Shown in pieces: positions 1-34,636 of a DNA stretch of 34,636 nt. The first letter of the stretch is position 1. The number at the start of each line of letters is the position of its first letter. The position numbers were made by a program, and so were the translations under genes. The DNA lies in the NCBI GenBank assembly GCA_029785195.1, contig JAFMAD010000004.1:34693-69328 (forward strand), given 5' to 3'. The notes beneath the pieces are model-generated. The model did no database searches. It was not told the DNA's origin and worked only from the letters and a program-made list of their open reading frames with translations. The DNA is from Nitrososphaerota archaeon. Lineage in GTDB: Archaea > Thermoproteota > Nitrososphaeria > Nitrososphaerales > Gagatemarchaeaceae.

Positions 1-537
1 TACGAATCTGGCACTAATGAGCCACTGCTTCACAGTCAGCTTCTTCGTTGCAATCCTCGCAACCTCGAGGACGACTATCGCAACCCCCGTCGCTATGAGA
101 AGCGAAGCGAAGGTTGCGTGGAGATTCAGAGCGAATGGTAATGTCGCACCAGTCAGGAACCTGAGGGGTGTGAATATCTCTGGCGACGCGACCATTGTAC
201 CGGTAAGATACGAGCCGCCCACCTCCAGTAAGAACGCCACCTTCAGTGCCATCTCCAGGCCAATGGTCTTTGTCACTTTAGCCGGCTCGGTTGCAAGTTG
301 TCTTGGCTTGAAGAATCTTGCCACGTAGTGAATCGCCATGAGAATAACGGCAATAAGATAGATGTCCGCCTCGAAGGAGAACGGATATCTGTATACTGCG
401 GTTTCGAAGGAGGTCGAAGGAAGCACGACCCCCTCGTAGAACACCCCCAGCGCCAGGATGAACAGACCAGAAATCGTCAGCCTTGTTTTTGTCCAACGCA
501 TCTGAACAGCGGTCTGAACAGCACTTGTTGAATTCAT
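1..537 (-). CDS. Membrane protein, C-terminus beyond window edge
   Basis: An open frame of 179 codons runs from an ATG at 537-535 to base 1 without a stop, so the C-terminus lies outside the window. I do not recognise the family. The visible part has hydrophobic segments at about residues 20-39, 58-73, 98-118 and 130-160, separated by short basic or acidic loops (for example a basic stretch near residue 76), so it is an integral membrane protein with about four helices. A TATA-like box sits 27 nt upstream of the ATG, which supports this start and a leaderless transcript. No signal peptide is needed because the first helix begins near residue 19. Function unknown. Confidence 0.7.
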   Translation of the reverse strand, partial: MNSTSAVQTAVQMRWTKTRLTISGLFILALGVFYEGVVLPSTSFETAVYRYPFSFEADIYLIAVILMAIHYVARFFKPRQLATEPAKVTKTIGLEMALKVAFLLEVGGSYLTGTMVASPEIFTPLRFLTGATLPFALNLHATFASLLIATGVAIVVLEVARIATKKLTVKQWLISARFV

Positions 538-564
538 TCCAGCTTAATACGTTAGGAGAGGCCG

Positions 565-572
565 ATATTAAA
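565..572 (-). promoter_or_regulatory. TATA box for the left-edge membrane gene
   Basis: On the minus strand this reads TTTAATAT, 27 nt before the ATG at 537. The spacing fits an archaeal TATA box feeding a leaderless or nearly leaderless mRNA. Confidence 0.5.
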
Positions 573-598
573 TCGTTTTGAGCTAGGGCCTTGTAACA

Positions 599-830
599 CT
601 AACAGCTGAGCAGCGTCGTCACGAGGCCCGGCTTTAGGTAGCCTAGGTACCCGGACCTCCTGATGCTGTGTAGGTACCTCCTGAGCAGTTCCGCGACCGG
701 GCCCGGGGTGGCCTCGACCTCTCTATGGCCTTGTAGTCGAACGCCCTCAAGATGCCCAGCTTCTCCCTGAACATTCGGGCCAGGCCCGCTGCCATCCTGT
801 CTGACACGCCGGAGCATGACTGCAAGAGTG
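599..830 (-). pseudogene. Possible frameshifted remnant, unknown family
   Basis: Two overlapping minus-strand frames each look protein-like over part of their length. One runs through MFREKLGILRAFDYKAIE. The next frame continues REVEATPGPVAELLRRYLHS and ends with a TAG at 599-601. Joining them with a one-base shift near 718 gives a plausible helical C-terminus of about 75 residues. I cannot name a family, and the upstream end merges into the overlapping retropepsin-like gene, so this may be chance. Confidence 0.25.
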
Positions 831-877
831 GGGCCCTGGCGACGTCTGACGCCGCACGTCGTCTGAGAAACAAGAGC

Positions 878-1309
878 CTAGGAGATGGAAAGAGACTTTG
901 CCTTCCCATCATAGGTGACCTTGAACTTGTCGAGGAAGGACCTCCCGAGAACAACGTCGTAGGGCAGCAACAGGGATGGCTCCGCCTCGAGACAAACCGC
1001 AGTCACGTCTTCGACCGCAAAAGGACCCAATGAGACCTGCTTCAGCCTAATCAGGATAGCACGCTCCACCCCCCTGAAGGAGATTAGATAGGGCGCCTTT
1101 TCGGGAAAGAGCCCCCTCCACTCCCTGGCCCTGTTGGCGACGTCAGAGTATCCCAAGTAAATGGCGTCGTGGGCGAACATAAGGCAGTGGGTGGAGTTGA
1201 AGTCCAAGAATGCCGTCAGTTCCCTCGCATGCTTGTTTTGCCCCTCTATACGACACACCACCCGCATGGGACCCTTGACAGGGAACGTCAGCTTCTTGCT
1301 GCCGAACAT
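878..1309 (-). CDS. Retropepsin-like protein, second of a tandem pair
   Basis: This 143-residue protein has the layout of a single-domain retropepsin-like aspartyl protease fold. An N-terminal strand region leads to AFLDFNSTHCLMF near residue 35, and a C-terminal LGRSFLDKFKVTYD hairpin lies near residue 120. The putative active-site aspartate is kept in FLDFNST, but the usual Asp-Thr/Ser-Gly triad is not, so catalysis is uncertain. Its ATG follows directly after the TAG stop of the upstream paralogue at 1310-1312, showing translational coupling. The paralogue (1310-1720) has the same two landmarks. Fold assignment is from motif layout only. Confidence 0.65.
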   Translation of the reverse strand: MFGSKKLTFPVKGPMRVVCRIEGQNKHARELTAFLDFNSTHCLMFAHDAIYLGYSDVANRAREWRGLFPEKAPYLISFRGVERAILIRLKQVSLGPFAVEDVTAVCLEAEPSLLLPYDVVLGRSFLDKFKVTYDGKAKSLSIS

Positions 1310-1720
1310 CTAGCTCGCCTTTGAAATCCTGAGCAGCTTGTGCTCCCAGTCTAGGGTGACAGAGGCGTGTTTCAAGAGGCTCTTGCCGATCACAGCCTCA
1401 AACCCGACTTGCTGAGGAAGATCGACTGCTGCGAACTCCACATGCTCAAAGAAGAGCCCGCCTATTTCCACGCTCCCAACCTCGAAAACGACAGTCTTGT
1501 TGAAACCGCCCCCCGTAATCAAGGTCCGGGCGTTGGGCGGACCGACGGTCATCTGTTGGAATGCCACCTCCGAATGGCCGAAGAGATATGCATCTCCCTT
1601 TGGGATTACACAATACTCGTACACTGGATCTATCAGAGCCCTGTACTCCCTGACCTTAGAGTTGATTCCCTTCACTCTGGCGAAGACGGAAGGGAACCTT
1701 CCCAACTCGATTTCTGTCAA
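1310..1720 (-). CDS. Retropepsin-like protein, first of a tandem pair
   Basis: A 136-residue protein with retropepsin-like landmarks: ALIDPVYEYCVIP near residue 28, where an active family member would have Asp-Thr/Ser-Gly, and AVIGKSLLKHASVTLD near residue 113, matching the family's Ile-Leu-Gly-x-x-x-Leu hairpin. The Asp is present but is followed by Pro-Val. The start is TTG at 1720-1718, overlapping the TGA stop of the DUF5678-like gene. The two tandem retropepsin-like genes look like a duplication whose members both lost the canonical triad. They could be inactive binding domains or proteases with an unusual site. Confidence 0.65.
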   Translation of the reverse strand: MTEIELGRFPSVFARVKGINSKVREYRALIDPVYEYCVIPKGDAYLFGHSEVAFQQMTVGPPNARTLITGGGFNKTVVFEVGSVEIGGLFFEHVEFAAVDLPQQVGFEAVIGKSLLKHASVTLDWEHKLLRISKAS

Positions 1721-1962
1721 AGGAGCAGTGGATAAGGCGTCTCACCTGTGTAGAATATGCAGACTTCGTCGTGCTTAGCCAAGCTTTGCCTCAGCCTGTA
1801 TCTGTCGACATCCTGGGTCACAATCTTGCCCTTCGTGGGTTGCGAGTTGGCGTCACGAGCGGTGACTACGATAGCAACCCATCGGTCCTTGTACTTCCCG
1901 GCAATCTGGGAGAGGGTCAGCTCTTCCGACTCGCTCCCTTCCTGAAGATGACCAGAGCTCAA
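1717..1962 (-). CDS. DUF5678-like small protein
   Basis: An 81-residue protein whose core (KYKDRWVAIVV, then a lysine-rich turn, a helix with RLRQSLAKHDEVCIFYTG, and a short hydrophobic end) matches my memory of DUF5678, a small archaeal/bacterial domain often encoded beside retropepsin-like proteases. It is the first gene of a three-gene operon. Its TGA stop overlaps the TTG start of the next gene, and the third gene starts right after the second ends. No ATG is available, so a TTG start at 1962-1960 is assumed. Function is unknown. Conserved neighbourhood suggests a regulator or substrate tag for the protease-like partners, which is inference. Confidence 0.6.
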   Translation of the reverse strand: MSSGHLQEGSESEELTLSQIAGKYKDRWVAIVVTARDANSQPTKGKIVTQDVDRYRLRQSLAKHDEVCIFYTGETPYPLLL

Positions 1963-2091
1963 GTCCTTTCAACTCGAAAAGGCAGGGTGTGCCTTCCTCA
2001 CGGCACCCCGCACTCCGTGGGCTCTTAAGCCATTGCCAGCCGTCCGAGGGGGCTCCGACCCGGCCGCTATAGCCGACGGGATTGGGCGCAT

Positions 2092-3105
2092 CTAGCTCAG
2101 TAGAGTCAAAGCCTTAGTCACGGCCCCCTGCGTAAGGAACACTCTGAACGAGTTACCTGTGCCGGTTGTGAGTGGGGCGGCTCCTTCGACTGCTTTCACC
2201 GCTGCTTCTTGTATCGTGCTGGGTGTGAGGCTCTGCCCGACCAGATAGGACTCTGCGGCCGTCGCCCTGTGCGGGGCGACATCGACGCCTCCTAAAACCA
2301 AACTGGCATGGGAAATCGTGCTGCCATTGAAGGTCAGAACGACCGCAGCGCTCGCGAGCGCGAAGTCGAACGACTGCCTGGCGCGTACCTTGTACCACGA
2401 ACTCTTGGAGTTGGCGGGGGGCGGTGGGACGTGAATCTCTGTGACCATCTCGTTGTGCTGTAACGAGTTCTCCTTCACCTTTCCGTCCACGATGGCCTCT
2501 CCTGGGAGGAGCTGGCTGATCGGCATGTTGGTGGTTCCGCCAGGCCCCTGCACCGCGACATCAGCGTTGAGGGCGAAGTACGCCACTGGGGTGTCGCCTG
2601 GATTGACAGCATATGTGAGCCTGCCACCGAAGATTGACTGATAATACCTGTTGTCGCCCAGCACGCCGAAGCAGACGTTGCCGCCGTTCTGCCAGCATGG
2701 ATAGTTGTTCCTCAGGTACCAGCACCAAGTGTCTTGGATTACGTCACCAGCGGCGGTTCCCTGGTTACGGAGTTGGGGCGCAGCCACTGTGTTCGCTGCC
2801 TGATTCAGAACTGGATAGTATTGGGCGATGTTTGGGTCAGACGCGATGGATGCGATTGGGGTTGTTGCCCCGATTCTGAGCCCATCTGTTGCATCGTAGT
2901 TTATGTAGTTCAGAGGGAGACCTGAGATGTCTACCACATACTCGGGGGTCTTGTACTTGACCCCGTTTTTCATCGTGTAGAGGAGGTCCGTGCCTCCCGA
3001 CATTATCTTCGCCTGACCGCCATATTGTGTCAGGAGAGAGACCGCCTGCTCTGTTGTGCTTGGCACGAGTAGGCCGAATTTTGGTACCTCGTTGTTGCTA
3101 CTCAT
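2092..3105 (-). CDS. Molybdenum hydroxylase FAD subunit (PaoB/YagS-like)
   Basis: FAD-binding subunit of the xanthine dehydrogenase family, 337 residues, typical length. The N-terminal PCMH-type FAD fold shows AKIMSGGTDLLY (residues 32-43) and LRIGATTPIASI. Between them and the C-terminal domain lies a cysteine-rich insert with Cys128, Cys137 and Cys145 (WCWYLRNNYPC, then NVC). This is the pattern of the [4Fe-4S]-bearing FAD subunits of YagS/PaoB and 4-hydroxybenzoyl-CoA reductase; a fourth ligand is not obvious. It passes electrons between the Fe-S subunit and an acceptor. It is the last gene of the operon, 11 nt after the Mo subunit, and has no signal peptide of its own. Confidence 0.88.
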   Translation of the reverse strand: MSSNNEVPKFGLLVPSTTEQAVSLLTQYGGQAKIMSGGTDLLYTMKNGVKYKTPEYVVDISGLPLNYINYDATDGLRIGATTPIASIASDPNIAQYYPVLNQAANTVAAPQLRNQGTAAGDVIQDTWCWYLRNNYPCWQNGGNVCFGVLGDNRYYQSIFGGRLTYAVNPGDTPVAYFALNADVAVQGPGGTTNMPISQLLPGEAIVDGKVKENSLQHNEMVTEIHVPPPPANSKSSWYKVRARQSFDFALASAAVVLTFNGSTISHASLVLGGVDVAPHRATAAESYLVGQSLTPSTIQEAAVKAVEGAAPLTTGTGNSFRVFLTQGAVTKALTLLS

Positions 3106-3116
3106 CTTCTCACTCT

Positions 3117-5552
3117 CTAGGACGTCGTACTCGACGACGTCGTACTTGGCGCCGCACCCGCATTGCCATTCATCGCCTGTATCGCTGCGACTACGTCCTC
3201 TATGCGGACGGGGGTTTTCTTGAATCTGTACCCTCCCAAAGCGTTGCTCAACGCGTTGGTGTAGGTGACATCTGCGCCTATTATGGTGTTTTCTCCTATT
3301 CCTGTAGCGCCAAATGGGCCGGTTGGGTCGATGTTCTGCACAGGTATTGCGTCCGCTGTGTCAGGGTTCTCCATTATAGTAGGAATCTCGTAGTCATGGT
3401 AGTTCGGGTTGAGGAAACTCCCGGAAGTGGGATAGCCAGGTTTTGGAGTAACATCCTGGCTTGGATCAGGGATGATTTCCTCGTAGAAAGCCGAGCCGAC
3501 TCCCATCACTGAGCCGCCCATCATTTGATGCATGGCACCCTTGTAGAAGATGGTCCTGCCGAGTCCCAGTGCAAATGAGTGACTCACTACGTGCACTTCG
3601 CCAGTCACGACGTCTACCTCCACTTCGGCTATCCTGGCGCCGGTTGATCTGTAAGCCACGTCCTCGGGAATCTGCCAAACCCCGAAGCCCTTCACCGAAC
3701 TCTTGAGCAGGGCTGCCGCGTTCTTGAAGGAAATGCTGTTCGACGGGTTTGTCTTGTCATAGATGGTGTCGTTTCCGAAGACCAGGTTGTCTGCGCTCGC
3801 GCCCAAGCTCTGAGCTACCGTCGGGAACCACTGGCTCTTCAAATCCTCCACGGCGTAGAGTAGAGAATGCGAATTGTGTGTGGACTGGCTTCCTGCTGTG
3901 ACGCTGGAGTTGGTCGTGTACCTCGTATCAGACTGGATCAGCTTGACGTTATCCATCGAGGTAAGACCGAGGGCCTCCGCGGCGATAAGCGGAAAGGTCG
4001 TGTTTCCGCCCGCGCCATGGTCGGTCAGACCAATGTAGACTGTGACCGTCCCATCCGGGTCTACCTGCACCTGCGAGGTGGACGGAGGGATTGGTGCGCC
4101 CTTCGCTGCATTCTGAATGCTGACTCCTATTCCTGTCCGCTTAGTGCCATTGACAGAGGTGGGGATGCCCCAGCCCTTCCATTTGCTGGTCCAGTTAGAG
4201 GCACTCATGACTGCCTGGAGCGATTGGGGCTGCGCGATGGTGGTGTATGGCTTCTTTGCTACTGGATCGACTGCGTTGGCGCTGGTTCTCATGTTCTTGA
4301 GTCTGAATGCGGTTGGGTCCATGTTGAGCTTTTGTGCCAGCTCGTCCATCGCCGACTCCATTATGAAGTGCCCTTGCTCTTCGCCCACACTCCTCATGAA
4401 GGCACCTAGAGCGAATTTATTGGTGTTGACTGGTATGCTCGAGATACTGACGTTGGGACAGACATAGGTGTTGTAGAGATCGCTCACTGCGTCTGATCCC
4501 TGGGCGCCTCCTCGCCCGCCGACATTGCAGTAGTACACTGCGTCGATAGCCGTCAGAGTGCCGTCGCTCATGGCTCCGAGCTTGATCTTGGCTGTTATTG
4601 GCCACCGATTCGTCGTGGTGAGAGCATGCGTCATCCTGGTGTGGATGAACTTCACTGGAGCGCCTACCTTCTTGGCAAGGACAGCAGCCAGGACGTACTC
4701 CTCCCCGCTGGTCTTGTTCCCCAGGCCATTGCCGAGGGCCCCTCCATCCTCGTAACCGCCTAACGAAGTGGTGACGATTACATCTGAGAGAGGTATCGCG
4801 AAGTAGTTCGCCAAGATGATCTGGACAAGCCAAGCCCACTGTGTCGTGGCGTGTACGGTGAGTTGGCCACCTGACCAGTATGCAATCGCCCCTCTCGGGA
4901 GGATTTCAAAGTGTTGCTGTACTGTGGTGACAAAGGTATCTTCGTAGACGACGTCTGAGTTCTGCAGTGCGGTCGCAACGTCTCCTAAGCTTACGTTGAC
5001 CTCCGCGGATATGGCCTGGCGATTTTCAGAGATTCCGCCGCCAGGGACGTTTCCACCCGGCCAGAGCTGAGGCGCATCGGCCTGAAGCGCTTCCTGGGCG
5101 TCGAAGACATAAGGGAGCAGTTCGTATTCGACCTTGATTTTGCTCAGTGCGTCGACTACCTCGTTGGCGCTAGGCGCAGCGACGGCAGCCACTGGCTGGC
5201 CAGCGTACAACACTTCGCCGCTGACCAAAGGAGGATAGGCTCTTCCTCCAGAAAACAGGCTGCCAACTGGCAGATCTGACTCGACTAGAGTCACGTACCC
5301 TGCGTTCTGGGCTTCACTTGTATCGATGCTTGTCACTATCGCGTGAGGGTGAGGCGCAACGAGGAAGCCTGCGTACCACATGCTACTTGCCCCGATGTCG
5401 CTGGGAACGATGTCCTGGGTATACTTCCGCTGGCCGGTAATCTTGGCGTATAGGTCCCGTCTCGTTACGGCTGGGTTGCCTACCAAGGCGAACTTTGCAT
5501 TGGTACTCAGATTGTTTTCGCCGCTGCTCTGGCTGCTGCTGCTACTGCTCAT
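3117..5552 (-). CDS. Molybdenum hydroxylase large subunit (PaoC/YagR-like)
   Basis: Molybdopterin-cytosine-dinucleotide-type catalytic subunit of the xanthine dehydrogenase/aldehyde oxidase family, 811 residues. It has the a/b hammerhead N-domain (GQRKYTQDI, about residue 40), the cofactor-binding stretches (TSLGGYEDGGALGNG, then GAFMRSVGEEQGHF) and the catalytic glutamate in GATGIGENTIIG near residue 754. The CO-dehydrogenase signature AYxCSFR is absent, so an aldehyde or N-heterocycle substrate is more likely than CO. Its ATG overlaps the stop of the Fe-S subunit gene (TAATG). Both ends are low-complexity: a run of Ser near the N-terminus and a Ser/Thr tail at the C-terminus. It presumably travels with the Tat-exported small subunit. 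Confidence 0.9.
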   Translation of the reverse strand: MSSSSSSQSSGENNLSTNAKFALVGNPAVTRRDLYAKITGQRKYTQDIVPSDIGASSMWYAGFLVAPHPHAIVTSIDTSEAQNAGYVTLVESDLPVGSLFSGGRAYPPLVSGEVLYAGQPVAAVAAPSANEVVDALSKIKVEYELLPYVFDAQEALQADAPQLWPGGNVPGGGISENRQAISAEVNVSLGDVATALQNSDVVYEDTFVTTVQQHFEILPRGAIAYWSGGQLTVHATTQWAWLVQIILANYFAIPLSDVIVTTSLGGYEDGGALGNGLGNKTSGEEYVLAAVLAKKVGAPVKFIHTRMTHALTTTNRWPITAKIKLGAMSDGTLTAIDAVYYCNVGGRGGAQGSDAVSDLYNTYVCPNVSISSIPVNTNKFALGAFMRSVGEEQGHFIMESAMDELAQKLNMDPTAFRLKNMRTSANAVDPVAKKPYTTIAQPQSLQAVMSASNWTSKWKGWGIPTSVNGTKRTGIGVSIQNAAKGAPIPPSTSQVQVDPDGTVTVYIGLTDHGAGGNTTFPLIAAEALGLTSMDNVKLIQSDTRYTTNSSVTAGSQSTHNSHSLLYAVEDLKSQWFPTVAQSLGASADNLVFGNDTIYDKTNPSNSISFKNAAALLKSSVKGFGVWQIPEDVAYRSTGARIAEVEVDVVTGEVHVVSHSFALGLGRTIFYKGAMHQMMGGSVMGVGSAFYEEIIPDPSQDVTPKPGYPTSGSFLNPNYHDYEIPTIMENPDTADAIPVQNIDPTGPFGATGIGENTIIGADVTYTNALSNALGGYRFKKTPVRIEDVVAAIQAMNGNAGAAPSTTSSSTTS

Positions 5553-6250
5553 TACGCGCTACCTCCCTGAAGGTTCTGTGCGGCCAGTTGAATGCCGGCG
5601 ATGATGCCTGCATAGTTGCCGCACCTGCAGATGTTTCCGCTCATAGCGAATTTTATCTCGTCGAGGCTAGGATTCGGGTTGCTCTTCAAAAGAGCGGTAG
5701 CAGCCATGACCTGACCCTCCTGGCAGCCGCTGCACTGCCCGCTGTCGGCTTGCACCCAAGCCTGCTGTACCGCGTTAAGCACCGGATCGACGTTATATCC
5801 TTCGACCGTGAGAATCGCGTGCCCAACCGCACGATAAGCAGGGTATGTACACGACATATGGGGGACGTCATCAATCAACACGGTGCAACCTCCGCACTCT
5901 CCTCTGTTGCACGGTCTCTTAGTGCCTATCAGGCCGAGATAATCGCGAATCACGTTGTTCAACATGTCTCTCGGCTCTACCCCCACTTGATAGCTCTGTC
6001 CGTTTATATTCAGTGTGATGGACTGAAGTGCGAAGGGATCCGCATTGGACGTACTAGGCACGGTCTGAGTCGGAGGCTCAAGTACGGTGCTATTGTTGCC
6101 CGCGCTCAAAGCGATTCCACCTAAGCCGACTACCCCGGCGGAAATCGCACTCGCCTTCAGAAATTTTCTCCTGTTCATTTTTGTGTCCAATGGATTGGAC
6201 CCGGTTTCTTCGTTGTGGAAATTATCCCCTGTAGAATCCTCTCCATCCAT
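5552..6250 (-). CDS. Tat-exported [2Fe-2S] subunit (PaoA/YagT-like)
   Basis: Small electron-transfer subunit with two [2Fe-2S] clusters. The plant-ferredoxin cluster uses Cys114, Cys119, Cys122 and Cys134 (CNRGECGGC). The second uses Cys173, Cys176, Cys208 and Cys210 (CSGC, CRC). Before them is a twin-arginine signal, MNRRKFLKAS at residues 25-34, followed by a hydrophobic run, so the assembled complex probably sits outside the membrane. The frame is open further upstream, but the ATG at 6250 lies 24 nt after a TATA-like box and is preferred. That gives a 24-residue n-region. The ATG at residue 25 is an alternative. First gene of the operon; no maturation factor (PaoD/XdhC) is visible in the window. 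Confidence 0.88.
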   Translation of the reverse strand: MDGEDSTGDNFHNEETGSNPLDTKMNRRKFLKASAISAGVVGLGGIALSAGNNSTVLEPPTQTVPSTSNADPFALQSITLNINGQSYQVGVEPRDMLNNVIRDYLGLIGTKRPCNRGECGGCTVLIDDVPHMSCTYPAYRAVGHAILTVEGYNVDPVLNAVQQAWVQADSGQCSGCQEGQVMAATALLKSNPNPSLDEIKFAMSGNICRCGNYAGIIAGIQLAAQNLQGGSA

Positions 6251-6274
6251 GCCTAATCGGTTAGGAGGGGACGT

Positions 6275-6281
6275 GTATAAA
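6275..6281 (-). promoter_or_regulatory. TATA box for the molybdenum hydroxylase operon
   Basis: Reads TTTATAC on the minus strand, ending 24 nt before the ATG at 6250, which fits leaderless transcription. The rest of the 6251-6566 gap shows no further gene. Confidence 0.55.
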
Positions 6282-6566
6282 CAATCCGATTTGAAGTTGA
6301 GTTGTCCAACAGAACCGATGACGCATGGCATGCTTCAATGGAAACCCCGGGCCACCCGGCCTGTTGGAGTCATGCACAGATCCCTGACCACATGCTCGAC
6401 TCAAAATTGAGAGTCGGGCATTGATACTTCGCCCCACCTTTAACAGGAACTGGAGCCTGGATAGAACATCGTCATGTCGGACTGGATATCGCATGATTGC
6501 CGCACGGACGCCCTCGGAGTAACGTTCGAAGGCAGCGACAGTGTCTTACTGGATTGGACGGCTGCA

Positions 6567-6968
6567 TCAGGGGCGTCTCGCCGAAGGGGCCACAGTAGTC
6601 GGCACCTCTCCTGGCTTGGCAAGGCTCAACGCCATGAACATGGCGAAGATCGCAAAGGCGTTGAGGAGATGGAACCAGGCGATGGCGTTGCTTAGAGTGG
6701 GGACACTAGTCGTAGCCAAGGCGGCGAATCCTATCAAAGCCTGGATGAGAATGTCGACTCCCATCCCTATAGTGAGGCCGAAGAGCCTCTTGGGGCGCGG
6801 TGACATCCTGGCGACATATACGAGAGACGCGATGGCGAGAATTCCTACCACTATCCCCCAGATTATGTGCGCTGAGGCGTCGAGGAAACCGAATGAGACA
6901 AGCCCTCCAAGCGCCACCTGGATACCGAGGGCGGCACCGGTGACTCGAAACACAAGACTGGAGTTCAA
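6567..6968 (-). CDS. Four-helix membrane protein, unknown function
   Basis: A 133-residue integral membrane protein with four predicted helices at about residues 7-27, 32-52, 64-88 and 95-117. A histidine lies in or near helix 2 (SAHIIWG) and another in helix 4 (AWFHLLNAF). Paired histidines in a four-helix bundle could bind heme, as in half of a CtaA/Cox15-type protein, but the evidence is only positional and I do not claim it. The start is TTG at 6968; GTG five codons later is equally possible. It is a lone gene between the molybdenum hydroxylase operon and hflX. Confidence 0.6.
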   Translation of the reverse strand: MNSSLVFRVTGAALGIQVALGGLVSFGFLDASAHIIWGIVVGILAIASLVYVARMSPRPKRLFGLTIGMGVDILIQALIGFAALATTSVPTLSNAIAWFHLLNAFAIFAMFMALSLAKPGEVPTTVAPSARRP

Positions 6969-7171
6969 AATAACTGAGGCCGAACCGTCATGGGGCGATT
7001 TGAACTCTTCGGCGCCTGATCTGGCCGGCTGAACCGTCGCAGGCCTGACTTCCTATCAGTCTCAGCCGCGCGAATTCCCTCACTGGCCTCGGGTCAAAGG
7101 GTGTGGGGAAGAGCTGGGACCTGATAAGAAGGGACGAGCCTATCGGAAAGATGTGCGCGAGATTCGGACGG

Positions 7172-8287
7172 TCACCCTGGGGCAGTGAGCCCAGGCTCCC
7201 GGGCGAGCCTCCTTGGGTCAGTCCTTTCGAGGATCCTGGTCCGTAGCTGGTGCATCCCATCCCCTCGGACCGCCGACACTTTGACGGTGTTATACTCCTT
7301 GAAGAGCGGGTCGAGTTCGATCTTGGACCTCGCCCTGGCGTCCAAGAGGTCAACCTTGTTCAGGACTACGAGGAGTTTCGAGGGTTCGACTTCCAGCTCG
7401 TTCAGCGTCTCCCTGCAGCTCCCCAGTTTGATCCCGATGCTCTCGGCCGGCTCGCTGACGTCAATCATCAGCAGGATAAGGTCAGCATAACGAAGCTCGT
7501 CGAGGGTCGACCTGAACGACTCCACGAGGTAAGTGGGCAGGCGCGAGATGAAGCCTACGGTGTCGGAGAGGAGGACCTTCCGTTTGGAGTTATGGAAGGT
7601 GATCATGCGCGTGGTGGTCGAAAGGGTGGTGAAGAGGTCGGGGGACATGTCCTTCGACTCGGTCGTGAGCCTGTTGAAGAGGGTGGTCTTCCCGCTGCTG
7701 GTATAACCCGCGAGCGACACGAACGGCACCCCCAGCTTCCGCCTCTCCGACGTGTGGAGCGCCCTGACTGTCTTCGTTTTGTCGAGCTTGCTCTTGATGA
7801 AAGTCATCTGTCTCTTGAGCGCCCGGAACTTCACATCGACCGCATACTCCCCCATGCCGGAGAACCCCGCCTGCTCTCCCCTGACCGAGTGTCGGACCGC
7901 GTCCCTCGCCCTGGGAAGCTCGTAGCGCAGCTCGGCGAGCTGTACCTGGAGTTTGGCCTCGGTCGTGGCGGCGCGTTTGGCGAAGATGTTAAGGATGAGT
8001 CTCTCCCTGTCGACCACGCGGGCGTGGGTGAGACGCGAGAGGTTGTTCGCCTGGGAGGACGTCGTGCTCTCGTCAATGATTATCGTGTCTGACTCGGTGT
8101 CTGCGACCAGCCCCTCAAGCTCCTGAGCTTTGCCTGAGCCAACTCCGTACTTGGAACGGCCTAGGTCTCTGTATGTCACCACCTGTTTGACGTCATACCC
8201 TCCTGCCTTCGCAAGCTCGACTATCTCACGCCTGGCGAACTCGTCCGGGAAGGTGACCACCACGGCTTTGGTGCCATAGTCGCTCAA
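7172..8287 (-). CDS. hflX: HflX-family GTPase
   Basis: Ribosome-associated GTPase of the HflX family, 371 residues. The N-terminal HflX domain carries GSGKAQELEGL (about 50-60), where bacterial members have a GxGK signature, followed by the coiled linker with the RGEQAGFSGMGE loop (136-147). The G-domain has G1 GYTSSGKT (194-201), G3 DTVGF (242-246), G4 NKVD (310-313) and G5 SAVRG. In bacteria HflX splits stalled or stressed ribosomes; the archaeal role is thought similar. The start is TTG at 8287, with a TATA-like box 28 nt upstream. No hfq neighbour exists, as expected in archaea. Confidence 0.93.
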   Translation of the reverse strand: MSDYGTKAVVVTFPDEFARREIVELAKAGGYDVKQVVTYRDLGRSKYGVGSGKAQELEGLVADTESDTIIIDESTTSSQANNLSRLTHARVVDRERLILNIFAKRAATTEAKLQVQLAELRYELPRARDAVRHSVRGEQAGFSGMGEYAVDVKFRALKRQMTFIKSKLDKTKTVRALHTSERRKLGVPFVSLAGYTSSGKTTLFNRLTTESKDMSPDLFTTLSTTTRMITFHNSKRKVLLSDTVGFISRLPTYLVESFRSTLDELRYADLILLMIDVSEPAESIGIKLGSCRETLNELEVEPSKLLVVLNKVDLLDARARSKIELDPLFKEYNTVKVSAVRGDGMHQLRTRILERTDPRRLAREPGLTAPG

Positions 8288-8315
8288 TTCAGGTTCTGGA
8301 GTGCCGGAATGGCTC

Positions 8316-8323
8316 GATAAAAT
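8316..8323 (-). promoter_or_regulatory. TATA box for hflX
   Basis: ATTTTATC on the minus strand, 28 nt before the TTG start at 8287. A short leader of a few bases or a leaderless mRNA would result. Confidence 0.45.
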
Positions 8324-8354
8324 AGTTCTCCAAGCAACGGGGGATGCGAAGCGC

Positions 8355-8903
8355 CTACGCGTGGACCACTTTAGTACCCATGTAGTGGTCGCTGTACTTC
8401 TGCTGGTACCCGTGCGAGATGGCCAAGCCCACTATCACATCGAGGAGCAGGAGGAGCCAGTAAATCTTGCTCAGGTTCCTGACAAAAGCCTCCGCAAAGG
8501 TGGGGTTCGAGCCGCGCCTGGAGGCTACTTTCAACTTGAAGAGCTTCTTCCCGATGCTTGCGCCGGAGGACACTTCCATAACGGCGTTATAGAAGACGAA
8601 GATGACCCCCCAGAGGAGGGCAAAGCCCCCGAACACGACCCCGAAGAATGCGGCACCGCCGGTGAGGAGGGCCGGGATGGCGACGATCGCAGTGGCGATG
8701 CCGAGAACCACATAGACGATGACGTAGTCGATGATCAGCGCAATCAGCCGTTCCACCCAGTACTCCTGCGCGTTATGATCTCTGGTCAGAGCGTCGATTC
8801 CGCTCGTGTGGGCATCTCCCGTCCCAGTCTGGACCGCGGCCCCGCATGATGGGCAGAAGGTAGCTCCATCAGGCAGCTCTTTCCCGCACTTTGCGCAGAA
8901 CAT
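8355..8903 (-). CDS. Zinc-ribbon plus RDD-domain membrane protein
   Basis: A 182-residue protein. It begins with a double-Cys zinc ribbon (MFCAKCGKELPDGATFCPSC, Cys3, Cys6, Cys17 and Cys20), then a soluble linker, then an RDD domain. The RDD part has the conserved Arg near the first helix (WVERLIALIIDY), two central hydrophobic helices, the GKKLFKLKV turn and a final helix with an Asp-His pair (SDHYMGTKVV). The ATG at 8903 is chosen because the zinc ribbon starts with it. The frame is open seven codons further upstream. RDD proteins are poorly understood; some act in Na+/H+ transport. A soluble zinc ribbon fused to RDD is common in archaea and Actinobacteria. Confidence 0.82.
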   Translation of the reverse strand: MFCAKCGKELPDGATFCPSCGAAVQTGTGDAHTSGIDALTRDHNAQEYWVERLIALIIDYVIVYVVLGIATAIVAIPALLTGGAAFFGVVFGGFALLWGVIFVFYNAVMEVSSGASIGKKLFKLKVASRRGSNPTFAEAFVRNLSKIYWLLLLLDVIVGLAISHGYQQKYSDHYMGTKVVHA

Positions 8904-8961
8904 GACAGCTATTGAGCAGGCCACCTCGTTTCACCTCATTTATGGGTTGGCCTTTGAATGG

Positions 8962-9340
8962 CTACGGCGCCAGCGTGGGGAGGAAGGCGGCCGCCAGGGC
9001 GACCAATGATGCTACAACACAGAGTGAGATAGTTTCTGCGACGAGCTCCGTGTTCACTATTGTCACGTTCCTGGTGAATGCGGCCCCCAGCATGTCTCCA
9101 ATCAAGCGCTGTGTTATTGAGACCGGGAGCGCCAGCTGGGTTCCCGCCCATGCCAGCAGGGAGCGCGAGGTGGAGGCAGGAAAGACCCCCTGGGGCTGGG
9201 GCGAGCATCCTGTCCCCCATCGTCCCGCCGAGGGAGTGCCGCCCGAGGACGGCAACCCCGATTATGGCCGCGGCGGGCGGTAGCTTGGAAATCGTGGATT
9301 GGTTCCTCATCGCAACAGCCCTGGGCTTTATCACCCTGCG
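8962..9340 (-). pseudogene. Decayed PiT-family phosphate permease (C-terminal half)
   Basis: Two minus-strand frames together resemble the C-terminal half of an inorganic phosphate transporter. The upstream frame gives AAAIIGVAVLGRHSLGG and TMGDRMLAP. After a shift near 9200 the next frame gives LLAWAGTQLALPVSITQ, LIGDMLGAAFTR, then two hydrophobic helices ending at a TAG at 8962. The LALPVSITQ stretch matches the PiT signature around the second conserved repeat. The N-terminal half is absent and the 5' side abuts another dead gene. It is therefore a truncated, frameshifted remnant, not a working permease. Family assignment is by motif recall. Confidence 0.6.
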
Positions 9341-9349
9341 AGACCCCCA

Positions 9350-9735
9350 GGTCATGGGCGTAATTCGTCACCTCGACGGAGAGGTCGACGCCCTTCTCCG
9401 CCTTCCAGCTGTACCCGTACTTCACCAAGTGGTCGCTCGACGGCATCTCCATGACGACCCCGTCTACGTCGACGTCGAGGGCGCTGTCGATGTCCGTCTT
9501 CATGCTGCGGGCAAAGGCGTAGACTTTGGCGTCGAGCTTCAGATGGGCGATCCCCTTCACGGCCTACTTGTCAGATGGGGATACAGAGGGGGCCAGCTTC
9601 GATCGTCTTTACTCCGGCCTAGTCCGGGGCCCGGGCAATCTTCAGCTTGTCCTCCCGCCTGAAGATCATCCTCGTTTGCTGCTCACCGTCGTGGAGCGTC
9701 ACGTCAAGGAGGATGACCTTCTTCGGAAGCTTCAA
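9350..9735 (-). pseudogene. Decayed LeuA/homocitrate-synthase-like gene (N-terminal fragment)
   Basis: From a TTG at 9735 the minus strand reads KLPKKVILLDVTLHDGEQQT, the metal-binding DxTLRDGEQ motif of the HMG-CoA-lyase-like TIM barrel (2-isopropylmalate, citramalate and homocitrate synthases). A TAG at 9621-9619 interrupts it. A shift near 9570 then moves to a frame giving HLKLDAKVYAFARSMKTDID and VDGVVMEMPSSDHLVKYGYS, again typical of this family. Similarity ends after YAHDLG near 9350, about 140 residues into a protein of 350-500. The gene is truncated and has at least one stop and one frameshift. Confidence 0.65.
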
Positions 9736-10141
9736 CCCCCTTTTGGTTTCGGGGGGAAATCATAGAAGCTTATGTGGCGCTTGCTGGATTTTTATTGCCG
9801 CGGCACCGACAATTGAAGCTCTTCCTGAGCCCCGTAGCTAGAGCATACCCAGAAGGATCCCGACTTCTGACGGGAACCCGCGGCTGCACTAGCTGGATCC
9901 AGTTTTCTGAAAAGAAGCCCTGTGCGAGTTCTCGGCGCCGCAAGAGCAGATAATGGAACCGAGGGTGGTGAGGGTTGCGACCTGACCTGAATGCCGCGTC
10001 ATATGTCTGTGGTCGCCCCTGGTGATCTTCAACGAATGGGACAAGAATCGGTTAGCCTGTGGCACGGTTTAATCCAAGAACGATGAAACCTAGGTTACGG
10101 CGCAAAGTCTTAAGTCTCTCCGCTGGCGGCGCATGTGTCGT
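9736..10141 (+). other. Gene-free stretch before tRNA-Phe
   Basis: About 400 bases with no convincing coding frame on either strand. The far end should hold the tRNA promoter; a weak AT-rich patch (TCTTAAGTC) near 10108-10116 is about 30 nt before the tRNA. Nothing else is recognised. Confidence 0.4.
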
Positions 10142-10249
10142 GCCGCGGTAGCTCAGCCTGATTCCTGCTTGAAGGCTAGGGAGACCTCATAGCTCATCAG
10201 CATCCGGCTGAAGACCGGAGTGTCGTCGGCTCAAATCCGACCCGCGGCA
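10142..10249 (+). tRNA. tRNA-Phe (GAA) with interrupted D-arm
   Basis: The acceptor stem GCCGCGG (10142-10148) pairs perfectly with CCGCGGC (10242-10248), with discriminator A at 10249 and no encoded CCA. The anticodon stem TCCGG/CCGGA (10203-10207, 10215-10219) encloses the loop CTGAAGA with anticodon GAA at 10210-10212. The T-arm is GTCGG, loop CTCAAAT, CCGAC (10225-10241). The D-arm region is 51 nt instead of about 17. Removing an 18-nt intron (10161-10178) and a further 15 nt (about 10185-10199) leaves a canonical D-arm: stem GCTC, a loop containing AGCCTGG and ending in A21, stem GAGC, then A26. The first intron has a clean bulge-helix-bulge; the second does not. Confidence 0.9.
10161..10178 (+). 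other. tRNA intron in the D-loop with bulge-helix-bulge
   Basis: The fold is as follows. The outer helix is CTC (10152-10154) with GAG (10181-10183). The central 4-bp helix is AGCC (10155-10158) with GGCT (10174-10177). The 3-nt bulges are TGA (10159-10161) and AGG (10178-10180). The inner helix is TTC (10162-10164) with GAA (10171-10173), closed by a 6-nt loop. Cutting at the canonical bulge positions frees 10161-10178. This matches the substrate of archaeal tRNA splicing endonuclease, in a D-loop position rather than the usual 37/38. Confidence 0.75.
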
Positions 10250-10336
10250 CGCCTATGCATGCTCAAATCGCCTGTTATGGCAGTATTCCCTACCATATGG
10301 AATGTTTTTCTACCAGCACCCCTGACCTGCGGAATA

Positions 10337-10957
10337 ATGTCCCTCCACGACTACCTGACCGAAGTCCTGGGCAGCAAGGCCAGCATCAAAGTGCTCAAGA
10401 CCTTGATCCGCTACAGGGGGAAGGTGTTCACCATAAGGGACCTGGCGAGGACGGCCGGCCTGTCGCACCCCGAGGTCGCCCTTGTGGCCAGGACTCTGGA
10501 AAAAAGAGGGGTTGTGAGGCTCCAGCCTGTCGGGAGGGCCCAGCAGGTCATCCTGAACGAAGAGAGCTACGTGCTGAACTCGATAGTCTGGCCAGCGATA
10601 AAAGCCGAGGAAGATACCCTCGATGCGATCTTGTCCACGATCAGGCCGTTCTTTGAGGATAAGTCGATCAGATCGGTGGCCGTCTTCGGGAGCGCCGCGA
10701 AGGGACTCGAGGGGAAGCAGAGCGACATCGACATATTCATCGTAGCGGGTGACAGAGAGCTCGCCAGCGAGCGCGTTGCAGACGCCTCCGCCGAAACTGC
10801 TTCGAAGTTCGGATTCGGGCTGTCACCCTTGATCATGGACGAAGCCACGTTCGCCAGAAAGAAGAACAAGGATTTGGGCAGGTCAATCCTCGAGTCCTAC
10901 AGGATGGTCCGGGGCAAAGACCTGAGGAAGATAGGAGATGTCCAAGCCCGTCAATAG
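10337..10957 (+). CDS. Winged-helix/MNT nucleotidyltransferase (HEPN partner)
   Basis: A 206-residue protein with an N-terminal winged helix (about residues 14-75: LIRYRGKVFTIRDLARTAG, then LARTLEKRG-like wing) and a minimal nucleotidyltransferase domain. The MNT active site is FGSAAKG (117-123) followed by SDIDIF, placing the two metal-binding aspartates at 130 and 132. In MNT-HEPN toxin-antitoxin systems the MNT protein adds nucleotides to the HEPN RNase and silences it. Here its stop overlaps the start of a HEPN-like gene that is broken. The ATG at 10337 is chosen because the family homology begins there; the frame is open to 10220, across the tRNA 3' end, which is not credible. Confidence 0.82.
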   Translation: MSLHDYLTEVLGSKASIKVLKTLIRYRGKVFTIRDLARTAGLSHPEVALVARTLEKRGVVRLQPVGRAQQVILNEESYVLNSIVWPAIKAEEDTLDAILSTIRPFFEDKSIRSVAVFGSAAKGLEGKQSDIDIFIVAGDRELASERVADASAETASKFGFGLSPLIMDEATFARKKNKDLGRSILESYRMVRGKDLRKIGDVQARQ

Positions 10958-11210
10958 GAGCCTATACATGAACTACCTGCAGAAGGCAGAGGAGACGCTC
11001 GACGTCGCGGAGTACGCCGCGAAACAGTCGAAGAACAACGCCGCGGTGACGGCGTCTGTCCATTGTGGATGAGGCTCGCCTCAGGCAGACGCTACGCCTT
11101 TACGGAATCGGTGCCCGGTAGACTTGGTTAGCTCGACGAGCTTCTGGGGTTCCTGGAAGAAACATAGAAGGTCATTGAGCGATGCGTAATGCTCGTCGAT
11201 GTCGGCGGAT
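10938..11210 (+). pseudogene. Truncated HEPN-domain protein
   Basis: The ATG at 10938 lies inside the end of the MNT gene (20-bp overlap). The frame gives a HEPN-type first helix (SLYMNYLQKAEETLDVAEYA, then a short lysine-rich turn and AAVTASVHCG) but meets TGA at 11070-11072 after 44 residues. Shifting frame gives a scrap (LDELLGFLEET) that resembles a later HEPN helix, with further stops, up to about 11210. The RNase motif (Arg-x4-6-His) is not present. The toxin half of this pair is therefore dead, leaving an orphan nucleotidyltransferase. Confidence 0.6.
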
Positions 11211-11364
11211 AGTTATGGTCCTGTAAGAGTTGGGAGACCCGCTATCGAAGAGACCACGTTAAGACTCCTCTCACAGATGCGAAAACCAGTGCAAGGTTCA
11301 TTGTGCCCCCGTAGAGAATACCTTATCCCAAGTTGGGCCATGGTGGACCGGCGATAAGCGGCTC

Positions 11365-11913
11365 CTAGGGGGAACCTGGGCGCGGAGATGTATCGATGGT
11401 ACTGCCGCATCTGCTGCAGAAGTTACCAGGTGGTGCGACCGGTGTCCCACACCTGGCGCAGTACCGAGCTTTCCCAGGAACAGGATGCGGTTTTGCCGGC
11501 AAGTCGAACCCGACGAGTTCTCGAAACCTGGTCCTGAAAATCCAGTCCAAGTTGTCGAGGTTATCAGGGTAAAGGCTGACGTACCTAATCTTGTTCTTGC
11601 GATACTCTCTCATCTTGAACCTCATTGTGCGCCTGTATTTCTTGCTGACCTTCGCCAGCCCCCAGAACTCCACGTAGATTTTGTAATCTGGAAGGAAGAA
11701 GTCGGGGTGGGCAAATGTACGCTTGAAGATCAATGCGTCGGTTTGGGCGCCCCATTCGTAGAGGTAGCGGATTCCGTTTTGGGCGAAGTAATCAGCAATC
11801 CTCTGCTCGGACCTGCTCCTGACGTCCTCACCATGCATCGTTTTGGAAGGGGTGCCGTACTGCTTCTCTTGGTTGCTGGAGAGGAGCCTAGAGAGATCCC
11901 TGAGCAGGCCCAT
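11365..11913 (-). CDS. PD-(D/E)XK nuclease-like protein with C-terminal zinc ribbon
   Basis: A 182-residue protein. Residues 30-90 fit a PD-(D/E)XK fold: a conserved Glu in the first helix (SRSEQRIADYF, Glu36), the Pro-Asp of AHPDFFLPDYK (Asp71), and VEFWG with Glu82. The third position usually holds Glu-x-Lys/Gln; here Trp replaces it, as in several restriction-endonuclease-like families. A CARCG (Cys152, Cys155) and CSRCG (Cys166, Cys169) zinc ribbon closes the protein. The ATG at 11913 lies 21 nt after a TTAAAAG box. It is a lone gene among toxin-antitoxin loci, so a role in defence or DNA processing is plausible but unproven. Confidence 0.72.
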   Translation of the reverse strand: MGLLRDLSRLLSSNQEKQYGTPSKTMHGEDVRSRSEQRIADYFAQNGIRYLYEWGAQTDALIFKRTFAHPDFFLPDYKIYVEFWGLAKVSKKYRRTMRFKMREYRKNKIRYVSLYPDNLDNLDWIFRTRFRELVGFDLPAKPHPVPGKARYCARCGTPVAPPGNFCSRCGSTIDTSPRPGSP

Positions 11914-11934
11914 GCCCGTAAATCGAGGGCTGGG

Positions 11935-11941
11935 CTTTTAA
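11935..11941 (-). promoter_or_regulatory. TATA box for the zinc-ribbon nuclease gene
   Basis: TTAAAAG on the minus strand, 21 nt before the ATG at 11913, which fits a leaderless archaeal promoter. Confidence 0.55.
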
Positions 11942-12006
11942 CAAAGATAGACCCGGAGTCTATGATAGTCCTAGGCGTGGGGGGTTCCGGAGAGTGAAGT
12001 AGAGGG

Positions 12007-12918
12007 TCATACGTTGTCGTAAAGTGCCTTCACCCTTTCGATCATGGCGTCGTAATCAAAATCTCTCTTGAAGACAAGGCGAGCAAGCCCGCTCTTCTTG
12101 TTGGCGTTCAGCTTCATGGTGTCGAGTTGCCTCCGGCACTCACGGATGTGTTCCTTGGTCTTCAGGACGTGGCCCCTTACAGCGTGTTTCTCTGCCCGCT
12201 GGGCGAACAGGTTTCTGACCAGCTTCCAGTCGAGGCCGCGGTTGCTCTCGGTGATTCGAAGCGCGTCGTAGGCGTCGAAGTGGTTCCTCTTCCCGCGCCT
12301 CAAATCGCCTATTATGAAGAGCTTCGATGCCAGCTGCTCTTCCAGACCAACATGTTTGATCATGAGCGGTTCCAGCCCAAGCAACTTCAGGTTCATGATT
12401 GTGGCCATCTCGTTCTCTTCGGGTGCCTGGAATATCCTGCATCTCTTGCACAGCTCAATCTTCGGCCTCTCTTCAATCGTGTAGCCGATGCGACGGAGGA
12501 TATCCCTGTAGTTCAGTTCTAGAAAGAGGAGTCGGTCGTCGTTCTTCGCCAGGTCAACCCGGACGTCGCACCTTCTCAGACCGGCATACCTCGTCAGGTC
12601 CGTCCTGATTTCGTCGACGTCCCCGAAGCTGTAGCCAGCCACGGAATTGGGGTCGTAGTCGGCGTCAAAGGAGAACCTGTGGTCCAGCAGGGGCACGTGG
12701 TTCCTGACCGACATGCCGCCCTTGAGGACCAGCCTCTGGTCATAGTAGCCACTCTTCATCCGAGCGACGCTGTATATCATGTCTAGGGCACATATCTCGG
12801 AGTAGATCTTCTGAACAGACTCTGCGTCTGCGAAGTACTCTTTGTACTCGTCCTTCACCAGGTCCCTGGGGTCGGTGCCGATGACGGCATCGTCAGCTAT
12901 GTTGAAGAAGATCCCCAT
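12007..12918 (-). CDS. AbiEii-type nucleotidyltransferase toxin
   Basis: A 303-residue protein of the AbiEii/AbiGii (DUF1814) family. The nucleotidyltransferase core is RLVLKGGMSVRN (62-73) followed by HRFSFDADYD, with the two metal ligands in Asp-Ala-Asp (85-87). The C-terminal helices keep the family's LASKLFIIGD and RGKRNHFDAYDALRI stretches. AbiEii toxins modify tRNA or other targets with nucleotides. The ATG at 12918 is preferred; the frame is open to 13083 but the extra part is overlap with the upstream gene and reads as non-protein. It starts 5 nt after the antitoxin stop, so the two are one transcript. Confidence 0.83.
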   Translation of the reverse strand: MGIFFNIADDAVIGTDPRDLVKDEYKEYFADAESVQKIYSEICALDMIYSVARMKSGYYDQRLVLKGGMSVRNHVPLLDHRFSFDADYDPNSVAGYSFGDVDEIRTDLTRYAGLRRCDVRVDLAKNDDRLLFLELNYRDILRRIGYTIEERPKIELCKRCRIFQAPEENEMATIMNLKLLGLEPLMIKHVGLEEQLASKLFIIGDLRRGKRNHFDAYDALRITESNRGLDWKLVRNLFAQRAEKHAVRGHVLKTKEHIRECRRQLDTMKLNANKKSGLARLVFKRDFDYDAMIERVKALYDNV

Positions 12919-12923
12919 GGCAG

Positions 12924-13691
12924 CTACCTCGGCAGCCTCGCTTTCGCGTTGAACGGGAGCCTGTCGACCCAGACGACCCTGGCCGAGGGATTGCCGACCA
13001 AGACCTCGACGTTCTTCTGGTATTCGAGAAAATACCTTACCCCGTTGACGATAGATTCCCAGAAGCCAAGGTAGGGGGCCCACGTCGCAATGACCATGTC
13101 TGCCCTGCCGATTGGCCGTCCGACCTCGTGGTGGAGGGCGAAGTAGGCCCTCGGCCCGTCAATGTATGCCGGTACCGCCCGGAAGAGAACCGAGATATCA
13201 CCGGTAACGTTGACGTGCGTCTTGCAGGCGTCTAGATATCCAGACAACCATGTCTGCGCGCTCCCCGAAGACGATATTTCCATACCGTTCCTTTGCAGCA
13301 GACCTGTCTTGAGGAGTCTAGAAGCTGCATGATAGGTGCTGCTTCTGCTCAGAGCAAGCGCTCTTGATAGGTCTCCGAGACGCCTCGACCCAAGCACGGA
13401 AGCCAGGAATATCTTGAATGGTACTTCGTCGCAGAGGATCTCCCTTTCCTTCTGGCCGACCACCTGCGGCAACTCGGCCAGCCAGACGTTGGGTGCGTTC
13501 TCTACGAACTTTCCGTTCGAGTCTAGAATTCCTTCTTCCATTAGCAGCTTCTTTACCGCGTAGAACTGAGTGCTGTACCTCGCGTATCCCAGCTCTTGAA
13601 CGAGCCCCGTTGAGACCCTGTTACTGGTTCGGCCCCGAAGCTTGTAGAACACTCGCACCGCTTCTGCGTACCTGACTTGGTTGTAGAGCAT
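12924..13691 (-). CDS. AbiEi-like winged-helix antitoxin
   Basis: A 255-residue protein with two helix-turn-helix regions, one at about residues 20-60 and one at about 110-150 (DLSRALALSRSSTYHAASRL), and a C-terminal domain (VPAYIDGPRAYFALHHEVG). Position and layout match the AbiEi antitoxin that represses its own promoter and neutralises AbiEii. The start is set at the ATG 13691-13689 because a perfect TATA box (TTATATAG) ends 22 nt upstream. Starts further upstream would place the TATA box inside the gene. Antitoxin function is inferred from the adjacent AbiEii, not from a recognised family signature. Confidence 0.72.
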   Translation of the reverse strand: MLYNQVRYAEAVRVFYKLRGRTSNRVSTGLVQELGYARYSTQFYAVKKLLMEEGILDSNGKFVENAPNVWLAELPQVVGQKEREILCDEVPFKIFLASVLGSRRLGDLSRALALSRSSTYHAASRLLKTGLLQRNGMEISSSGSAQTWLSGYLDACKTHVNVTGDISVLFRAVPAYIDGPRAYFALHHEVGRPIGRADMVIATWAPYLGFWESIVNGVRYFLEYQKNVEVLVGNPSARVVWVDRLPFNAKARLPR

Positions 13692-13713
13692 CTGTCCAGT
13701 TGGAGCACAGAGA

Positions 13714-13721
13714 CTATATAA
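13714..13721 (-). promoter_or_regulatory. TATA box for the AbiE-like pair
   Basis: TTATATAG on the minus strand, 22 nt before the antitoxin ATG. It is the strongest TATA match in this part of the window and fixes the start of the gene. Confidence 0.65.
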
Positions 13722-13773
13722 GGACTCATCTGTCATAAGGAACACCGACGTGACGAACCCCATGGAGACGCAG

Positions 13774-14505
13774 TCAGGAAGATTCCGCGAAACTGCCGAT
13801 TTCGACCTGATCATGGTCGTGCATAATCCTGATTTGTCTCGTCCCGAAGTCCATCAGAGCATAGTGGCGTTCAGCAGGACTGCTGTCGATTCTAAGAATG
13901 GTCGTGTCCCGCAGCTTTGACAGGGTATACGGCCCGCTGAGGTGCCCGCTCACCGAAAGGGGTGGGTTCACCTGTGTCAGGACCTGGTCTAGAACCTCGA
14001 ACTCGTCGGAGGCGTGGTAGCGGCTACCGTATTCGGGAAGGTAGGGACTCGCATGAGTGGCCAAGACATCGACGCCGACCAGCCTCGCAGCGACGGAAAG
14101 GAAGTCTTCGGCAGACTGCCTGGGGACGCCGTCCTTGGCCTTCGTCTTTCCCTTCTTCGCCATTATGCCGTTGATGAAACCCACCTTCAGGCCTCCGATT
14201 GCCCTGACTTCGCCGTCTTCTGCCAGGACTCTGGTTCCGTCCTTGTTTCTCGCCGAATGGAGCACCTCCAGGTTGTCGTGGTTCCCGTAGATGGCATGAA
14301 CTGGGACCAGGTCGGTCAGGCTCTTCCAGTCGACAGGCCTCCACGCATGCCCGAGGTCGCCCAGTGCGATGAGGGATGCCGACTTGGCGCTTCTGACCAT
14401 CCGGAGCAACCAGTCGTGTGCCTCTCCTTCCCATACCCCGTGATGGTAAGTCTGTTCGTAATGGATGTCGCTGATGATCATTATCGGCTGACCGCTCTCG
14501 ACCAA
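13774..14505 (-). CDS. Calcineurin-like metallophosphoesterase
   Basis: A 243-residue protein with all the dimetal phosphoesterase motifs in order: SDIHYE (Asp and His, about residue 12), GDLGH (49-53), GNHDN (74-78), a later ATHASP histidine and SGHLSG. It therefore hydrolyses a phosphoester; the substrate is unknown. The start is TTG at 14505, with a GGAG about 4 nt before it; the ATG eight codons later, directly before the first metal motif, is possible. It is followed 82 nt later by the AbiE-like pair, which has its own promoter, so co-regulation is not implied. Confidence 0.85.
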   Translation of the reverse strand: MVESGQPIMIISDIHYEQTYHHGVWEGEAHDWLLRMVRSAKSASLIALGDLGHAWRPVDWKSLTDLVPVHAIYGNHDNLEVLHSARNKDGTRVLAEDGEVRAIGGLKVGFINGIMAKKGKTKAKDGVPRQSAEDFLSVAARLVGVDVLATHASPYLPEYGSRYHASDEFEVLDQVLTQVNPPLSVSGHLSGPYTLSKLRDTTILRIDSSPAERHYALMDFGTRQIRIMHDHDQVEIGSFAESS

Positions 14506-14619
14506 GTTCTCCTGCCATGCAGTGGATGTCTATGGAAGGAGAAAAAGTCCCCCTTCAGACGACGACTTTTGCAACAAGGAACCCTTGCGGCACGCCTGTG
14601 TTGGTCGAAACATTGGGCG

Positions 14620-14627
14620 TTATATAT
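14620..14627 (+). promoter_or_regulatory. TATA box for the integrase gene
   Basis: TTATATAT, ending 19 nt before the GTG at 14647. This supports the GTG start and leaderless expression. Confidence 0.6.
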
Positions 14628-14646
14628 CCGGTTCAACTTATAGAGT

Positions 14647-15897
14647 GTGGACCAGTCAGAAGAGTCGTCTGTCGCGACCCTCAGGGCGTCGGGGAAGCTC
14701 GCGCATCAGACCAAGGAGAACTACATCCTCAGGATAAGGGCGTACCTCAGGCGGGTGGGTATGTCCCCCGACCAATTCATCCAAACTGTCAGCCGAGACC
14801 CGAAGGCGTTCGAAGAGGATTTCGTCAAGTTCATCGCCGTGGTGAGCGGGACCTCAGCGTCCTCCACCACCGCATTCTGGCGGGACTCCCTCCGGAGGTT
14901 CCTCGAGATTAACAGGGTGAAGGGGGTCGACTGGGACTACGTCAACCAGTTCATCCCGAAGGTGAGGAAGTCGGGCCAGGACAGGGCGCCGACGCTGGAG
15001 GAGATTCGCAAGGTGGTGGCGGTCGCAGACCTCAGGACGAAGTGCCTCATACTCTTCCTGACTTCATCGGGCGCGAGGATCGGTTCGATAGAGTACCTCC
15101 GCTGGAGGGACATACAAGAGGTGGAATTCGAAGGATGGAAGCTCGCCAAGGTCACCATCTACAGGGGTGAACCGGAGGAGTATGACACCTTCGTGTCACC
15201 GGAGTGCTACGAGTATCTCCTGAAGTACAGGGAGGTCCGCGAGAAGGTGGGGGAGGTCACTTCGCCTTCGTCCCCGGTCTTCGTCAGGGAGGTGAACAAG
15301 AGGAGGTTCGACCAGAGCAAGGTGAGGCCGGTCGGCGTCAGGACCCTGAAGAACCAGATGGGGGAGCTCCTGAACCAGATGAAGATGCGGGAGAAGCTTT
15401 CCGATACTAAGAACTACCGGAGCTACGAGTGGAAACAGTGCCATTCTTTCAGGAAGTTCTTCAAGACAAGGATGGAAATGTCCGGGGTCAAGCCTATCAT
15501 TACGGAGATGCTGATGGGGCACACAATCGGCGTGTCTGGGAGCTACATGAAGCCCACTCAGGATGAGATGGTCAGCGAATATGTGAAGGCAATCCCCAAC
15601 CTGACGATCCTCGGCGCGTCGGGAGAGAGAGGAGACAGGAATGCCGAGTTCAAACGGGAGATCCTTCTCAAGGTGGGTGGTTACAGCAAGGAGGAAATGG
15701 ATAAGCTCAACCTTGCAGAAATGGAGGACACGACTATTCAGAAGATGGTACGGGAAAGGCTGCTTGGGGCGACGGCGAACAACGGGAACCACCAGAGGGC
15801 CATACCAGTCAGCGAGGTCGAGGCCTATCTGACGGAAGGGTGGGAGTACGTGGCGACGTTGCCTACCGGAAAGGTCGTGCTGAAGCTTCCCAACTAG
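14647..15897 (+). CDS. Archaeal tyrosine recombinase/integrase
   Basis: A 416-residue tyrosine recombinase. The N-terminal SAM-like core-binding helices (about 15-100) lead to the catalytic domain with Arg144 (SSGARIGSIEYL), the HxxR pair His266/Arg269 (CHSFRK), His292 (LMGHTIG) and the nucleophile Tyr300 (SGSYMKP). A C-terminal extension of about 100 residues ends in a small domain (EVEAYLTEGWEYVATLPTGK), which I recall from thaumarchaeal integrases. It cuts and joins DNA at an attachment site. The nearest tRNA (10142-10249) is 4.4 kb away and I found no copy of its 3' end nearby, so the element it belongs to cannot be delimited. Confidence 0.9.
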   Translation: MDQSEESSVATLRASGKLAHQTKENYILRIRAYLRRVGMSPDQFIQTVSRDPKAFEEDFVKFIAVVSGTSASSTTAFWRDSLRRFLEINRVKGVDWDYVNQFIPKVRKSGQDRAPTLEEIRKVVAVADLRTKCLILFLTSSGARIGSIEYLRWRDIQEVEFEGWKLAKVTIYRGEPEEYDTFVSPECYEYLLKYREVREKVGEVTSPSSPVFVREVNKRRFDQSKVRPVGVRTLKNQMGELLNQMKMREKLSDTKNYRSYEWKQCHSFRKFFKTRMEMSGVKPIITEMLMGHTIGVSGSYMKPTQDEMVSEYVKAIPNLTILGASGERGDRNAEFKREILLKVGGYSKEEMDKLNLAEMEDTTIQKMVRERLLGATANNGNHQRAIPVSEVEAYLTEGWEYVATLPTGKVVLKLPN

Positions 15898-15911
15898 GCA
15901 AGGCGCGCATC

Positions 15912-16061
15912 TTGGCCCCACTTGTCGCCTTCTCGGGCAGGGAAGAAGAGACCGCAGCAGGCTTCGTCCTCAACAAACTCTACACACTGAAGTGTTTCGC
16001 AAAGAGGAACAACCTCAGGCACGGGAGGCACACGGAGCTGAGCAACATGCAAAAGGGCTAC
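15912..16061 (+). pseudogene. 5' part of a winged-helix-like gene split by the TnpB element
   Basis: From a TTG at 15912, 14 nt after the integrase stop, the frame reads a short acidic lead, then FVLNKLYTLKCFAKRNNLRH and GRHTELSNMQKGY before the TnpB element begins. The continuation is found 1.38 kb downstream at 17442, where the frame resumes with PPDKRGHVNSACQKMKNR. Joining 16060 to 17441 (or 16061 to 17442, the same result) restores one open frame of about 159 codons. The restored protein looks like a small archaeal winged-helix protein. The gene is disrupted in this genome. Confidence 0.7.
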
Positions 16062-16068
16062 CGTTTCT

Positions 16069-17274
16069 CTAAACGTGTATCTTCGTATACACATCCAGAT
16101 TCGGAGCGCTGGCAGCATCGGTCCCACCCGCTCCCGCAGCCTCAGGCGTGCTGCGGGGGTACGAGTATTCATCCCTCATCTGCTCCCAGGAGGCGTCCGC
16201 ACTCACGGCAAACGGCGTCAGGCCGCAGAGGCGCAGGCCGCGGCAAAGGATTGCCAGACTGGCGAGCCTGTCCCTGTCGTAGTCCGCGCCGCATGTCCCG
16301 CACCTGCTCACAGCCCACGCCGGGTGCTCCAATTTGCCACCGCAGACGGGACACTCCGACGAGGTCCCACGCGGGCTCACGTATACGGTGCGGTTCGGCG
16401 ACTTGTACTCCACCATGGACTGGTAGAGCCTGTACGGCCATCTGTTCAGGTACGTCCTCAGCCTCTTGCTCTTCTTTGCCTCCCTGCTCGTCCTTCGTAT
16501 CCCCTTCAGGTCCTCGAACACGAACGACGCGCCAGGGTTCTCCCTCGCCGTCCTCGTGGAGAGCTTGTGGAGCGCGTCCTTTATGCGGTTCCTCTGCCTC
16601 CCCCTCGTCTCCTCCAGCTTCTTGGCACGCTTCTGGGGGTTCTCGACGTGCTTCTGCAAGGCCCTCCTCCTTCTCGAGAAGTCGTCCTGGACCTGCACCA
16701 TCTTCTTCAGCGATTCCGTCATCACGCTTTCTAGGGCAGGTCCGCTCCCGATCCCTGCCGAAGTCGAATCGACGCTCTTGAAGTTCAGGTCCTGGGCGAT
16801 GAGCTTGTCTCCAAGAGGCTTCTTCCCCTCTCCTACCACGAAGGTGAGGCAGACTTTCGAGTTCGTGATCAGGAGCTCGGACGCCCTCCCCCTCGAGTAC
16901 TCCTGGTAGTGCTTGTTCGAGGCGTTGACGGGGAGCCAGACGTACCTGTTCGGCTGCAGTGTCATCCTGATGCGCCCGTCCATTACCCTGAACAGCTCAC
17001 CGTCTACCCTCATCGCCAGCCTCCTCACTTCGGGTATCCTCAGCTCCCCGTGGTGGTTCCTTCTGTACGACCTGAGCATCGAAACAGCGGCCCTGCAGAC
17101 CGGGTTGATGTGGTGCCTGGCGTAGTCGTAGTGGGAGTAGAACCACTCCCTGACCTCCCTCCTCAGTGCGATCGGAGAAAGAATTCTGTGCCTCTCATCG
17201 GCGACGGCGCCCCTGTACGCCACCTGCAGCACGTACCTGACAGCGTCCCGCATTTCAGTTAGATACCGGAGCAC
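16069..17274 (-). CDS. tnpB: TnpB-like RNA-guided nuclease (OrfB)
   Basis: A 401-residue TnpB/OrfB of IS200/IS605 elements, the Cas12 ancestor family. The RuvC nuclease residues are visible: Asp162 (AQDLN), Glu254 (FVFEDLKGIR) and Asp in DYDRDRLASL near 333-335. The zinc ribbon between the last two has Cys308, Cys311, Cys325 and Cys328. The usual DRDxNAA reads DRDRLAS here, so the Asn is missing. The first usual start codon is GTG at 17274, but homology-like sequence (TVFWEQSQPEE) continues upstream in frame to a stop near 17413 with no ATG, GTG or TTG. The true start may be a CTG near 17343 or may be lost. Confidence 0.85.
   Translation of the reverse strand: MLRYLTEMRDAVRYVLQVAYRGAVADERHRILSPIALRREVREWFYSHYDYARHHINPVCRAAVSMLRSYRRNHHGELRIPEVRRLAMRVDGELFRVMDGRIRMTLQPNRYVWLPVNASNKHYQEYSRGRASELLITNSKVCLTFVVGEGKKPLGDKLIAQDLNFKSVDSTSAGIGSGPALESVMTESLKKMVQVQDDFSRRRRALQKHVENPQKRAKKLEETRGRQRNRIKDALHKLSTRTARENPGASFVFEDLKGIRRTSREAKKSKRLRTYLNRWPYRLYQSMVEYKSPNRTVYVSPRGTSSECPVCGGKLEHPAWAVSRCGTCGADYDRDRLASLAILCRGLRLCGLTPFAVSADASWEQMRDEYSYPRSTPEAAGAGGTDAASAPNLDVYTKIHV
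16071..16079 (+). repeat. 9-bp inverted repeat, tnpB 3' end copy
   Basis: AAACGTGTA, the exact reverse complement of 17404-17412. It contains the tnpB stop codon and lies 10 nt inside the element boundary. Confidence 0.5.
16075..16092 (-). repeat. Subterminal hairpin, tnpB 3' side
   Basis: GTGTAT and ATACAC form a perfect 6-bp stem around a CTTCGT loop. It lies in the last codons of tnpB, where the guide-RNA scaffold of TnpB systems usually sits. Confidence 0.5.
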
Positions 17275-17403
17275 TTCTTCCGGCTGGCTCTGTTCCCAGA
17301 AGACCGTCCTCTTGTCGCCAGTGGACCTCCAGGGGTGGCTCAGTGTCCTTCTCCCTGTGAGACAGCCCGGGGCTTTTAACGCCCCATGAGCGTTGATAGG
17401 ACG

Positions 17404-17412
17404 TACACGTTT
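17404..17412 (+). repeat. 9-bp inverted repeat, tnpB 5' side copy
   Basis: TACACGTTT, the exact reverse complement of 16071-16079. It lies 29 nt inside the element boundary and 130 nt before the annotated tnpB start. Confidence 0.5.
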
Positions 17413-17427
17413 CTACATATTTTCAGC

Positions 17428-17443
17428 GGGCTGTTATCAGCCC
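17428..17443 (-). repeat. Terminal hairpin at the tnpB 5' end of the element
   Basis: GGGCTG and CAGCCC form a perfect 6-bp stem around TTAT, ending at the inferred insertion boundary. This fits a left-end hairpin of an IS200/IS605 element. Confidence 0.5.
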
Positions 17444-17768
17444 TCCGGACAAGCGGGGACACGTGAACTCGGCGTGCCAGAAGATGAAGAACAGGCTCGT
17501 CTTGGTCTTCCGTTCCACCGGCGGTGACCACATCTGCGCTTTGAACGAGGACGACGCGGTCGCGGAAGGTCTGGAGCTATGCAACAAGTACAGAAAGGGC
17601 GTAGGCCTTTCCCCTCTGACCCGCTTCTTCACGGAAGACCGCAGTCCGCCCCAGGAGAAGCTGCCGGCTACCAGTCGGGAATCCGACAAAGAGAGGAGGT
17701 CCAGGGAGTACCGCGAGAGGACGAAGAAGATGATGGACGACTTGGGTCTGTCTAGTCAGTCCGAGTGA
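17442..17768 (+). pseudogene. 3' part of the split winged-helix-like gene
   Basis: The frame resumes here as PPDKRGHVNSACQKMKNR, followed by a strand pair LVLVFRSTGGDHICALN and a charged C-terminal helix with ERRSREYRERTKK, ending at 17768. A GTG at 17463 could let a 101-residue fragment be made on its own, but the sequence joins in frame to the 5' part at 15912-16061. The tail overlaps the convergent regulator gene by 17 bp. Charged C-terminus and strand-turn-strand (a likely wing) suggest DNA binding; this is inference. Confidence 0.65.
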
Positions 17769-18051
17769 ACTGGTACTTCGTCGCCCACTCGATCAGCTCG
17801 TGCAGGTCGTCCTCGACCCTGAACTGGTAGGCCTTGGCGTTCCCGATCTTCCCTGCGGGAGCCACGAAGCCTTTTCCAGAGAGTCTCTGGAGGACCTTCT
17901 GGACGGTCTTGAAGCTCAGGCCGGTCGACTCCTCGAGCATAGGAATCGTCTGCTTCATGTTGCCGACCAAGAAAGCCTGGTCCAGGATCCGCGCTTCGGG
18001 GCTGGTGAAGACGGAGGACAACGGACCGGCGGTTTCGTACTTGACCTTCAT
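17752..18051 (-). CDS. Small winged-helix transcriptional regulator
   Basis: A 99-residue protein with a winged helix-turn-helix: ARILDQAFLVGN, IPMLEESTGLSFKTVQKVLQ as the HTH, then RLSGKGFVAP and a wing with KAYQF. The ATG at 18051 follows a GGAGA five bases upstream and is preferred over the longer frame to 18444. A perfect 22-bp palindrome lies 44 nt upstream and overlaps an AT-rich promoter-like patch, which suggests that this protein represses its own gene. Its role is probably control of the mobile element that includes the integrase and the membrane operon to its right. Confidence 0.75.
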   Translation of the reverse strand: MKVKYETAGPLSSVFTSPEARILDQAFLVGNMKQTIPMLEESTGLSFKTVQKVLQRLSGKGFVAPAGKIGNAKAYQFRVEDDLHELIEWATKYQFTRTD

Positions 18052-18094
18052 TCTCCAGTCACCTGCCCGCCTAGGCCTAGGGCTCCTACTTAAG

Positions 18095-18116
18095 ACTTTG
18101 GAATTTATTCCAAAGT
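18095..18116. promoter_or_regulatory. 22-bp palindromic operator
   Basis: ACTTTGGAAT and ATTCCAAAGT are exact reverse complements separated by TT. The site lies 44 nt before the regulator ATG at 18051 and includes an AT-rich core (AATAAATT on the minus strand) that could be a TATA box. It is a good candidate autorepression site. Confidence 0.6.
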
Positions 18117-18314
18117 GTCTTTGTAGAGAAGTCATGATCGAATCCGCGACCAGGTGGTTCGGCGCTTGCCGGGAGCTCGCCTCTGATAGGACCAGTTCAC
18201 CCCGACGGGTAATCAATGCCCAACGTTTGGATGAGCCTGTCCCGGCGGATGCGCAATGGGTCCTTTCGCCCCCCGCACTGGTCGGACACCACGGTCGTTG
18301 GTGGATACGGATAG

Positions 18315-18337
18315 TTTGAGCACGGCCCACGCTCAAA
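18315..18337. repeat. 7-bp inverted repeat in a divergent promoter region
   Basis: TTTGAGC and GCTCAAA flank a 9-nt GC-rich spacer. It lies 46 nt before the TTG start at 18384, so it could be an operator for the downstream operon, or a hairpin. The rest of 18117-18383 shows no gene. Confidence 0.4.
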
Positions 18338-18383
18338 TCATACGGACGCATTACCAAATACGCCCGTAGGCCGCAGGCCTCTG

Positions 18384-18635
18384 TTGTCCGCGTCCACTCC
18401 AGGAGAATCGGCGCAGAAGGAAGGCGTGGTCGCTGGCCAGACAAGCGTCTCGTCCGATAGACGCGAAGTAGACATCAGGGCGCTGAAGCAGTCTGTAGCC
18501 AGCAAGTTCGGGTCGTACTCGCTCATCGGGAAGGTGATGCTGGTGGAGCCCGACTTCGTCCCGGTTACGGAGATTGTGGGGAAGGTAGGAACTTGGCTCA
18601 CGGTCCTCAGGGAGGACCTGGAGGACCGACCATGA
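18384..18635 (+). CDS. Small hypothetical protein, first gene of membrane operon
   Basis: An 83-residue protein from a TTG at 18384 with an AAATA patch about 24 nt upstream. The first 25 residues are Ser/Thr/Gly-rich and probably unfolded. The rest (VDIRALKQSVASKFGSY, then LIGKVMLVEPDFVPVTEIVG) looks like a small alpha/beta fold. Its stop overlaps the ATG of the next gene by four bases (ATGA), so the two are translationally coupled. No family recognised. Confidence 0.55.
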   Translation: MSASTPGESAQKEGVVAGQTSVSSDRREVDIRALKQSVASKFGSYSLIGKVMLVEPDFVPVTEIVGKVGTWLTVLREDLEDRP

Positions 18636-19891
18636 ACGACCTATTGCTGTTTCTTGTCACCCTTATCCCCCTACTCGGGTACATCGCGAAGGACATCGGA
18701 GCTCGCTTGGAGGAGGGAACCGCCCACGAGACCCGAAGGAGGGTGGCCACTGTATCCGCCATGGTCGTGCTGTACTCCGTGGCCCTGACCGCGATCGTCT
18801 CGGAGGTCTCCAGTTCAGTCCCGTGGGGGCTACTCCAAGGGTCGGCCCTGTTCATCATACAGCCCGCCTCTACCATCATCCTCATCATCTTGGCGTCAGA
18901 TTCCTTTGGTGCGGCCCGCGACACCTCGAAGCGAGAAGAAGCCAACAAGGTGAAGGTGGCAGACTACATCGACCAGCAGCTGGCGGGCCGCCTGAAGCCT
19001 CTAGAGGACGCAATAGTCGGGGTCCAGAACGGCCTGTCTGAGGTCTCGGCGCTGAAGCCGAAAGTGGAGAAGATGTCCGAATCCGTCGACGCCCTCACTG
19101 CCACCGTGTCATCCCAGGCGGAGGCTACAAATGAGATTGCCGAACAGTACCAAATGAGGGAGGCCTCTTACAGGGACATCGCGGTCCAATACGAGAAATG
19201 GTACAACAAGCGCGCAGAGGCCGACCTTGCGCTGAAGGACCTAATCTTTGAAGCCGATGAAATGCTGACCAGATGCTACATCGTCATGGACGAGATGGAC
19301 GACCTCATCGACCTGGTGGAGCCAGAACCGCCAGTGCCGGAGATGGCTGGTAAGACCGAGGCGGGGGGTCCACAAAGGCAGACTGCAAACCCGCCCATCA
19401 GCGGCGAGACTCCTCCGGTCATTCATGGCAAGCTGACCAAGTTGCAAGGGATGGCGAACAGGGAGAGGGGGAACAAGGCCCAGCTGAAGTTCGCCGAGGA
19501 GATCCTCCGCGGAGCCGGGAAGCTGTACGACAACAGCATAAAGGAAGGGACCCCAGACTACGTCTTCTATGCTCCGGGATCTCCCGAGACGCGGAAGGCC
19601 AAGGCCGTCGGCGCGTTCAAGGCCCTGACGCTGAAAGAAGACGGGACGAGGCAGAGGCACATACCCAGGAGGAAGGTGCTCGCGGAGCTGCGGATGGCGA
19701 CGAAGTACGCCGTCCCCATGATCCTGTTCGTCATGAACTTCACCAACGGGAGGATATGGGCCAAGGTCATACCCGTGAACGAGCTGAAGGACTTCACAGG
19801 ACAGACCACCCCGCCGATGCTGGTAGAGGGAGATCCCCAGGCGGAGAAGACCTGCAAGGAGACGCTGCAGATGGCGCTCAACCTGCTTTGA
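18632..19891 (+). CDS. Membrane-anchored coiled-coil protein with nuclease-like C-terminus
   Basis: A 419-residue protein. Three hydrophobic helices (about residues 1-20, 34-56 and 60-85) anchor it. Residues 90-200 are rich in Ala, Glu, Lys and Gln heptads (VEKMSESVDALTATVSSQAE), typical of a coiled coil. A Pro-rich linker follows at 230-270. The last 130 residues have TPDYVFYAP, VGAFKALTLKE and VPMILFVMNF, which echo the strand order of PD-(D/E)XK folds, but the usual Glu-x-Lys is not clear, so activity is doubtful. The start is the ATG overlapping the upstream stop. Location beside an integrase suggests a role in a mobile element, for example DNA tethering. Confidence 0.65.
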   Translation: MNDLLLFLVTLIPLLGYIAKDIGARLEEGTAHETRRRVATVSAMVVLYSVALTAIVSEVSSSVPWGLLQGSALFIIQPASTIILIILASDSFGAARDTSKREEANKVKVADYIDQQLAGRLKPLEDAIVGVQNGLSEVSALKPKVEKMSESVDALTATVSSQAEATNEIAEQYQMREASYRDIAVQYEKWYNKRAEADLALKDLIFEADEMLTRCYIVMDEMDDLIDLVEPEPPVPEMAGKTEAGGPQRQTANPPISGETPPVIHGKLTKLQGMANRERGNKAQLKFAEEILRGAGKLYDNSIKEGTPDYVFYAPGSPETRKAKAVGAFKALTLKEDGTRQRHIPRRKVLAELRMATKYAVPMILFVMNFTNGRIWAKVIPVNELKDFTGQTTPPMLVEGDPQAEKTCKETLQMALNLL

Positions 19892-20204
19892 GAGGAGTTC
19901 GGCTCACCGTTGCACGGCGTTGTCGCGACAGACTAAAGCTGCCCCGCGTTGCCCGGCAGCTACCAGCGACACACCCTTCTTTATTATCAAGCAGAGCCCC
20001 TTTTGGCCATAACCCGCTTCGCGACAACCCGTGCACCCTGACTCCCCGTCCTTGTTCACCCTACCAGGGCAAGACAAGGTCTGAACCTCACCCGAGAATA
20101 AGAAGCGCACACGGATAGTATGGTGGGCTGATTGAAGAGGGGTGCGCGTAGCCGGGATAGTCCGTCGAGGGAAGACGGATGATTCAGCCGTGAGCTACCT
20201 AGGT
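19892..20204. other. Gene-free stretch
   Basis: About 310 bases with no convincing gene. It holds a 10-bp palindrome TGTCGCGACA (19921-19930) and an AT-rich patch (TTTATTAT) near 19980. A 68-residue minus-strand frame with four cysteines exists but has no good start or promoter and is not called. Confidence 0.4.
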
Positions 20205-21419
20205 TCAGGAGGACAACTTGACCGGGCTCGTCACCTTAACCTGTATGCTCGCTCCGCTGGACTGAAATGGCGCGCAGAAGACCAGGCTGTAGGAGCCGCT
20301 CTCGACATTCGTCGTTATTGACCCTCGGGTGGCGTTTGCGAAGAGCGGCGCGGCTGAGGAGACAGGGCAGTACCCCCCGCCTTGGTCGAACGAGACGAAC
20401 TGGCTTGAATTCAGCACGTACACATCCACGGGGGTGCTGGAGTCAAAGGCCCCGCTGAGCGACGCGCTGTGGGTCGCCACGAAGGGTATCCTCACGAAGC
20501 TGTTGTTCGGATAGAAGGAGAAGCTGTTCCCGGGATAGACCAGGACCCCGCTTGCTGCCATCGAAGCTGGGACGACCGCCAGCCCGACAACGAGGACCGA
20601 TGCAAGAGCCAGCGAATACAGGCCGGAGTTCCTCAATGGAGCGCCTAAGTTCATCCTGTGCGAGACGAACTCGCTCATCGCCGCTGATGCGAGGATGGTC
20701 ACTCCGAGCCAGAACGCATAGTCCACGAGCACATAGAACTGGTTCACGTACACGCATCCGCCGGTCGATGTGGTGCTATCGCACATGCCGTAGGCGAGGT
20801 AGGGGTTCAGCGGTAGGTGGAGGACTGGAAGCTGAAGCAGCGAGCCGGCCGCCTGTATGCCTACCAGGTTGAGGAGGATGGCGGCCGCGGGGACGGAGCC
20901 GCCGACGAGGCGCGCAAGATTATCGTGCTTCGTTGCCCCTCTGCCATTCCACACGGGCATGGAGAAGAGCACGCACCCGACGAGGGGCACCCAGGCGAGG
21001 AGATTGTATCCCAAGGCGAGCGGGATGTTCTGGACGGGGAAGTTGTATCCGGTGCATGAGAACCCGCTACCGCGAGCAGGATACCCACTGCTGTTTGTCG
21101 TGTATGAGAAAGTCGTGCAGGAATAGGAGGTAGAATTAGTGACGTTGGTCGCGGGATAGCCATTCCCCCCCGACAGTGAGTAGACGCCGCCAAGCATCAC
21201 CAGCGTCGCCACCAGCAGGATCATGGCATGACCCCTTCTCCTTGGGCTTGCGAACCAGACGATCGAGAGAACAATCGCGGCGAGGTAGGCGATTCCAACC
21301 ACCATGAACCGGCCGAGCGCCCAGGGGTCTTCATTGAAGACCAGGAACACTGAGAACGCGGTGACTAGGACAAGGGTGAAGACGAATGCCGACGAAGTAC
21401 GTGGAGGGGCTTCGGTCAT
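20205..21419 (-). CDS. Large membrane protein with extracytoplasmic C-terminal domain
   Basis: A 404-residue protein with about seven hydrophobic helices between residues 10 and 305: two near the N-terminus, a third at about 66-80, a polar Asn/Ser/Thr/Cys-rich loop (81-120), then helices at about 130, 170, 230 and 265-290. The C-terminal 100 residues are beta-rich and polar, with many Asn-x-Ser/Thr sites, so probably outside the cell. A TATTAT patch lies 25 nt before the ATG at 21419, which is preferred over the ATG at 21428. I do not recognise the family. It is a lone gene. Confidence 0.7.
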   Translation of the reverse strand: MTEAPPRTSSAFVFTLVLVTAFSVFLVFNEDPWALGRFMVVGIAYLAAIVLSIVWFASPRRRGHAMILLVATLVMLGGVYSLSGGNGYPATNVTNSTSYSCTTFSYTTNSSGYPARGSGFSCTGYNFPVQNIPLALGYNLLAWVPLVGCVLFSMPVWNGRGATKHDNLARLVGGSVPAAAILLNLVGIQAAGSLLQLPVLHLPLNPYLAYGMCDSTTSTGGCVYVNQFYVLVDYAFWLGVTILASAAMSEFVSHRMNLGAPLRNSGLYSLALASVLVVGLAVVPASMAASGVLVYPGNSFSFYPNNSFVRIPFVATHSASLSGAFDSSTPVDVYVLNSSQFVSFDQGGGYCPVSSAAPLFANATRGSITTNVESGSYSLVFCAPFQSSGASIQVKVTSPVKLSS

Positions 21420-21508
21420 GCCTCCCATTCACTGTAGTGGGCTGATAATACTGCTTCTGAGAACGCCCAGAGTCTGCTGTTTTGAACGCCTGCCGGTGTC
21501 AGGGCCTG

Positions 21509-21667
21509 CTACGGCTTTTCTATTACAACCCGCTTTCCGTCTATCCTGGCGACCAGCTCCTCCAGGGGCTTGAACGGGAAGGTGCTGTCCCTGACGAACT
21601 CGCCGGGGAGGTTGATGCTGTGCCTCCCGCCGGACACGTAGATCTTGACCTTGGCTTGGGCTGTCAT
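21509..21667 (-). CDS. Small AbrB/SpoVT-like DNA-binding protein
   Basis: A 52-residue protein: KVKIYVSGGRHSINLPGEFV as a first strand-turn-strand, DSTFPFKPLEELVARIDGKR as the second half, and a final VVIEK strand. This is the swapped-hairpin layout of AbrB/SpoVT/MazE-type proteins. The ATG at 21667 is chosen because a TTATATC box ends 23 nt before it; the frame is open 11 codons further. It is divergent from the J-protein gene, so it may control that promoter or act as an antitoxin without a visible toxin. Confidence 0.65.
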   Translation of the reverse strand: MTAQAKVKIYVSGGRHSINLPGEFVRDSTFPFKPLEELVARIDGKRVVIEKP

Positions 21668-21690
21668 AGGAGGACCTTGCGTAGGTTCGT

Positions 21691-21697
21691 GATATAA
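21691..21697 (-). promoter_or_regulatory. TATA box for the AbrB-like gene
   Basis: TTATATC on the minus strand, 23 nt before the ATG at 21667. Confidence 0.6.
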
Positions 21698-21740
21698 CAC
21701 CTCGGTACACGGAATGGGGGTCGTTATAGGTATACGTACG

Positions 21741-21748
21741 CTTATACT
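21741..21748 (+). promoter_or_regulatory. TATA box for the J-protein gene
   Basis: CTTATACT, ending 17 nt before the ATG at 21766. The stretch 21721-21765 holds several related AT-rich words (TATACG, TTATAC, GTATATC) and a partial inverted repeat, so more than one TFB/TBP site is possible. Confidence 0.5.
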
Positions 21749-21765
21749 CTCGTGTATATCATAGG

Positions 21766-22233
21766 ATGATCGAGAGGGACTTCTACGGCGTCCTTGGCGT
21801 CCCGAAGACGGCTTCGGGTGTAGAAATCAAAGCAGCTTACAGGAAGCTGGCACCCCAGTACCACCCCGACCGGAACAGTCCTCCGGAAGCGGAGGCAAGG
21901 TTCAAGGAAATCTCGGAGGCCTACTTCGTCCTCTCCAATCCCGAGAAGCGGAGGCTGTACGATGTGCTTGGTCCCGAGAAGTACGACGACCCGCGGGAGG
22001 TCCTGTTCTACCGGCTGAACCAGGAAACGGCCAGGCGCGAAGAAGAGAGGGAGTGGGAAGCCAAGAAGTCAACCCTCGACAGCAGCACGGCCGGATCGGT
22101 AGCGTTCATCGTATTCTTCCTGTTGATCCTCGACTTTGCGATACCTTCGTGGGTCCTTGGCCCGTGGTTCTACATCATCAACGTCTTTCTCATATTTGGT
22201 GTGGTCGTCGGAGTCTATGACTTGGCCAAATAG
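21766..22233 (+). CDS. Membrane-anchored J-domain protein
   Basis: A 155-residue DnaJ-family protein. Residues 4-70 form a J-domain with the His-Pro-Asp triad at 33-35 (QYHPDRN) and the [21 protein letters not shown] helix. It lacks the Gly/Phe and zinc regions of full DnaJ. A charged linker leads to two hydrophobic helices at about 108-127 and 133-152, so the J-domain is tethered to the membrane. It would recruit and stimulate a DnaK/Hsp70; none is in this window. The start is supported by the ATG and the TATA-like box. No operon partner. Confidence 0.88.
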
Positions 22234-22292
22234 TGATACGGAACAGGGGAGGAGCCACGGTAGGGAGGATGCGACTAGAGGCGCCAGGTGGC

Positions 22293-22298
22293 TTAAAT
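22293..22298 (+). promoter_or_regulatory. TATA box for the microprotein-MazG-DUF2075 operon
   Basis: TTAAAT, 22 nt before the ATG at 22321. The spacing supports a leaderless mRNA starting at the microprotein. Confidence 0.55.
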
Positions 22299-22320
22299 GC
22301 GCTGAGCCTCTTACTTCGTG

Positions 22321-22422
22321 ATGTCTGCAATCGAAGCGAAGGAGAGAGTCATCGCAACCCTGCGGAATTTCGATTTCACTCTGGACCAGCTGCAGCGAAT
22401 CGAAGAAATCCTAAACGAATGA
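22321..22422 (+). CDS. 33-residue microprotein leading the MazG-DUF2075 operon
   Basis: An ATG at 22321 opens a 33-codon frame whose product is one probable amphipathic helix pair: AKERVIATLRNFDF, then LDQLQRIEEILNE. It is acidic at the C-terminus and has no Cys or signal. Two facts support it as a gene. A TATA-like TTAAAT sits 22 nt upstream, and its TGA stop overlaps the ATG of the MazG-like gene (ATGA), showing translational coupling. It is too short for most gene finders. I do not recognise a family. It may be a regulator or sensor for the operon; this is a guess. Confidence 0.6.
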   Translation: MSAIEAKERVIATLRNFDFTLDQLQRIEEILNE

Positions 22423-22829
22423 GAGTCGAACCAACCTTTTTAGTTCTTGAGCAAATCGGCCCTGCGTTGGACGAGAAGACGACGGTTTCGACCTTGAAGG
22501 GGGAAGTCTCTCGCTTCAGGGACGACCGCGATTGGCTCGGGTTCCATAACCCAAAGGATTTGAGCATCGCGCTTTCGATTGAATCGTCCGAGCTAGAGGA
22601 GCTCTTCCTCTGGAAGGACGCCGAACATGTGAAGAAGATGCCGAAGGACAAGGAACAGCTCCAGCGAATCAAAGAGGAGATGGCTGACATCGGAATCTAT
22701 CTGCTGAGTCTCGCCAATGTTCTCGGCGTGGATTTGAGCGATGCGGTGGCTGAGAAGCTGGCTAAGAACTCCAAGAAATACCCCATCGACAAGTCCAAAG
22801 GATCAAATAAGAAGTACGACGAGCTTTAG
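22419..22829 (+). CDS. MazG-like nucleotide pyrophosphohydrolase
   Basis: A 136-residue all-alpha NTP pyrophosphohydrolase of the MazG/dUTPase-2 superfamily. The metal-binding pattern is visible: SIESSELEELF in the first core helix and IKEEMADIGIYLL (Glu-x-x-Asp) in the second, preceded by RDDRDWLGFHNPKDLS, the family's usual opening. The C-terminal VAEKLAKNSKKYP helix is also standard. It would cleave nucleoside triphosphates to monophosphates. The start is the ATG overlapping the microprotein stop. It is followed 2 nt after its stop by the DUF2075 gene. The pairing suggests that it modulates nucleotide pools or a signal for the nuclease-ATPase. Confidence 0.85.
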   Translation: MRVEPTFLVLEQIGPALDEKTTVSTLKGEVSRFRDDRDWLGFHNPKDLSIALSIESSELEELFLWKDAEHVKKMPKDKEQLQRIKEEMADIGIYLLSLANVLGVDLSDAVAEKLAKNSKKYPIDKSKGSNKKYDEL

Positions 22830-22831
22830 CC

Positions 22832-24703
22832 ACGAGACTCTACGCCGGTACAACCCAGCAGTTCATCGAGGATACCTTCCAGAACCAAATCGCGGAGAAG
22901 CTGAAACTGGCGTTCTTCGACTACTACCGGTACCGACCCTCACCGGGAGAAATCAACTCGTGGAGGAATTCCCTGAGGGCGATTTCGCAGGTCTTCCAAT
23001 ACGCCAACCTGGTTGACCATGGCGTCATCCTCGAATATCAGCTACCGCTCACTTCGCTGAGGCTCGACTGTCTGATTTGCGGCAGAGACGGCCACAGCGC
23101 CGACAACGCGGTCATAATCGAGCTGAAACAATGGGAGAAATGCCAGGAAGCGGATGGGGAGAACGAGGTCTCGACTTGGGTCGGAGGGGCGAGACGCGAA
23201 CTCCTCCATCCATCGGTCCAGGTCGAGAGATACAAACTGTACCTAGAGAACACCCATACCGCCTTCTATGAAGGCCCGAACCCGATTGCTCTGAACGCTT
23301 GTACCTACCTCCACAATTACAGCTATGACTCCGGCGACCCCCTATTCTCGCCGAAGTTCGACGGACCGAGAAGCAGATGCCCTGTGTTCACCGCCGACGA
23401 CGTCCCGAAGCTAAAGGAACGCCTTGTCGAGAGGCTCGAGAAGGGACAAGGGATTGACGTCCTGGGGCGAATCGAGGCCAGCAAGTACAGGCCGAGCAAG
23501 AAACTGATGGACAGCGTGGCCAAGATAATCAGAGGCAGGCAGGACTACGTGCTCCTTGACGACCAAGTAATCGTCTATGACAAGCTGCTCTCACTGGTTA
23601 GGCAAGGATTCCACAACCGACGGAAGGCGGTAGTCATCGTGAAGGGCGGACCAGGCACCGGGAAGTCGCTCATCGCAATCAATGTAATGGCGACCCTCCT
23701 GTCTGAAGGATACAACACTCAATATGCCACCGGGTCACGCGCTTTCACCGAGACCCTGAAGAAGAGGATTGGGTCCTTCGGCGGGATACAGTTCAGGTAC
23801 TTCAACAGCTACTCTCACGCGGAGAGAGACGCGGTGGACGTCCTTCTGGCCGACGAAGCGCACAGGCTCCGGGAGACGAGCGTCAGCAGATTCATGCGGA
23901 AGGAAGACAGGACCGGCCTCCCCCAGGTCGAGGAGCTAATCAAGGCGGCCAAGGCCAGCGTCTTCTTCGTCGACGACCTCCAGATAGTAAGGCCGGGTGA
24001 GATTGGGTCGGCCAGGTATATCAAAGAGCAGGCGGAGCGGCTAGGTTGCGAGATACTGGAGTACGAGTTGCAGGTGCAATTCAGATGCGGCGGATCCGAC
24101 GCCTTCGTGAACTGGGTGAGCAACACCCTCGGAATCCAAAGGACGGCGAACGTCATCTGGGAGGGCGACGAGAACTTCGACTTCCAAATCGTCGACTCGC
24201 CGGAATCCCTCGAGCAAGCGATAAGAAACAAAATCAACCAAGGCTTCACTGGCAGGGTCAGTGCCGGCTACTGCTGGCACTGGTCCAATCCCGATGCCAA
24301 CGGCAACCTCCCCGACGACGTGGTGATTGGCGGCTACAGGAGACCCTGGGACGCGAGACCTGAGGCGAAGAAACTCGCTCCCGGGATTCCCAAGGCGACG
24401 CTCTGGGCCGACGACCCTAACGGGATGAACCAGATTGGTTGCGTCTACAATGCGATGGGTTTCGAGTTCGACTACGTCGGGGTGATATTCGGACCGGACT
24501 TGAGGTACGACTTCGACCAACAGGCATGGGTCGGGCATCCGGAGAACTCGCATGACACCATCGTCAAGAGGTCGAAGGAGAGGTTCGTCGATTTGACCAA
24601 GAACACATACAGAGCGTTGTTCAGTCGCGGGATGAAGGGGTGCTATGCATACTTCGTGGACAAGGACACGGAGAGGTTTTTCAAGTCGAGGATGGAGCAA
24701 TGA
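22832..24703 (+). CDS. PD-(D/E)XK nuclease-DUF2075 helicase-like ATPase
   Basis: A 623-residue protein. Residues 1-130 hold a PD-(D/E)XK-like nuclease core: Glu69, Asp79 (SLRLDCLICG) and Glu97-x-Lys99 (VIIELKQW). Then comes the DUF2075/Schlafen-group-3-like P-loop ATPase: Walker A GGPGTGKS at 272-279, DEAH box at 341-344, and a C-terminal helicase-like half with YNAMGFEFDYVGVIFG. The frame is open from 22809 but contains no ATG, GTG or TTG until codon 185. The ACG at 22832 is exactly where homologues (as I recall them, M-x-LYAG) start, 2 nt after the MazG stop. So either ACG is the start or an ATG has mutated. Probable defence protein. Confidence 0.82.
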   Translation, partial: TRLYAGTTQQFIEDTFQNQIAEKLKLAFFDYYRYRPSPGEINSWRNSLRAISQVFQYANLVDHGVILEYQLPLTSLRLDCLICGRDGHSADNAVIIELKQWEKCQEADGENEVSTWVGGARRELLHPSVQVERYKLYLENTHTAFYEGPNPIALNACTYLHNYSYDSGDPLFSPKFDGPRSRCPVFTADDVPKLKERLVERLEKGQGIDVLGRIEASKYRPSKKLMDSVAKIIRGRQDYVLLDDQVIVYDKLLSLVRQGFHNRRKAVVIVKGGPGTGKSLIAINVMATLLSEGYNTQYATGSRAFTETLKKRIGSFGGIQFRYFNSYSHAERDAVDVLLADEAHRLRETSVSRFMRKEDRTGLPQVEELIKAAKASVFFVDDLQIVRPGEIGSARYIKEQAERLGCEILEYELQVQFRCGGSDAFVNWVSNTLGIQRTANVIWEGDENFDFQIVDSPESLEQAIRNKINQGFTGRVSAGYCWHWSNPDANGNLPDDVVIGGYRRPWDARPEAKKLAPGIPKATLWADDPNGMNQIGCVYNAMGFEFDYVGVIFGPDLRYDFDQQAWVGHPENSHDTIVKRSKERFVDLTKNTYRALFSRGMKGCYAYFVDKDTERFFKSRMEQ

Positions 24704-24810
24704 GCCTGCCTATAATGTGCAACTAAGCGTCGCCTCGTCAGAACGGTTGTCGGGTACTGCGAGACATTCGTACCAGTCCCTAACCCAATCGTTCTCCACC
24801 ACCGGGACGG

Positions 24811-24818
24811 TTTTATTG
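24811..24818 (+). promoter_or_regulatory. TATA box for the first cytosine methyltransferase
   Basis: TTTTATTG, ending 19 nt before the GTG at 24838. It indicates a separate transcript from the DUF2075 operon. Confidence 0.5.
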
Positions 24819-24837
24819 TTTGAAGACGTAGAGTGGG

Positions 24838-25956
24838 GTGCAAGTCCTCCGCTCCCCAGCTTCGCTTGGGAAGATAAACGAAACCGAACGCCTTTCAAAG
24901 CGGTTACGGGTGGTGGATTTTTTCTGTGGTGCCGGGGGATTCTCACTCGGGTTCAAGCAGCTCGGTTTCGACATAGTCTATGCCGTCGACAATTGGAACC
25001 CAGCGGTCGAAACATACAGACTGAACAACCCGAACACGAAAGTGGAGAGGGCCGACGCCATAGTGCTCGCCCCTGAACGAATACCCGAGGCCGATGTCGT
25101 CATCGGAGGACCTCCTTGTACCGAATTCTCGGGCTCGAAGCTAGGTGGAGGAGGCAACATTCAGAAAGGCATGGCACTAGTCTACAGGTTCTTTCATTTC
25201 GTTCAAAGGCTCAGACCCAGGTGGTGGGTGATGGAGAACGTTCCGAGGCTTCTTCATTCTCTACCGCCAGCTCTCCCGCTGAAGAACCTTGGGATTTGCC
25301 AGGAGGGCCTTTTTGATATTCCCAAAGTCGCGGTTCTTAACGCTGCGGACTTCGGCGTCCCCCAGAAACGAGCGAGGGTCTTCCTGGGAAAATATCCTGA
25401 CCCTGTTCGCTCGCATTCCGAAAAAGGAGTGACGGAACTAGACGGGACGACATACGAGTCTTGGATTCCTATGCGACGAGCCCTTGATGCTTTCCCCAGT
25501 CCTTTGGGCAGGCCCGAACAAGGACGGCTTGTGCGAGATCCTCTCTATGACCTGGACGTTGACGAGGGGGAGCTCCGCGACCACTTCGGGCGTGAGTGCG
25601 TGTTGACGGAAGAAGATGCGATGAAGAACAGGCGTCAGAAGATGGAACACCCTTACTATGGGAAGATGAGGTTCCCAGACGATGTGGACAGACCAGCTAG
25701 GACTGTGATGGCCACCCAAATCAAGCCATCGCGAGAGATGATGGTGATTCAGGAGAGTGTCGACGGAAGCACGTTGTTCAGAAGGCCAACGGTCAGAGAA
25801 TGCGCCACGCTACAAGGATACCCAATCGATTACGCCTTCGTCGGGGGTTCTCTGTCTACTCGATACAGATTGGTTGGTAACTCTGTGCCTGTCGGACTTT
25901 CGCGGGCCATAGCTGCCGCGATAATGCAAGAAGCTTTGTCGAGTGTCGGCGTTTAA
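24838..25956 (+). CDS. DNA cytosine-C5 methyltransferase (upstream of vsr)
   Basis: A 372-residue C5-cytosine methyltransferase. It has motif I DFFCGAGGFSLGF (27-39), motif IV GGPPC with catalytic Cys94, motif VI MENVPR (132-137), motif VIII VPQKRARVF, motif IX RPTVRECATLQGYP and motif X GNSVPVGLS. The target-recognition region (about 190-310) contains HPYYGKMRFP and RPARTVMATQIKPSRE. The GTG start at 24838 is backed by a TATA-like box. The next gene in the same direction is vsr, so methylated cytosines and repair of their deamination are encoded together. Its recognition domain resembles that of the second methyltransferase at 26494-28314. Confidence 0.93.
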   Translation: MQVLRSPASLGKINETERLSKRLRVVDFFCGAGGFSLGFKQLGFDIVYAVDNWNPAVETYRLNNPNTKVERADAIVLAPERIPEADVVIGGPPCTEFSGSKLGGGGNIQKGMALVYRFFHFVQRLRPRWWVMENVPRLLHSLPPALPLKNLGICQEGLFDIPKVAVLNAADFGVPQKRARVFLGKYPDPVRSHSEKGVTELDGTTYESWIPMRRALDAFPSPLGRPEQGRLVRDPLYDLDVDEGELRDHFGRECVLTEEDAMKNRRQKMEHPYYGKMRFPDDVDRPARTVMATQIKPSREMMVIQESVDGSTLFRRPTVRECATLQGYPIDYAFVGGSLSTRYRLVGNSVPVGLSRAIAAAIMQEALSSVGV

Positions 25957-26048
25957 GAGAGCGTCCGCGCGTGACATGCGGTCAAGCTGATTGAAAGGCG
26001 ATTGCACCTAGGGAGACGCCTAAATTCACCCCGACATCACCTCCCCTG

Positions 26049-26483
26049 TTGAGACGCGCTGTGCTCGGCCCTTCGCCGCCGGCAAGCAACCTCGCGACCC
26101 ACAACGTGATGGTCTCGAACAGGGGACACAACACCGGGCTCGAACTGAAGTTGAGGCGAGCGCTCCGGGCGGCGGGGATTCGTGGATTCAGAGTGAACTA
26201 CTTGGTCGGCGGAACGCGAGTTGACTTGGCCTTCCCGTCATCGAAAGTCGCTGTCCTCGTTAACGGGTGCTTCTGGCATAGGTGCAGCATCTGTAAGTTG
26301 CCGTTGCCAAAATCCCACAGGAGTTTCTGGACCAGGAAGTTTCGATTGACGCGTCTTAGGGACGCCCGAGTCCGCAGCTCAATCAGAGAGAGCGGCTGGA
26401 GACTAGTCGAGATATGGGAACATCAGGCGAGAGACGATCTTGGAGGTTGCGTACGATTAGTGCGACTCGAGACCGGTCATTGA
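26049..26483 (+). CDS. vsr: Very short patch repair (Vsr) endonuclease
   Basis: A 144-residue Vsr-type mismatch nickase. Key parts are GLELKLRRALRAAGI, RVDLAFPSSKVAVLVNGCFW with catalytic Asp, then HRCSIC (His and the zinc Cys pair), PKSHRSFWTRKF, and the final SGWRLVEIWEHQ. It nicks T:G mismatches left by deamination of 5-methylcytosine. Two starts are possible: TTG at 26049, with TAAATT about 22 nt before it, or ATG at 26109, where family homology begins. It lies 92 nt after a C5 methyltransferase and ends 11 nt from the end of the convergent second methyltransferase. Confidence 0.88.
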   Translation: MRRAVLGPSPPASNLATHNVMVSNRGHNTGLELKLRRALRAAGIRGFRVNYLVGGTRVDLAFPSSKVAVLVNGCFWHRCSICKLPLPKSHRSFWTRKFRLTRLRDARVRSSIRESGWRLVEIWEHQARDDLGGCVRLVRLETGH

Positions 26484-26493
26484 ATCCGTGGTG

Positions 26494-28314
26494 TCAATCA
26501 ATTCTGGCCAGGGATTGCAGCGAGGATTCGTCTTCCGAACGAGAGGAATCATCGGGATGCTGGAGTGAATCCATGGCGGGATTTGCCACGTAGCGATTTC
26601 GCCAGTTTCTTCTGAGCCATTGTGTCCCTTCGTTTGCCAACTTCACCGCAACGCAAAGTGACAGGAGCGAGCACGCCGTGTATGCGTCGACATTCTTATT
26701 GTGCCACCTTCTTTCATCTATCTCATCTCCGTGGGCAATCCTCCGCCCCTTCAGCAGTCTCGCAAGTTCGGAAGCCTTCACACCTTCGCGACTCCGATCA
26801 GGTCCTCCCGTGACTTCCTCGGCGATTTCGGCGACCTTCTGCAATATCCAGTCTGGATTCTCGTCCAGGTCAGTCTTGCCAGCCCAGCTAGCTTGCAAAG
26901 ATGTCGCGTCTGGAATCACACCAATCAACTCCGAGATTGCGGTCTTGGCCGCCCTCTTGGCCAGTTGCTCCCCGATTGCGCCTTCAATCTTTTTGACAAT
27001 CTCGAGCGCCGTCTTCAGGTCTACGCGGAACGCCGCGTAGTCTTTCGCGTACCCCAGGAAGAGAACCGTCCGCCAGCCCACGAGGTGGTGTACTCCCCTT
27101 CCGAGAGGGTACGCAGGATGTCTCCCCCCATTGTCCAATCCCACTCTGCAATACGGCAAGGTCCCTTCGACCGAGAACTCGTAGGGTCGCCTGATTGGAT
27201 GGACGTAGGTCTTACGTTGCCTCGTGGGAGCCGAGTTAGTAGGCGACTCGCGGAGTGGGAAGTCCGGCGATTGCAGAGGCGGCATGCCTTCCGCTCTGGC
27301 GATGGCGAGCGCCAGGGACCGAGCGAGCGGTGGGGGGACAGAGTTGCCAATCAATCTTTGCTTGTCAGAGGGGCCGCTGGCCCAGAATTGGTACGTGATT
27401 GGGAAGCCTTGAAGGCTAGCACACTCTCTCAAAGTTGGCACCCTGTACTTCCGTCCCATCCTTTTGTCTAGGATGACGATGCTTGCCCTACTCGATTTCG
27501 TGGCAGTTGCTGCGATTGTTCGACTGGGTCGTTTCAAGGAATCAGGGAAGCTCATCTTCCCGTACCAAGGGTGATGCTCTTTCCACCTCCTGGCCATCTT
27601 GACCTGTTCACGGGAAAGTGTGGTGTCGTAGAAATGGTCAGTCAACCGACTGGTCGGAAGACTTATGGAATTGTAGAGCGGATCGACTACCTCACCAGGC
27701 AAATTCTGACCGTCCGCCAACGGGTTCGGCAGCCCGACGACGATGTTGCTCATTGGTATCGGGTCGTCTCCCATCCTGAGCGGCTCGGGGAACTTCCCCG
27801 CGAACATCCTCTGACGTGATTGGGGGACACCGTACTCCTCCGCGCGGAGGACCGGCGCCTTCTCGAAGAATTTCTCCAGTCGCTTCTTGGAGAATGCCTT
27901 CTGGTCTTCGTGCCGTTCGAGTATTGCTTTGAGGTTGGGCACATTCTCCATTATCCAGTAGCGAGGGTTCAACACTTCCACTGCATCGATGAACCTGGCC
28001 ACCAGGCTCAACCCGAGCTTCAAATCTCCGTTGCCGCCTTTGTTCGCCAACGAGAAGTGGGTGCACGGCGGTCCCCCGATGAGGATGTCGACCTTCTCCA
28101 GACTCTTAGGGTCGACTTCCTTCTTCTCGAGGATGTCGCCTTGAATGACGTTTGTTCCCGGGAAGTTCTTCCTAAACGTTTCGACGGCTGGTCTCCAGTT
28201 GTCCACCGCCCATTCAATCTTGAACCCTGCCTGCCGGAATCCTTCGGAGAATCCGCCGGCGCCACAGTAGAGGTCACCGACCGTAAGAGGTCCTTTTTTC
28301 GACGTTTCATTCAC
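26494..28314 (-). CDS. C5-cytosine methyltransferase with C-terminal extension (DrmMII-like)
   Basis: A 606-residue protein. Residues 1-345 are a complete C5 methyltransferase: DLYCGAGGFSEGF (14-26), GGPPC with Cys84, ENVPN (123-127), YGVPQSRQRMF, RVPTLRECASLQGFP and GNSVPPPLARS (323-333). Residues 350-606 are an extra domain with YVHPIRRPYEFSVEGTLPYC, a helical centre and HNKNVDAYTACSLLSLCVAV. I do not recognise it. The start is GTG at 28314, overlapping the helicase stop by 8 bp (GTGAATGA), so the two are co-translated. Position after a helicase/DUF1998/PLD protein matches DrmMII of class 2 DISARM, which methylates self DNA. Confidence 0.88.
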   Translation of the reverse strand: MNETSKKGPLTVGDLYCGAGGFSEGFRQAGFKIEWAVDNWRPAVETFRKNFPGTNVIQGDILEKKEVDPKSLEKVDILIGGPPCTHFSLANKGGNGDLKLGLSLVARFIDAVEVLNPRYWIMENVPNLKAILERHEDQKAFSKKRLEKFFEKAPVLRAEEYGVPQSRQRMFAGKFPEPLRMGDDPIPMSNIVVGLPNPLADGQNLPGEVVDPLYNSISLPTSRLTDHFYDTTLSREQVKMARRWKEHHPWYGKMSFPDSLKRPSRTIAATATKSSRASIVILDKRMGRKYRVPTLRECASLQGFPITYQFWASGPSDKQRLIGNSVPPPLARSLALAIARAEGMPPLQSPDFPLRESPTNSAPTRQRKTYVHPIRRPYEFSVEGTLPYCRVGLDNGGRHPAYPLGRGVHHLVGWRTVLFLGYAKDYAAFRVDLKTALEIVKKIEGAIGEQLAKRAAKTAISELIGVIPDATSLQASWAGKTDLDENPDWILQKVAEIAEEVTGGPDRSREGVKASELARLLKGRRIAHGDEIDERRWHNKNVDAYTACSLLSLCVAVKLANEGTQWLRRNWRNRYVANPAMDSLQHPDDSSRSEDESSLQSLARID

Positions 28315-31300
28315 CTAGGGTCACGGGCACTGTCCCGTGAAACTTGTCTCGAATGGATGTCAGAAGGTCTACGTATGCTTGTGTACCGTAGGGGGCGTAG
28401 CTGACTATCTCCTCGTTCGCTCCGATTCCTCCGAGGGTGAGGTTCGCTGATCCCTCTATGACGCCCAAAGGTGTGGCAATGGCCTTCGGATGAATCTTGC
28501 GCGCCGGGTCCGCGAGGTCCTTGCTCACGACAACGCATCCCGAAGACCGCAGCCTCTTCACGAAGCTGGCGACGCCGCTCTGCCTAAGCCTTCCCTTGTC
28601 TAGGCAGAAGGTTACCTCGAACCCAGACTTTGACAACCAGGCCAGCATGTCTGACAACCGCTCTGGTTGCTGTGCTGTAGATCTGGCCCCGCTCACCCTC
28701 GCGTATTCTACGATTGCATCTAGCATCCTGGGGGAGACTCCTACGTCCTGGAACTCGATGTCGCGGGCGTCGTAGAAGACCGCCTCCACCTTCCTCCTCT
28801 CCTTCGGCAGTAGTCCCAGCAGGTCTAGGTAGGCGGTCATCACTAGGTCGTGCCAGAGTAGCCTCCTGAAGCCCAGAGGTCCGATGCCATGAGCGGGTTG
28901 CTGTCCGACCCTCTCGTAGAGCGACATCCCGTCGATGTCGGAGGTCCTGACGATGAGTCCCGGAGCCGCCTCCGCGTCGGAGCCTACCTCGACCCCCACA
29001 GTGTATGGGAGCGAGACTGACCGTATCCTTCGGTCCGGACGGTCGATCACAACCTTGGACAGGTCGCCGAAGGGAATCTTCGCCCTCCCCCCTGCTAGGT
29101 CTGCCGGTAGAACCTGTAGGTACTCTTCACTTCTGCCCCTGCCATGCCTGAATAGTTCGTCGAGCACCATTTTGTCTAGGAGCGCTTCGCCCATCATCCC
29201 GCCTATCATGGACTCGCCATTCAGTATGCATTCCGGGCAGCCGTTCCAGCATATGGTCGTGGCCCGGATTAGGTCGTCGACCTCCAGCCCACTGGTCCTG
29301 CTGAGTTCCTGGACCTCCTGGCGTAGGATGGGTAGCCGCCACGCATCCTCTTTTCCTCGGATTCCGATTTTCTCCCACGCCGCTCCCGAAATGGAGAGCA
29401 CCTCCCGGGCGTGCTCTGCGACGTAGCCCAGCTCGGGGATGCCCAGCTCACTCTGCTTGGCTCTCCTCTGCTTCAGCATCTCGAGGGCAGACATGTCGCT
29501 GTGGTGCTGCGGGCATTGCAGGAGCTCCTCCTCGAGGAGTGTCAGGAAATCGTCGGAGGGGAGCAGCTTCGAATCTACGGTTGTTCCGTGGCGCTGCGCA
29601 TGGAGTATGTGCATGAATTTCCTGCCTACCTCGGAGCTCCCGCTCCCGTTGACGTCTTTGTCATAGAGGTAGATTCTGAACTGCCCCTTGTCCACGCCAT
29701 CGAGGTCAGGCGCGTACCCAATAACGGAGTCCCCGACGCCTGCCAGTCTTTCGAGGGCGTTCGTCGCTGCGAGACCGAACGAGTTCAGCAGCACGTCGTA
29801 AACCCATCGGTCCACGGACGAGGCGAAGCCGTCTACCCGTGGCTCCAGTGATTCTGCGGCCTCCCTCAAGCGCTCGATTCTCGCTTCGAGCTCCTCCATG
29901 CCCTTCTCCGTTCCTCGGTTCCCTGACGAGGGACCGAAAGATTCCTCGTCGCTCGATTCAATCGATGCGACGTCGCGATAGAAGGAACGGGCCAGCTGCT
30001 CAAGTTGTGGGGAGCCAGCCACTAGGGACTTGAAGGCCTTCGTCAGTGCTTCGGGTTTCCATCCTGCTCCCTCGCGTTCGACATACGTGGAGAGAATCGC
30101 CATGAGGTCACGGACGACGAAGGACCCGATCCCTGCGCTTCCTTCGCCTCCTACCGCTGACAGGTAGGCTGTAAGACACTTCAGCATGCTCGGCTTCCAG
30201 ATATCCCTCCCTTCGACGAGGCCTCGGACGACCACGTCGTGGGTTTCCTTCACCAGGTCGGGATTGAGGTCAATCGAGATTCCCTCGGTCTGGATGCTCT
30301 GCCCGAACGCAATCCTCCCCCCCTCGCCGGTCTCGAATACTAGTTCCATCCCGGAGACCTGGGTAGAGGTGTACGTCCGTGACGCGGAGTAAACGAACTC
30401 GGTTGCGTCGATTCGCTTGTGCCAGGATACCTTGTCGAACATGGCAGCGGCGAGCGGGTGTTTTATGTGAGGGAGGGCGCCCTCCTTGCTGGACTCCTCC
30501 ATGCCGTCCCTATCTAGGACGGCCAAGTACTCCGTGTCAAGCTCGTTCACGCGGATAGGCGAGCCATCGTCGCTCTGGACGTGGACCCATCTATTCAGGT
30601 ATGACTTTGGAATCTTTACCCTCTTGTAGTCATCTCCCTCGCCCTTCACCGTCTGCCCTTCGTCGCCGTCCAGCACTGTTCGGTTCTTCAGGTCCAGCGT
30701 CACGTACTTGTCCCTGGCGTCCATGAGTGCGAGCCGAGTTGGCCTTACCACCTCGAACTCAGGGAACCCAGGTGGGCCGCGCACATTTGGCTTGACGCGG
30801 ACGAACTGGCTCCCCTGCTCGTTGAGCTGGTCGGTGTCGATTCGGAGAATCCCACCCTCGGAGACCACCACCTGCCCAGCCCTGACCTTGACCGCCTTCT
30901 TTCCGAGGCGGTACGTCCAGGTGCCTGGAATCATGCTGAACAACGCTTCGTCGAGGGGAATCCTTTGCTCTTCCCGACCGAACCCGCTCAGTTCGACCTC
31001 CTCTTCGTATGGGTTGCTGAAGAGATTCCTTATCCTGACGAAGGCAGGATGCACCCGGCAGAGTCGGAATATGTCTAGGTTCTCCATCAGGAAGGACAGG
31101 TAGTGGGCCATCGGCTTTTCCTTCCTGACGAAGGCGTTGAATTGGTCATAGAAGTACAGGGGTATGGGGTTCACGGCCATTCCTGACAGTAGGTCGTTCA
31201 TGTCCTCGAGGCTTCGGACGACACGCCGTAGGTTGACCTTCTGGTTGGCATCCGTGAGGGAGGAGAGTTTTGCTTCCAGCTTACCGATGTGGCGTGCGAC

Positions 31301-34123
31301 TCCGTCCTTGGTCCAGCCCGCCCGTTGCATCGCGTCCAGATGCTGGAACTCGTCCGAGAGGCCCAGGTCAAGCGGATCTAGCCTCGACCTGGCATCCCGA
31401 TAGTCGCCGGTCAGTGCCTTCATTTGCTGCAGGGTGTTCGCCAGCTTTCGCGCTGGCACAACGCGCCGCCCGTGCTCGGAGAGGAGGTTGGGCACGACAT
31501 CAGCCAATCGGGAGACCCCTGGCTCAAGAATCCCCTTCACGTCAGTAAGCAGGAGCGATATCTCCGAGTCGACCTGAGCGATTGCCGAGTCGATGTATGC
31601 CTCCGAAGGACCGTATCCTCGTGAGACCTGCCGTAGATGCCCTTTCACCCCGGCAGCGTCCCTCCGCAGCGCCGCCAGTGACTGTTCTAACCTTCTGCTG
31701 AATTCGGAGTCGCCCTCGGCGATGCCCAGCGGGATTGCTTCGGGGAGCGCTCCCTTGATCGCTAACCAGTCCCAGACCGCGGTATACAACCCGCATCTCA
31801 GTATGTATTCGTTGGTATCCTTGAGCGGGATTGGATCTAGCTGCGCCAGACTGATTAGCTTCCTAGGCTGCCTGTAGTAGTGAAGGTCGATAGGCCGGCC
31901 GTCGATGAGCGTCACGTTCACCGCGTCTGACCCCTCCTCTCTCCCGATTCTGCCTGCCTTCTGTCTGTAAGAGGCCACGTTGCGGATTGCGTGGAACATC
32001 ACGCTCTCTGTCACCTTCTTCAGGTCAATTCCCACTTCAAGTGACGGCGAAGCAAGCACAACGTCCACCTGCATCTCCGGCTCTGACCAGGAGTCCAAAT
32101 CGTAGACTTCGGAGAGGGATCCCTTGAACACTACGTCTGCGAGGTCCTCACCGAACCCGCCTTCCCCACTGGTCTTGGCGGTGTGTAGCTTGGAGCGGAC
32201 GACGCTCTTCCACTCGTACTTCCTCCGTTTCTCCGAGATAGCCTCGACATCGTCGTCGTCCATGGGGAACCATTGACACGCACCCGCCCTGAGGTATGGG
32301 CAAAGGTCGAGAGTACCTATCTCCTGCGCCTTGCCGTCGAAGACCGAGCTGTTCCGTATCCAGTAGGCCTTGACTTCGTCCTTCGGTTTGATAGGGTCCC
32401 TGTAGACAATCTTCTGCAGCTCGGCAATGACCTCGCCGGGCTGGACACCGAGGCTGACCCTTTCTCCTGCCCGGCACCGCTCACAGAGCTTGTCCCCGAC
32501 ATGCTCCTGCAGTATCATGGGGTACTCTTCCGCGGAGCGGACATCTAGCCTCCTCTGGAGGGGGTTGTGGAACCGGAGCGCATAGGGGAGCTCGCGTTGG
32601 GTTGCCCCCCAGCCATCTGGAGAGGTGGCGAACCGGTCGGGACCGTCAGGGTGGTCACGGTTCCTGCTCCTCTCGGTCCTTTCGTTCTCGCGCAGGTCGG
32701 CGTTCCACCTTCCTAGCAGGTCGAGGTTGTCCGCGAAGCCTATGGTCTTCGGGTTCTGGTCCCCTCTCGCCCGTCGGCCCACGTTGACCCTTCTGTTGTG
32801 CACCAGGATGCTGGTCGCGTTGACCAACGCGCCCAGGGACGAGATTTTGCCGCTGGGTCGGATGAAGACATGGTGCGCCAGGCCTACCGTCTCCATCTCA
32901 TCCTCGTCCGGAGCGATGACATGTACCTTGGACGTGGGGAGCCCTAGGACCATACCCACGTGTGCGTGGGGCGAGGCGACCGTCGCCGACGATGCGGTCC
33001 AGAGCAGCGTCGACCCGGGTCTCATGAGGGCAGAGGCGGCCCTCAGCCTGTCCATGAGCCTAATCACATTCCCTCCCCCGAGACCCTCGACCAGGTGGAC
33101 CTCGTCGATGACCACCCTGCTCAGTCGAGACGCTACCTTGCTCGCGAAGAGCGGATGGTTCAGCCTGCGTTTGAGAGTCTCCAGTGTCGTGACAATCACC
33201 GCGGGAGGATTCCTTTGGTACACCCTCTCAATCCCTTCCTTCACGCTCTCCTTGTGGGGTCCGCTGGAGTACCCTTCGTAGTGCTCGAAATGGGCTTGGA
33301 AGTAGTCTATGTTGGGATTGTCTATCTCTCGTATCACGTCGGAGAACACGCCGTGCTGGTCGCGTGCCAAGGCTTTCCTCGGGTATAGGATGATTGCCGA
33401 CTGCCTCGCCGACATGTCGCCTTGGTAGAGCCTGGCGAGCGCCGAGACGAGGGTGGGGATTAGGAACCCGTGCGTCTTCCCGCTCCCGACGCCTGCCACG
33501 ATGACCTGGGCCGGCCTTTCCTGTCCGTCGCCGAACTCGGCTAGCAGCATCCGCGTCGCACTCTCGAGTTGGAACTTGCTGAACCTGACCTCGGAGGCTT
33601 CACGTGCGGGCGGCCCCTTCGCTATGACCCTGGCCACAGCGTTGACGACGTCGGGTATCGCGTCCTTGAGGCTGCCTCGCCATTCTTGCTTGCCAGATTT
33701 CTCGATTGCGGCCTGGAGGTCGGCGACGAACCGCGCGACGGGGATTTCCCTGCGTGGGACCTTCTTGTCCTCCAGGAGCCACCTGACTGCCTCTATCCCG
33801 GGCCTTCCCCTGGGCCAGTACTCCGGGGTGTGGCCCAGCAGCCTGACGGTCTCTCCTACACGTGTGATGAACCTTGGGGGCATCCCCGAAACCTGCACCC
33901 GCATCGCGTGCCTGTTAGCTACCATCCAGTCCATCACCTCCACGAATCGCGCCTGGTCCTCCCCCCCGCTGACGTCGTCAAGCGACCATAGGACGTCCCT
34001 GATGTCCTTCCGTGAGGATGCGGGACCCGACACCCGAGCGGACTCGAACTCGTATATCGCCCTCAGGGTACCCAGCCAACCGTGCCTTGACCTCGGGAGA
34101 GATATGCTGCCGGACTCGGACAT
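28307..34123 (-). CDS. Giant SF2 helicase-DUF1998-PLD fusion (DrmABC-like)
   Basis: A 1938-residue protein. The start at 34123 is preferred over 34150 because GAGGGG lies 3 nt upstream of the ATG. Residues 1-185 are helical and unknown. The SF2 helicase has Walker A GSGKT (213-217), DEVH (340-343) and QKAGRIGRE (721-729). An insert has CERC (about 547-550) and CPYLRAGAC (about 608-616), a possible metal site. Near 1550 the IYLYDKDVNGSG stretch, then CWNGCPEC (about 1625-1632), match the DUF1998/MZB helicase-associated module. The last 120 residues carry a phospholipase-D-like half-site: IHPKA (His1878) and EGSANLTLGG, without the usual Asp. This combines DrmA, DrmB and DrmC functions in one chain. 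Confidence 0.82.
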   Translation of the reverse strand: MSESGSISLPRSRHGWLGTLRAIYEFESARVSGPASSRKDIRDVLWSLDDVSGGEDQARFVEVMDWMVANRHAMRVQVSGMPPRFITRVGETVRLLGHTPEYWPRGRPGIEAVRWLLEDKKVPRREIPVARFVADLQAAIEKSGKQEWRGSLKDAIPDVVNAVARVIAKGPPAREASEVRFSKFQLESATRMLLAEFGDGQERPAQVIVAGVGSGKTHGFLIPTLVSALARLYQGDMSARQSAIILYPRKALARDQHGVFSDVIREIDNPNIDYFQAHFEHYEGYSSGPHKESVKEGIERVYQRNPPAVIVTTLETLKRRLNHPLFASKVASRLSRVVIDEVHLVEGLGGGNVIRLMDRLRAASALMRPGSTLLWTASSATVASPHAHVGMVLGLPTSKVHVIAPDEDEMETVGLAHHVFIRPSGKISSLGALVNATSILVHNRRVNVGRRARGDQNPKTIGFADNLDLLGRWNADLRENERTERSRNRDHPDGPDRFATSPDGWGATQRELPYALRFHNPLQRRLDVRSAEEYPMILQEHVGDKLCERCRAGERVSLGVQPGEVIAELQKIVYRDPIKPKDEVKAYWIRNSSVFDGKAQEIGTLDLCPYLRAGACQWFPMDDDDVEAISEKRRKYEWKSVVRSKLHTAKTSGEGGFGEDLADVVFKGSLSEVYDLDSWSEPEMQVDVVLASPSLEVGIDLKKVTESVMFHAIRNVASYRQKAGRIGREEGSDAVNVTLIDGRPIDLHYYRQPRKLISLAQLDPIPLKDTNEYILRCGLYTAVWDWLAIKGALPEAIPLGIAEGDSEFSRRLEQSLAALRRDAAGVKGHLRQVSRGYGPSEAYIDSAIAQVDSEISLLLTDVKGILEPGVSRLADVVPNLLSEHGRRVVPARKLANTLQQMKALTGDYRDARSRLDPLDLGLSDEFQHLDAMQRAGWTKDGVARHIGKLEAKLSSLTDANQKVNLRRVVRSLEDMNDLLSGMAVNPIPLYFYDQFNAFVRKEKPMAHYLSFLMENLDIFRLCRVHPAFVRIRNLFSNPYEEEVELSGFGREEQRIPLDEALFSMIPGTWTYRLGKKAVKVRAGQVVVSEGGILRIDTDQLNEQGSQFVRVKPNVRGPPGFPEFEVVRPTRLALMDARDKYVTLDLKNRTVLDGDEGQTVKGEGDDYKRVKIPKSYLNRWVHVQSDDGSPIRVNELDTEYLAVLDRDGMEESSKEGALPHIKHPLAAAMFDKVSWHKRIDATEFVYSASRTYTSTQVSGMELVFETGEGGRIAFGQSIQTEGISIDLNPDLVKETHDVVVRGLVEGRDIWKPSMLKCLTAYLSAVGGEGSAGIGSFVVRDLMAILSTYVEREGAGWKPEALTKAFKSLVAGSPQLEQLARSFYRDVASIESSDEESFGPSSGNRGTEKGMEELEARIERLREAAESLEPRVDGFASSVDRWVYDVLLNSFGLAATNALERLAGVGDSVIGYAPDLDGVDKGQFRIYLYDKDVNGSGSSEVGRKFMHILHAQRHGTTVDSKLLPSDDFLTLLEEELLQCPQHHSDMSALEMLKQRRAKQSELGIPELGYVAEHAREVLSISGAAWEKIGIRGKEDAWRLPILRQEVQELSRTSGLEVDDLIRATTICWNGCPECILNGESMIGGMMGEALLDKMVLDELFRHGRGRSEEYLQVLPADLAGGRAKIPFGDLSKVVIDRPDRRIRSVSLPYTVGVEVGSDAEAAPGLIVRTSDIDGMSLYERVGQQPAHGIGPLGFRRLLWHDLVMTAYLDLLGLLPKERRKVEAVFYDARDIEFQDVGVSPRMLDAIVEYARVSGARSTAQQPERLSDMLAWLSKSGFEVTFCLDKGRLRQSGVASFVKRLRSSGCVVVSKDLADPARKIHPKAIATPLGVIEGSANLTLGGIGANEEIVSYAPYGTQAYVDLLTSIRDKFHGTVPVTLGE

Positions 34124-34130
34124 TATCCCC

Positions 34131-34636
34131 TCACTTCGAGTTTTCGACATGCTTGATTAGTCTCTCCAGGATTGCCTTGGCGTGATCTGGCGTCACCTTC
34201 AGGGACCGGGCGTTCCAGTCCTCCTTCTTGTCCAGGGGGTTGTCGTAGTTCCATTCGTACACCTCGACGTCGTCGAAGTGCCACATCATATCCCCTTCTG
34301 GCACCTTCCTGTGAGCGTCGCGCAGCGACCCTGACACGGCTATCTTGTTTCTCTGCCAGTCCTTCGTAAACTGGAACCTGACCAACCCCCTCTGGAGCAG
34401 TATCGCGTGTCTCGGGCAGAGGTAGAGAGAGTTCGCGGGTTCGTACGCGTCGAACTTTCCTTGGAAAAGCCCCCCTCTGTTAGAGATGATACTCCTGATG
34501 TTCTCAGCCGTCTCGTAACCTTTGTCGTCCTTGGGGGTGACGTCCCCGCAGAGCTGGCACGCGTGGTACCAAGAGGCCAGCCTCTGGAGCGTCTCTCCGT
34601 AGCCATGCCTCTGGCGTTCCACAGCGTAGTCGTAGT
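34131..34636 (-). CDS. HNH/zinc-type protein, N-terminus beyond window edge
   Basis: The frame is open to the window end, so at least 168 C-terminal residues are visible and the start lies outside. It contains a CQLCG pair, then after 45 residues SLYLCPRHAILLQRGLV, an arrangement like the Cys-Cys/Cys-His core of HNH-like or related zinc modules found at the C-terminus of large defence ATPases. An HNH catalytic pair is not complete, so activity is uncertain. The stop at 34133-34131 is 7 nt from the preferred ATG of the giant helicase gene, so they form one operon with the methyltransferase. Confidence 0.65.
   Translation of the reverse strand, partial: YDYAVERQRHGYGETLQRLASWYHACQLCGDVTPKDDKGYETAENIRSIISNRGGLFQGKFDAYEPANSLYLCPRHAILLQRGLVRFQFTKDWQRNKIAVSGSLRDAHRKVPEGDMMWHFDDVEVYEWNYDNPLDKKEDWNARSLKVTPDHAKAILERLIKHVENSK

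Follow-up and report, generated by a model that had tools for sequence, protein, structure and literature searches.

The DUF1998 domain is common to DISARM, Druantia and Dpd systems (PMC9142583). In DISARM, DrmAB senses 5-methylcytosine (5mC), whereas DrmC is described as non-essential and was not recovered when DrmAB was purified (PMC9142583). In the helicase MrfA the canopy is described as a ratchet, and the YprA-family proteins of Druantia III (DruE) and ARMADA are described as single large chains with a nuclease fused at the C-terminus (PMC12458937). GHKL ATPases are found with SNF2 helicases in the paraMORC/MORC restriction loci described in PMC2292703, mostly with cytosine methylases and Vsr nucleases nearby.

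Here we describe an operon from an archaeal genome bin (G000) that lies partly within the window, i.e., the whole 34,636-nucleotide stretch of DNA analysed. We think it rather probable, judging from its sequence, that this is a rare archaeal restriction-modification-like antivirus operon composed of a YprA-family fusion protein of the Dpd lineage, a DrmD-like helicase, a sacsin-type GHKL ATPase and a C5 methyltransferase. Its role is probably antiviral, with components drawn from two kinds of system already known.

The fusion gene and its neighbours

The fusion gene is one uninterrupted ORF (Table 1); its product has 1947 aa when counted from the first ATG and 1938 aa when counted from M10. 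The one-chain fusion of a helicase, a DUF1998-type module and a PLD half-site, described at 1938 residues in the first-pass annotation, is real. Under the SF2 helicase motif names that we assign to its residues, the motifs of the RecA1 half are intact (Walker A, 219-226; DEVH, 349-352; SAT, 388-390), as are those of the RecA2 half (LEVGID, 704-709; QKAGRIGR, 730-737), which also carries a conserved four-cysteine stretch (C556, C559, C617 and C625). The canopy module has the cysteines C1546, C1634, C1638 and C1641, and the C-terminus has H1887, K1889 and GSxN at 1900-1903 (G1900, S1901 and N1903), where we take HxK/GSxN to be a PLD nuclease signature. Family matches to these last two modules fall below curated cut-offs (PF09369, DUF1998/MZB, E 0.038; DpdK, NF041068, 27.5 bits against a cut-off of 100), and a Pfam search of the protein at E 0.1 returned no PLD family. 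The basis for both assignments is residue conservation, comparison of profiles with profiles, and relatives in which the parts are encoded separately. In hhalign comparisons the canopy matched the DpdJ C-terminus (E 1.5e-8) and a separate archaeal OB-DUF1998 gene (E 7.4e-11), and the PLD part matched DpdK in two comparisons (E 8.8e-10 and 4e-9). Structures predicted for both halves of the fusion from three sequences each are of low confidence (mean pLDDT 37.8 and 32.0).

Table 1. Features of the operon and its surroundings (window positions).
Feature	Position	Strand	Basis
Fusion gene: single chain with a helicase, a DUF1998-type module and a PLD nuclease domain	28307..34150	-	ORF; DpdJ 1.1e-43; full-length homologue L018
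RecA1 half of helicase, about aa 190-420	32891..33583	-	PF00270 1.4e-12, motifs; approximate boundaries
RecA2 half of helicase, about aa 465-800	31751..32758	-	Helicase_C below cut-off, motifs, conserved cysteines; approximate boundaries
OB-CON-DUF1998-type canopy module (predicted), about aa 1028-1670	29141..31069	-	hhalign matches; MZB E 0.038, below cut-off
C-terminal PLD half-site, aa 1825-1947	28310..28678	-	DpdK 3.7e-7; hhalign to DpdK
C5 cytosine DNA methyltransferase, 606 aa, C-terminal extension	26494..28314	-	PF00145 2.6e-49
C-terminal end of 1659-aa sacsin-type (GHKL) ATPase	34131..34636	-	L005:8824-13803; SACS 8e-12; P_loop_sacsin 4.5e-14
Vsr-type endonuclease, convergent with operon; possible accessory	26049..26483	+	PF03852 5.3e-12
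Second C5 methyltransferase, 372 aa, without extension	24838..25956	+	PF00145 7.9e-47

The operon genes are co-oriented and the first two are 2 bp apart. As the first-pass annotation had it, a C5 methyltransferase gene shares 8 bp with the fusion gene; its product scores 2.9e-34 against the DrmMII model and better against the MTase_II and DruM models. On the other side, the piece that had been read as an HNH/zinc partner is the tail of the sacsin-type ATPase, whose gene overlaps the fusion gene by 20 bp and runs beyond the window edge to position 39110, counted on. This protein holds motifs that are presumably those of GHKL ATPases, as well as conserved CxxC and CPxH residues. Neither the tail nor the whole protein matched an HNH family, CxxC and CPxH being the only such residues, and the reading of the tail as an HNH nuclease was dropped for want of a family match. 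The sacsin-type gene is preceded, outside the window, by the gene for a 933-aa SNF2 helicase whose best family is DrmD (NF038317, 6.9e-73, 246 bits against a cut-off of 610; PDLC02623, 1.1e-66). With this match, which is below cut-off, the operon probably shares a component of the DISARM class 1 type.

The second C5 methyltransferase and the Vsr-type endonuclease are probably a separate restriction-modification set; we did not count the Vsr gene among the sure members of the operon, since it lies on the opposite strand behind the second methyltransferase gene. Other neighbours are AbiEii, MazG-like, SLFN-g3 and GmrSD_N genes and an integrase-like gene that scores just below its cut-off. The bin is 78% complete with 4.5% contamination. 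Its archaeal rRNA is on another contig than the operon; the archaeal SSU and LSU models score best of their clans, and the archaeal SSU model also matches in bacterial control genomes.

A second locus in Thermoplasmata and the reach of the fusion

A Thermoplasmata MAG (G481) encodes a fusion homologue (L018) that is 40% identical to the window protein from end to end, which makes an assembly error a poor explanation for the fusion. C1546, C1634, C1638, C1641, H1887, K1889, G1900, S1901 and N1903 are all identical in it. The first-pass annotation had correctly placed a three-in-one fusion in an archaeon, and it recurs in this second archaeal bin; a descent from DrmA, DrmB and DrmC was not supported (see below). 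The G481 locus has the order Vsr, C5 methyltransferase, DrmD-like, sacsin-like, fusion, with an 8 bp overlap between the last two. Its partners resemble those of the window operon (DrmD-like, 35% identity; sacsin-like, 30%, sharing a C-terminal block; C5 methyltransferase, 41% over 514 columns, into the C-terminal extension), and its Vsr is 41% identical to that of the window over 118 columns. The C5 methyltransferase gene follows the fusion gene in the window, whereas it lies ahead of the DrmD-like gene in G481, where a D12 methyltransferase and PDDEXK_11 pair is also present downstream. This extra pair means that methyltransferase usage is not fixed.

Our searches found the fusion in two genomes in all, so that co-conservation is based on two loci. 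Among 101 genomes searched for relatives the fusion was present in one, the window's own. On plasmids, 37 records matched the fusion and none covered 80% of it; the DrmD-like helicase matched 671 records (none at 80% coverage), the helicase of a separate-gene relative (G322) 80 and the sacsin-type protein two. One phage record matched. Most searches of viral_contigs for relatives gave none; one returned three, including L015, a canonical Dpd locus by eye, and one with the sacsin-type pair returned a single match. A degenerate DNA pattern found one stretch in genome_contigs, a scan that is not exhaustive because the pattern demands exact motif residues and may omit records near the window's genome. 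The large whole-genome searches scored two candidates per genome, so weak relatives can escape. L021:950-2284, which looks to us like a tyrosine recombinase, matched no tyrosine recombinase family in Pfam.

Ancestry of the fusion and rival explanations

The best family matches of the fusion are DpdJ (1.1e-43) and, for the PLD part, DpdK (3.7e-7); DruE scores 3.2e-17 and DrmA 9.5e-11. The DpdJ match reaches 132 bits against a curated cut-off of 800. Profile comparison with hhalign, in which the DrmC, fusion and separate-gene sets comprised two sequences each, likewise matched the fusion strongly to DpdJ and DpdK but weakly to DrmA (1.5e-5), and gave no useful match to DrmB (0.66) or DrmC (0.028). 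The DpdJ C-terminus does not match DrmB either (0.97), so little weight attaches to the lack of a DrmB match. In the second of our two trees, the fusion fell beside an archaeal Dpd-like lineage that has the three parts as adjacent separate genes, with support of 94/92 that falls short of the 95/80 mark. The fusion is outside the canonical DpdJ group (p-AU 0.002 when forced to group with canonical DpdJ alone). In the second tree DrmA formed a separate clade (100/100) without the fusion. When the fusion and DrmA were forced into one clade, the p-AU was 0.118 for the first tree, which is no rejection, and 0.028 for the second; the link is disfavoured but not firmly rejected. Both trees were built without L006_a, which lacks RecA1, and without L007, L010, L016 and L017; the outgroup was L006_b, L014 and L029, under our own provisional label ARM. 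By these comparisons, the helicase and PLD domains match DpdJ and DpdK better than DrmA and DrmC, in every case below the curated cut-offs, and the Dpd ancestry that had been offered as an alternative is nearer the mark than DISARM descent.

A true DISARM variant, in which DrmA, DrmB and DrmC were fused and DrmD and DrmMII retained, is accordingly unlikely. The DrmD-like gene, the DrmMII score of the C5 methyltransferase, the three like functions, the weak DrmA profile match and the higher p-AU value would fit such a variant, and the earlier DISARM-like reading of the operon holds in part. The helicase lies outside the DrmA clade, with a DrmA score far under that of DpdJ and motifs unlike those of the five DrmA proteins compared (xTSRVGR/xSSRVGR/SYSRVGR and PTGGGKTEA); moreover, DrmE and DrmMI are absent from the best matches of the operon's four genes. 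The genes could instead form two modules side by side, with the DrmD-like and sacsin-like pair as one system and the fusion and C5 methyltransferase as another. A Methanomethylovorans plasmid stretch carries a DrmD-like and sacsin-type pair and no fusion among its 13 annotated features, in keeping with the SNF2 and GHKL pairs of restriction-modification loci (PMC2292703). However, the sacsin-type gene overlaps the fusion gene at both loci and all parts occur together at both, and we consider two modules improbable.

Very improbable, in our view, is a Dpd-like system dependent on a 7-deazaguanine mark that other parts of the genome put on the DNA, with the C5 methyltransferase as a bystander. 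It is suggested by the nearest relatives (G322 and G1145), which have a TGT-like gene in the gene run (just below cut-off in G1145). Against it, the methyltransferase gene overlaps the fusion gene, and the G322 TGT-like protein, detected in G322 itself, had no match in G000 or G481. Bacterial DpdA also had no match in G000 (78% complete), G481 or G322, in a search where no genome gave a positive control. We give almost no credence to the idea that the fusion is a DNA-repair helicase like MrfA/YprA with no tie to defence. It does combine a helicase and a DUF1998-type module in one chain, YprA (6znp) is its best PDB match (3.9e-10), and TIGR03817 is matched at 3.1e-21. DpdJ scores higher, however, and the PLD domain, the methyltransferase, the island context, the sporadic occurrence (1/101 genomes) and the partner set common to both loci all count against this reading.

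Proposed mode of action and comparison with known systems

We infer the antivirus role of the operon and each of the following biochemical steps. The C5 methyltransferase would mark the cell's own DNA. The SNF2 and GHKL ATPases may survey or remodel incoming DNA and aid loading of the large chain. The helicase of that chain would unwind DNA that lacks the mark; its OB-CON-DUF1998 canopy would meanwhile act on the strand as a ratchet, as in MrfA, and probe it for the mark, much as DrmAB senses 5mC. The tethered PLD domains would then cut the DNA, presumably as a dimer because each chain has one half-site. A natural covalent helicase-canopy-PLD fusion is a direct hint that the PLD domain of the related lineage is the cutter, borne by its motor, and one protein suffices to test this idea.

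More tentatively, the operon could represent a distinct archaeal YprA-family immunity class, in which a Dpd-lineage effector swapped the deazaguanine mark for C5 methylation, had its parts fused and gained the SNF2 and sacsin-type pair as loader or sensor; perhaps it is one of the Dpd-like classes that PMC12458937 lists as uncharacterised. If such a swap of marks took place, the Dpd-like helicase would sense lack of modification generally, and not one particular base. The locus joins Dpd-type effectors, DISARM-type DrmD and C5 methylation, and the GHKL ATPases of restriction loci, which the literature cited here treats apart.

The nearest helicase lineage belongs to the separate-gene archaeal Dpd-like operon of G322 and G1145, for which we found no name. 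It has an OB-DUF1998 module with CxxGCPxC and a DpdK-like PLD in the same order as the fusion, but as three adjacent genes with the helicase. Its partners are TGT-like, PCNA-like and AAA-like (the AAA matches and the G1145 TGT match are below cut-off), and by eye no methyltransferase, DrmD-like or sacsin-like gene was noticed in these stretches. Canonical Dpd provides the best family matches for the helicase and PLD; dpdJ adjoins dpdK in Paenibacillus and Enterobacter plasmids, whereas here they are fused. Compared with canonical Dpd, the fusion keeps the CxxGCPxC cysteines and is accompanied by a C5 methyltransferase, with no DpdA-like gene found (a weak negative). Dpd systems are further characterised by the DpdA transglycosylase with 7-deazaguanine genes, and by an N-terminal wHTH and a C-terminal ALBA-like domain. 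The operon resembles DISARM classes 1 and 2 in its DrmD-like helicase, C5 methyltransferase and helicase, DUF1998 and PLD functions, but its canopy and PLD are not separate genes, there is no separate drmB gene, and a sacsin-type ATPase is added. DrmC-type PLD proteins have an N-terminal 4-helix bundle, and the fusion PLD matches DpdK (4e-9) far better than DrmC (0.028, two sequences).

Relative to Druantia III, the fusion scores lower against DruE than against DpdJ and the partners differ. ARMADA has a PglX-like methyltransferase, a BrxHII-like helicase and a fused Vsr-type nuclease, whereas the operon has a C5 methyltransferase, an SNF2 helicase that matches DrmD best and BrxHII more weakly, and a PLD-like fused domain. 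BRIGADE, a system of halophilic archaea, has a deazaguanine cluster and a pair of YprA helicases; G000 has one match to the fusion, at E 0.001, and gave no DpdA-like gene. No YprA-PLD fusion appears in the description of the paraMORC/MORC loci that we used (PMC2292703). Finally, MrfA/YprA repair helicases have either no conserved defence partners or MrfB, whereas the window operon has a partner set that it shares with the G481 locus.

Composition of the fusion gene and its operon

The fusion is encoded by an uninterrupted ORF, and both the single 1938-residue chain and the overlap with the C5 methyltransferase gene claimed in the first-pass annotation were recovered. The chain bears helicase motifs, a four-cysteine stretch in RecA2, a CxxGCPxC cluster and a PLD half-site. 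PADLOC profiles matched it as DpdJ (1.1e-43, in three stretches), DruE (3.2e-17), DrmA (9.5e-11) and, at residues 1825-1920, DpdK (3.7e-7). NCBIfam returned DpdJ (1.5e-38, 132 bits; cut-off 800), DpdK (27.5 bits; cut-off 100) and DISARM_DrmAS (0.0022). Pfam returned DEAD (1.4e-12), with Helicase_C and MZB below cut-off. In the homologue from a Thermoplasmata MAG (AcS5-107), MZB scored 20.6 bits (cut-off 24.2) and PLDc_2 26.7 bits (cut-off 27). In G322 and G1145, two archaeal genomes that encode the corresponding proteins as separate genes, MZB scored 27.8 and 20.6 bits (the latter below cut-off) and PLDc_2 25.5 (below cut-off) and 37.4 bits. Thus no single library firmly names the putative DUF1998-type canopy and PLD modules of the window fusion, and the case for them is cumulative. 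The profile searches bear out the earlier domain reading in part; no PLD family was found in the window fusion by Pfam.

Features in and around the window
Feature	Position	Strand	Details
AbiEii-type nucleotidyltransferase	12007-13814	minus	5e-10; adjoins a protein with weak HTH matches
Integrase-like gene	14647-15897	plus	PF00589 6.3e-6, 26.5 bits (cut-off 27.1 bits)
TnpB-like protein	16069-17274	minus	Cas12f1-like TNB domain 6.4e-9; OrfB_IS605 weak
C5 methyltransferase gene	26494-28314	minus	8 bp overlap with fusion ORF
Fusion ORF	28307-34150	minus	1947 codons from first ATG, 1938 from tenth codon
C-terminal end of sacsin-type ATPase gene	34131-34636 within window	minus	20 bp overlap with fusion
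Sacsin-type ATPase, 1659 aa (same gene, whole)	upstream of fusion, continuing past window edge		SACS 8e-12; P_loop_sacsin 4.5e-14; TmtA 2.6e-24
DrmD-like SNF2 helicase, 933 aa	upstream of fusion, outside window		DrmD 1.1e-66; NF038317 6.9e-73, 246 bits (cut-off 610)

The contig (G000:C44; 104,867 bp) extends beyond the window, and the operon consists of four co-directional genes, neighbours overlapping by 20 bp or 8 bp or, in one case, lying 2 bp apart. What had been read as an HNH/zinc partner upstream of the fusion is the tail of the sacsin-type ATPase gene, which the window edge truncates. The top SSU and LSU rRNA families of the genome bin are archaeal ones, an archaeal SSU model by itself being no proof of an archaeal host (bacterial control genomes match too); completeness of the bin is 78% and contamination 4.5%, and its rRNA lies on a different contig from the operon. 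The SSU rRNA match (G000:C22:83272-85569; L008:1501-3798) covers 2298 bases against a model of 1478 positions and therefore likely includes an intron or insertion.

The surroundings of the operon look like a defence island, given the integrase-like, AbiEii-type and TnpB-like genes, nearby MazG-like and SLFN-g3 genes in the window and, outside it, GmrSD_N and an EVE match below threshold. The integrase-like gene is possibly the edge gene of a mobile island, and the AbiEii-type gene and its HTH neighbour are a possible toxin-antitoxin pair.

Distribution and the second copy

The fusion is real and conserved, and it is rare and scattered. In overlapping genome draws, whose counts are not additive, the window's own genome was the sole carrier of the fusion among 101 relatives, among 398 genomes from the phylum and among 400 from the class; G322 (phylum) and G1145 (class) were matched through their separate helicases. 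The fusion was found in none of 256 genomes of G322's class, where the sole match was that genome's separate helicase, and around AcS5-107 in 1/389 and 1/106 genomes, that MAG both times. The search for the fusion beside a C5 methyltransferase gene in other archaea, which the first-pass annotation had proposed, yielded one further locus, reached by a single exact-pattern scan of genome_contigs.

The AcS5-107 fusion (1964 aa) is identical to that of the window at 787 of 1987 columns (40%), which suggests that the two hosts are distantly related. The MAG carries, on a single strand, Vsr, a C5 methyltransferase (645 aa), a DrmD-like protein (990 aa), a sacsin-like protein (1734 aa) and the fusion. 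Identity to the window's proteins is 41% for the operon's C5 methyltransferase (514 columns), 41% for Vsr (118 columns), 35% for the DrmD-like protein (692 columns) and 30% for the sacsin-like protein (1190 columns; 33% over 205 at the C-terminus). The window's second methyltransferase is 43% identical to the AcS5-107 enzyme over 350 columns, in the catalytic part only; a C-terminal extension partly common to the operon's methyltransferase and the AcS5-107 enzyme points to these two as counterparts. Directly behind the MAG's fusion gene, on the same strand, lie a D12 adenine methyltransferase and then a PDDEXK_11 protein (L022:6308-7732), perhaps a separate type II set.

On a Methanomethylovorans plasmid (L028:9719-16203), a gene for a DrmD-like helicase immediately precedes one for a sacsin-type protein, which carries the annotation HSP90 family chaperone. 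The fusion is absent from the stretch around them, so this pair may be a module in its own right.

Relationship to Dpd-like and DISARM helicases

G322 and G1145 share a conserved archaeal seven-gene Dpd-like run (L004 and L042, respectively), in which adjacent genes for the helicase (848 and 838 aa), an OB-DUF1998 protein (727 and 729 aa) and a PLD protein (181 and 188 aa) stand behind TGT-like, PCNA-like clamp, AAA-like and one unassigned gene (the TGT match in G1145 and the AAA matches are below cut-off). In profile comparisons built from small sequence sets, the N-terminal part of the fusion matched the separate helicase (9.6e-46) and DpdJ (4.3e-43) ahead of DrmA (1.5e-5), the middle matched the separate gene (7.4e-11) and the DpdJ C-terminus (1.5e-8) ahead of DrmB (0.66), and the PLD part matched DpdK (4e-9) and the separate PLD (1.9e-7) ahead of DrmC (0.028). 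Controls gave 0.97 for the DpdJ C-terminus and 4.3e-4 for the separate gene against DrmB, 9.8e-4 for DpdK and 2.3e-5 for the separate PLD against DrmC, and 3e-17 for DpdJ against DrmA. Since the DpdJ C-terminus itself misses DrmB, the absent DrmB match is no evidence against homology, and only the ranking is informative.

In a tree of 18 helicase cores (405 columns; support mark 95/80), the two fusions grouped together (100/100), as did DrmA (100/100), while the branch holding DpdJ received 93/96 and the grouping of the fusions with G322 and G1145 received 94/92, short of the mark. Constraining the fusion to DrmA gave a p-AU of 0.028 and to DpdJ alone 0.002; in an earlier 17-row tree without G1145, fusion plus G322 had 89/89 and fusion plus DrmA a p-AU of 0.118. 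On these values the fusion forms a third lineage, distinct from both DrmA and canonical DpdJ, whose closest relative is the separate-gene archaeal line. A link to DrmA, as in the DISARM-type ancestry originally proposed, is thus disfavoured, and the Dpd ancestry named as its alternative fits better with both the PADLOC ranking and the tree. The DpdJ branch also includes a 2113-aa helicase from a Skermanella plasmid (L035:5481-11822), annotated as an AAA domain-containing protein.

Candidate self mark and comparison with described systems

A TGT-like gene was not detected in the window's bin or in AcS5-107 with the G322 protein as query (matched in G322), nor with bacterial DpdA, a query that matched no genome and so lacked a positive control. 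Cytosine methylation would be the likeliest self mark, because the C5 methyltransferase gene overlaps the fusion gene. According to PMC9142583, the ATPase activity of DISARM DrmAB is raised by unmethylated DNA and lowered when the DNA carries 5mC.

Among the matches listed, titles and abstract openings gave no published description of the operon, and the passages seen of PMC12839542 and PMC3710099 do not mention it. In the main text of PMC12458937, the parts seen describe neither a PLD fused to a Dpd-like helicase nor a sacsin-type partner, and 'GHKL', 'Hsp90' and 'cytosine' each occur 0 times. The operon, whose mechanism we infer, is probably a new form of YprA-family restriction system that stands closer to Dpd-like systems than to DISARM.
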